The translations under genes and the position numbers were made by a program. Positions 1-45,825 of a stretch of DNA of 45,825 nt are shown piece by piece. The notes beneath the pieces are model-generated. The model saw nothing but the letters and a program-made list of their open reading frames with translations, ran no database searches and was not told where the DNA came from. Where the stretch lies: NCBI GenBank assembly GCA_003388555.1, contig QQVD01000038.1, positions 1-45,825 of the forward strand, in the 5' to 3' direction. Within the stretch, counting starts at the first letter, position 1; each line of letters begins with the position of its first letter. The stretch comes from Acidobacteriota bacterium (lineage in GTDB: Bacteria > Acidobacteriota > Thermoanaerobaculia > Multivoradales > Multivoraceae).

Positions 1-1108
1 CGGGCTGCGGCCGGCCGTCGCCGCGGTCCATCTGGCGGCCGCCGCTCGCATCGCCGCCGTCGGCGCCGGTGGCGCGGCCGCCGCCGCGCAGGCTCGAAGC
101 GTCGAGCACCCGGATCCGCGGCTGCTCGTCGGTCGCCTCGGCCGACGCTTCGTCGCCTTCCCGCACGCTCGCCGCTGCGTCTTCGCCCCACTCGGATCCT
201 GCCTCTCCCGCCTCCCCGTACTCCTCGGTCTCGGATTCCAGCCCTTCGAGGTCGAGGAGGCGCTCGTCGTCGGCTCCGCCGTCGACCCTGTTCATGGAAC
301 CGGAACCGGAACCGGAACCGGAGCCGGGAGCGGCGTCCTCGTCGACGCCGAGCACGGTCTGCGGCGGCTCGGCGCCTTCGCCCTCACCGGAGCCGGTGGC
401 GGGCGCCGCGACGGCCGGGGTCAGGTCGGAGGTCAGCAGCGAGACCACCTTCTGGGGATTGGCGTAGAGGCGCGGCACCGCCGAGGCGGTGACGTCGACG
501 TCGGCGACCAGCAGCGCCGCCGTCGCCGCTTCGTTGCCGATGACCTGCGGGTTGACGTCCGCGAAGGAGAGCCTCGGATCGAGCTCGAAGGCGCGCGCGA
601 TCGAGCGGATCGCCGCCTTGCGGTTGCCCTTGGCCTGCTGCAGCGTGCCGACCTGGAAGTGCGCCCAGGCGTTCAGGGGATCGAGCTTCAGCACCCGGCG
701 GAAGTGCTTCTCCGCCTCGCCGTCGCGGCCGCGCTGCTGCAGCACCAGGGCCAGGTTGTAGATCGCCTCGAGCCGGTCGGGCTCGAGCTCGAGCGCCGAC
801 CGGTAGGCCTGCTCGGCGGCCTTGATCTGGCCGTCGAGCCCGAGCAGGTTGCCGAGGTCGTTGTACCCCGCCGCGCTGGGCTGCGCCCGGACCGATGCCT
901 GTTGGGTGGCGATCGCCTCGGTCAGCGGGATCGGGTCGGCGGCACGCACCCCGGCGGTGACGCCGGCCAGAAGCACGGTCGCGGTCACTCCCAGGCTGAG
1001 CCAGAGCGGCAGCAGGCGGGCGCGGCGCGCCCGGCGGTCACGGCGTCGCCGGGGCCGGCCGGTTCGCGTGACGGGTGCAGAGGGCGGCGTGGCGTGGGAT
1101 CGATTCAT
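1..1108 (-). CDS. TPR-repeat protein (C-terminus cut by window edge)
   Basis: The leftward frame from ATG at 1108 stays open to the window edge, so at least 369 residues are visible and the C-terminus is missing. The N-terminus is Arg-rich followed by a hydrophobic stretch (LLPLWLSLGVTATVLLAGV, about residues 33-51), read as a signal anchor, so the rest is probably periplasmic. After it come TPR-like helices with typical spacing (AGYNDLGNLLGLDGQIKAAE, then EAIYNLALVLQQRGRDGEAE and AWAHFQVGTLQQAKGNRKAA). The region beyond the TPRs is low-complexity and Gly/Ser/Asp/Glu-rich, with a (Gly-Ser)n stretch. Function is not recognised; TPRs usually mediate protein-protein contacts. It follows the small gene at 1265-1810 by 156 bp in the same direction. 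The start has only a weak purine-rich sequence upstream. Confidence 0.8.
   Translation of the reverse strand, partial: MNRSHATPPSAPVTRTGRPRRRRDRRARRARLLPLWLSLGVTATVLLAGVTAGVRAADPIPLTEAIATQQASVRAQPSAAGYNDLGNLLGLDGQIKAAEQAYRSALELEPDRLEAIYNLALVLQQRGRDGEAEKHFRRVLKLDPLNAWAHFQVGTLQQAKGNRKAAIRSIARAFELDPRLSFADVNPQVIGNEAATAALLVADVDVTASAVPRLYANPQKVVSLLTSDLTPAVAAPATGSGEGEGAEPPQTVLGVDEDAAPGSGSGSGSGSMNRVDGGADDERLLDLEGLESETEEYGEAGEAGSEWGEDAAASVREGDEASAEATDEQPRIRVLDASSLRGGGRATGADGGDASGGRQMDRGDGRPQP
296..325 (-). repeat. Hexanucleotide microsatellite coding Gly-Ser
   Basis: Four perfect GGAACC units (296-319) are followed by one GGAGCC variant (320-325). On the coding (minus) strand each unit reads GGTTCC, Gly-Ser, giving a flexible linker in the TPR protein. 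The unit length is a multiple of three, so slippage would change linker length without shifting the frame. Confidence 0.85.
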
Positions 1109-1264
1109 GGTCGTGGGCTCTCGTGCGCGGGATCAGTGACTCGTGGGCGGATCGTGCGCGGGTTCGGAGACGGGTTTCGAAGAGACGGGCTCAGGGAGTG
1201 GGTGCGGCGGTCACCGCGGCGCGCGCCGGGCTCCCGGGCGTCGCCGGGGCCCGCCGACGGTCGA

Positions 1265-1810
1265 TCAGCCTGGATCGTTGACCGGCTTGGCCTTGAGCTT
1301 GAGCTGCCCCGCCTCGCGCGTCAGGCGGAAGGAGACGGCGCGACAGCCGGTCTTGCTGCGCAGCTGCTCGCTCTGCTTCTGCAGGTAGGCCTGGAAGCTC
1401 ACCAGGTCGACCTTGCGCGCGCCCGGCGAGCTCTCGAACAGCGGCCGGTAGAGCGCCGCGGCCTCCGCTTCGCCGACGTCGCCGGAGATGCGTATGCCGG
1501 TCATCGGGTCGTGCTTCGGGGGCTCGTAGTCCATGCGCAGGCCGCCGCGGCGTTCGCGACCCTCCTCGACTGCGCGCACCCGCCGGTTGAACATCTCGAC
1601 GAAGGAGTTGAGCCTGGCCTCGAGGCTGGAGAGCCTGAAGCGGTCGATCGAGCCGCGGACCCGGCCGCGCAGGTCGCGGGTCGTCTTGAGCAGCGCCTCC
1701 TGGAAGTGCACCGGGGGCAAATCGTTGGCGCCGACGAAGTAGCGGTCGTACTCCAGCTTGAGGCGCTTGATGTTCTCTTCGAGGGCGTCGAGATCGGGAT
1801 TCGTCTTCAT
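1265..1810 (-). CDS. Conserved hypothetical protein, MXAN_5187 C-terminal-domain-like
   Basis: This is a 181-aa soluble protein with no signal peptide or membrane segment. Residues 1-85 are heptad-like and charged (DALEENIKRLKLEYDRYFVG, then LLKTTRDLRGRVRGSIDRFR), suggesting helices or a coiled coil. The 'LKLEYDRYFVGANDLPP' block resembles what I recall of the MXAN_5187 C-terminal domain family of myxobacteria and acidobacteria; this is recollection, not a search. The C-terminal half (LVSFQAYLQKQSEQLRSKTG...VSFRLTREAGQLKLKAKPV) looks like a small alpha/beta unit. No function is known. It is transcribed divergently from selA (141 bp between starts) and lies upstream of the TPR gene. No clear ribosome binding site is seen before the ATG at 1810. 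Confidence 0.75.
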   Translation of the reverse strand: MKTNPDLDALEENIKRLKLEYDRYFVGANDLPPVHFQEALLKTTRDLRGRVRGSIDRFRLSSLEARLNSFVEMFNRRVRAVEEGRERRGGLRMDYEPPKHDPMTGIRISGDVGEAEAAALYRPLFESSPGARKVDLVSFQAYLQKQSEQLRSKTGCRAVSFRLTREAGQLKLKAKPVNDPG

Positions 1811-1950
1811 GGTGGCGGCGCCGAGCTTCGGCGATCGGCGATTCTAGCGCCCCGCCCGTCGCGGCGCGCGCCGGATCCGGCGTGGCGCGAGCGCTTACAA
1901 TCGGGGGCCGCACCGACACCAGGCGTCCGCGGTCGGCACGGCGGTGTCCG

Positions 1951-3401
1951 ATGAGCTCCCACACTCCAGAAGATCCCAGGCGCACCATTCCTCCAGTCTC
2001 CAGGCTGCTGGCGGATGCAGCGCTGCAGCCCCTCGTCCGGGTGTACGGAGTCGAGGCGGTCACCGTCCAGGTACGCGCCGAGCTCGAGGCGGCGCGGGCC
2101 GCGCTCGCCGAGGCTGCAGGCCGACCGCAGGGCTTCGACGTGGCGCGTCTGGCCGAGGCGGTCGAGCGCCGGCTGGTGGAGTGCTGGGGCGACTCCGCGC
2201 GGCGGGTGATCAACGCCACCGGGGTCTTCCTGCACACCAATCTGGGGCGGGCGCCGCTCGATCGCGAGGTGATCGCGGAGCTGTTGCCTTTGCTCGACGC
2301 CTCCACCGACGTCGAGCTCGATCTGGGCAGCGGCCGCCGCAGCGACCGCAACCGCCGCGCCGAGCTGCTGCTCGCCGGTCTGGTGGGCGCCGAGAGCGCC
2401 TTGGTGGTGAACAACAACGCGGCGGCGATCTTCCTCATCCTGGCCGCCTTCGCCGGCGGTGCGAGCGGCGCCAGCGGCGGTCGACGCGAGGTCGTCGTGT
2501 CGCGCGGCGAGCTGGTCGAGATCGGCGGCTCGTTCCGCATCCCCGACATCCTCGCCGCGGCCGGCGCCCGGCTGGTCGAGGTCGGCACCACCAACCGCAC
2601 CCGGCTCGCCGACTACCGCCGAGCCTGCGGACCGCAGACCGCGCTGCTGCTCAAGGTGCACCCGAGCAACTACCGGGTGCGCGGTTTCACCTCTGCCGTC
2701 TCCGCCGAGGAGCTGGTCGGCCTGGGGCGCGAGCTCGGGCTCGCGGTGGTCGTCGACGAGGGCAGCGGCCTGCTGCGGCCCTCGGATCGGCCGCAGCTGC
2801 GCGACCACTCCAGCCTGTCCGAGCTGGTCGCCAGCGGCGTCACTCTCGCCTGCGGCAGCGGCGACAAGCTGCTGGGGGGACCGCAGGCCGGCCTCATCTG
2901 CGGCGGCGCCGAACCGGTGGCGACGCTGCGCCGTCATCCGCTCTACCGTGCCCTGCGGCCGTCGCGCCAGGTCCTGGTGGCGCTCGAATCGACGCTGCGC
3001 CGCCATCTGCGGCGCGATCCCCTGCCGATCGACCGGCTGTGGGACGACGACGGCACGTTGGCCGCTCGGCTCGAGCGCATGGCGCCGGTCTGCGGCGCGG
3101 CGATCGAGCAGCGCGAGGCGTTCGTCGGCGGCGGGGCGGCCCCCGACGCGCCGATCCCCGGTCCGGTGCTGGTGCTGCACGACGGCGGTCGCCTGGCCGA
3201 GCGTCTGCGGCGGGCGCCGGCGCCGGTGACGCCGGTGCTCGCCTACGTGCGCGACGACTGCACGATCCTCGACCTGCGCACCGTCGATCCGCGCGACGAC
3301 GACGAGCTCGCGGCCAGCCTGGCGTGGGCCCGCGGCGGCGAGGCCGAGCCGCCCTCGGCAGCGCTCGCCGCCGCCGGCTCGGCGGTCGGGGAAGGCGGTT
3401 C

Positions 3402-3405
<4 letters not shown>
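1951..3405 (+). CDS. selA: L-seryl-tRNA(Sec) selenium transferase SelA
   Basis: SelA is the PLP-dependent enzyme that converts seryl-tRNA(Sec) to selenocysteinyl-tRNA(Sec) using selenophosphate. Visible family hallmarks are the N-terminal '[15 protein letters not shown]' block, '[20 protein letters not shown]', the central '[12 protein letters not shown]', 'VDEGSGLL', and the PLP-lysine loop [13 protein letters not shown] with Lys at residue 306 from the chosen start. At 484 aa it is close to the usual length of about 460. I chose ATG 1951, because the frame also opens at GTG 1882 but family similarity begins only after 1951. Its stop overlaps the next gene's GTG start (GTGA), so it is likely co-transcribed and coupled with the response regulator. 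Its presence implies the host makes selenoproteins. selB, selD and tRNA-Sec are not in the window. Confidence 0.95.
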
Positions 3406-4847
<1,442 letters not shown>

Positions 4848-4948
4848 AAGCGGGATGCCTTCGCTGCGCGCGGACGAACCGCGCGGCGCCGATCCGCAGC
4901 GCTCGCCGACGCCGGGTCGCGAGCTCGAGGAATCCGACTCGATCCGCA

Positions 4949-4989
4949 CCGATCCGCACCGAATCGGGTCCCGGTCCGATGCGGACCGG
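4949..4989 (-). terminator. Long hairpin between convergent genes (possible terminator)
   Basis: Arms 4949-4967 and 4971-4989 (19 nt each, 3-nt loop) match at 15 of 19 positions as DNA. As minus-strand RNA, three of the four mismatches become G-U pairs, so the stem fits best as the end of the leftward pilus transcript, just past the stop at 5004. No T-tract follows, so terminator function is tentative; a decayed repeat is an alternative. Two direct GATCCGCACC units lie at 4941-4960. Confidence 0.4.
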
Positions 4990-5003
4990 CCAGCGCCGCC
5001 GCT

Positions 5004-5951
5004 TCAGCGCGTCGCTTCGATCTCGAAGCGGAAGTCGCTGTGGGCGCCGATCTGGGCGAACACCGAGCGGAAGTTCGTCGTCTCGCCTGGATCGAGACGC
5101 GACGCCAGCAGCACCGCCGGCTGACGCTGGATGTCGGCTCCCGTCTCGTCGAGGGCGATCACCTGCATGCGGATGCTGGTGACCGTGACGTCGCTGGTGT
5201 TGCGTACCGTGCCGTAGATGGTGGCGCTGTCGAACTCGGGGGAGATGTCGCGCCACGAGACGACCTCGACCGCACTCGATCGCCGCACGGGCAGCCGCCG
5301 TGGACGCTCGGCAGAAGGCTGCGCTGAGGCATCGCCCGAGCCTTCGGCGGACGCCGAGCCGGAACCATCGCCGGTCTCGCCGGTCTCGCCCGCGCCGGAC
5401 TGCTGGTCGCCGTCTGCTCCTTCCGCTTGATCCCCACCTGCGGGCGCGCCGCCCTCTGGAGCGGCGCTCGCGTCGCCCGCGGCCGGCGGGCTGGTGGCCA
5501 GCTCGGGCTGCTCGTTGGTGCGCAGCACCAGCACCGGCGCCGGAGGCGGACCGGGCTCGACCTCGGGCGGCGGCGGCGGGTTCGTCGCCAGCTCCGAAGC
5601 CTCGAGGTCGACCTCCGAGAGCGGGATCGAGACCAGATCGCCGGCCAGGTTCGGATAGAGCAGCTGGCGACCGCGAACCTGCCACGGTCCGCTGGCTTCG
5701 ATCTGCTGCCCGTCGTGGGTGACCAGCCAGTAGCGCTTGGCGTCGCCGCGCTCCTGCTCGGCGGTGATCACCGGGCCGGACTCGTCGACCTGCTGCGCCG
5801 CGGCGGCGCCGGGGACGACGCCGTGGCCCAGTGCCATCAGCCCGATCGCGAGCACACAGCAGCGCCCCAGCCCGAGGGAGCCGGGGCGACTGGGAGAGGC
5901 CACCCGGAGGGCGGGGCCCTCCGGGCTCGACCGGAGCAACGACCGGTTCAT
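5004..5951 (-). CDS. FxLYD-like pilus-cluster protein, downstream paralogue
   Basis: 315 aa from ATG 5951, preceded by AGGAG seven bases upstream. The frame extends further upstream, but that part overlaps pilY1 and looks non-coding. Domains: N-terminal hydrophobic signal or anchor (LGLGRCCVLAIGLMALGHGVV); a small beta-rich domain (YWLVTHDGQQIEASGPWQ to LVSIPLSEVDLEASE); a Pro/Gly/Ala/Ser/Glu-rich linker; and a C-terminal beta-sandwich-like domain (ATIYGTVRNTSDVTVTSI ... RLDPGETTNF ... FRFEIEA) reminiscent of FxLYD domains. It has the same architecture as the protein at 10156-11088, on the other side of pilY1, and is a paralogue. It is the last gene of the pilus operon, 32 bp after the pilY1 stop. 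Probable role: envelope accessory factor for PilY1 or minor pilins (inference from context only). Confidence 0.8.
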   Translation of the reverse strand: MNRSLLRSSPEGPALRVASPSRPGSLGLGRCCVLAIGLMALGHGVVPGAAAAQQVDESGPVITAEQERGDAKRYWLVTHDGQQIEASGPWQVRGRQLLYPNLAGDLVSIPLSEVDLEASELATNPPPPPEVEPGPPPAPVLVLRTNEQPELATSPPAAGDASAAPEGGAPAGGDQAEGADGDQQSGAGETGETGDGSGSASAEGSGDASAQPSAERPRRLPVRRSSAVEVVSWRDISPEFDSATIYGTVRNTSDVTVTSIRMQVIALDETGADIQRQPAVLLASRLDPGETTNFRSVFAQIGAHSDFRFEIEATR

Positions 5952-5983
5952 CGCATGGCTCCTGACGGAGCGACGAGCGATGG

Positions 5984-8900
5984 CTAGCGGATGTTGTCTC
6001 CCCAGTTGAACTCGCGGATGCACACCGGGAAGGCTACGACACATTCCAGGCCGGTGTCGGCGCGCACCATCTTGAGCGGCACGGTGATGTTGTTGAAGCG
6101 GCACTCCGGCGGCAGCGTCTCGCGGATCGCCTGGGCGACGCTCTCGTCGCAGCCGTCCGGCTCGTCGTCGTCGTCATCGTCGTCGTCGTCGCCGCCCGAG
6201 CCGCCGATCTCGAGCTCGGAGAAGGGGTTGGTGACGATGCCCTCGACCGAGCGGAAGCGGTCCTCACCGCCCACCGGGTCGCCGGAGGTGGTGAACACCA
6301 CGTAGATGTTGGTGAAGCCGGTGGTCTCGCAGATCAGCTGACCGTCGACCGTCTGCGGCTCGTCGATCGGGCTGAAGGTGCTGAAGATGGTCACGCCGGC
6401 GAGGGTGAAGGCGCGCGACAGCAGCTTCTCGCCCGGCTCGAGGTCGAAGAAGTAGCCGCCGTTCGAGCCCAGCGGGTCGATGCCGTCGGCGAGCGGCGGA
6501 TCGGCCGGGTCGATCTGGTAGAGGGACGACTCGTTCAGCCCCGTGGCGCTGCTGAAGAAGTCGTCGACGACGACGAAGAAGCGGCCCTCCTCGGTGGCGT
6601 AGGCGGGATCCCAGAGATCCTCGCGGTTGCCGGTGCCGAAGGCGATCAGCGAGGTGCCGCCCTGGTAGCGGATCACCGACGGCGGGAAGAAGATCGCCCG
6701 CCCGCCGGTGTCGAAGATCTCGAAGGGCACCCACGATCCGGAGGCGATCTGGCCCGTCGAGCCGTCGATCGGCGCCGGGGTGGTGAGATCCACCTTGTAG
6801 AGCTCGCCGCCGAGGGTGCCGATGTAGATGTAGTCGATGTAGCCGCTGCCGGTGCGGTCGACGATCGCGGGATCGCTCGGCACGCCGGCGCGCAGGTCAC
6901 GCTTGTAGAGCACCTCGCCGGTCTCGACGTCGACCATGTAGAGGTAGTTGCCCTCGGCCCAGTTGGCGGGGTTGATGCCGCCGCCGACGACCATGACGTA
7001 GCGGTCCTCGACGACGCCGCCGCCGGCGTCGATGCGGATGCGGCCGGTGCGCGGCGTCGACCAGGAGTCGCGCAGGTCGGCGTCGATGGTCGAGTCGAGC
7101 TCCCACAGCACCGAGCCGTACGGCACCGGACCGCAGGCCGCGGCGCTGTAGCCGGTCTCGACGCTGGTGCAGTCGGGCACGTAGTCGAAGTCGGACGCCG
7201 GTACGTAGACGGTGGAGCCGAAGGTGTCTTCCTTCTCCACCAGCGGATCGGGCTGGGTGACGTCGATCGCGATGTAGCCGACGCCGCCCTCGCGGTGGCC
7301 GGTGAAGGCGATCGAGCGCCACTCGCGGTCGTCCTCGTCGGGAGTGCCGGCGTGCAGCGGATCGATGAACACGTCGTCGACCCAGAGCACGCCGTCGGCG
7401 CGGTAGTCGTGCTGGTCGCTGACCTGGTCGGCCTCGAGCAGCGACGGCATCAGCGCTCGCGGCACCACCGCGAAGATCTCCTTGCCGGTGCCGAGCCCGA
7501 ACGAGGTCTCACTGCGATCGAGGCGTCCCGAGTCGTAGCTCGGCTCGAGAGTGCCGGCGTCGAGGAAGTGCACCATGCCGTCGTTGGCGCTCACCGCGAC
7601 GGCGCGGCGGCGGAACTCGTGCTTGCGGAAGAACTCCTGGTAGCCGCGCAGGTCGAAGGTCTGGTACTCGGGGCGGTTCGGGTTGGAGATCAGCGACGGC
7701 GACGAGTGGAAGACGTCGCCGAGGATCCACTCGAGGGTCTCGCCGTTGTTGCGCGGATCGGGCGCCGAGCGCCGCTCGTAGGTGCGGCGCAGCACCGAGA
7801 GCACGTCGTCGTAGGCGTCGTTGATCGACGTCGTCGACAGGGGATCGAAGGCGATGTCGCGGAAGCCGAACAGCTGGTCGACCCGCTCGATCAGGTCGAG
7901 GGTCGGGCCGAACAGCTTGCGCGCCCGCGGCACGCCGCTCAGACCGAGATCGGCGCGGCTGTAGAAGACGCGGCGATCGTTCTGGTCGGCGCCGAGGCCG
8001 AAGTCGGAGAGCGCCGGAGGGATGCTCAGGGTGATCGACGACGGCGCCTGCTCGAGCATCGAGTCGGCGGCGTCCCACGCCAGGCAGCCGCGCACCGGAT
8101 CGAGCCCGGCGCAGGTGACACTGGGATCGGGCACGATGTTGCCGTCGTCGTCGGTGGTGGTCGGCAGCGGCTGCACGTAGTGCGACACCGAGCCCTTCCA
8201 CACCGACTGGTCGGGGACCGGCAGGAAGCTGGTGAGGAAGATCGAGTTGCCGTCGTCGGTGCGCGACGGCGAGGTCGCCGCCGAGGCGAAGGCCTGCGGT
8301 GAGGTCTCGATCGCCTCGAAGATCTGCTGCAGCGCGTTGACCAGCTCGTTGCGGTCGGCGGCGACGATCGGGCCGGGGCAGAAGTCGTAGTCGTCGCTGG
8401 AGAACTCTGCGCAGTCCTGCACACCGTCGCCGTTGGTGTCGTTCTGGCCGGTGCCGCCGGCGTCGGCGATGTCCTGCACGTTGTCGGCGCTCAGGGCGCC
8501 GCCGAAGGCGACGACGAAGGTGCGGATGCCGAGATCCTCGAGCCGCGCCGCCGCGGTGCCGGGATTGCCGCCGCAGGTCTCCTCACCGTCGGAGAGCAGG
8601 ATCAGGTACTTCTGCCGGCACTCGTAGGCCGGATCGCCGTCGTCCTCGTCGGAGCCCACCGGCTCCCAGTCCTCGTACCAGTCGGCGAGATTGTTCATCA
8701 CGCCGGCGAGGGGCGTGTTGCTGGCGCTGACGATCGGCGGGTAGGAGCTGAACTGCGGCAGCACGTCGAGCCGGTTGTCGCCGCCCGGGGTGTTCTCGAA
8801 GTAGCGGGCGACCCGGAAGTCGGGGATCGGGTTGCCGTCGGAGTCGAGCGCGTACTGGCCCGGCACCGCGGTGTTGGGGGCCAGGCGGCGCAGGATCTCC

Positions 8901-10024
8901 TCGCGGTTGGCGACCTCGAACCCGGGCGCCGGAGCGGCGGGGTTCTCCGGGTGCTCGATCCAGTCCCAGGGCACCACTTCGCCGCGGTGGAAGACCTGGT
9001 TGGTGGGATCGCGGTTCAGCGGGTCGGCGCGCGTCGGATAGCGCAGCTCACTCACCGGCGACTGGGTGCCGGTCGACGGGGTGTCGTTCGGGGCCCACTG
9101 CGGCGTCGAGTTGCAGACGTTGTTCTGGTCGAGGTTCGACCACTTGTAGACGGCGAGGAAGTCGTTCTGCAGCGGCGTCCCGGCGGCGCTCACGAAGGGG
9201 GTGCCGTCGTTGTCCTGGCCGTAGACCCGCTCCAGGGTGATGGTGCGCTCGCCGAAGTTGCTCCAGTTGCAGCTGCTCGTGCTGGCGCCGGTGTAGCGGC
9301 GGACCCGAACCTCGACCTGGATCGTCTCGGCGCCGTAAGGGATCGCGGTGCCACCGGGCTCCTGGAAGCGGAGCTCGAAGCCCGTGCCACCCTCGTTGAC
9401 GTAGGTGTAGGTCTCGCTCGAGCCGTTCCAGCCCATCACCGGCGCGCGGCCGAAGGCGACGTCGGTGCCCCAGAACCACTGGTTGCCGCCGCCGCTGCGG
9501 TCGCAGTAGCCGTAGCGGTCGTCGTTGCGGCCGTCGTTGTTGTCGTACGAGTGATCGCCGAAGTAGACGATCTGGCCGACGTTGGGCCAGTCGAGCTCGT
9601 TGGCGCCCCCACCGAGCCAGGGCAGGCTCTGGGTGTCGACGCGCCGGTAGGCCCAGTGCTTGCGCTCGATGTCGAGGTCTTCCTGCTCGAAGTGAGCGAA
9701 GCCGAGCACGACGCCGTCGTCGAGGCCGCGGATCACCTCGTAGAGCGCCGACTTGGCCTGGTAGAGGCGGCTGTCGGGCGAGTCCATGTCGGTGTCGGTC
9801 CAGGTTCCGTCGGGCTGGCCGGCCTCCCAGTTCATCGACCCCGAGGTGTCGAGGATGGTGAAGACGTAGGGCTGATCCTGCTGCAGCGAGAAGAGGTCGC
9901 GGTCGTCCGCCGAGGAGGCGGCGGCGATCAGCAGCAGTGCCGCGCCGAGAGCCCAGGCCGGGCGGTGTGGGCGGAGGCCACGGCGCCGGGCGGCGGAGTC
10001 GAGAGAGAGGAGTCGGGAGTTCAT
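5984..10024 (-). CDS. pilY1: Type IV pilus tip-associated adhesin/assembly protein PilY1
   Basis: 1346 aa. A signal peptide (PAWALGAALLLIAAASSADD) is followed by a von Willebrand A-type domain with the MIDAS signature DTSGSMNW and, far downstream, LLSDGEETCGG. An acidic DTNGDGVQDCAEF loop looks like a Ca2+ site. The C-terminal half is a beta-propeller typical of PilY1 (VSANDGMVHFLDAG, YIGTLGGELYKVDL, VDVETGEVLYKRDL). Near the C-terminus is a run of nine Asp residues, then a Cys-containing tail. PilY1 proteins are secreted, sit at the pilus tip with minor pilins, and act in adhesion, mechanosensing and control of retraction. ATG 10024 has AGGAG seven bases upstream. Its position after fimT/pilV/pilW/pilX-like genes matches the classic minor-pilin operon. 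At 1346 aa it is somewhat longer than the roughly 1160-aa Pseudomonas protein. Confidence 0.93.
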   Translation of the reverse strand: MNSRLLSLDSAARRRGLRPHRPAWALGAALLLIAAASSADDRDLFSLQQDQPYVFTILDTSGSMNWEAGQPDGTWTDTDMDSPDSRLYQAKSALYEVIRGLDDGVVLGFAHFEQEDLDIERKHWAYRRVDTQSLPWLGGGANELDWPNVGQIVYFGDHSYDNNDGRNDDRYGYCDRSGGGNQWFWGTDVAFGRAPVMGWNGSSETYTYVNEGGTGFELRFQEPGGTAIPYGAETIQVEVRVRRYTGASTSSCNWSNFGERTITLERVYGQDNDGTPFVSAAGTPLQNDFLAVYKWSNLDQNNVCNSTPQWAPNDTPSTGTQSPVSELRYPTRADPLNRDPTNQVFHRGEVVPWDWIEHPENPAAPAPGFEVANREEILRRLAPNTAVPGQYALDSDGNPIPDFRVARYFENTPGGDNRLDVLPQFSSYPPIVSASNTPLAGVMNNLADWYEDWEPVGSDEDDGDPAYECRQKYLILLSDGEETCGGNPGTAAARLEDLGIRTFVVAFGGALSADNVQDIADAGGTGQNDTNGDGVQDCAEFSSDDYDFCPGPIVAADRNELVNALQQIFEAIETSPQAFASAATSPSRTDDGNSIFLTSFLPVPDQSVWKGSVSHYVQPLPTTTDDDGNIVPDPSVTCAGLDPVRGCLAWDAADSMLEQAPSSITLSIPPALSDFGLGADQNDRRVFYSRADLGLSGVPRARKLFGPTLDLIERVDQLFGFRDIAFDPLSTTSINDAYDDVLSVLRRTYERRSAPDPRNNGETLEWILGDVFHSSPSLISNPNRPEYQTFDLRGYQEFFRKHEFRRRAVAVSANDGMVHFLDAGTLEPSYDSGRLDRSETSFGLGTGKEIFAVVPRALMPSLLEADQVSDQHDYRADGVLWVDDVFIDPLHAGTPDEDDREWRSIAFTGHREGGVGYIAIDVTQPDPLVEKEDTFGSTVYVPASDFDYVPDCTSVETGYSAAACGPVPYGSVLWELDSTIDADLRDSWSTPRTGRIRIDAGGGVVEDRYVMVVGGGINPANWAEGNYLYMVDVETGEVLYKRDLRAGVPSDPAIVDRTGSGYIDYIYIGTLGGELYKVDLTTPAPIDGSTGQIASGSWVPFEIFDTGGRAIFFPPSVIRYQGGTSLIAFGTGNREDLWDPAYATEEGRFFVVVDDFFSSATGLNESSLYQIDPADPPLADGIDPLGSNGGYFFDLEPGEKLLSRAFTLAGVTIFSTFSPIDEPQTVDGQLICETTGFTNIYVVFTTSGDPVGGEDRFRSVEGIVTNPFSELEIGGSGGDDDDDDDDDEPDGCDESVAQAIRETLPPECRFNNITVPLKMVRADTGLECVVAFPVCIREFNWGDNIR
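6162..6191 (-). repeat. Trinucleotide run coding poly-Asp in PilY1
   Basis: Near-perfect GTC/ATC triplets (GAC/GAT on the coding strand) encode nine consecutive aspartates between a Gly-rich linker (GGSGG) and EPDGCDES. Either a Ca2+-binding acidic patch or a slippage-prone linker; length changes would stay in frame. Confidence 0.8.
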
Positions 10025-10155
10025 GACGGGCTCCTGGTGGCCGCCTGGGGAGGCGGAGGGTCGGGCGATCGGAAGAGCGGTTGTTCGTGAGGTCGTCGGC
10101 GGGCGCCGGGCGCTGAGGCCGCGAGGCCGGCCTCGAGGACGGAGGTCGAGGGGTC

Positions 10156-11088
10156 TCAGCGCGGTGGCGGATCGGTGGCCGCGCCGCCGTCGCCGGCTGC
10201 TCCGGCCTCGGAGCCGCCGTCGCTGCTCACCGGCCGCTGCAGCGGCAGCGAGCTGATGTCGAAACGCACCGTGTCGAAGTTGACGATGTTGGGGAAACGC
10301 ACCGAGAAATCAGCCTGGTCGCCGGGCTCGAGGCGCACCCCGGTGAGCGAGGTGGTGGCGATGTCGACGGCGCTGCGATCGGCGTCGAGCAGCTCGGCGG
10401 TGACCCGCACGTTCACTGCGGTGCTCTGCCCCTGGTTGGCGAGAGTGCCCTCGACCACCAGGCCGCTGCCGTCGCTGAGCCCCTCGCGCCACTCTGTGAC
10501 CGCGAGGAGGTGCCGTTCGCGTCCGTCGGCAGGGGACGTCGCGGACGAGCCGCCCTCGCCCTCGGCCGTCTCGGCGCCCCCGGCACCCTCCGGACTCCCC
10601 GGGCGCGCGGTGCGCGCGGCGCCGCCGACGTCGCGGTTGGTGATGGCGATCACCACCGGCTTCTTCGCCGTCGCTGCGCTGCCCGGCGCCGCGCTCGCGG
10701 TCGCCTCGGCGGTCGCCGCGTCGCCGGCCGACTCGAGCGCCGCTTCGGTGGCGTCGAAGTCGACCTCGCTGGCGCGGATCGAGAGCAGTGCGCCGTCGGC
10801 CGCGGTGTACACCACACGACCGCCGCGCTGCTGCCACTCGCCGCGCGTCTCGATCCGTTCGCCGCTGAGCAGCACGAGCACCTCGGCGGCGAGCGGCGGG
10901 GCGCCGAGCCAGCCGCCGAGCAGCACGCAGGCGAGAGTGGGCAGCCATCCTCCGGCCCTGCGCTGCGAACGGATGCCGCGCCGCGACCGGCGACGGGCGC
11001 CGCCGTACTGCCGATCGAGCGTCGTCGCGGCAGTCCTCTGTCGCAGGCCCGAAGCGCTGGAGGTGTTGTCGGTGGTGCTGGTGGTCAT
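10156..11088 (-). CDS. FxLYD-like pilus-cluster protein, upstream paralogue
   Basis: 310 aa from ATG 11088; the longer upstream frame overlaps the pilX-like gene and is rejected. After a basic N-terminus there is a hydrophobic signal segment (WLPTLACVLLGGWLGAPPLA), then a small domain (EVLVLLSGERIETRGEWQQR ... GALLSIRASEVDFDATEAAL) that aligns by eye with the downstream paralogue at 5004-5951. Next come an Ala/Gly-rich linker and a C-terminal beta-sandwich-like domain (LVVEGTLANQGQSTAVNVRV ... LEPGDQADFSVRFPNI) similar to FxLYD. It lies between the pilX-like gene and pilY1, 17 bp after the pilX-like stop and 131 bp before pilY1. Role is unknown; export and co-transcription with minor pilins suggest an envelope partner of the pilus tip complex. 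Confidence 0.8.
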   Translation of the reverse strand: MTTSTTDNTSSASGLRQRTAATTLDRQYGGARRRSRRGIRSQRRAGGWLPTLACVLLGGWLGAPPLAAEVLVLLSGERIETRGEWQQRGGRVVYTAADGALLSIRASEVDFDATEAALESAGDAATAEATASAAPGSAATAKKPVVIAITNRDVGGAARTARPGSPEGAGGAETAEGEGGSSATSPADGRERHLLAVTEWREGLSDGSGLVVEGTLANQGQSTAVNVRVTAELLDADRSAVDIATTSLTGVRLEPGDQADFSVRFPNIVNFDTVRFDISSLPLQRPVSSDGGSEAGAAGDGGAATDPPPR

Positions 11089-11105
11089 GCTCGTGCCCCC
11101 GGGGC

Positions 11106-11684
11106 TCACATCCGGATCAGCTTGTTGCGCTTCTCGTCGCGCTGCAGGTAGGGCTGCAGGAAGCGCTCGTCGGTCGGGTAGGTCTGCACCATGTAGGTCA
11201 TCGCCTTGCGCGCCAGCGGCACGTCGTCGTCGCCCGACATGTCGACCAGGTTGCGGGTGGCCTGTGAGGTGGCGGTGAACAGGATCGACTTGAAGCGCTC
11301 CTGGCCGACGTTCTCCTCGCAGAGCGGGCACACGGCGCTGCCCACCGGCACGAAGCCGGTGACCTGCACCTGGTCGGCGACGTTCAGCTTGCCGCTCGAG
11401 CCGGAGACGTCGAACTCCGAGCGCATCTCGTACTCGACCTGGTTGAGGTTGTAGTTCAGGGTGTTCGAGAGGCCGAGGTTGAGCCCGCCCTCGGCGGCGT
11501 AGAAGACGCGCTGGATGACCCGCTCCTGGTCGCCGACCAGGACCTCGGTCTGGGTCACCAGGGTCAGCGACAGGCCGACCACGGTGAGCACCAGCAGGAT
11601 CATCAGGGTCAGCACGTAGGCGCTGCCCTCCTCGCGGTTGCGGGAGCCCTCGCGGAGAGATCGGGCGGTACGGATGGCGCTCAT
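11106..11684 (-). CDS. PilX-like minor pilin (PilX N-terminal domain)
   Basis: 192 aa. The N-terminus reads NREEGSAYVLTLMILLVLTVVGLSLTLVTQTEVLVGDQERVIQRVFYAAEGGLNLGL: the PilX/PilC-type pattern of a short basic leader, 'EGSAYVLTL' at the membrane helix start, and the 'FYAAEGGLN' block. The usual Gly-Phe cleavage site is replaced by Gly-Ser, common in PilX-type proteins. A CPLC pair sits in the C-terminal domain. The start ATGA overlaps the stop of the pilW-like gene by 4 bp, implying translational coupling. Expected role: minor pilin that joins the priming/tip complex with the PilV-, PilW- and FimT-like proteins and PilY1. Confidence 0.85.
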   Translation of the reverse strand: MSAIRTARSLREGSRNREEGSAYVLTLMILLVLTVVGLSLTLVTQTEVLVGDQERVIQRVFYAAEGGLNLGLSNTLNYNLNQVEYEMRSEFDVSGSSGKLNVADQVQVTGFVPVGSAVCPLCEENVGQERFKSILFTATSQATRNLVDMSGDDDVPLARKAMTYMVQTYPTDERFLQPYLQRDEKRNKLIRM

Positions 11685-12976
11685 GAGACGTTCCTCAGGT
11701 CGACGACGCTGCGCATCACGCGACGCCGGAAGCGACGGTCGGCGAGCTGGTCGTTGTCGGCGGGTTGGGGCGAAGGATCGACCTCGTGGTTCTCGAGGGT
11801 CGGCAGGTAGTCGGAGATGAAGGTGTTGTCGCGCCGCTCGCTGCGCACCAGGGTGCTGACCCGCACCTGGAAGAGCGTCGCGTTGCCCCAGGCACCGTCG
11901 GCGTCACCGAGACCCCAGTACTGATCGGTGTCGGTGTCGTCCTCGTGGTTGAACAACCACTCGTCGGTGTCCGGCGCGGAGTCGTCCTCGGCGATGGTGC
12001 CGTCGTCGTTGAGATCGAGACCGAGCGCGATCTGCAGGTCGACGACGTTGTCGGCGATGTCGACCCGGCCGTTCGCCGCGTCACCGCGGTAGAGCGTGTT
12101 GGTGTTGGGGTAGAACTGCGCCCGCGACAGCTTCGGCGAGCCGCCGGTGACGCTCTCGGTGTCGTTGCGCACGTAGTAGCGGTACTCCTCGAGGATCCCC
12201 ACCCACGCCGGCACGGCGCCCTGGGCCAGCGCCTGCGGGAAGGCGCCGCCCCACGACAGCGGCAGGTAGGCGTCGTTGTTCGTCGAGGCCGCCGCGGCGT
12301 CGAAGTTGATCGTGGCGCGTTCCTCACCGGGCTCGACGCTGCCGTCGTTGTCGATGTCGGCCGGCCCGATCGCGCCGCCGGAGAGCAGCACCACGGCGTA
12401 GATGGACGGGTCCTCGAGGCTGACCAGCACCAGCGGCACCGGCAGGCCGTCGTCGATCACGCTCTGCAGCAGGCTGAGGTCCTGGGCGATGCCCTGGTTG
12501 TTCAGCGAGTCGACGAAGAGCGTGCCGGTGGAGCTCCCCTGGTCGTAGGTGTAGCCGGCGCCGGTGTTGGGTAGCCAGATCGGGTTGCTCAGCACGCCGC
12601 GCACGGTCAGCACGTCGGTGCCGTCGACGACCTCGTTGCCGCCGACGGTGAAGGTGTCGCCGTCGACGTTGTCGGTGACGTTGATCGCCACCGGGCCGGT
12701 GACGCCGCCGCGTCCGGCCATGCGCACGTTGCGCACCAGGTCGTAGTTGGCGACGCGCTGCGACTGCTGCAGGTCGGCGAGGTCGCTCTGCACCCGCGCC
12801 GTCTTGGTGCTGACGTCGAAGAGCAGGTAACCGACGACCATCATCTCGACCAGGATGAAGGTGCCGATGATCAGCTCGATGAGGGTGAAGCCCGCTTCGC
12901 CGTGCGGCGCGTCACCCGGATTCTCGGGGGACGCCGGGCCGGTCGCGGTCGCGGTGTTCTCGGGGTGCTGGCTCAT
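11681..12976 (-). CDS. PilW-like minor pilin/prepilin
   Basis: 431 aa from ATG 12976; the frame reaches 13300 but overlaps the pilV-like gene there and is rejected. A class III prepilin signal is present: GEAGFTLIELIIGTFILVEMMVVGYLLF, with cleavage expected between Gly and Phe and Glu at +5. The leader before it is about 34 residues, longer than usual. The large C-terminal domain is Asp/Asn-rich with loops such as NDDGTIAEDDS and DADGAWGN that could bind Ca2+. Length and operon position (third minor pilin) match PilW. Its stop overlaps the pilX-like start by 4 bp. Confidence 0.88.
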   Translation of the reverse strand: MSQHPENTATATGPASPENPGDAPHGEAGFTLIELIIGTFILVEMMVVGYLLFDVSTKTARVQSDLADLQQSQRVANYDLVRNVRMAGRGGVTGPVAINVTDNVDGDTFTVGGNEVVDGTDVLTVRGVLSNPIWLPNTGAGYTYDQGSSTGTLFVDSLNNQGIAQDLSLLQSVIDDGLPVPLVLVSLEDPSIYAVVLLSGGAIGPADIDNDGSVEPGEERATINFDAAAASTNNDAYLPLSWGGAFPQALAQGAVPAWVGILEEYRYYVRNDTESVTGGSPKLSRAQFYPNTNTLYRGDAANGRVDIADNVVDLQIALGLDLNDDGTIAEDDSAPDTDEWLFNHEDDTDTDQYWGLGDADGAWGNATLFQVRVSTLVRSERRDNTFISDYLPTLENHEVDPSPQPADNDQLADRRFRRRVMRSVVDLRNVS

Positions 12977-13059
12977 GGTGTGGGTGCCTGAAGCGTCGAG
13001 TGGGATCGTCGAGTGAAAGGTGAGGCGCAAGGGCGGAGGTCGCTGTCCAAGAGCGCCGC

Positions 13060-13632
13060 TCAGATGCCGCGCAGCACGCGCAGGGTGACGGTCTTCGCCG
13101 GCCGCGCGAACTCGGTGGGCCCGGCGAGCGCCACCTGGATCTCCTTGAGGTGGATCTGCGACGAGTCGGTGCCCGCCGGCAGCGCCTCGTCGTCCTCGAG
13201 CAGGTCGTCGCTCAGCGCGTCGCGCGAGTACTGGCGGATCGTCGTCACCCGCTGGTAGGTCTCGGTGCCGTCGGGGGTGAACTCGTCGCTGTCCTTCCAC
13301 ACCTTGTAGCGCGGGATGTAGTACGAGGTGGTCTCGAGCTCGGTGCCGGCGGCGATGGTCAGCTCGGCGTGGTTGAAGTCGAGCTGCATCAGGCGCTCGA
13401 CCTCCGAGCGCGCCGAGTTGGCGACCTCGGTCGACTGGCGCCCCTGGGCGTTGTCGGTGACGGCGCGGATGAACAGCGGCATCAGGCCGACCATCACGAT
13501 GAGCAGGATCGAGGCCGCGATCAGGGTCTCGACGATCGAGAAGCCGCGCTGGTCGGCGGGGTGCTGGTTCATGGCGGAAGCGATCCGCTGGCAGCCGCGG
13601 TGCAGCGAGGTTGGCAGGCTCGGGTTCTTCAT
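13060..13632 (-). CDS. PilV-like minor pilin/prepilin
   Basis: 190 aa from ATG 13632, chosen because TGATG links it to the stop of the fimT-like gene. A second ATG at 13572 (MNQHPADQRG) would give a more typical 10-residue leader. Prepilin motif: QRGFSIVETLIAASILLIVMVGLMPLFI, with Gly-Phe cleavage site and Glu at +5. The following helix (STEVANSARSEVERLMQLDF) matches PilV/GspI-type proteins. It sits second in the minor-pilin operon, 83 bp before pilW-like. Expected role: component of the pilus-initiating tip complex. Confidence 0.87.
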   Translation of the reverse strand: MKNPSLPTSLHRGCQRIASAMNQHPADQRGFSIVETLIAASILLIVMVGLMPLFIRAVTDNAQGRQSTEVANSARSEVERLMQLDFNHAELTIAAGTELETTSYYIPRYKVWKDSDEFTPDGTETYQRVTTIRQYSRDALSDDLLEDDEALPAGTDSSQIHLKEIQVALAGPTEFARPAKTVTLRVLRGI

Positions 13633-14405
13633 CAGTACCACTTCCACAGGTTCTTTCCGGTGTCGACGTCGAGGCCGCGCGGATAGAAGGCGGAGGTGCC
13701 GGTGCCGAACGGCGGGTTGACGTACCACTTGCGCAGCTCGACGCGGGCGGTGGCGGCGGGCTCGATGCGGATCTCGAAGAAGTTGCGCTCGGCGTTGTCG
13801 CCGATGCGGAAGGCGCCGACGTCGCGGATCGAGCCGTCCGACTCGAACACCGCCACCCGGTCGCCGTCGCCGTCGACGCTCAGGCCGTCGACCATGTTCG
13901 GGCCCTCGGGAGAGGCGTCCTCGGGCGAGTGGAAGTAGAGGAACTGGCTGCTGCCGGCGGCGGGCAGGGGCAGGTTGGCGACCTCGTAGTCGGCGGTGCG
14001 GAACGGCACAGAGTCGTCGGGGTTGAACTCGAGGTTGGGGTCGCCGTCGACGTTGGCGAAGACGAACAGCCGCTGGTTGTCGAGGTCGGCCGAGACCACC
14101 ACCGGGACGGCGCGGCGGATCGCCTCCTGGCGGGCGCGCGCGAGCTGGTTCTGGAACTCGTTCATGTAGCCGATCATCCGCGACTGCCGCACCACCTGGA
14201 GCAGGTTGGGCACGCCGATCAGCAGCACGATGCCGATCACGGCGATGACGATCAGCAGCTCGAGCAGGGTGAAGCCGCGCTGGGACTCACCCGGCGAGCG
14301 GCGCCTGAGGAGTCGCCTCGCCACCGGGCCGGTCGTGCCGGTCGTGCCCATAGGGCCGGGAGCTCGGAGCGGAGCGGTGTCGGGGGAGGGTTGGGTCGTT
14401 GTCAT
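13632..14405 (-). CDS. FimT/FimU/GspH-like prepilin
   Basis: 257 aa from ATG 14405. A long basic, Pro/Gly/Thr-rich leader (about 43 aa) precedes the prepilin motif ESQRGFTLLELLIVIAVIGIVLLIGVPNLL, with Gly-Phe cleavage and Glu at +5. The next segment (EFQNQLARARQEAIRRAVPV) is the usual GspH/FimT amphipathic helix ('ARxEAI'). The C-terminal part is a beta-rich pilin fold with Asp-rich loops (NVDGDPNLEFNPDDS). It is the first gene of the pilus operon, so the promoter must lie in the 405-bp spacer upstream, where a sigma-54-type site is seen at 14593-14608. Its stop overlaps the next start (TGATG). Confidence 0.88.
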   Translation of the reverse strand: MTTTQPSPDTAPLRAPGPMGTTGTTGPVARRLLRRRSPGESQRGFTLLELLIVIAVIGIVLLIGVPNLLQVVRQSRMIGYMNEFQNQLARARQEAIRRAVPVVVSADLDNQRLFVFANVDGDPNLEFNPDDSVPFRTADYEVANLPLPAAGSSQFLYFHSPEDASPEGPNMVDGLSVDGDGDRVAVFESDGSIRDVGAFRIGDNAERNFFEIRIEPAATARVELRKWYVNPPFGTGTSAFYPRGLDVDTGKNLWKWY

Positions 14406-14810
14406 CTCAGTGGGAGTGCCTGTGGGTCCATGAGCGTTCGTCGCGTAGGTCGCGCGACACGGTCAGTACGACTGGTGCCACGTGGCCGTGTCGGGCCCCG
14501 CCTCGTGGGCCACCGTCAGCCGATCGGCGGATCGGAGTGGCGGCGCGGCGCCGGCTGCGGGCGTGGGGACTCTGGTCCTCGCCCCGGGAAGTAGCAGGAT
14601 CGCTGCCAGCCGATGCGTGCCCGCCGCGGGGTGGCTACGGCGACGGGGCGATGGCGCTAGGCGCGGCGGGGCTCGCAGGCCGACGCAGCGCGGCCGGATC
14701 GGCGCCGCGGAGCCGACGCTCCAGCCGGCCGGAGGCGGATGGCGAGACGCCGGGTTGTTACGATCGGTAACGATCCGGACAGCGCCGCAGCGCCCCTTCA
14801 GGGGGTGACG
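14406..14810. other. 405-bp intergenic spacer upstream of the pilus operon
   Basis: No gene is supported here. The spacer separates the sensor kinase stop from the fimT-like start, both read leftward. It holds the sigma-54-type site at 14593-14608 and a GTTAC-N5-GTAAC dyad at 14757-14771. That dyad lies about 160-190 bp upstream of the predicted transcription start, a distance suited to an enhancer-type activator site (inference). Confidence 0.6.
14593..14608 (-). promoter_or_regulatory. Sigma-54-type -24/-12 promoter for the pilus operon
   Basis: Read on the minus strand: TGGCAGCGATCCTGCT. Compared with TGGCACG-N4-TTGCW it keeps TGGCA and TGCT at exact spacing, including the GG and GC doublets. 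The start of transcription would be near 14582, about 177 nt upstream of the fimT-like ATG. A second, poorer GG-side match (TGGCAC at 14480-14475) lacks the -12 GC. Confidence 0.6.
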
Positions 14811-16859
14811 TCAGCCAACGGAGCCCGCCGGCGGCGGGAAGCGCAGCCTGGCCCGGGTGCCGCCGCCGGCCCGCGGCTCGAGGGTCAGCTCGGCGTGGTG
14901 CAGGTCGGCGATGCGGCGGGCCAGCGCCAGCCCCAGGCCGACGCCGTCCTCGTTGCCGCGCGCGAACGGGGTGAAGAGCCGCTCGCGCACCGCCTCGGGC
15001 AGGCCCGGGCCGCGGTCGAGCACCTCGACGGTGGGACGGCTCGATCGCGGGTCGCCCTCGTCGGGCTCGGCGAACACCCGCACCACGATCGGCGGACGCG
15101 GCTCGAGGTCGCGGTGGCTGCGGGCGGCGTTGCTCATCAGGTTGCGCAGCAGCCGCTCGATGAGCTGGGCGTCGCCGCGCAGGGCGGTGCGAGGCGTGGT
15201 GCTCGGCCCCTCGTCTGCCACCGCGAGCTCCCCCGCCGCCGTGCCGCCGTCGCCGCCGCCGGCGAGCTCGAGCTCGACGCGCTCGCCGCGCAGCGCCGGG
15301 TCGGCGACCGCGCGACGGGTCACCTCGACCAGGTCGAGGTCCTCGAGGCGCGCGGTTCCCGGGCGGGCGAAGCTGAGGAAGTCCTCGGCGACGCGGTGCA
15401 GGTGGTCGATCTCCTGCTGCAGCTCCGCCAGGTCCTCGGCCTGGCGCGGCCCGAGATCGGACCTCGCCAGCAGCGTCGCGTAGCCGCGCAGGCTGGCCAT
15501 GCCGTTGCGCAGCTCGTGGGCGAGGCCGGCCGACATCTCGGCGATCTGCGCCAGGCTGGTCGACAGCATCGACTCGCGGTGCTCGCGCTGCACGTGGGTG
15601 AGGTCGGTGAACAGGCCCAGCCAGCCGCGCGGCGAGCCGTCGGCGCGGGTGAGCCGGGTGAGGGTGAGGCCGAGGATGCGCCGCTCGCCGCTCGCGGTGC
15701 GCACGCCGCACTCGTGGCGCCGCACCGGCTGGCCGGTGCGCAGCGCCTGTTCGAGGATCGCCGCGACCTCGGGTTGGCGCTCCAGCACCTCTTCGACCGC
15801 CCGCCCCGCGACGTCGATGCCGACGTCGAGCCAGTGCGCTCCCGCCTCGTTGAGGGCGAGGAAACGGCCGCCGGCGTCGACCAGCAGCAGGCCGGTGGAC
15901 GTCTCGCCGTCTTCGGCGCCGTCGCCGGCACCGCCGCTGTCGCGCACCGCCTCGGACAGCGGGTCGGCCTCGCTGCCGCGCCGGGCCAGCTCGCCGAGCG
16001 CACGGTCGAACGTCTCGAGCAGCTGCGCCACCTCGTCGACGCGCTGGCGGGTGGCGCCGTCGCCCGCCGCGGCCTGGGCGCTCTGCACCGAACGGGCGCG
16101 CTCGATCAGCCCCTCGATCGGGCGCAGGCGGCGGCGCCGGTAGAGCAGCACCAGGGTCAGCAGCGCGGCGTCGGCGAGCACCACCGTGGTGGCGAGGATC
16201 GGCAAGCGGCGGCGGTGGCGGGCGAGCACCGGCGCCGGCCAGTCGATGCGGTAGAGCGGCCCGGTCGCAGCGCCCGGCGCGGCTCCCGGGGCGGCCAGCA
16301 CCGCGGCGACGATCGGCCCCAGGGTGCCGTCGGGGCCGCGCACGATCGGCGCCGCGACCGGCTCGCCGCGGCGTCGGCGCAGCGGGTCGAGCAGGTTGAC
16401 GCCCTCGAGCCCCTCGCTGCTCGCGGTGGCGATGCCGTCGGCGTCGAGCCGGGCGATCGCCGCCGCGCCGGGCGGCCGGGTCAGTGTCGTGGGCGGCGCC
16501 GCGCCGGGCGCAAGCACGAGCTCGAGGTGCTCGCGCGAGGCGGCCAGGATGCGCTCGTGCTCGGCCTCGATGAACTGGTGCACGGCGCTGCGGTAGGCGA
16601 GCACCGCGGCGAGCGAGAGCAGCACCACCAGGGCGGTGGCGAGCGGCAGCACCACCACCGTCTCGCCGCGCAGGCCGATGGCGGCGAAGCCGGAGCGCGA
16701 TCGGGATCCGGTGTCTGCAGAGCGGCCCGGGCCGGCGGCGTCGACCCGATCCGGCGCACGATCTCGCGAAGGTCGCGGCGGTGGCGGCTGGGGTCCGCCC
16801 TCGCCCCGCGGCGACGCGCCCGGCCCGGTCCCTGCGTCGCCGCGCCGCGGGTCGCTCAT
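14811..16859 (-). CDS. Membrane sensor histidine kinase (PilS-like by context)
   Basis: 682 aa. A long Pro/Arg/Gly-rich cytoplasmic N-terminus is followed by a membrane helix (VVVLPLATALVVLLSLAAVL), a periplasmic sensor region of about 120 aa, and a second helix (LPILATTVVLADAALLTLVL). Then come a HAMP-like linker and a PAS-type domain (GLLLVDAGGRFLALNEAGAH ... LGLFTDLTHVQ). The phospho-acceptor box is AEMSAGLAHELRNGMASLRG, and the ATPase has the N box LLRNLMSNAARS, G1 DRGPGLP and G2 GVGLGLALAR. All catalytic boxes are intact. ATGA overlap with the pilD stop and position directly upstream of the minor-pilin operon suggest it controls piliation. The NtrC-type regulator at 3402-4847 is the natural candidate partner, though another locus is possible. 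Confidence 0.92.
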   Translation of the reverse strand: MSDPRRGDAGTGPGASPRGEGGPQPPPPRPSRDRAPDRVDAAGPGRSADTGSRSRSGFAAIGLRGETVVVLPLATALVVLLSLAAVLAYRSAVHQFIEAEHERILAASREHLELVLAPGAAPPTTLTRPPGAAAIARLDADGIATASSEGLEGVNLLDPLRRRRGEPVAAPIVRGPDGTLGPIVAAVLAAPGAAPGAATGPLYRIDWPAPVLARHRRRLPILATTVVLADAALLTLVLLYRRRRLRPIEGLIERARSVQSAQAAAGDGATRQRVDEVAQLLETFDRALGELARRGSEADPLSEAVRDSGGAGDGAEDGETSTGLLLVDAGGRFLALNEAGAHWLDVGIDVAGRAVEEVLERQPEVAAILEQALRTGQPVRRHECGVRTASGERRILGLTLTRLTRADGSPRGWLGLFTDLTHVQREHRESMLSTSLAQIAEMSAGLAHELRNGMASLRGYATLLARSDLGPRQAEDLAELQQEIDHLHRVAEDFLSFARPGTARLEDLDLVEVTRRAVADPALRGERVELELAGGGDGGTAAGELAVADEGPSTTPRTALRGDAQLIERLLRNLMSNAARSHRDLEPRPPIVVRVFAEPDEGDPRSSRPTVEVLDRGPGLPEAVRERLFTPFARGNEDGVGLGLALARRIADLHHAELTLEPRAGGGTRARLRFPPPAGSVG

Positions 16860-17632
16860 CGCACCAGCAGCCCCAGGTACCAGTCGAGCACCGGATCGCC
16901 CACCAGCAGCGCCAGGGCGGCGCCGACCGCGAGGTAGACGCCGAACGGCAGCCGGCTGCCGAGCTCGGCCCGCCGGGTGGCGATCAGCGCCGTCGCCACC
17001 ACGGTGCCGAGAAGGCAGGCGAGGAAGAGCGTCAGCACCGTCTTGCCCGGCCCCAGGAAGGCGCCCACCATGGCCAGCATCTTGGGGTCACCGAGGCCCA
17101 TGCCCTGCTGCCGCCGCACCAGCCACCACAGGCCGATCAGCGCGTAGAGCACCCCGGCGCCGCCGAGCAGCGCCAGCACCGAGCCGACCGGCGTCGTCCA
17201 CTCGACCACGAAGCTGGCGCCGAGGCCGGCGAGCATGCCCGGTTTGGTGATCTTGTCGGGCAGCAGGTAGTGCTCGGCGTCGATCAGCGCCAGCGCCAGC
17301 AGCAGCGCCAGCAGGGCGCAGGCGACGACGCCCGAGGCGGTGGCGCCGAAGCGCCACAGGGCGAGCGTGAAGAGCGCCCCCGTGCTCGCCTCCACCAGCG
17401 GGTAGCGCAGCGAGATCGCCGCGTCACAGCGCCGGCAGTGCCCGCCCAGCACCAGCCACGACACCAGCGGCAGGTTGTCGTACCAGCGGATCAGATGACC
17501 GCAGGAAGGACAGCGCGAGCGCGGCGTGACCGTCGACTGGCCGCGCGGCAGCCGGTGCACCACCACGTTGAGGTAGCTGCCGACCACCAGGCCGAAGAGG
17601 AAGCCGTAGCTGAGGAGGAGGACCTGGAGCAT
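16856..17632 (-). CDS. pilD: Prepilin peptidase / N-methyltransferase
   Basis: 258 aa, an integral membrane aspartyl protease that cleaves prepilin leaders at Gly-Phe and methylates the new N-terminus. Visible are the N-terminal FLFGLVVGSYLNVVVHRLP, two CxxC pairs (C41/C44 and C66/C69) of the zinc-binding cytoplasmic loop, and the two catalytic Asp motifs IDAEHYLLPDKIT and GMGLGDPKMLAMVGAFLG. About eight hydrophobic segments are present. It is translationally coupled (ATGA) with the sensor kinase and stands upstream of the four prepilin genes it would process. Confidence 0.95.
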   Translation of the reverse strand: MLQVLLLSYGFLFGLVVGSYLNVVVHRLPRGQSTVTPRSRCPSCGHLIRWYDNLPLVSWLVLGGHCRRCDAAISLRYPLVEASTGALFTLALWRFGATASGVVACALLALLLALALIDAEHYLLPDKITKPGMLAGLGASFVVEWTTPVGSVLALLGGAGVLYALIGLWWLVRRQQGMGLGDPKMLAMVGAFLGPGKTVLTLFLACLLGTVVATALIATRRAELGSRLPFGVYLAVGAALALLVGDPVLDWYLGLLVR

Positions 17633-17797
17633 CGGTGGAGGCGATCGTGACGCAGCGCCGGGAGACGGCTCGTCGACGCTGTCGGAGCCGCGAGTCGCAC
17701 CCGCGGTGCAGCTCGAGGGGCCCTGCGGGCACTGGCTGGGTCAGGCGCCCTCCGGTGCGGATCCCTGGCGTGCGGCCATTGTAGAGCGAGTCCGAGG

Positions 17798-20700
17798 AGG
17801 GTCCTGGCCTCGCGCACCGAGGCCTACGACACCCCGTCGGAGCGGACCACCACCTGGGAGTACGAGGACCCGGCCTTCCCGAGCTCCGCGACCGAGATCC
17901 GCCGCGACTCCACCAGCGGCGTGGTGGGCCAGTACCGCGTCACCTCGCTGATCTACGACGCGCAGGGGAACGTGCTGGAGCGCACCGAGGAGGGTTTCGA
18001 GGCCGGCGCTGCGTTCTCGCTGACGACGGTCAACACCTACACCGCCGAAGGGCGCCTGGAGACCACCGATCCGCCGGGCGACGGCACCGCCGACACGGTC
18101 GTCTTCGACTACACCGACCCGCCTCTCGACCCGCGCGGCAACCTGCTGCTCAGGTCACGCACCGACCCCCTGGTCGGCACCACGACCTACGAGTACGACG
18201 CCTTCAACCGCCAGGAGGCGGTGACCGATCCCAACGGCCTGGTCGTGCACACGGTGTACGACGCCATGGATCGGGTGGTGGAGACCACCGTCGAAGGCTC
18301 GCTGGGCACCCTGCTGGTCACCGAGAACCGCTACGACGAGTTCGGCGACCTCTTCCAGACCGTGATGCCGGAGGGCAACGTGGTGGAGTACTCGTACGAC
18401 CACGCCGGCCGTCTCGAGACCATCGAGCGCAAGCCCGACGACCAGCCGAGCAGCCACGGTGAGCGCACCCGCTACGAGTACGACGCCGCCGGCAACCGCA
18501 CCCGCGAGGAGCAGCAGGGGTGGGACCAGGTCACCCAGTCCTGGGTCACCGCGACGTACACCATCTATGACTACGCCAGCCGCTGCCATCTCGCGAGCAC
18601 CGAGGACTCGCTCGGCAACCTCACCGAATACGCCTACGACTGCGACAGCCGGCTCGAGGCGAAGTGGAACCCGGACAACCCCTCGCTCGGCCAGACCGCG
18701 ACACCGAGCGAGATCTACACCTACGATCTGTTCGGCCGCCTGGCGACGGTCTCCGCTCCCTGGGCGAACAGTGCGACGTTCGTGACCACCAGCTACGACT
18801 ACGACGTCCAGGACCACCTCGACACGGTGACCGATGCCGAAGGCAACGTGACGACCTACGTGTACAGCGACCGGGATCTGCTGACCTCCGAGACGTCGAT
18901 CGCCTCGGGCACCAAGACCCACGCCTACGACGCCGGCGGCAACCTCACCTCGACGACCGACGCGCGGAGCATTCAGACGACCAGGGTCTTCGATGTCGCG
19001 GACCGGGTGACGCAGGTCACCTACCCGACGTCGAGTCTCGACGTGACCTACGGCTACGACCAGGGGCCCGACGCCCTCGGCAGGCTGAGCTCGATCACCC
19101 GCGGCGGCGCGACGCTCGACTTCACCTACGACGAGTTCGGCCGGCAGGTGCAGGACGGAGACCTCGCCTACGGCTACGACGACACCCTGAGACGAGCCAC
19201 AGGCGAGGCGATGGAGACAGCCGATCGCCCGCTTGCGGGAGATCGCCGGCTGTCCACGGCAACCGGGACCAGATCACCTATCCCTCCGGTCTCGTCGCCG
19301 ACTACGACTTCGACTACGCCGACCGCGAGGAGTCGGTCACGGTGGCGCCGCCTCTGGGCAGCGCCACCCCGATCGCCACCGGCGCTCTCTACTACCCGGC
19401 CGGCCCGCTGGCCGAGCTCCAGCTCGGCAACGGCGTGCTCGAGAGTCGCTACTACGACGATCGCTACTTCCCGGACGAGATCGAGGTCAGCGGCCCGACG
19501 GCGCGCATCTGGGACTACTCGACCGACGCGGTCGGCAACGTGACGCAGATCGCCGAGTACGACGTCGTCTCCGGCGTGCCGACGCTGTCGCGCACATTTG
19601 GCTACGGGTATCAGGCGCACCAGCACTATCTGACTTCGTTCGCTGGCACCGGTATGGGAACGCGCGACTGGACCTATGACGGAATCGGCAACCGGACCAG
19701 CGAGCAGGTCGCGGAGGTGGCGCCACAGCCGTACAACTACGTGAAGAACGGCACCGGCAAGGGGCCGGGAGGCGGCAACACCCCGCTGCTGAAGAACATC
19801 GCCGAGACCACCGCCACCTACACCTACAACGCCGCCGGCGCGCTCGCGGCGATGCAGCGCGCCAGCGGCAGCGTGACGTTCGCGCTCGGCGTGCTCGACG
19901 ACGAGCGTCTCGGCTCGGTGTCGCGCAGCACCGGAGAGTCGTCGAGCTTCAGCTACGACGGCCGCAGTTTCCTGCGCAGCGCTGACGAGGCGTCGACCGG
20001 CGGCTACAGCCGACCGACGTACTCGAGCGCCGGGGTGGTGCACCACCTCGAGCGGCGCGACAGCACGGCGTCGCCGGTGGAGAACGTGTGGTACGTCTAC
20101 CTGGCGGGCCGACCGGTGGCGCAGTACACGGAAGTGGCCGGTGGTGCGTCACAGTGGACGTACCTGACGGTCGACCACCTCGGAACACCGCTGCTCGCCA
20201 CCGACGCGAGCGGCAGCGCGGTCTGGCAGGGGCCGCTGGATCCGTTCGGCGCCGATCCGCTGCGCGACACGCCGAGTGGAGCCCTGGAGGCGGGGCTGCG
20301 GCTACGTCTGCCGGGGCAGTGGGAGGACGAGATCTGGCAGGATGCGACGTTGGGTGCGGACGTGTACTACAACGTGCACAGGTGGTATGAGATGGGGACG
20401 GGGAGGTATACGAGGGTTGATCCGTTGGGGTTGGAAGGTGGTTTGAATCTCTTTGGCTACGCTCAGGGCAATCCCCTCTTTCTCATCGATGTGCTTGGCC
20501 TCGACACTGCTCAGGTGTGCTGCCGGCCCATACATCCAGCTGCGGCTATTCGTTGGGTCAACGTTGCGATCGGCCTCGTCGAGGCTCTCATTCCGCAGAC
20601 GCGTGACCTTATTCCTCTGGCGAGACACTGCTATATTAGACAGGTCGACGACGCTGGCAAGACAGTGCAAACTTGGGGGCTGCTGAACAAGAGTGGGCTC

Positions 20701-21015
20701 GCCAAGGCAAGAAGGGGCGACGACGCTGACAAAGGTTATACCCCTCGCAACGGAGAGTGCGGAGCCCCAATCTGCTTCTCAGAAGAGATGGGAAGGTGTC
20801 TTGACACCAAGACATGGGAATATGCGACACGCAAGTACCCAGTTTTTGCCGGCGGTGTCACCCCGGGTTGGCCCTTTGATTCTACCGCCGCGCCCAACAG
20901 CAACTCTTTTGCACAGGTTGTTTCAAGTTCGTGTGGAGTCAACGAACCCGGCTTTGTAAGTGAGAGGGAAACGCCGGGATGGTTTTATTGGAGGTTGGCG
21001 CAAAGAGGACGCTAG
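17798..21015 (+). pseudogene. Rhs/YD-repeat protein remnant with intact C-terminal tip
   Basis: YD-repeat sequence starts abruptly near 17798 in a frame open from 17651 that has no ATG, GTG or TTG before 17921, so the 5' part is missing. YD repeats follow (YEYDAFNRQEAVTDPNGLVV, YSYDHAGRLETIERKPD and others). Near 19190-19262 the frame changes by one at a palindromic insert; from 19262 the Rhs core resumes (RDQITYPSGLVADYDFDYAD). It ends with the Rhs hallmark RYTRVDPLGLEGGLNLFGYAQGNP at about 20400-20480. After it comes a tip of about 170 aa with RHCYI, several Cys residues and APNSNSFAQVV, which may be an NlpC/LRAT-like fold but is not assigned. GC falls from about 73% in the core to about 52-55% in the tip (two 60-bp samples counted). 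Rhs proteins deliver C-terminal toxins; this one probably cannot be made full-length. Confidence 0.8.
19217..19253. repeat. Small palindromic insert at the Rhs frameshift
   Basis: ACAGCCG (19217-19223) pairs perfectly with CGGCTGT (19247-19253), and inside it CCCG-CTTG-CGGG forms a second stem, giving a hairpin with an internal loop. It sits exactly where the Rhs frame switches and encodes nothing like a YD repeat, so it looks like an inserted REP/MITE-like element. Confidence 0.6.
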
Positions 21016-21112
21016 CCCTGGTAATGCGGTGAGCATGGAGGGCCTTCGATCCTGACTAGCACTCACCTCCTTTCACGCGGTTCGCTGAAGAATACGTCCC
21101 TTGGTGCGCCGA

Positions 21113-21532
21113 ATGATTGCCGTCTCCATTGATCACTGGACCTTGCCGAACGTCTCGACTTCGTGGCCGTTCTCTGTTGCAGCGGGGGTCTTCTTCTTCG
21201 CCTTCGTCATTCACCTCAATACTCTAGGGGTAGTCATGGCGATGCTTCATGTTTGGAAGAAGGTGTGGCCGCTATCGATTCTCCGCACGGCCTCCTGGTT
21301 GGTGGGTCCGCCCTTGACTTGGGTTGCGGTCACGGTGCGAACGGATCGCCCATTCGAGCTTGGAAATCTGCTCGTTGAGGCACCGGCCATATCAGTGATC
21401 AGCGCTGCTTTGTACTTGTGTGCGCACCCGACGACCGAGGGCCGAACAACCCGCGAGCTGAGCTGCTTGGTGATAGTCGGAATTCTCTGCTCGGCGGTCG
21501 GAATGTGCTTGCCAGCTTGTCCGGCTGCGTAA
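21113..21532 (+). CDS. Small membrane protein, candidate immunity for the Rhs tip
   Basis: 139 aa from ATG 21113; TTG and GTG codons at 21101/21104 are alternative starts. Four hydrophobic segments: SVAAGVFFFAFVIHLNTLGV, the region LHVWKKVWPLSILRTASWLV, VEAPAISVISAALYL, and LVIVGILCSAVGMCL. No family recognised. It begins about 100 bp after the Rhs tip stop, shares the tip's lower GC, and lies where cognate immunity genes usually follow rhs toxins. That placement is the only evidence for an immunity role; a stray membrane peptide is the alternative. No strong ribosome binding site is seen. Confidence 0.5.
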   Translation: MIAVSIDHWTLPNVSTSWPFSVAAGVFFFAFVIHLNTLGVVMAMLHVWKKVWPLSILRTASWLVGPPLTWVAVTVRTDRPFELGNLLVEAPAISVISAALYLCAHPTTEGRTTRELSCLVIVGILCSAVGMCLPACPAA

Positions 21533-21552
21533 ACATCTCGATGTCCCGAAGA

Positions 21553-21620
21553 GGTCCCACCCTAAAAAAAGAGATCTCCTCGGGTTCAGGTTCAAAAGGT
21601 CCCACCCATTTCGGGGAGGG
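21553..21620 (+). repeat. REP-like repeats, copies 1-2
   Basis: Copy 1 at 21553 keeps GGTCCCACCC, then diverges into an A-run. Copy 2 at 21598-21620 reads GGTCCCACCCATTTCGGGG followed by AGGG. CCC-A-CCC can pair with the downstream G-runs across ATTTC, forming a short hairpin. These begin a series of about nine same-orientation copies reaching 24500. Confidence 0.7.
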
Positions 21621-21629
21621 ACTTGAAAA

Positions 21630-21723
21630 GGTCCCACCCATTTCGGGGGAGGGGCGGTCGTCGTCAACGGCCATTGGCTCGTTGAGGCGCGCTTTGAGGG
21701 CGCGCGGATGGCGGATCGAGCCC
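21630..21723 (+). repeat. REP-like two-hairpin module, copy a
   Basis: The GGTCCCACCCATTTCGGGG element (21630-21654) is followed by a GGTCGTCGTC stretch and a second hairpin GCGCGC-TTTGAGG-GCGCGC (21687-21705), ending at GGATCGAGCCC. The same paired arrangement recurs at 21754 and 22676, like a BIME composed of two REPs. Confidence 0.7.
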
Positions 21724-21753
21724 AGCCGCGCACTCCCTCTTCACCGCTGAAAG

Positions 21754-21848
21754 GGTCCCACCCATTTCGGGGAAGGACGGTCGTCGTCGTCGGCAGTCGG
21801 CTCGTTGAGGCGCGCTTTGAGGGCGCGCGGTATGGCGGATCGAGCCCT
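21754..21848 (+). repeat. REP-like two-hairpin module, copy b
   Basis: Element at 21754-21776 and second hairpin at 21810-21828. It runs straight into the 588-bp direct repeat that starts at 21839. Confidence 0.7.
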
Positions 21849-22426
21849 GCCGAGCGCTCGCGCCTCCTTCCGACCCCTCGATCTCGGCCTCCAACTGCTC
21901 CTGCGGGCGGTGTTTCTCGACGTCCAGACGCACGAATCCCGCGACGCCATGGGCGCCGGGGATCGGAGCGGTGGATTGTCGGAGCTGAGGGGGACGCGAC
22001 GGTCAGCCAGGCGCTCGAGCCCTCGCGCTCGGAGGCGGCAAGGTGACGGGGAGTCTCGAAGGGAAGCATCCTTCGGGGAACCGGACGTCGCGGTGTCCCT
22101 GCCGGAGCAGGGCCGCGGCGCGGAGGTAGGCGTCGAGGAAGGCCTTGTACGCCCGTTTGAGGAGCTTGAAGGACTCGCGGGTGGCGTGGAACCACGGCGG
22201 CGGAGAGCGTTTGGTCTTCTTGGGACGCTGGTGGGGGTGCACCCGCAGCACTCCCTGTACTCCGAGAGGACGCTTGCGCTCGGCTTCGAGTCGCTCTCTG
22301 GTGTGCTTCTCGACTCCGTCGACGAGGCGTTGCATGAGGTCTTGGTACTCGGCGTCGCTCAGGTGATCGAAGGCGGGGAGCTTGGCGAGGTGCACGGTGT
22401 TGCTGGTCGTGACGTCGGCATTCTCG
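21839..22426 (+). repeat. 588-bp direct repeat, copy A
   Basis: Reads identical to 22761-23348 with a constant offset of 922 bases; no mismatch was found by eye. It encodes, on the minus strand, the C-terminal part of a RAYT-like transposase plus sequence downstream of its stop. Identity ends inside the transposase codons for ENADV. Confidence 0.85.
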
Positions 22427-22670
22427 AGCTCGGGCTCACCGGAGCGTCGACGTTCGTACAGCTCGGTGCGGTCGATCCAGGCGCCCTCGACGGTCTGCTC
22501 GCCGTCGACCAGTGCCTGGTGCGAGCAGGCCCCGGGCCACTCGAGGGGCGAGCTGACGAGGTTGTTGTCGCAGCCCTGCGCGACGATGTAGCGCAGGCGC
22601 TCGAGCTGCACCCGGGGCTCGGGGCTGACGACGATCGACTTATACCGCTTCGACCACACCTGGTCGCGCT
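22003..22670 (-). pseudogene. RAYT/Y1-like transposase, C-terminal remnant A
   Basis: The reading frame from about 22670 to the stop at 22003 encodes QVWSKRYKSIVVSPEPRVQL, CDNNLVSSPLEWPGACSHQA, GAWIDRTELYERRR and the C-terminal RSPPPWFHATRESFKLLKRA ... VRFPEGCFPSRLPVT. This matches, from memory, the C-terminal two thirds of REP-associated tyrosine (Y1, IS200-like) transposases found in myxobacteria and acidobacteria. The N-terminal part with the HUH histidines is absent: upstream of 22670 the sequence is a REP-like module and the tail of copy B. The frame is open further upstream to 22872, but that part is antisense repeat DNA. Not expected to be active. Confidence 0.65.
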
Positions 22671-22675
22671 GAAAA

Positions 22676-22771
22676 GGTCCCACCCATTTCGGGGGAGGGG
22701 CGGTCGTCGTCAGCGGCGATCGGCTCGTTGAGGCGCGCTTTGAGGGCGCGTGGACGGCGTATCGAGCCCTG
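22676..22771 (+). repeat. REP-like two-hairpin module, copy c
   Basis: Element at 22676-22700 and second GCGCGC hairpin region near 22731-22750 (right arm slightly changed, GCGCGT). It interrupts the transposase remnant A and leads into copy B of the 588-bp repeat, exactly as copy b leads into copy A. Confidence 0.7.
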
Positions 22772-23348
22772 CCGAGCGCTCGCGCCTCCTTCCGACCCCT
22801 CGATCTCGGCCTCCAACTGCTCCTGCGGGCGGTGTTTCTCGACGTCCAGACGCACGAATCCCGCGACGCCATGGGCGCCGGGGATCGGAGCGGTGGATTG
22901 TCGGAGCTGAGGGGGACGCGACGGTCAGCCAGGCGCTCGAGCCCTCGCGCTCGGAGGCGGCAAGGTGACGGGGAGTCTCGAAGGGAAGCATCCTTCGGGG
23001 AACCGGACGTCGCGGTGTCCCTGCCGGAGCAGGGCCGCGGCGCGGAGGTAGGCGTCGAGGAAGGCCTTGTACGCCCGTTTGAGGAGCTTGAAGGACTCGC
23101 GGGTGGCGTGGAACCACGGCGGCGGAGAGCGTTTGGTCTTCTTGGGACGCTGGTGGGGGTGCACCCGCAGCACTCCCTGTACTCCGAGAGGACGCTTGCG
23201 CTCGGCTTCGAGTCGCTCTCTGGTGTGCTTCTCGACTCCGTCGACGAGGCGTTGCATGAGGTCTTGGTACTCGGCGTCGCTCAGGTGATCGAAGGCGGGG
23301 AGCTTGGCGAGGTGCACGGTGTTGCTGGTCGTGACGTCGGCATTCTCG
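22761..23348 (+). repeat. 588-bp direct repeat, copy B
   Basis: Partner of 21839-22426. Together with the modules b and c, the duplicated unit is about 675 bp. Beyond 23348 the two copies have no similarity. Confidence 0.85.
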
Positions 23349-23614
23349 GGCGCGCCTTCGGAGTGCTCGCGAGCGCGTAGGGCGGCGCGGCGGGCGGACT
23401 TCGCGGGGTCGGCCGGGTCGGTGAATGGAGCCGGGCCGGCATCGCTGGCAGCGGGGGCTGCGGAATCGGCTTCAGTCTCAGCACGATCGGCAGCACCCTC
23501 CGCAGCTCCGGTCTCGCCGAGCAGATCGCCCAGCTCGGGCTCGAAGGCCCAGGCCAGTGCCTCGAGCTCCTCGAGCACCTCCGGGGTCGGTGTCCAGCGC
23601 AGTTTCTTCGCCAT
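22925..23614 (-). pseudogene. Chimeric ORF ending in RAYT-like transposase C-terminus B
   Basis: A 229-aa open frame from ATG 23614. Residues 1 to about 89 (MAKKLRWTPTPEVLEELEAL then an Ala/Glu/Pro-rich stretch) are unrelated to the corresponding part of copy A. From ENADVTTSNTVHLAKL onward it is identical to the transposase C-terminus at 22003-22670. The switch coincides with the end of the 588-bp repeat, so a recombination joined a foreign N-terminus to the transposase tail. No catalytic HUH region is present and there is no ribosome binding site. It may be a dead fragment or a new fused ORF. Confidence 0.55.
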
Positions 23615-23689
23615 CTCGAGGAGAAGAACGGCGCCGAAGGGGCGCGGCTGACGCGGAGAGGAAGAGGTGGCTCAGGACCGTCCTCAGGA

Positions 23690-23732
23690 GGTCCCACCCT
23701 TTTCGGGAGGAGGTCCCACCCTTTTTCGGGAG
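23690..23732 (+). repeat. REP-like repeats, copies in tandem
   Basis: Two copies 22 bp apart: GGTCCCACCCTTTTCGGGAG at 23690 and GGTCCCACCCTTTTTCGGGA at 23712. ATTTC is replaced by TTTTC/TTTTTC, but the CCC/GGG arms are kept. Confidence 0.7.
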
Positions 23733-23864
23733 CTGGCCCGGGGCCCGGGCGGTCGGAGGTTGCCGTCGCCACCACCGGAGGACGGCGGTCGGCGTGCGGG
23801 CGGCCGGGCGGGTCGTGCACGCCGCGTGACGGCCGGGCCATCGGCAGGGTCGCTGGCGCCGGCG

Positions 23865-24077
23865 TCAGCTCGCCTTCTTCTCCTCGTAGCGGGCGATCAG
23901 CTCGCGCACTTCGGGCACCAGGGGAGGCGGGACCGCCATCATCGTCGAGTCGGCGAAGGCCGCCTCGTCCTCGGCCACTGCCTCCTCCTCCGTCTGGTTC
24001 TCGTAGTACTCGATCACGTCGCGCACCCGAGCCTCGTCCCATCCGGGGGGAAACTGGTTCTGGACTTCCTTCTTCAT
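23865..24077 (-). CDS. Putative antitoxin (small acidic protein)
   Basis: 70 aa and acidic: MKKEVQNQFPPGWDEARVRD ... YYENQTEEEAVAEDEAAF ... MMAVPPPLVPEVRELIARYE. The 'FPPGWDExRVxxVIxxYExQTEEEAVAEDEAAF' pattern is one I associate with small proteins encoded beside DUF4258-type toxins. No DNA-binding fold is obvious. The start overlaps the upstream gene's stop (ATGA at 24077-24074), so the pair is translationally coupled, toxin first. Confidence 0.7.
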   Translation of the reverse strand: MKKEVQNQFPPGWDEARVRDVIEYYENQTEEEAVAEDEAAFADSTMMAVPPPLVPEVRELIARYEEKKAS

Positions 24078-24373
24078 CGTCGTCTCTTGCGCCGCTGCCG
24101 GCGGCGGTAGGCAGCCAGCGGCTTGCCTCGTAGATCATACGCTGTGATCACGAAGAGGGTGTGCGGATCCGGGTCGGGCGCGTAAAAGACGCGCAGGACC
24201 CGGCCCGCCTCCGTCGCTCCGATCACCATCCGCGAGCTCCCCCGGCCGGGCCGCTCCTCGCCGGGGTTCCGGAGGACCTCCTCCACCTCCTCCTCGCTGA
24301 CGCCGTGCTCGTAGATGTGCGGCTCGCCGGTCGTCGGGTCGAGGTAGAAGCGCAGCAGGTCCACACGGGCCAT
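24074..24373 (-). CDS. Putative DUF4258/RelE-like toxin
   Basis: 99 aa, basic C-terminus (AYRRRQRRKRRR). Core pattern HIYEHGVSEEEVEEVLRNPG ... VIGATEAGRVLRVFYAP ... LFVITAYDLRGKP matches the DUF4258/BrnT-like toxin group: 'H..ERGIS..EVE..L..P', then a beta-hairpin 'R.L.V.Y' and 'VITAY'. Such proteins are thought to have a RelE-like fold and act on mRNA, but activity is not shown for this one. GGAGGAGG lies about 10 bases upstream of ATG 24373. The gene order toxin-antitoxin is reversed relative to most type II systems, as in higBA. Confidence 0.7.
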   Translation of the reverse strand: MARVDLLRFYLDPTTGEPHIYEHGVSEEEVEEVLRNPGEERPGRGSSRMVIGATEAGRVLRVFYAPDPDPHTLFVITAYDLRGKPLAAYRRRQRRKRRR

Positions 24374-24441
24374 GCTACCCGTCCTCCTCCGCTTCCTCGT
24401 CCTCGGCCTCGACCAGGTCGAGCACCAAGAAGGTCGCAGCC

Positions 24442-24500
24442 ATTCCGGGGGAGGTCATTTCGGGGGGGTCCCAGAAAGCCCCACCCATTTCGGGGGAGGG
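24442..24500 (+). repeat. REP-like repeats, degenerate pair
   Basis: ATTCCGGGGGAGGTCATTTC (24442 on) and CCCCACCCATTTCGGGGGAG (24479 on) are diverged copies of the same element. They lie at the right edge of the accessory island, just upstream of the toxin gene. Confidence 0.6.
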
Positions 24501-24781
24501 CCTTCAGATAGCCCTCGCTCACACCGCTCGCCACGGATGCCGCGGTCACCCACTCGGATTCCTCGGACCTCAATGGTCGCGCCCGCACCGGCCGACTCTC
24601 CCGGTACTTCGCCAGGGCCATTGGTCTCGCGAGCGTTGAACCGCGTCCACGCTGTCCCGACTCGGGCCCCAGGGCCTCTCCTCGCAGAAGGCGCGATGAC
24701 CGTGACGCACCTGCGCCGTGTTTTGCGCCCCTTGGGTGGAGGCCGCCTCTGTGGGCGGCTTGCTACCCAAGAGGAGCAGCG
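24501..24781. other. Spacer before the Calx-beta genes
   Basis: Together with the repeats at 24442-24500 this is a gene-free stretch of about 400 bp. A hairpin GCCGCC-TCTGTG-GGCGGC (24742-24759) stands 11 bases before the GAGGAG ribosome binding site (24771-24776) of the next gene. No promoter could be assigned with confidence. Confidence 0.45.
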
Positions 24782-27700
24782 GTGCGTCGCCATTCGATCA
24801 TTCCAATCCCATCCCGCCTTCTGGTCTCGTGTCTCCTCGCCGCCCTCTGGGTGCAGCCGACGGGGTCGTCGGCCCAGACCACGTTTGCGCCGCAGCAGGT
24901 CGTCGAGAACCCCTTCACGAGGGTCAGCGCCATCTCGGTGGCGCCTCTCGACGGCGACGACGAGCCCGACGTCTTCGCCCTCAGCGAGGAGACCAACCGC
25001 GTCAGTGTGATCTTCAACGGTGGCGGCGGTGGCTCCTGGTCCGCCAGCGACCAGGCGAACGGCGAACGGCCCCGGCAGACCAGTTTCGGGGACATCGACG
25101 GCGACGACGACGTCGACCTGGTGTTCACCGACTGGAACTCGAAACGTATCTACCTGCTGAGGAACAGGCTCGACGAGACGGGCGACTTCGCCCGCTCGGT
25201 CATCACCACGATCTCCGGGCGCCCGGATGGCGTGATGGTGGTGGACGTCGACCTCGACACCGACCTCGACATCGTCTTCACGAACCGGGCGCACGGCAGC
25301 TACCACTGGATCGAGAACGTCGACGGCAACGGCTCGTCCTGGACCCGCCGCAACATCGGCAGCGCCACCGACGGCGCCCAGACGGTCTGGGCTGGCGACA
25401 TCGACGACGACGGTGACATCGACGTCGCCGGCGGCGCGGCCGAAGAAGGGGGTCAGCTCATCTGGTGGGAGAACACCGATGGAGCTGCCACCACCTGGGC
25501 CGCCCGGCCCATCACCACCGGCTTGATGATCTCCATCGATGGCGGCGACGTCGACGGCGACGGTGACATCGATCTCCTGGTCTCCGAGGCAGAGAGCCTC
25601 AGCCAGCCCGACAACTCGATCAGCTGGTTCGAGAACGTCGCGGGGGACGGTTCGAGCTGGAACGAGCACCTGATCGGAGTCGGGCCGAATGGAGCTGGCC
25701 CCAGCCGAGACATCCAGCTCGCCGACCTCGACCGCGACGGTGACCTCGACGCGGCGGGAGCCGCGAACGGCCACTGGTTCCAGAACGTCAGCGGTGACGC
25801 CTCGACGTGGAGCGAGCACACGGGCGGGCCCGGCGGCCCCTTCGGCTTCGACGCCGCCGATGCCGACGGCGATGGCGACCTCGACCTCTTCTCCGCGATC
25901 CGGGGCAGCAACCGGATCGTCTGGTCGGAGAACCTGAAGTGCGATCCCGACGACGACGACGACGACGGGGACGGCTACGTCAACGGCTGCGACCTCTGTC
26001 CGGGAGGCGACGACGGGGTCGACGCGGACGGCGATCTGATACCCGACGACTGCGAGGTGCGCTCGATCGCGATCGACAACGTGACCCTGGCGGAGGGCAC
26101 CGGGGGGACGACGGACTTCGTCTTCACCGTCACCTTGACGGGTGACGCGCCCACGCCGTTCTCGGTCGACTACTCGACGAGCGCGGTGACGGCCACGGCG
26201 GGCAGCGACTACGACGCGACGCCGGGCACGATCTTCTTCGCGGGAGACGACGGCGAGACCCAGACGATCACCGTGTCGGTCGCGGCCGACGCCATCCTCG
26301 AGCCCGACGAGACCTTCACCGTCGAGCTCGAGCATCCCTCGGACGGCGGCACACTGGTCAGCGACTCGAGCGGTCTCGGCACCATCGAGGACGACGACGC
26401 CTCCTCGCTCTCGATCGACGACGTGACGGCCCTCGAGGGCGCCGCCGGGACCACCGGTTTCGTGTTCACCGTCACCCTCTCCGGCCCGGTGCAGGGCGGG
26501 GTCAGCGTCGACTACGCGACCGCCGACGGCACCGCCACCGCCCCCGGCGACTACGCCGCCACCTCGGGGACGCTGTCCTTCGACGGATCGACCGCCGCGA
26601 CGCAGACGGTGACCGTCTTCGTCGACGGCGACGACGTCGTCGAGGTCGACGAGACCTTCACGGTGGATCTCTCGAACATCTCGAGCTCGGGCGTCACTCC
26701 GGCCGACCTCATGGGCGTCGGCACCATCCAGAACGACGACGCGGCCTCCCTCACCATCAACGACGCCACCGTCTTCGAGGGCGACGGCGGCTCCACCACC
26801 AACCTCATCTTCACGCTCACCCTCTCGGGCGTCGTCGAGGGCGGCTTCAGCGTCCCCTTCGAGACCGCCGACGGCAGCGGTGCCAACGCGGCCACCGCAG
26901 GTGAGGACTACGTGTCCACCTCCGGCAACCGTACCTTCTTCGGTTTCGACGGCGAGACGAAGACCGTCACCGTGACCGTCCTCGGTGACGACGGCGTCGA
27001 GGCCGACGAGACGCTCCTGGTGCAGCTCGGGACACCCACCGTGGGCGGCGTCGGGGTCGCCGATGCGGTGGGCGAGGGCACCCTCCTGAACGACGACACC
27101 GCCACGCTGACGATCGACGACCCCACGGTGGTCGAGGGCGACGGCCCGGGTACCAGCGACCTCGTCTACACCGTCACTCTCCACGGCGACCTCCCACAGG
27201 GCTTCACGGTCTCCTTCCACACCGCGAACGGCAGCGCCTCGGCGGGTGCGGACTACACCGCCGCGGCCGACAAGCTCGCCTTCACGGGCACGGAAGGAGA
27301 GACCCAGACCGTCACGGTCACCGTCACGGGCGACGACGTGACAGAGGACGACGAGACCGTCCTCGTGGTGCTCGGCACCCCCTCTCATCCCGACGTCGAG
27401 GTGGTCCCCGACTCGGTGGGCGTCGGCACCATCGAGAACGACGACACCGCCACCCTCGAGGTCGACGATCCGACCGTCGTCGAGGGCAACAGCGGCAGCA
27501 GGAGCCTGGTCTTCACCATCACCTTGGCGGGCGAGGTCGACGACAGCTTCACCGTCTCCTACGCGACCGCCGACGGCACCGGAGTAGACGCCGCCACCGC
27601 CAGCGAGGACTACACGCCGACCACCGGCAACCGCACCTTCTCCGGCTTCGACGGCGAGACGGAAACGGTCACCGTCACCATTCTCGGTGACGCCGTCGTC

Positions 27701-29065
27701 GAGCCGGACGAGACCTTCGAGCTCCAGCTCGGTCTGCCCTCGAACGACGACGTCCTCCTCGGCGCCCCCGGCGTCGGCACCATCGAGAACGACGACATCG
27801 CCTTCCTGACGATCGGCGACACCGCGGTCGTCGAAGGCGCCGACGGGACGACCACGGGTCTCGTCTTCACGGTCAGCCTCTCGGGCGACGTCGAGGATGG
27901 CTTCAGCGTGCCCTTCCAGACCACGAGCGGCGGATCCGCCACCGCCGGCGAGGACTACGTCGCCACCTCGGGCAGCGTGGCCTTCGATGGCAGCGACGGC
28001 GAGACCGGGAGCGTCAGCGTCACCGTCAACGGCGACGCCGTCGTCGAGAGCGACGAGACGGTGCTGGTCGGGCTCGGGGAGCCCTCCACGAGCGGCGTCG
28101 TGGTGCTCGACGCGAGCGGCACGGGCACCATCCAGGACGACGACAGTGCGACCGTGTCGATCGGCGACGCGCTCGGAGGCGAGGGTGACAGCGGCACCAC
28201 CGCTTTCTCCTTCGAGGTCACTCTCACCGGGGGCGTCCAGGGCGGCTTCACGGTCGCCTACGCCACCCAGGACGACACCGCGACGACGGCCGGCGGGGAC
28301 TACCTCGCGAGCTCCGGGTCGCTGGTCTTCTCGGGCACGGACGGCGAGGTCGAGACCGTCGTCGTCGAGGTGGTGGGCGACACCGAGAACGAGGACGACG
28401 AGACCTTCCTCGTCGTGCTCACCGAGCCCGCCGCGTCGAACGTCAGCCTCGGCGACGGCACCGGAGAGGGTCTGATCGCGGACGACGACGTGCTCCTCAC
28501 CGTCAGTGTCGACGGCTCCGGCAACGTCGCCTCGAACCCCGCCGGCATCGACTGCGGCGACGGCGGCGCCGACTGCGACGAGGTCTACCCGTCGGGCACC
28601 GTCGTCGACCTGACGCCTACCCCGGCCGAGGCCTGGGTCTTCGACGCTTTCACCGGCGATCTCGACTGCAGCGATGGCGCGGTGACGCTGTCCTTCGACA
28701 CCACCTGCACCGCCGTCTTCGTCCCCATCGACAACACGGGTCAGCTCGGCGTCGGCTTCGGCGGTGACGGCTTCGGGGTGATCACGTCCTCTCCGCCGGG
28801 CATCGACTGCGACCGTGACGGCGAGCCCTCGGACTGCTCGGCCACCTTCGACGTCGGCACCACCGTCGAGCTGACGGTAGAGGTCACCAGCATCGACACC
28901 AGCTTCGACGGCTGGACCGGTGACCCCGACTGCGACGACGGTCTCGTCGATCTCGACACGGCAGGCCAGACCGTCGCCTGCACCGCCGTCCTCACCGTCA
29001 CCCCCCTCTTCGCCGACGGCTTCGAGTCCGGCGACACCTCCACCTGGTCACAGACGACTCCGTGA
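24782..29065 (+). CDS. Giant secreted FG-GAP/Calx-beta repeat protein 1
   Basis: 1427 aa from GTG 24782, with GAGGAG five bases upstream. A signal peptide (LLVSCLLAALWVQPTGSSAQ) is followed by FG-GAP/VCBS-like repeats to about residue 390 (ISVAPLDGDDEPDVFALSEE, DVDGDGDIDLLVSEA, DLDRDGDLDAAG). An Asp-rich thrombospondin-3-like Ca2+ segment (DPDDDDDDGDGYVNGCDLCP) leads to seven tandem Calx-beta domains of about 110 aa, each with 'DD.T..EG..GTT', 'DY..TSG...F.G..GET.TV.V', 'E.DETF.V.L' and 'G.GTI.NDD'. Two Cys-containing C-terminal repeats (GNVASNPAGIDCGDGGADCD) and the tail LFADGFESGDTSTWSQTTP close it. Expected to be a Ca2+-stabilised cell-surface or released protein; ligand unknown. A paralogue follows after 67 bp. 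Confidence 0.88.
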   Translation: MRRHSIIPIPSRLLVSCLLAALWVQPTGSSAQTTFAPQQVVENPFTRVSAISVAPLDGDDEPDVFALSEETNRVSVIFNGGGGGSWSASDQANGERPRQTSFGDIDGDDDVDLVFTDWNSKRIYLLRNRLDETGDFARSVITTISGRPDGVMVVDVDLDTDLDIVFTNRAHGSYHWIENVDGNGSSWTRRNIGSATDGAQTVWAGDIDDDGDIDVAGGAAEEGGQLIWWENTDGAATTWAARPITTGLMISIDGGDVDGDGDIDLLVSEAESLSQPDNSISWFENVAGDGSSWNEHLIGVGPNGAGPSRDIQLADLDRDGDLDAAGAANGHWFQNVSGDASTWSEHTGGPGGPFGFDAADADGDGDLDLFSAIRGSNRIVWSENLKCDPDDDDDDGDGYVNGCDLCPGGDDGVDADGDLIPDDCEVRSIAIDNVTLAEGTGGTTDFVFTVTLTGDAPTPFSVDYSTSAVTATAGSDYDATPGTIFFAGDDGETQTITVSVAADAILEPDETFTVELEHPSDGGTLVSDSSGLGTIEDDDASSLSIDDVTALEGAAGTTGFVFTVTLSGPVQGGVSVDYATADGTATAPGDYAATSGTLSFDGSTAATQTVTVFVDGDDVVEVDETFTVDLSNISSSGVTPADLMGVGTIQNDDAASLTINDATVFEGDGGSTTNLIFTLTLSGVVEGGFSVPFETADGSGANAATAGEDYVSTSGNRTFFGFDGETKTVTVTVLGDDGVEADETLLVQLGTPTVGGVGVADAVGEGTLLNDDTATLTIDDPTVVEGDGPGTSDLVYTVTLHGDLPQGFTVSFHTANGSASAGADYTAAADKLAFTGTEGETQTVTVTVTGDDVTEDDETVLVVLGTPSHPDVEVVPDSVGVGTIENDDTATLEVDDPTVVEGNSGSRSLVFTITLAGEVDDSFTVSYATADGTGVDAATASEDYTPTTGNRTFSGFDGETETVTVTILGDAVVEPDETFELQLGLPSNDDVLLGAPGVGTIENDDIAFLTIGDTAVVEGADGTTTGLVFTVSLSGDVEDGFSVPFQTTSGGSATAGEDYVATSGSVAFDGSDGETGSVSVTVNGDAVVESDETVLVGLGEPSTSGVVVLDASGTGTIQDDDSATVSIGDALGGEGDSGTTAFSFEVTLTGGVQGGFTVAYATQDDTATTAGGDYLASSGSLVFSGTDGEVETVVVEVVGDTENEDDETFLVVLTEPAASNVSLGDGTGEGLIADDDVLLTVSVDGSGNVASNPAGIDCGDGGADCDEVYPSGTVVDLTPTPAEAWVFDAFTGDLDCSDGAVTLSFDTTCTAVFVPIDNTGQLGVGFGGDGFGVITSSPPGIDCDRDGEPSDCSATFDVGTTVELTVEVTSIDTSFDGWTGDPDCDDGLVDLDTAGQTVACTAVLTVTPLFADGFESGDTSTWSQTTP

Positions 29066-29132
29066 TCCTCGTTCCCATCGCCACGCTCGCCCTTCCGGGC
29101 TCTGGCCGTCTCAGCCCTTGAGGGAGAACCCC

Positions 29133-32100
29133 ATGACCTCTCGCATCCTCGTCGCACTTCTGGCTTCCACCATCGGTCTTTGTGCGAGCCGCGTCGTCGG
29201 CCAGACCGACTTCGGTCCCGAGATCGAGATCCTGTCCCAGGGCTCCGTCAACGGCGTCAGCGCCGGCGACCTCGATGGCGCGCCCGGAGCCGACGTCTTC
29301 GCTGGCGCCGAGTCCCCTTCGACACTGTACGTGGCCTTCCAGGGGGCCGGCGGGACCTGGAGCGACACGGAGCTCACCCCCGGCTCGCGCAGCCGCGCCG
29401 TCGAGCTCGGCGACCTCGATGGCGACGGCGATCTCGACCTCGTCTACTCCGACTTCGGAGGCAGCCTCTTCTGGCGGTCGAACGACCTCGACGTCTCGGG
29501 CACCTTCCTCCCTCGCCAGGAGCTCGGCATGGTCGGCGGCGCCCAGGGTGTCTTCATCGTCGACCTCGACGGCGATGGCAACGGCGAGGGCGATCTGGAC
29601 GTTCTCCTGGCCGGCCGCATCGACGACGCCTACTACTGGTTCGAGAACGTCGGAGGCGACGGCTCGTCCTGGACGCAGCACCTGATCCAGAACGGCATCA
29701 ACGCGGCGCAGGCGATCTGGGGCGGTGACATCGACGGCGACGGTCTCGTCGACGTGGTCGGCGGCTCGGCCTCGGGATCGGGAAAGCTCGCCTGGTACGA
29801 GAACCGCATGGACGACGCCGGGCCGGCGTGGATCGAGCACGACATCGCTCTGGGCAGCCTCAACGCGGTGAGCGGGGCCGATCTCGACAAGGACGGCGAC
29901 CTCGACATCCTCGTCCAGGACTCGGGGCTCACCGAGATCCGCTGGTGGGAGAACAGGTTGGGTGACGACCCGGCCTGGGTCGTCCACACGATCGCCATGG
30001 TCTCGTCCGCCGGACGGGGCCTGGATGCGGTGGATCTGGACTTCGACGGCGACCTCGACGTGGTCGGCTCGAGAGACGGCGAGTGGTACGAGAACGTCGA
30101 CGGAGATGCCCTCAGCTGGACCGCATGGCCGCTCTCCCCCGGTACGGCGGGCGACCTCGCCGACACCGACGCCGAGGACGTGGACGGCGACGGCGACGTC
30201 GACATCGTCGCCGCGCGTGTCGATCTCGACAAGGTCTCGTGGTGGCCGAATCTCTCGTGCTCGCCCGGAGATCCCGATGACGACGACGACGGCGTGTTCG
30301 ATGGCTGCGACATCTGCGAAGGCTTCGACGACAACGAGGACGAGGACGGGGACGGGGTTCCGGACGGCTGCGACAGCTGTCCCATCGGGGACAACAACAT
30401 CGACACCGACGGAGACGGCGTGCCGGACGCCTGCGACGGACTGCGCGTCGTGAACGTGGCGATGGACGAAGGGGACACCGGCACTACACCGCTCACCTTC
30501 AGGATCATCCTCGGCGGCGACACCGGGCCCTTCACCGTCGGCTACACGGTGACGGAGGGTACCGCCACCACCCCCGAGGATTACCACGACACCTCGGGCA
30601 CGATCGCGTTCGCGGGCGACGACGGCGAGGAACACGTCTTCACGGTCCTCGGCTTCGGCGACACCATGGTCGAGGACGACGAGACCTTCACCGTCGATCT
30701 CACTCTCGAGTCGGGATCCGTCGACCTCGTCGACCCGGTGGGCGTCGGCACGCTCGGCAACGACGACGTGGCCACCCTCGGTCTCGACGACGTAAGCCAT
30801 GCCGAGGGCGACAGCGGCACCCACCGCTTCACCTTCACCCTCACCCTCGACAAGGACGTCGACGACGGGTTCGAGGTCGACTACGCCACCCAGGCGATCA
30901 CCGCCACCCAGGGCAGCGACTACGTCGGCCACGCCGGGAGCGTCTTCTTCGCCGGCGACGCCTTCGAGCGGCACGCCGTCACAGTGCTCGTCAAGGGCGA
31001 CACGGTGGCGGAGGACGACGAGGTCTTCCACCTCGAAGTCAGCTCGGACCATCCGGGAGTCGTCAGCGACGAGAACGGGGTGGGCACCATCCTGGACGAC
31101 GACACGGTCTATCTCCTGGTCGACTCGCCATCGGTCGTCGAAGGGAACGCAGGAACCGTCGACCTCGTCTTCACCCTCGAGCTCACCCACGACACCGAAC
31201 CGTTCGACGTCGACTACGAGACCATCGCCAACAGCGCCGACGGCGAGGACTACGAGGAGATCATCGACACCGTGTCCTTCGCCGGAACGGCCGGAGAGAC
31301 GCACACCGTAGCCATCTCCGTCACCGGCGACCTGGTGGTGGAAGGTGACGAGACGTTCTCGCTCCACCTCAGCCCGACGGATCCGGAGATCGTCGCGAGC
31401 GACGCGACCGGCACCATCCTGGACGACGACAGCGCCGCGGTCGGCATCGACGACGTCACCATGGTCGAGGGCGACACCGGGACTACGGACTTCGTCTTCA
31501 CGATCTCACTCACCGCTCCCGTCGAGGATGCCTTCGACGTCGGCTTCCAGACCATCGACCAGAGCGCGACGGCCGGGAGCGACTACACGGCCACCTCCGG
31601 ATCGGTCTCACTCGGCGGCGGCAGCTCCTCGCAGACCGTCACCGTCGTCGTGCATGGCGACGGCTTCGGCGAGAGCGACGAGCATTTCGTGGTCGAGGTC
31701 TTCGCCACTCTTCCCCAGGGCGTCACCTTCACCGACGAGCTCGGATACGGCCACGTGCTCGACGACGACGTCGTCCTCGACCTGACCGTCGAAGGCCTGG
31801 GACACGTCGGCTCGAGCCCGCCCGGTATCGACTGCGGCAACGGCGCCCTCGACTGCGACCAGCTCTACCCGATCGACACCGTCGTCGGGTTGACCGCCAC
31901 TCCCGAGCCCGATTGGACCTTCGCCGGCTTCAGGGGCGATACGGATTGCGACGACGGCTCGGTCACGATGACCGGCGCCACCGCATGCATCGCGACCTTC
32001 GTGCTCGACCAGGGCGTGATCGATGTCGGCTTCGAAGGCTACGGTCTCGGCCTCGTCATGTCGGAGCCCTCGGGCATCGCATGCGACCGCGACGGTGATC

Positions 32101-32339
32101 CATCCGATTGCACGGCCGTCTACGACACCGGCACCGAGGTGAGCCTGTCCGTCACCGTCACCGATCCAGAGAGCACCTTCGTCGCTTGGACGGGAGACGC
32201 CGACTGCCTCGACGGTCTCGTCGTGCTGGGAACGTCGGGCGAGACCGTGCACTGCGTCGCCATCATCAACGCCACCCCCCTCTTCGCCGACGGTTTCGAG
32301 TCGGGGGACGTCACCTCTTGGACCTCCGCGGTGCCGTGA
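29133..32339 (+). CDS. Giant secreted FG-GAP/Calx-beta repeat protein 2
   Basis: 1068 aa from ATG 29133, preceded by AGGGAG. Same layout as the upstream gene: signal peptide (MTSRILVALLASTIGLCASR), FG-GAP-like repeats (GDLDGDGDLDLVYSDFG, VDLDFDGDLDVVGSRDGEWY), Asp-rich thrombospondin-3-like segment (DNNIDTDGDGVPDACDG), four Calx-beta domains, and two Cys-containing C-terminal repeats (GHVGSSPPGIDCGNGALDCD). The tail is LFADGFESGDVTSWTSAVP. It differs mainly in having four rather than seven Calx-beta units, so it arose by duplication and changed repeat number. The two are probably co-transcribed. The shared C-terminal tail resembles a sorting or secretion signal; its handling machinery is not in the window. 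Confidence 0.88.
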   Translation: MTSRILVALLASTIGLCASRVVGQTDFGPEIEILSQGSVNGVSAGDLDGAPGADVFAGAESPSTLYVAFQGAGGTWSDTELTPGSRSRAVELGDLDGDGDLDLVYSDFGGSLFWRSNDLDVSGTFLPRQELGMVGGAQGVFIVDLDGDGNGEGDLDVLLAGRIDDAYYWFENVGGDGSSWTQHLIQNGINAAQAIWGGDIDGDGLVDVVGGSASGSGKLAWYENRMDDAGPAWIEHDIALGSLNAVSGADLDKDGDLDILVQDSGLTEIRWWENRLGDDPAWVVHTIAMVSSAGRGLDAVDLDFDGDLDVVGSRDGEWYENVDGDALSWTAWPLSPGTAGDLADTDAEDVDGDGDVDIVAARVDLDKVSWWPNLSCSPGDPDDDDDGVFDGCDICEGFDDNEDEDGDGVPDGCDSCPIGDNNIDTDGDGVPDACDGLRVVNVAMDEGDTGTTPLTFRIILGGDTGPFTVGYTVTEGTATTPEDYHDTSGTIAFAGDDGEEHVFTVLGFGDTMVEDDETFTVDLTLESGSVDLVDPVGVGTLGNDDVATLGLDDVSHAEGDSGTHRFTFTLTLDKDVDDGFEVDYATQAITATQGSDYVGHAGSVFFAGDAFERHAVTVLVKGDTVAEDDEVFHLEVSSDHPGVVSDENGVGTILDDDTVYLLVDSPSVVEGNAGTVDLVFTLELTHDTEPFDVDYETIANSADGEDYEEIIDTVSFAGTAGETHTVAISVTGDLVVEGDETFSLHLSPTDPEIVASDATGTILDDDSAAVGIDDVTMVEGDTGTTDFVFTISLTAPVEDAFDVGFQTIDQSATAGSDYTATSGSVSLGGGSSSQTVTVVVHGDGFGESDEHFVVEVFATLPQGVTFTDELGYGHVLDDDVVLDLTVEGLGHVGSSPPGIDCGNGALDCDQLYPIDTVVGLTATPEPDWTFAGFRGDTDCDDGSVTMTGATACIATFVLDQGVIDVGFEGYGLGLVMSEPSGIACDRDGDPSDCTAVYDTGTEVSLSVTVTDPESTFVAWTGDADCLDGLVVLGTSGETVHCVAIINATPLFADGFESGDVTSWTSAVP

Positions 32340-32425
32340 TCCCGTTCGAGCGGCAACAGCCCTTTGCGGACGACGACGCTCGTGGGCCCGCCGCCGACCC
32401 GAGCCACAGTCTTCGCCAGAGACTC

Positions 32426-33913
32426 TCAGGGTGCCGGGACCGTGGGCCGGAATCCGGGCTCGGGGGGTGTGGTGTAGCGCACCAGCACTCGGGTCATGGT
32501 GGCGACGCCGCGGCGGAAGACGTCGGTGGCGATGCTCTCGTCGTGGGCGTGGATGCTGTTGGTGTCTTCGCGCTCGAGCAGGAAGGGGGAGAAGCCGAAG
32601 GCGGCGATGCCGAGCTCGCGGAAGTAGCGGGCGTCGGTGGTGCCGGAGATCATCACCGGGACGACGGGGGCGGTGGCGGCGAGGACTTCCTCGAGCAGCG
32701 CCAGATCGGGATGGTCGGGCGACGGATCGGGCAGCTCGGGTGTCTCGAGCAGCACCTCGATCTCGAGGCCGCGGTCGAAGAGGCGGCGCAGCTCCTGCAG
32801 GAAGCGGTCCTGGTCGGTGTCGGGGAGCAGGCGCACGTCGAGGGTGGCCTCGGCGCTGCTGGGCTTGACGTTGACGACGCCGGAGCCGGCCAGCACCGAG
32901 CTGACCTGCACGGTGTCGAGCAGCACCGAGCTGTAGCCGGGGGGGATCCAGCGGATGCGCAGTCCGGCCTCGTTGAGCTCGTTCCACACCGCGAGGCCGG
33001 ACGAGAAGTCGCGCCCGAAGCGCTCGGCGTGCTCGCTGCTGGCGATCGGCGCGGCGACCCGCAGGTGCTCCCAGAGCGGCCGGGTGAGGCGCGGCGCGGC
33101 GCGCAGCTCGTCGAGCCTGGCGAGGCCGCGCAGCAGCTTGTCGACCGGGTTGCCGCCCGAGGTCGATCCGTGGCCGCCCTCGCCGCGGAAGCGCAGGCGC
33201 AGCCAGAGCGGCCGCTTCTGGGCGTTCTCGATTCCCCACCAGACCACCTGCTGCTGGTTCACTCTGTTGGCGCCGCCCTCGCCGAGCACCAGCAGGTCGC
33301 GCGGGAAGAGGTCGGCGTGGCGCTGGAGCAGCCAGCCGACACCCTGGGAGCCGCCGGTCTCCTCGTCGGCGGCCGCCAGCAGGTAGACGTCGCGGCTGCG
33401 CCTCGGCTGCGAGCGCGCCAGCTCGAGCAGCGCCGCCAGGTGGGCCACCCCCAGGCCCTTGCTGTCGATCGCGCCGCGGCCCCAGATCCGCCCGTCGGCG
33501 ATGCGCCCCGAGAAGGGCGGGTGGGTCCACTGGTCCTCGTCGCCGGCGGGCACCACGTCGGAGTGGTGCAGCAGCAGCAGCGGCGCCTCGAGGGCCTGGG
33601 TGGTGCCCGGAAGGCGCGCCAGCAGCGAGACGCGGCCGCGCGGCGAGACCAGGCTGGTGATCTCGAGCTGGGAGCGCCCCTCGCGGGCGATCAGCTGGTG
33701 CAGGAAGGCGGCGGCGTCGGCCTCGCCGCCGGGCGGGTTGGTGGTGTCGATGCGCAGATAGCTGGCGAGCCAGCCGACCGCCGGCTCGGCGAGCGGCGTC
33801 GAGCTCGCCGGCACGGCGCCGAGCAGGCCGAGGGCGAGCGCCGCGGCGCCGGCGCGCGGAGCACGGCGGCGGGCGCCGTGCACGCTCGAGGCGGCGCGGC
33901 GGCCCTGGGGCAT
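32426..33913 (-). CDS. M20-family metallopeptidase, exported
   Basis: 495 aa from ATG 33913; the frame continues up to a TTG at 34015, but 33913 gives a clean signal peptide (RAPRAGAAALALGLLGAVPA). M20 features: first zinc ligands in LLLHHSDVVPAGDEDQWTHP, bridging Asp in GRGAIDSKG, catalytic Glu-Glu in AADEETGG, Glu/Asp ligand in VLGEGGA, dimerisation domain with GEGGHGSTSGGNPVDKL, and the last His in SIHAHDESI. All ligands are present. M20 enzymes hydrolyse peptides or N-acylated amino acids; substrate not predictable. The enzyme probably acts in the periplasm. It is downstream of pilA but separated from it by a strong terminator. Confidence 0.9.
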   Translation of the reverse strand: MPQGRRAASSVHGARRRAPRAGAAALALGLLGAVPASSTPLAEPAVGWLASYLRIDTTNPPGGEADAAAFLHQLIAREGRSQLEITSLVSPRGRVSLLARLPGTTQALEAPLLLLHHSDVVPAGDEDQWTHPPFSGRIADGRIWGRGAIDSKGLGVAHLAALLELARSQPRRSRDVYLLAAADEETGGSQGVGWLLQRHADLFPRDLLVLGEGGANRVNQQQVVWWGIENAQKRPLWLRLRFRGEGGHGSTSGGNPVDKLLRGLARLDELRAAPRLTRPLWEHLRVAAPIASSEHAERFGRDFSSGLAVWNELNEAGLRIRWIPPGYSSVLLDTVQVSSVLAGSGVVNVKPSSAEATLDVRLLPDTDQDRFLQELRRLFDRGLEIEVLLETPELPDPSPDHPDLALLEEVLAATAPVVPVMISGTTDARYFRELGIAAFGFSPFLLEREDTNSIHAHDESIATDVFRRGVATMTRVLVRYTTPPEPGFRPTVPAP

Positions 33914-34378
33914 CGGAGGGGACGAGGTGGCTTGCGGCACGGAGGGCGTTGCGAAGGTCGTGGAAGTCGGGTGAGGGAGTGCGGCGCTGGGGATCCGAAG
34001 GCTCTGAGGCCCCAAGGGCGAGGACGCCGCCGGCTCGAAGGTCTACGGGCGCGGCGACCAGGGCCCCAGCCCGAGTCCTGCAGGCCGCCGGGATCTCGCC
34101 GGGGCCGCGGCGCTTCGAGCGCCTCACCGCCTAAGGGGTGCGAGAGCCCCAGAAGCGCCGCGAACGGCGTTCACCGCGCATCTTCGCGCGATGCGCCGCT
34201 CCTGACCAGTGCCGCGAGGCCCGAACGAGTCCTGGCGAGCGGGTCGCGGCCTCTCGCGGGCCGACTTCGGAGCCTCGCCCTACCGGCTGGCGTCGCGTCT
34301 GCCCCCCTGTGCCGCTCGCCGCATCCTGCAGGTCACTTCCGCACGGTTGGCGCCACAGGGCGCGACCGAAGAACCCCA
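33914..34378. other. Gene-free stretch before the M20 peptidase
   Basis: No supported gene, RNA or repeat was found between the M20 start and the pilA terminator. Open frames here are short, Arg-rich and look like random high-GC ORFs. It presumably holds the M20 promoter, which I could not identify. Confidence 0.5.
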
Positions 34379-34412
34379 GAAAAAGAAAAGGCGCCGCGGT
34401 GAAGCGGCGCCG
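34379..34412 (-). terminator. Rho-independent terminator of pilA
   Basis: On the minus strand GGCGCCGC-TTCACC-GCGGCGCC forms a perfect 8-bp stem (34412-34391), followed at once by TTTTCTTTTTCT (34390-34379). It lies 73 bp after the pilA stop. Confidence 0.9.
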
Positions 34413-34485
34413 ACGAGAACTCATGGCTCTCGGAATCGGATGCGAACTGAGATCTCAGGCGCGGGTCACGAGACCCGCAGCGGAA

Positions 34486-35073
34486 TCAGTTCTGGTCGAC
34501 ACGGCCCGGGGCGCGCACGAAGCCGCCGTTGGCCCAGACGATGTCCTGCTCGTAGTCGGTGGCGATGAAGCCGCCGACGAGGTAGTCACCCTCGCAGGTG
34601 TTGGCCGCAGGGGTCACGCCGTTCTCGGGCTTGGCGGGGCTGCAGATCGCGACGACGTTCGACTGGGTGCCCATGATCTCGGGGGTGACGTCGTAGCCGT
34701 TGGCGAGGTAGTACTCGTAGGTGTTGCCCCAGCCGTCGGTCTCGGGCACTTCCTGCATGTAGAAGAAGGTGGTCGTCGGCACCAGGATCCCCGTGATGTC
34801 GCTGTGGGTGACCGAGGTCAGCTGCGGGTCGGTGAGCGAGAAGGGCGCGCCGCTCTGGCCGGCCGCGGTGGCGGCCGCCTCGTCGCTGATCCAGGCGAAC
34901 ACGGCGGCACCGGTGGTGCGCATGTCGGCCATGGTGCGCTTCTGCTTCGACTTCTGCAGCGCGTCGAGCAGGTTGGGGATGAGGATGGCGGCGATGATGC
35001 CGATGATCGCGATGACGATCAGCAGCTCGATCAGGGTGAAGCCGCCCTGACGGTTGCGGAGCTTCTGAAGCAT
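34486..35073 (-). CDS. pilA: Type IV major pilin PilA / GspG-like
   Basis: 195 aa from ATG 35073, with AAGGAGAGA before it. The prepilin leader is short (MLQKLRNRQGG), cleavage is at Gly-Phe, and the helix FTLIELLIVIAIIGIIAAILIPNLL has Glu at +5. The globular part shows the GspG-like block VPETDGWGNTYEYYLANGYDV and a C-terminal Cys pair (AICSPAKPEN ... AANTCEGDY) that could form the disulfide loop of pilins. Acidobacterial and myxobacterial PilA proteins can look GspG-like, so this may be the major pilin of the system built by the 5-17 kb cluster; a type II secretion pseudopilin is the alternative. The strong terminator and sigma-54-type promoter fit a highly expressed, single-gene unit. Confidence 0.88.
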   Translation of the reverse strand: MLQKLRNRQGGFTLIELLIVIAIIGIIAAILIPNLLDALQKSKQKRTMADMRTTGAAVFAWISDEAAATAAGQSGAPFSLTDPQLTSVTHSDITGILVPTTTFFYMQEVPETDGWGNTYEYYLANGYDVTPEIMGTQSNVVAICSPAKPENGVTPAANTCEGDYLVGGFIATDYEQDIVWANGGFVRAPGRVDQN

Positions 35074-35112
35074 GTGAGGCTCTCTCCTTGAGAAAACGGG
35101 TTCGAAGGCTCG

Positions 35113-35128
35113 CGTCGCACGTGCGACG
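35113..35128. promoter_or_regulatory. 16-bp perfect palindrome in the pilA leader
   Basis: CGTCGCACGTGCGACG is perfectly self-complementary. It lies between the predicted sigma-54 transcription start (about 35136) and the ribosome binding site, so it could be an operator or, as RNA, a 6-bp stem with loop ACGU in the 5' leader. Confidence 0.5.
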
Positions 35129-35146
35129 GGATCGGGAGTCGAGAAA

Positions 35147-35162
35147 AGCACGAGGTATGCCA
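35147..35162 (-). promoter_or_regulatory. Sigma-54-type -24/-12 promoter of pilA
   Basis: Minus-strand sequence TGGCATACCTCGTGCT matches TGGCACG-N4-TTGCW at TGGCA and TGCT with exact spacing. It predicts a start near 35136 and a leader of about 63 nt. pilA of Pseudomonas and Myxococcus is known to use sigma-54 with PilR. Confidence 0.65.
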
Positions 35163-35376
35163 GATTCGGCCCGGCGGCGCGAAACCCAGCAACGACGCGG
35201 CTCTGGGCCGCCAGGCGGCACCCGCCGAGGGTGGGCGACCGGTCGCGCCTGACGATTTTCGTCACCCTTTCCCCGCGAAGAATTGTCAGCCTCGAGCTCC
35301 GACCCCCGTGGAATCCCGGCGTCGCAGCGGCGTGGTAAGCCGTCGTGCCGGCGACGACGTAGCGCGCCGCGACGGC

Positions 35377-36945
35377 TCACTTCGGCGGCGCCGGCAGCGC
35401 CAGCAGTCGCTCCACCAGCTCGACGTAGAGCTCGACCCCCTGCACGTAGCCGCGCAGCGCGATGCGCTCGTCGGGCCCGGCGGTGGTCGCCGAGTCGGAG
35501 CCCGGCAGCAGGAAGGGCTGGAAGCCGTAGCAGACCTTGCTCGCGGCGCGGAAGAAGCGGCAGTCGTTGGCGTAGAAGGCGAGGAAGAAGGGGCCGCGCG
35601 GCACGTCGCCGTGGGTGGCGCGGATCTGCTCCTGGATGGCGACGAAGGCGGGATGGTCGACCGGGCTGGCCTCGCCGCTGCCGATCGGCGGTTCGATCTC
35701 CCGGCGCAGCCTAGGGGTCTCCTGCTCGGTCGGCAGCAGCTCGGCCACGGCCTGCTCGAGGGTGGCGCCGGGAGGCAGGTGCAGCAGCAGCGGCAGCACC
35801 CAGGCCTCGCCCCGGGGTTCGCTGCCGGCGGAAGCGGGCGCCGCCGGGCGCACCTCGAAGCCGTGCAGCTCGTTGCGGAACAGCGCCTTGATGAAGTCGG
35901 GCTGGCGCTCGAAGAGCGCCGGGTCGGCGAGCAGCGCCTCGAGGTCGCCGAGCGGCTCGCGGATGTCGGGATGCTGGCGGGTGTGGCGGTAGCTCTCGAG
36001 GAAGGTCGCGGCAGCGGCGTTCCAGCGCGGCGGGCCGTGGCGGCGGCCGATGGCGCCGGTGCGCAGGGCCTCGCGCAGCTGCTCGAGCTCCTCGCGCCGC
36101 GGCCCGTAGTAGCGCACCGGGGCGTAGCGCTTCTGGGCGAACGAGGTGCCCCAGTGCTTGATCGCGTCCCAGTCGAGCGCCTCGACGACGCCGCCTTCGG
36201 TGAGCACCACCCAGATGCGCTCGCTGAAGGCCGGACGCTGCTCGAGCACGCGCTGGGTGCCGAGCAGGCTGTCGGTCTCCTCGCTGCTGGTCGCCAACAG
36301 CGCCAGCGACCTGGCCGGGGGGCCCTCTTCGCGAGCCCTGTGGTGCGCCGCGACGAAGGCGTGCAGCTGGGCGATGGTGGTGCTCTTCATGTCGAACACC
36401 CCGCGGCCGTAGATGAACGGGCCGCGCAGGGTGCCGCCGAACGGATCCTCCACCCAGGCGTCGGGCCGGTGGATCGGATCGGTGTCGCGGTGGCTGTGCA
36501 GCACCAGCAGCTCGGGCGAGCGGCCGTCGAGGACTGCGAACAGGTTCGCCTTGCCGCCGGGCAGCTCCTCGATCTCGGCTTCGATGCCCTCGGCGGCGAG
36601 CAGGCCGGCGAGGTAGCGCGCCCCTTCGAGCTCGCTGCCGCGGTCGGCGGTGGTGTCGATGCGCACCAGCCCCTGCAGGTCGATCACCGAGGGCATCGAC
36701 GCGTAGTCGGTGTCGTCGTCCTCGATGTGTGTCCGGCGCACCAGGGTGGCGTAGAGGATCGCCGTCATCAGCAGGGTGAGGCCGAGACTGCCGTAGAGCG
36801 CCAGGCGCGCGGCGCGGGTCCAGCGGGCATCGCGCTCCGCGCGTTCTGCTGCTCGGCGCCCCGCGCGTTCTTCTTCCCGGCGCTCGCCGGCGGCAGCGGG
36901 CGCTCGCCTGGCCGTCTCGGTTCGTGGGGTCGGCTCTCGACTCAT
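35377..36945 (-). CDS. M20-family metallopeptidase, membrane-anchored, last His missing
   Basis: 522 aa from ATG 36945. A charged cytoplasmic N-terminus of about 45 aa precedes one membrane helix (ALYGSLGLTLLMTAILYATL), so the enzyme domain is likely periplasmic. M20 features: LLVLHSHRDTDPIHRPDAWV, GRGVFDMKSTT, ATSSEETDS and VLTEGG. Near the end, where M20 proteins carry the final zinc-binding His just before 'GPDERI' or a similar block, this one reads SATTAGPDERIALRGYV with no His. One metal site may therefore be altered, or the enzyme may be inactive. It contains a large insertion in the middle (about residues 255-400). It lies upstream of pilA, in the same direction, about 300 bp away. Confidence 0.85.
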   Translation of the reverse strand: MSREPTPRTETARRAPAAAGERREEERAGRRAAERAERDARWTRAARLALYGSLGLTLLMTAILYATLVRRTHIEDDDTDYASMPSVIDLQGLVRIDTTADRGSELEGARYLAGLLAAEGIEAEIEELPGGKANLFAVLDGRSPELLVLHSHRDTDPIHRPDAWVEDPFGGTLRGPFIYGRGVFDMKSTTIAQLHAFVAAHHRAREEGPPARSLALLATSSEETDSLLGTQRVLEQRPAFSERIWVVLTEGGVVEALDWDAIKHWGTSFAQKRYAPVRYYGPRREELEQLREALRTGAIGRRHGPPRWNAAAATFLESYRHTRQHPDIREPLGDLEALLADPALFERQPDFIKALFRNELHGFEVRPAAPASAGSEPRGEAWVLPLLLHLPPGATLEQAVAELLPTEQETPRLRREIEPPIGSGEASPVDHPAFVAIQEQIRATHGDVPRGPFFLAFYANDCRFFRAASKVCYGFQPFLLPGSDSATTAGPDERIALRGYVQGVELYVELVERLLALPAPPK

Positions 36946-37011
36946 CGCTGACTGGGGGCCGGCGTGGCGCGCGGCGCCGGCAATGGGCGCGTCGCGAGCG
37001 CAGCGCCGGTG

Positions 37012-37067
37012 GGATCAAGGGCGGCGGATCAAGGGCGGCGGATCAAGGGCGGCGGATCAAGGGCGGC
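37012..37067 (+). repeat. Four perfect 14-bp tandem repeats
   Basis: GGATCAAGGGCGGC is repeated four times without mismatch, ending 47 bp before the GTG start of the glycosyltransferase. It sits in the likely promoter/leader between divergent genes, so copy-number change could alter expression. Confidence 0.9.
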
Positions 37068-37114
37068 ATTGTACGCTCCCCGGAGCAACGGCTGAGGCGA
37101 CGGAGGGAGCAGAG

Positions 37115-38959
37115 GTGAGCGCAGCGGGCGGCTCGGCGACAGGCAGCTCCGGCGGCGCGCGCGGCCCGCTGGGGCCAGGGCCCGAGGCGGCGCTGCTGGC
37201 CGTTGCCCTGCTGGTGCTCGGCGCCATCGCGGCGTGGCTGTGGGCCACCCTCGGCGCCCTCGGCCCGGCGCTCGACGACGCCTACATCCACCTCCAGTTC
37301 GCCAGCTCGCTGGCGGCCGGCGACGGCATGGCCTACCGGCCCGGAGAGCCGGTGAGCGGCTCGACCGGGCCGCTGTGGACGGCGCTGCTGGCCGTCGCGG
37401 CGCTGCTGCCGGGATCGACGGTGCACTGGGCGCTGCTGCTCGGCGCCGTGCTCACCGCCCTGGCGGTGGTCGAGATGCAGCGCCTGCTGCGGGCGCTCGA
37501 TCTGCCCGCCGGCCTGGTGTGGCTCGGCGCGCTGCTCTTCCTCGCCTCCGACCTGGTGCTCTGGTCGGCCTACTCGGGCATGGAGCTGCCGCTCTTCTTC
37601 CTGCTCTCGACCCTCGGCATGCGCCTGCACACCGAGTGCCTCGGCAGGATGGAGCGGCGGCAGCGGGAGCGGCGCGGCGAGCCCGTCGACGCGGCGGGCT
37701 GGGCGACGGCGGCGCTCTGCCTCGCCCTGGCCAGCCTGGCGCGGCCCGAGGCGGCGCTGCTCCTGGCGCTGGCCGGCGGCGAGTTGCTGGTGCGCCGGCT
37801 CGCCTGGCGTCGGCGCGGCGAGGTGCAGGGCTCCTGGCCGGCGCTGCTGCGTCCGCTGGCCTGGGCGGCGTTGCTGGCGGCCCTGGTGCTGGCGCCGGTG
37901 CTTCTGTTCGGCTGGTGGGCCTCCGGCGATCCGCTGCCGACGACCTACTCGGTGAAGACCGACGACGGCTCGCGCGGCCATCCCGCCTGGCGCGACCTCT
38001 GGCGCATCGCCGAGGTGCTCTTCCGCTCGCTGCCGCTGTGCGTGCTCGCCGCCGGCGCCGGGGCGGCGGCGCTGCTCGGCGGAGCGCTCGAAGGCAGGGC
38101 AGCGCAGCGCCGCCGCAGCTGGCTGCCGCTGCTCTGGCTCATCGGCCTGCCGCTCGCCTACTCGGCGCTCACCGCCGAGGGATCGGCGGTGCCGCTGGGC
38201 AACTTCGGCCGCTACGCCTTCGTGCTGACGCCGGCGCTGGTGGCGGTGGCCTGCCTCGGCTTCGAGGGCCCATGGAGGGCGCTGCACCGGCGCCTCGGAG
38301 CCTCTGCGCCGACCGGGCTTGGTGACGGCGAGGTCGGCGAGGACGACGAGGGCGAGGAGATCGCGGGCTCCCCGACCGCGGGGCCGACCGGGCCGAGCGC
38401 ACGGCCGACCACCCGGCCGCGCCAGGCGGCGGTGGCCGCGCTGCTCGCCGCCGCCCTGCTGGCGCCGACCCTGCTCGCCTCACGCTCCGGGCTGGCGCGG
38501 CTGCAGCGCAACGTCTACGACATCGCCGTCGGCGACGTCGCCATGGCGCGCTGGATCTCGGCCAACGTCGATCCACGGGTGGTGCTCGGCGCGCAGGACA
38601 TCGGCGCCCTCGGTTACCTGACCGGCAACCCGCTGTTCGACCTCGTCGGCATCGTCGACCCCAAGGTGATCCCGGTGGTCAAGTCGCCGGGCGATCCGCT
38701 GCTGCGTCTGCGCCGGCTGCTCGACCTGGCGCGTCAGGAGGGCGTCGGTCTGATGGTGCTCTTCCCCGAGTCGTACGGCGGCCTGCGGGCGCTCGCCGCG
38801 GCGGCGCCGGGGGAGTGGCGGGTGGTGCACGAGATCGAGATCCCCGGCAACATCACCCTCGCCGGCTCACGCCTGGTGGCGGTGGTGCCGCCGTGGGCCG
38901 CCCGCCCTGCGGCCTCCGCTCCGCCCCGGCCGGCGGCTCAGGGCGACAGCGGCCCGTAG
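37115..38959 (+). CDS. GT-C family membrane glycosyltransferase (AftB/PMT-like)
   Basis: 614 aa from GTG 37115, with GGAGGG eight bases upstream; the longer frame runs through the tandem repeats and is rejected. Multi-pass membrane protein with the GT-C hallmark LDDAYIHLQFASSLAAGDGM followed by YRPGEPVSGSTGPLWTALLA, and an acidic cytoplasmic-type loop (GDGEVGEDDEGEEIAG). The C-terminal soluble part (ARWISANVDPRVVLGAQDIG ... LFDLVGIVDP) is typical of environmental AftB-like/mannosyltransferase-like proteins that use polyprenyl-phosphate sugars. Its 3' end overlaps the convergent UbiA-type gene by 22 bp. In mycobacteria aftB also neighbours the decaprenyl-phosphoribose synthase gene, which supports a pentose donor here (inference). 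Confidence 0.8.
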   Translation: MSAAGGSATGSSGGARGPLGPGPEAALLAVALLVLGAIAAWLWATLGALGPALDDAYIHLQFASSLAAGDGMAYRPGEPVSGSTGPLWTALLAVAALLPGSTVHWALLLGAVLTALAVVEMQRLLRALDLPAGLVWLGALLFLASDLVLWSAYSGMELPLFFLLSTLGMRLHTECLGRMERRQRERRGEPVDAAGWATAALCLALASLARPEAALLLALAGGELLVRRLAWRRRGEVQGSWPALLRPLAWAALLAALVLAPVLLFGWWASGDPLPTTYSVKTDDGSRGHPAWRDLWRIAEVLFRSLPLCVLAAGAGAAALLGGALEGRAAQRRRSWLPLLWLIGLPLAYSALTAEGSAVPLGNFGRYAFVLTPALVAVACLGFEGPWRALHRRLGASAPTGLGDGEVGEDDEGEEIAGSPTAGPTGPSARPTTRPRQAAVAALLAAALLAPTLLASRSGLARLQRNVYDIAVGDVAMARWISANVDPRVVLGAQDIGALGYLTGNPLFDLVGIVDPKVIPVVKSPGDPLLRLRRLLDLARQEGVGLMVLFPESYGGLRALAAAAPGEWRVVHEIEIPGNITLAGSRLVAVVPPWAARPAASAPPRPAAQGDSGP

Positions 38960-39816
38960 AGCAGGAGGAGCACCGAGAGGCCCCAGAGCAGCAGGTTGCC
39001 GACGAACGGCGCGTCGCGGAGCATCGCCTCGGTGGGGTTGCGGGCCTCGTCGGTGCGGTAGATGAGGTAGAGATAACGGAAGATGCCGAACAGCACGAAG
39101 GGCAGGGTGACCAGCAGGGCGCTGCCGCCGAAGCGCAGCCGGGTCTCGTCGGAGACCGCCCAGAGGGCGTAGGAGAGCAGGCTCGAGGCGGTGACGACGT
39201 TGATCAGCTGATCGAGGAACTCGGGGCTGTACTCGCTGAGCACCTGGCGCTGGCCGGCGGCCCGTTCGCGCAGCAGGGTGAGCTCGTGGCGGCGTTTGGA
39301 GAAGGTGAGGAAGAGTGCGAGGAAGGTGGTGCAGAGCAGCAGCCAGGTGGAGACCGGCACCTCGGCCGCGTAGCCGCCGACCAGCACCCGCAGCAGGTAG
39401 CCCGAGCTCACCGCCATCGCATCGAGGATCACGACGTGCTTGAGGCCCATCGAATAGGCCAGGTTGATCGCCAGGTAGGCGACCGCGACGACCAGCGTCG
39501 GCCGGCCGAGGTACGCCGCCGCCGCCAGCGCGCCGCCGGCCAGCAGCAGCAGGGCGGCGATCGCGGTGGCCGGCTGCAGGGTGCCGGCGGCCAGCGGGCG
39601 GTGCCGCTTCAGCGGATGCTGGCGGTCGCGCTCGCGGTCGAGCAGGTCGTTGAGCAGGTAGACCGCCGAGGAGAGGGCGCAGAAGAGCACGAAGGCGATG
39701 GCGGTGCGCGCGATCAGCCGCGGGTCGAGCAGCGACTCGGCGAAGACCAGCGGCGCCAGGACGAAGAAGTTCTTCACCCACTGGCCCGGCCTCATGGTGC
39801 GTAGGAGCGGCGACAT
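38938..39816 (-). CDS. UbiA-type decaprenyl-phosphate phosphoribosyltransferase
   Basis: 292 aa with about nine membrane helices. The UbiA-superfamily first Asp motif is NDLLDRERDRQHPLKRHRPLA, very close to the version in decaprenyl-phosphate 5-phosphoribosyltransferase (Rv3806c type, 'NDxxDxExDRxHPxKxxRPxA'). The second region is YSMGLKHVVILDAMAVSSGY, and FSKRRHELTLL follows in a cytoplasmic loop. The N-terminal RTMRPGQWVKNFFVLAPLVF is also typical. The enzyme joins PRPP to a polyprenyl phosphate, the first step towards polyprenyl-phospho-arabinose/ribose donors for cell-envelope glycosylation. It is flanked by two large multi-pass membrane proteins, one GT-C. Only 36 bp separate its start from the divergent YfhO-like gene. 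Confidence 0.9.
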   Translation of the reverse strand: MSPLLRTMRPGQWVKNFFVLAPLVFAESLLDPRLIARTAIAFVLFCALSSAVYLLNDLLDRERDRQHPLKRHRPLAAGTLQPATAIAALLLLAGGALAAAAYLGRPTLVVAVAYLAINLAYSMGLKHVVILDAMAVSSGYLLRVLVGGYAAEVPVSTWLLLCTTFLALFLTFSKRRHELTLLRERAAGQRQVLSEYSPEFLDQLINVVTASSLLSYALWAVSDETRLRFGGSALLVTLPFVLFGIFRYLYLIYRTDEARNPTEAMLRDAPFVGNLLLWGLSVLLLLYGPLSP

Positions 39817-39852
39817 GGCGACGGATTATGCCCGCCGCGGGAGCCGGTCCCG

Positions 39853-42417
39853 ATGGTGAAGGCCGGTCCCGGCCCGGAGTCGGCCAGGCCGCCCCTGGCG
39901 AGCGGCGCGCCGGCCGACGCCGCGCGAGAGCCGCGCGCCCCGGCCTGGGTGGTGTGGGTCACCGCCGCGATCCTGCTCGCTCCGATGCTCGGCGCCATCG
40001 CCGGCCAGCGCACTCTCTTCTTCCGCGACGTCTCGAACCTGCACCTGCCGGCCAAGTGGTCGCAGGCGCAGAGCTGGCAGCAGGGCGCGATCCCGGTGCT
40101 CGATCTGCTGCGCGCCGGCGGCCAGCCCTCGCTGGGCAACCCCAACCTGCTGCCGCTCTATCCCGACAACCTGCTCTATCTGATCGCGCCCTTCCTGTGG
40201 GCGTTCAACGCCCACTACTGGCTGCACCTGCTGCTGGCCCCGTTCGCCGCCGCCTGGCTCGGCCGCACCCTGGGCATGGCGCGGCTCGAGGCCTGGGCGA
40301 TGGGGCTCTTCTACGCCGCCTCGGGCTGGTTCTTCTCGCAGCTCAACTTCTACAACCTGGTGGCGGTGAGCGCGCTGCTGCCCGCCCTGCTGGCGGCGGC
40401 GCTGCTCGCGGCGCGCCACGGCGGACGTCGCCGCGCGGCGCGGCTGGCGCTGGTCTTCGGCCTGCTGCTGCTCGCCGGCGATCCGCTGCTGGCGCTGCTC
40501 GGCGTGATCGCCGCCGCGGTGCTGGTGGCGCTCGAGGGGGTGCCGCCGCGGCGGCTCCTGACCCTGGCCGGGGCGCTGGCGGTGGGCTTCCTGATCGGGC
40601 TGGCGCAGCACCTCGAGTTCGCGCGCATCCTCGGCTCTTCGTACCGCTCCTACGTCGGCTACTCGTCCCAGGGCTCGCTGGTGGGCAGCTGGGATCCGCG
40701 CCAGGTGCTCGAGTGGCTGGTGCCGTTCGCCTACGGTCGCCCCGACCAGACCTTCTGGGGGGCGCGCTTCTTCGGCGGCGTGCAGCCGTTCTTCTTCTCG
40801 CTCTACCCCGGCGTGCTGCTGCTCGCCGGAGTGCTCGCCAGCGGCGTGCCGCGCGACCGCACCCGGCGGGCGGCGTGGGTCGCCGTCGGCGCCGGCCTCT
40901 TCCTCGCCCTCGGCGCCCACAACCCCGCCGTCGTCTGGCTGAGCGAGATCTCGCGTGACGGCGTCGGCGCCCTGCTGCGCTTCCCGGCCAAGGCCTGGTG
41001 GCTGGTGGCGCTCGGTGTGGCCTACCTGGCGGCGCGTGGCCTGGCCCGCCTCGCGGCGAGCCGGCGGCTGGCGCTGCAGGTGCTGGGCCTGCTCGCCGGG
41101 CTGCACCTGGTGTTGCTGGCGGCGCTCGCCGGCCCGTGGGCCGCTGGCTGGATCGCGGGGCTGGGGCCGCTGACCTCGCCCGAGCGCGTCGCCGAGGTGC
41201 TCGAACAGTGGCGGCGCGGCCTGTCGTGGGGCGCCAGCGCCGCCCTCGCCCTGCTGGTGCTGTCGCTGCTCGGGCGGCGCTGGGGCGCTGGCCGGTGGAT
41301 GGCCGCCGCGCTCTGCGTGCACGCGCTGGTGCAGGTGGTGGTGCTGGCGCCGCTGCACGCCACCGACGAGGTCGCCGCCTTCGCCCGGCCGTCGCCGCTG
41401 GCGCGGGCGCTCGAGGAGGAGTCGGCGGACCCGCTGGGAGCGCCGCGCAGCCTGGTGCAGGGCAACCAGTTCGAGGCCTTCGGACCGCACGCGCGCGGCG
41501 TGCGCTACCCCGATCGGCGCGCCCTGTGGATCCAGCGCCGCGGCGCCACCGAGCTCTACCCGTTCGCCGGAGTGCGGCAGGGGGTGCGCTACGAGAACAA
41601 CGTCAGCCCCGACGGCCTCGACCACTTCGCCTCGCACCTCAGCCTGTCGCTGCTGCGCACCCTGAGCGACCCCGAGCGGCTGCGGCTGCTGCGCGCCTGG
41701 GGCGTCGACTGGCTGGTGCTCGACCGGCCGCTGCAGGGCGCCGAAGCGCAGGCGCGGCCGGTGGCCACGGTACGGCAGTTCTCGGCCCAGAGCACCCTCT
41801 ACCGCCTGGTCGGCAGCGCCCCGGCAGCGCTGGTGGTGGGCACCGTGCATCCGGCGGCCGACGTCGGCGAGGTGCGCGACGCGATGCTGGCGCCCGGCTT
41901 CGACCCGCGCCGCCAGGCGGTGGTGCTCGGCGACCTGCGGCTCGACGGACCGCCGGGGCGGGTGCTCTCCTACCGCGAGGCGCCGTCGCTGGCCGATCCG
42001 TCGATCCGGCTCGAGATCGAGAGCGAGGGCCGCGCCCTGCTGGTGCTGTCGCGGGCCTTCCAGCCCGGCTACCGGGTGCGGGTCTCGGGCCAGGAGGTGC
42101 CGATTTCGATCGCCAACCTGTCGCGTCTCGCGGCGCTGGTGCCGCCGGGCCGCCACCTGGTCGAGATCGACCTCGAGCGCGGCGCCGCCCGCTGGTGGTG
42201 GTGGATCATGCTGCTCGCCTGGATCGCGGTCGGCGCCGCCGGGCTGGCGCCGTACCGTCCGCGCCGGCCGGGTGGACAGCCTCTGGACGCTCGGGGAGAA
42301 TCAGCCCTCGCTGCCGCCCTCGCCGCCGCTGCCGAACGCAGCGAGCGCGAGATTGAGAGGGAGAGTGAGAGCGGGCGCGGAGAGTCAGCGAGCGCGGAGG
42401 GCGCAGGGACGAGATGA
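39853..42417 (+). CDS. YfhO-like multi-pass membrane protein
   Basis: 854 aa from ATG 39853; a GTG immediately follows and the exact start is uncertain. About a dozen membrane helices make up the first 500 residues. Features of the YfhO/GT-C-like family are the first loop FFRDVSNLHLPAKWSQAQSW, then GGQPSLGNPNLLPLYPDNLL, and PFLWAFNAHYWLHLLLAPFA. A large periplasmic region (about residues 520-770) contains NNVSPDGLDHFASHLSLSLL and RAFQPGYRVRVSGQEVPISI, followed by a last helix and a Glu/Ser-rich hydrophilic tail. YfhO proteins are thought to glycosylate lipoteichoic acid or other lipids; substrate here is unknown. Its stop overlaps the biotin carboxylase start (ATGA), an unexpected coupling. 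Confidence 0.82.
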   Translation: MVKAGPGPESARPPLASGAPADAAREPRAPAWVVWVTAAILLAPMLGAIAGQRTLFFRDVSNLHLPAKWSQAQSWQQGAIPVLDLLRAGGQPSLGNPNLLPLYPDNLLYLIAPFLWAFNAHYWLHLLLAPFAAAWLGRTLGMARLEAWAMGLFYAASGWFFSQLNFYNLVAVSALLPALLAAALLAARHGGRRRAARLALVFGLLLLAGDPLLALLGVIAAAVLVALEGVPPRRLLTLAGALAVGFLIGLAQHLEFARILGSSYRSYVGYSSQGSLVGSWDPRQVLEWLVPFAYGRPDQTFWGARFFGGVQPFFFSLYPGVLLLAGVLASGVPRDRTRRAAWVAVGAGLFLALGAHNPAVVWLSEISRDGVGALLRFPAKAWWLVALGVAYLAARGLARLAASRRLALQVLGLLAGLHLVLLAALAGPWAAGWIAGLGPLTSPERVAEVLEQWRRGLSWGASAALALLVLSLLGRRWGAGRWMAAALCVHALVQVVVLAPLHATDEVAAFARPSPLARALEEESADPLGAPRSLVQGNQFEAFGPHARGVRYPDRRALWIQRRGATELYPFAGVRQGVRYENNVSPDGLDHFASHLSLSLLRTLSDPERLRLLRAWGVDWLVLDRPLQGAEAQARPVATVRQFSAQSTLYRLVGSAPAALVVGTVHPAADVGEVRDAMLAPGFDPRRQAVVLGDLRLDGPPGRVLSYREAPSLADPSIRLEIESEGRALLVLSRAFQPGYRVRVSGQEVPISIANLSRLAALVPPGRHLVEIDLERGAARWWWWIMLLAWIAVGAAGLAPYRPRRPGGQPLDARGESALAAALAAAAERSEREIERESESGRGESASAEGAGTR

Positions 42418-44033
42418 CGGACAGCGCAGCAGCAGGCGACCGCGGGCGCCAGGGAGCAGCAGAGGGCGGCGGAGCGACGCGGCAGATCCGCAAGGTGCTG
42501 ATCGCCAACCGCGGCGAGATCGCGGTGCGCGTGCTGCGCACCCTGCGCGAGATGGAGATCCGCTCGGCGGTGGTGTTCTCGCAGCCCGATCGCGCCACGC
42601 CGGCGGTGACCTTCGCCGACGAGGCCTACGAGATCGGCCCGGCGCCGTCGAGCAAGAGCTACCTGCGCGGCGAGGCGATCCTCGATCTCGCCGAGCGCAT
42701 CGGCGCCGACGCGATCCATCCCGGCTACGGCTTCCTGTCGGAGAACGCCGCGTTCGCCGCGGCCTGCGAGGAGCGTGGCGTGCGCCTCATCGGCCCGTCG
42801 TCCAGCTCGATGGCGGCGATGGGCTCGAAGATCGAGAGCCGCCGCCTGATGATGGCGGCCGGCGTGCCGGTGGTGCCCGGCGGCACCGATCCGCTGCCCG
42901 ACCTCGACGCCGCCCGCGCCGCCGCCGACGAGGTCGGCTACCCGATCATGCTCAAGGCCTCGGCCGGGGGCGGCGGCAAGGGCATGCGCCTGGTGCGCGC
43001 CGCCGACCAGCTCGAGTCGGCCTTCCGCGCCGCGACCTCGGAGGCGGGCTCGAGCTTCGGCGACAGCTCGGTCTACGTCGAGCGCTTCGTCGAGAACCCG
43101 CGCCACGTCGAGATCCAGGTGCTCGCCGACGAGCACGGCAACGCGGTCTCGCTCGGCGAGCGCGAGTGCTCGCTGCAGCGTCGCCACCAGAAGGTGGTCG
43201 AGGAGGCGCCGTCGGCCGTCGTCGACCCGGACCTGCGCCGGCGGATGGGCGAGGCGGCGGTGCAGGCGGCGCTCGCGGTCGGCTACTCGAACGCCGGCAC
43301 GGTCGAGTTCCTGCTCGCTCCGGACGGCGCCTTCTACTTCCTCGAGATGAACACCCGCCTGCAGGTCGAGCACCCGGTGACCGAGCTGGTCACCGGCCTC
43401 GACCTGGTCGCCTGGCAGATCCGCGTCGCCCGCGGCGAGCGCCTCGATCCGTCGCTGGCGCGGATCGAGCCCAACGGGCACGCCATCGAGGTCCGGGTCT
43501 ACGCCGAGGACCCGTTCAAGGGCTTCGCTCCCTCTCCAGGCGTGATCCAGGCGCTGCGCCTGCCCGAGGGGCCGGGAGTGCGCAACGACTTCGGCATCGA
43601 CGCCGGCTCGGAGGTTTCGATCCACTACGACCCGATGCTCGGCAAGCTGATCGTCTGGGGCGAGGACCGCGACCAGGCGATCCGCCGGATGCGGCGGGCG
43701 CTGGCGGAGATCCGCATCGGCGGCATCCGCACCACCGTGCCGCTGTTCGAGCAGATCTTCCGCGACGAGGACTTCTGCGCCGGCCGGCTCGACATCGGCA
43801 TGCTCGACCGCAAGCTGGCGAGCGGCGAGTTCGCGGCTCCCGAGCGACCGGTCGTGGAGGCCGGCGAAGGCGCCGCGCCGATCGAGGCGGTGCTGCGGCT
43901 GGCGGCGCTGATCGCCCACGTCGAGTCGCAGGGGCAGCAGGGCTCGGCCTCCGGCGGCGCGCGCGCCGCCGAGCGGGCGCCGCGGCGCTGGGGTCAGCTG
44001 GCGCGGCTCGACGCGCTGCGGGGGCGTCGGTGA
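42414..44033 (+). CDS. Biotin carboxylase subunit of an acyl-CoA carboxylase
   Basis: 539 aa. Starts IRKVLIANRGEIAVRVLRTL, the usual N-terminus of biotin carboxylases, after a 24-aa Ala/Gly-rich extension. ATP-grasp glycine loop KASAGGGGKGMRLV, YVERFVENPRHVEIQVLADE, FLEMNTRLQVEHPVTE and HYDPMLGKLIVWG are all intact. The enzyme carboxylates biotin on its carrier protein with ATP and bicarbonate. It is about 80 aa longer than E. coli AccC, due to the N-terminal and an Ala/Gln-rich C-terminal extension. The biotin carrier gene follows after 92 bp. No carboxyltransferase is in view, so whether it serves acetyl-, propionyl- or another acyl-CoA cannot be told. Confidence 0.95.
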   Translation: MTDSAAAGDRGRQGAAEGGGATRQIRKVLIANRGEIAVRVLRTLREMEIRSAVVFSQPDRATPAVTFADEAYEIGPAPSSKSYLRGEAILDLAERIGADAIHPGYGFLSENAAFAAACEERGVRLIGPSSSSMAAMGSKIESRRLMMAAGVPVVPGGTDPLPDLDAARAAADEVGYPIMLKASAGGGGKGMRLVRAADQLESAFRAATSEAGSSFGDSSVYVERFVENPRHVEIQVLADEHGNAVSLGERECSLQRRHQKVVEEAPSAVVDPDLRRRMGEAAVQAALAVGYSNAGTVEFLLAPDGAFYFLEMNTRLQVEHPVTELVTGLDLVAWQIRVARGERLDPSLARIEPNGHAIEVRVYAEDPFKGFAPSPGVIQALRLPEGPGVRNDFGIDAGSEVSIHYDPMLGKLIVWGEDRDQAIRRMRRALAEIRIGGIRTTVPLFEQIFRDEDFCAGRLDIGMLDRKLASGEFAAPERPVVEAGEGAAPIEAVLRLAALIAHVESQGQQGSASGGARAAERAPRRWGQLARLDALRGRR

Positions 44034-44125
44034 GACGGCTGCTGCCGGCGACGGGTCGTCGCGCGGGGCGGCGGCGGTAGCGCGCCGATCGGGAATCAGG
44101 GAGCAGGCAGCAGGGAGGTCGCGAG

Positions 44126-44713
44126 GTGGAGCTCTACGTACGGCAGCAGGGAGCGGCGGCGGCCGCCGCCGCGACGGAGTCGGGCGAGGCGCTCGGCCAG
44201 GACGGGCGGGCCGAGGTGCAGCGCGATCTCGAGCACCCGCAGCGCTGGCAGATCGAGCTCGACGGCCGCACCTGGGTGGTCGACGCGGTGGCCAGCGGCG
44301 CCAGCCGCAGCCTGCTGATCGACGGTCACCAGTACGAGGTGCTGTGCCAGGAGGAGGGGCGCGAGGAGCACGGCGGCAGCCGCTTCGTGGTCTCCTGCCG
44401 CGGCCTCGAGGAGCGGCTCGAGGTGCTCGATCCGCTCGCCCACGAGGCGCTGCTGGCCGAGGACGCGGCCGGAGTCGGCGGCAGCCAGCGGGTGACCGCC
44501 TACATGCCAGGCAAGGTGGTCAAGGTGCTGGTCGAGGCGGGCGCTCGGGTCGAGGCCGGCCAGGGGGTGCTGGTGCTCGAGGCGATGAAGATGGAGAACG
44601 AGATCCAGGCCGAGAGCAGCGGCGTGCTGGCCGAGATCTTCGTCAGCGAGGGGCAGGCGGTGCAGGGCGGCGATCCGCTCTTCGAGGTGGTGGCGGGCGG
44701 CGAGCCGGAGTGA
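44126..44713 (+). CDS. Biotin carboxyl carrier protein (acyl-CoA carboxylase)
   Basis: 195 aa from GTG 44126, with GGGAGG eight bases upstream. The C-terminal biotinyl domain (about residues 122-190) begins RVTAYMPGKVVKVLVEAGAR and has the biotinylation motif EAMKMEN with Lys155. The N-terminal part (WQIELDGRTWVVDAVASGAS then LLIDGHQYEV) resembles the linker region found before biotinyl domains in propionyl/methylcrotonyl-type carboxylases rather than E. coli AccB. It should carry carboxybiotin from the upstream biotin carboxylase to a carboxyltransferase encoded elsewhere. Confidence 0.93.
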   Translation: MELYVRQQGAAAAAAATESGEALGQDGRAEVQRDLEHPQRWQIELDGRTWVVDAVASGASRSLLIDGHQYEVLCQEEGREEHGGSRFVVSCRGLEERLEVLDPLAHEALLAEDAAGVGGSQRVTAYMPGKVVKVLVEAGARVEAGQGVLVLEAMKMENEIQAESSGVLAEIFVSEGQAVQGGDPLFEVVAGGEPE

Positions 44714-44729
44714 CCCCGCGCCGGCGGGG
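44714..44729 (+). terminator. Hairpin directly after the carrier-protein stop
   Basis: CCCCGC-GCCG-GCGGGG starts one base after the TGA at 44711-44713. There is no T-tract. It stands between the convergent carrier-protein and lpxK genes, so it may slow transcription from either side; weak evidence. Confidence 0.35.
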
Positions 44730-44903
44730 GATGGGATGCCCGATGCTGGGATCCCGAGCCAGGTTCCCGAGCCGGCGATCGCGATCCCCGAACGTGATTC
44801 GTAGCCCCTGATGCCTCGATCCGCGCACCGCGGGTGGCGGTGTGCCGGCCGTCGTGCACTGCCGGTGCGCCAGCTCGGTGGAGCGCGGTTCTTGGTGCGC
44901 CGT

Positions 44904-45825
44904 TCAGCCCGGCGCCGCCTCGATCTGCGCCACCCGCCGGTCCAGCCACTCCAGGAGCTGGCGCGACGGCGTCGCGCGGGAGGTCAGCCGGTGCACCGCC
45001 AGGCCCCGGGAGCGCAGCGGCTCGGCCAGCTTGACGGCGTCCTTGTCGGTGGTCAGCACCGGGCTGCGCCGCCGCCGGCAGGCCGCGACGATCCGTCGCA
45101 GCGAGGCGGCAGGGTAGGCGTGGTGGTCGGCGAACTCGAGGTGCTCGTGGATCTCGAGGCCGAGCGCCTCGGCGCTGGCGCGCACCCGGCCGCCGGCGGC
45201 GACGCCGGTGACCAGCACGAAGCCGCCGCCCGGCTCCCGGTCGAGGGGGTCGCCGGGATCGCGGGAGTTGGGGGAGTCGCCAGGGTCGGTGGCGAGCTCG
45301 ACCCGCAGCCCGCTGGTGAAGGTCGGGATCTGCACCCCGACGTGGCGCAGCGGCGCCGCCAGCCGCTCCTCCAGCCCGCGCTCCTGGGCCTCGCCCTCGC
45401 CGAGGGGAGCAGAGGTGAGGACCGCCGCGTCGGCCGCGGCCGCCGCCGCCAGCGGCTCGCGCAGGCGGCCCGTCGGCAGCAGCCGGCCGCCGCCGAGCGG
45501 GTCGTGCCAGGGGAACGCCAGCAGGTCGAGGTCGCGGTGCAGGGCGACGTGGGAGAAGCCGTCGTCGAGCACGAAGAGGTCGACGGCGCCGAGCTGCTCG
45601 AGCGCGTGCAGGCCGCCGCGGTGGCGGTCGCCGGCGACGACGACGGCGAGGCGCGGGTCGGAGCGCGCCAGCAGGTAGGGCTCGTCGCCGGCCCCCTCCA
45701 CCGCCACGCGCGGGCCTTCGCCGTCGCCGGCGGAGACCACCAGCGCCGGGGCCCGGCGGGCGCCACGCCGGCCGTAGCCGCGTGACAGCACGCAGACGCG
45801 GCGCCCCGTCGGCGCCTCGGCGGGG
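44904..45825 (-). CDS. lpxK: Tetraacyldisaccharide 4'-kinase LpxK (N-terminus beyond window)
   Basis: About 307 residues visible, running off the right edge; the nucleotide-binding GGTGKTP region must lie outside. Visible blocks: GRRVCVLSRGYGRRG, VVAGDRHRGGLHALEQ, LFVLDDGFSHVALHRDLDLL, GRLREPLAA and, near the end, VLTTDKDAVKL. These match LpxK, the inner-membrane kinase that phosphorylates the lipid A precursor at the 4' position. It shows the organism makes lipid A and is Gram-negative. A Pro/Asp/Gly-rich insertion (TDPGDSPNSRDPGDPLDREP) interrupts the middle. The gene converges on the biotin carrier gene. Confidence 0.93.
   Translation of the reverse strand, partial: PAEAPTGRRVCVLSRGYGRRGARRAPALVVSAGDGEGPRVAVEGAGDEPYLLARSDPRLAVVVAGDRHRGGLHALEQLGAVDLFVLDDGFSHVALHRDLDLLAFPWHDPLGGGRLLPTGRLREPLAAAAAADAAVLTSAPLGEGEAQERGLEERLAAPLRHVGVQIPTFTSGLRVELATDPGDSPNSRDPGDPLDREPGGGFVLVTGVAAGGRVRASAEALGLEIHEHLEFADHHAYPAASLRRIVAACRRRRSPVLTTDKDAVKLAEPLRSRGLAVHRLTSRATPSRQLLEWLDRRVAQIEAAPG

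Follow-up and report, generated by a model that had tools for sequence, protein, structure and literature searches.

Background

Several systems in which a Y1 transposase gene is associated with repeats have been described. RAYT/REPtron systems consist of a Y1 gene located between two repeats in inverted orientation, and, according to the account given by Nunvar et al. (2010, PMC2817692), these repeats accompany the presence of the gene. The TIRtrons described by Di Nocera et al. (2013, PMC3733652) are composed of a Y1 gene (TIRYT) between inverted repeats, and part of these repeats belong to families of moderate abundance. This work gives length as a difference between TIRYTs and RAYTs, and an acidobacterial TIRYT group is on record. 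In the classification of Quentin et al. (2018, PMC6006769), 20 out of 26 TIRYTs fall into the long subclass 2.1. The same source, in its description of TnpA_Y1 class 3, reports members from Planctomycetes, Acidobacteria, and Proteobacteria with a median length of 178 aa, the HuH motif NHVH, and the Y motif YV[VI][AENY]EQ. Around these genes lie a number of atypical structures whose 5' foot reads CnGA, and the repeats can be numerous.

Here we analyzed a stretch of 45,825 bases, referred to as the window, which makes up contig C46 in its entirety; the contig belongs to a 6.8-Mb draft genome, probably from an uncultured acidobacterium. It carries a locus that we attribute with some confidence to a dead IS200/IS605-like Y1 (HuH) element of the REPtron/TIRtron type, in which end-anchored pieces were probably stacked, the catalytic part was lost, and the tails were homogenized. 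A literature search on transposase terms and motif letters revealed no description of the window locus, which does not prove that none exists.

An exact repeat of 588 bp

Positions 21839-22426 and 22761-23348 of the window are identical over exactly 588 bp at an offset of 922, and this run is bounded by mismatches on both sides. The comparison thus bore out the base-for-base identity claimed in the original prediction. The next-longest exact repeats in the window measure 43 and 42 bp. Each copy comprises the last ~140 codons and 164 bp of the 3' flank of a Y1 (HuH) transposase gene on the minus strand (Table 1). The duplication looks real and recent, but the locus shows the usual decay of an element whose type is known. 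A simple tandem duplication of a 922-bp unit was ruled out, as the sequences beyond the two tails are unrelated.

Table 1. Coordinates of features at the repeat locus of the window
Feature	Position	Strand	Description
R1	21590..21621	+	End motif only (AAAAGGTCCCACCCATTTCGGGGAGGGA), without CTGA foot
R2	21622..21745	+	End motif and ~100 bp of the element's left flank; foot is TTGA; ends at most ~12 bp from the start of R3
R3	21747..22668	+	Piece with end motif (CTGA foot at 21747) and 3' flank plus tail and middle of the transposase; breaks off at residue 165, where R4 takes over
588-bp repeat, copy 1	21839..22426		164 bp of 3' flank and ~140 codons
Transposase middle	22427..22668	-	From residue 165, with W and Y motifs inside; only beside copy 1
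R4	22669..22760	+	End motif (CTGA foot at 22669) with the second element's left flank
588-bp repeat, copy 2	22761..23348		
Transposase N-terminal extension	23349..23614	-	Residues 1-76 of the relative, in frame with tail copy 2; start codon at 23614
229-aa open frame	22925..23614	-	N-terminal extension fused to tail; HuH, W, and Y motifs absent; no Pfam/NCBIfam match
Upstream end of the element	23615..23654		DNA homology to the C21 copies ends at 23654 (23660 with one copy)
Two further end-motif-like sequences	23686..23736	+	Upstream of the gene; orientation of R1-R4; no CTGA foot

A pure assembly artefact, in which a single copy exists, is highly improbable because the 334 bp between the copies are joined to the repeat at both ends. 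This segment carries residues 165-245 and the module of R4, for which no other place in the genome exceeds 87% identity. Reasoning from a loop composed of the repeat, the 334-bp middle, and the flanks, the sequence requires a minimum of two copies. As an unlikely explanation, a genuine duplication could owe its exactness to the assembler, both copies being written from one collapsed repeat with small differences removed. The genome is a draft in 74 contigs, a run of 588 identical bases is longer than the k-mers usual for short reads, and assemblers usually write out a loop of the type A-repeat-B-repeat-C with one consensus. However, copies of the element on contig C21, which are 91.6-93.4% alike, were kept apart. 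An assembler consensus could account for the exactness of the match, but hardly for the duplication.

Intact relatives and the remaining transposase parts

The original prediction had suggested a search for further copies in the genome. This search yielded three places on contig C21 with 86-87% DNA identity (over 21904-22669), each a complete gene, as well as shorter pieces on contigs C21 and C23. The complete genes have open frames of 385-427 aa, or 385-390 aa when counted from the start they share, and all three match Y1_Tnp PF01797 with 27.9-30.1 bits at a cut-off of 23. The HuH motif NHYH and RRY..YIVAQG are present in their alignment. By match to these genes, the repeated tail, predicted to belong to a transposase, was confirmed as the C-terminus of a Y1 (HuH) tyrosine transposase. 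The full element extends from a left-end motif over ~250 bp of flank and the gene on the opposite strand to ~40 bp past the gene start (1,456 bp in the query copy). The intact C21 genes were ruled out as direct donor of the exact copy, being only 86-87% identical.

A profile of 12 proteins matched IS200-type transposases and TnpA_REP (2xm3, 4er8) at profile positions 29-142, and a PHROGs search gave no match. For the 221 residues of the left copy, an AlphaFold model with a mean pLDDT of 78.5 and a pTM of 0.56 had no PDB match by Foldseek at E 0.001 or better. Upstream of one of the intact genes on C21, an HTH_3 gene (L017 4502-4801, plus strand), which we take to be HigA-like, ends 133 bp before the transposase start.

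A tblastn search of the whole window with an intact relative (385 aa) located residues 165-385 at 22668-22006, residues 238-385 at 23371-22928, and residues 1-76 at 23614-23348. The remaining matches had E 0.017 or worse. The HuH motif (NHYH, residues 129-132) was absent from the matches, and the HuH segment (residues 77-164) was not found anywhere in the window by this search. Hence the open frame 23614-22925 joins residues 1-76 to ~246-385, and the open frame 22668-22006 corresponds to residues 165-385. That both copies lack the catalytic N-terminus, as had been proposed, is correct in so far as residues 77-164 are in neither. As a refinement, the right copy retains the N-terminal extension (residues 1-76, not catalytic) and the left copy retains the part with the W and Y motifs. 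Neither Pfam nor NCBIfam searches assigned the window copies to a family, and the Y1_Tnp domain was not found in either copy. Judged from its sequence, the locus is a dead copy, which without the HuH motif should have no transposase activity of its own.

End motifs and end-anchored pieces

Allowing up to 3 mismatches, the end motif occurs at 14 sites genome-wide, all within three element regions on C21, C23, and C46. A dispersed REP family in this genome was thereby ruled out. The original prediction that each copy is headed by a REP-like module was right in that a module precedes each copy (R3 and R4, with 10 substitutions and 2 gap positions over 92 aligned bases), but these modules are the element's own left end and not dispersed REPs. 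Folding of the end motif as DNA was not better than that of shuffled sequences (6 stretches, z -1.73 to 1.22), leaving a REP-like hairpin unsupported. All end motifs at these genes in the window's genome have the same orientation.

Seventeen end motifs from three stretches were compared, one out of 18 pattern matches having been excluded as not end-like. A CTGA foot precedes 12 of the 17, comprising 10 out of 10 on C21 and C23 and 2 out of 7 in the window. At 7 end motifs (3 in the window, 3 on C21, and 1 on C23) a piece of the element is located directly before the motif at a distance of 0 to ~12 bp, and an eighth motif is preceded by a mere 11-bp partial motif. Such pieces, of 70 and 65 bp, precede two of the complete genes on C21 (three in all); others are found elsewhere on C21 and on C23. 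One of the C21 pieces equals its neighbor over 69 bp and another is only 88% alike; therefore, the pieces differ in age or source. C23 also harbors two miniature derivatives of the element (L018 3724-4040 and 9604-9904), namely an end motif joined to a tail piece and two end motifs around ~260 bp of flank.

In the window the pieces are stacked head-to-tail in one orientation: the motif alone (R1), ~120 bp (R2), 922 bp (R3), and an internally deleted element beginning with R4. R1, R2, and R3 each stop at most ~12 bp short of the next end motif. The nearest published picture of such a stack that we found is that of large REP clusters, which the relevant part of Di Nocera et al. (PMC3733652) describes as tandem units together with flanking DNA of variable length.

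Mapped to the 1,456-bp element, R3 corresponds to positions 21-945 and the second element to positions 21-708 and 1214-1476. This map also bears on the main rival explanation, which assumes one element and one event, in which the catalytic segment (positions 946-1213, ~268 bp) was replaced by a second module and tail (positions 21-708), either by insertion with deletion or by template switching in replication. The pieces tile without overlap except for the tail, residues 1-76 and 165-245 occur once each and residues 77-164 never, a single loss of the catalytic segment suffices, and the left junction lies at most 1 bp from the CTGA foot. The R4 module, on the inserted copy, is unlike the resident R3 module, though, and the source would need a different module but an identical tail. 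We consider this replacement possible, but rather unlikely.

Divergence and history of the copies

In addition to the differences between R3 and R4 (10 substitutions and 2 gaps in 92 bp), the modules of R2 and R4 differ at 8 positions in 107 bp, and R2 and R3 by 10 differences and 3 gaps in 105 bp. In contrast, not a single difference was found between the tails over 588 bp (95% upper bound 0.5%), and 10 out of 92 versus 0 out of 588 is a clear distinction (Fisher p about 1e-9). Since the modules have diverged and the tails are identical, the tails were copied or homogenized later. This supports the recent duplication or gene conversion that had been predicted. The further statement, according to which the move required another source or recombination between modules, is not upheld, as the intact genes are only 86-87% identical and divergence is greater in the modules than in the tails. 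The best account is a recent event of exchange or copying that included the tails and left out the modules. A conversion tract ending where homology ends, at the deletion point 23348, would be natural; the data fit gene conversion and a recent copying event with another module equally well. The first 43 bp of R2 are exactly as in R4 and its second half is nearer to R3, and thus the modules look like mosaics.

Comparison of the window middle and tail with the three C21 genes resulted in dS of 0.48-0.52, dN of 0.05-0.09, and dN/dS of 0.10-0.15, or 0.10-0.18 over parts. Most of this divergence arose under purifying selection. Together with the open frames, this places the loss of the catalytic part late relative to the split from the C21 genes. 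Past purifying selection on the tail codons and a junction that is in frame and free of stops would also suit a maintained, non-catalytic 229-aa fusion protein, e.g. an end-motif binder dampening the intact transposases. Yet G+C-rich DNA (71%) yields long open frames by chance, the measured selection is mostly ancestral and the identical tails leave nothing to gauge it since, and no fold match was obtained for the tail. A maintained protein is therefore very unlikely.

As the probable course of events within a dead, stacked, and homogenized element, a full element (R4 to 23654) would have received the truncated end-anchored pieces R1, R2, and R3 at its left boundary, in the way seen at the relatives on C21 and C23. 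By analogy, this stacking may have proceeded through transposase action. Afterwards, an internal deletion would have removed residues 77-245 from the full element, and recent gene conversion (or local copying, likewise recent), reaching from the module as far as the deletion point, would have erased the differences between the two tails. We infer this order from one assembly, the window's genome being the sole one of its genus among the 60 genomes.

The repeat by itself is a decayed transposase. The value of the locus lies in the occurrence of three intact relatives, truncated pieces, and a recognizable end motif in one genome. Its junctions allow reading how such elements spread their ends, by one-end-anchored addition or by plain recombination, which is testable with an intact enzyme.

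The wider family and its motif

The intact protein has matches at E 0.001 or better in 38 out of 59 other genomes, with 36-48% identity among the matches listed. An alignment-based contig scan gave 22 loci, the named relatives being from Thermoanaerobaculia, other Acidobacteria, Deltaproteobacteria, Myxococcales, and one Trueperaceae record; a contig scan with the single protein found no relative. For the analysis of flanks, 51 loci (L033-L083) were considered, of which L062 and L064 were dropped as duplicates and L083 had no hit. Among the resulting 48, several have short flanks or are from one genome.

Within 600 bp of these 48 family genes, the motif GGTGCCASCC occurs at 33 sites in 17 loci and is absent from the other 31. 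Thirty dinucleotide shuffles gave a mean of 0.6 and a maximum of 2 sites, an enrichment that is not an independent test since the pattern was picked after viewing repeats in the same flanks. In the same loci, 33 sites in 52 kb near the genes compare with 12 sites in 92 kb of more distant DNA. Of the sites in the 17 loci, 16 are forward upstream, 13 reverse downstream, and 4 otherwise oriented. In these 17 loci, the motif is thus mostly arranged in inverted orientation about the gene, which resembles REPtrons and TIRtrons. At a single site in the relatives' flanks (shuffle mean 0.2) we found the version of the window, GGTCCCACCC, and its link to the family motif therefore rests on resemblance.

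In a second examination, now of whole genomes, the sequence AAGGTGCCASCCNNTTT (up to 1 mismatch) occurs at 295 sites in 30 of the 38 other gene-bearing genomes and at 2 sites in 2 of the 21 genomes without the gene, a comparison weakened by the fact that the 21 all belong to one genus and are not independent. Read backwards, it gave 13 sites in the gene-bearing genomes and 1 in those without the gene. Hence, the abundance of this repeat tracks gene presence, as in RAYT/REPtron systems, with a single genus representing the gene-less genomes. In several genomes with the family, copies of AAGGTGCCASCCNNTTT (one mismatch allowed) are dispersed and often form clusters; genome G053 has 53 and G028 has 42. 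No site was found in the window's own genome at the same threshold.

Taken together, we tentatively propose a long-tailed Y1 class in Thermoanaerobaculia and neighboring groups, which has its own GGTSCCASCC-like end motif (here after a CTGA foot) and might grow at its left boundary through the addition of its own pieces, anchored at the end and truncated to varying degrees. Of the pieces seen, the 922-bp one with copy 1 is the longest.

Neighboring features in the window

Next to the locus, two small genes overlapping by 4 bp (23865-24373, minus strand) are located between the end-motif-like sequences 23686-23736 and 24428-24500. The upstream gene encodes a DUF4258 protein with weak similarity to BrnT toxins below the cut-off, and the pair looks like a toxin-antitoxin type. 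On the other side, an RHS/YD-repeat protein region (17921-21015, plus strand) is split into two overlapping frames (540- and 783-aa ORFs), possibly due to a frameshift or an assembly error in one large gene. Two long adjacent open frames are situated at 24782-32339 (plus strand). The first contains repeated modules of ~115 codons with a spacing of 342-357 bp, resembling Calx-beta type repeats.

Comparison with known systems

The element shares with the IS200/IS605 family the Y1_Tnp Pfam match and the HuH, W, and Y residues. It differs in that its three complete copies, instead of being near-identical and dispersed, share 91.6-93.4% identity and are no more than 10 kb apart.

According to the description of TnpA_Y1 class 3 considered here (PMC6006769), the phylum is a point of likeness, and the CTGA foot at 12 out of 17 motifs may be another. 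In the relatives, CNGA directly precedes 13 out of 37 motifs, a count without a control set. In contrast to class 3 as described there, the proteins found here have 385-390 aa with NHYH, YIVAQG, and a long C-terminal region, and thus differ from that class in Y motif and length.

The Y1 gene with repeats whose occurrence accompanies the gene resembles RAYT/REPtron systems, but the GTAG-footed palindrome of the published account (PMC2817692) was not seen here. None of three family members reached the cut-off of 80 bits of the NCBIfam model REP_Tyr_transpos (34.8, 35.8, and 62.3 bits). With TIRtrons, as far as they are portrayed in the source (PMC3733652), the element has in common a Y1 gene, acidobacterial members, and, in 17 of the 48 loci of its relatives, flanking repeats that are mostly inverted. 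Compared by description only, the printed TIRtron motif GGGGWSAS differs from the GGTSCCASCC-like motif. We therefore file the locus as a Y1 transposase element of the REPtron/TIRtron kind, working like a REPtron or TIRtron.
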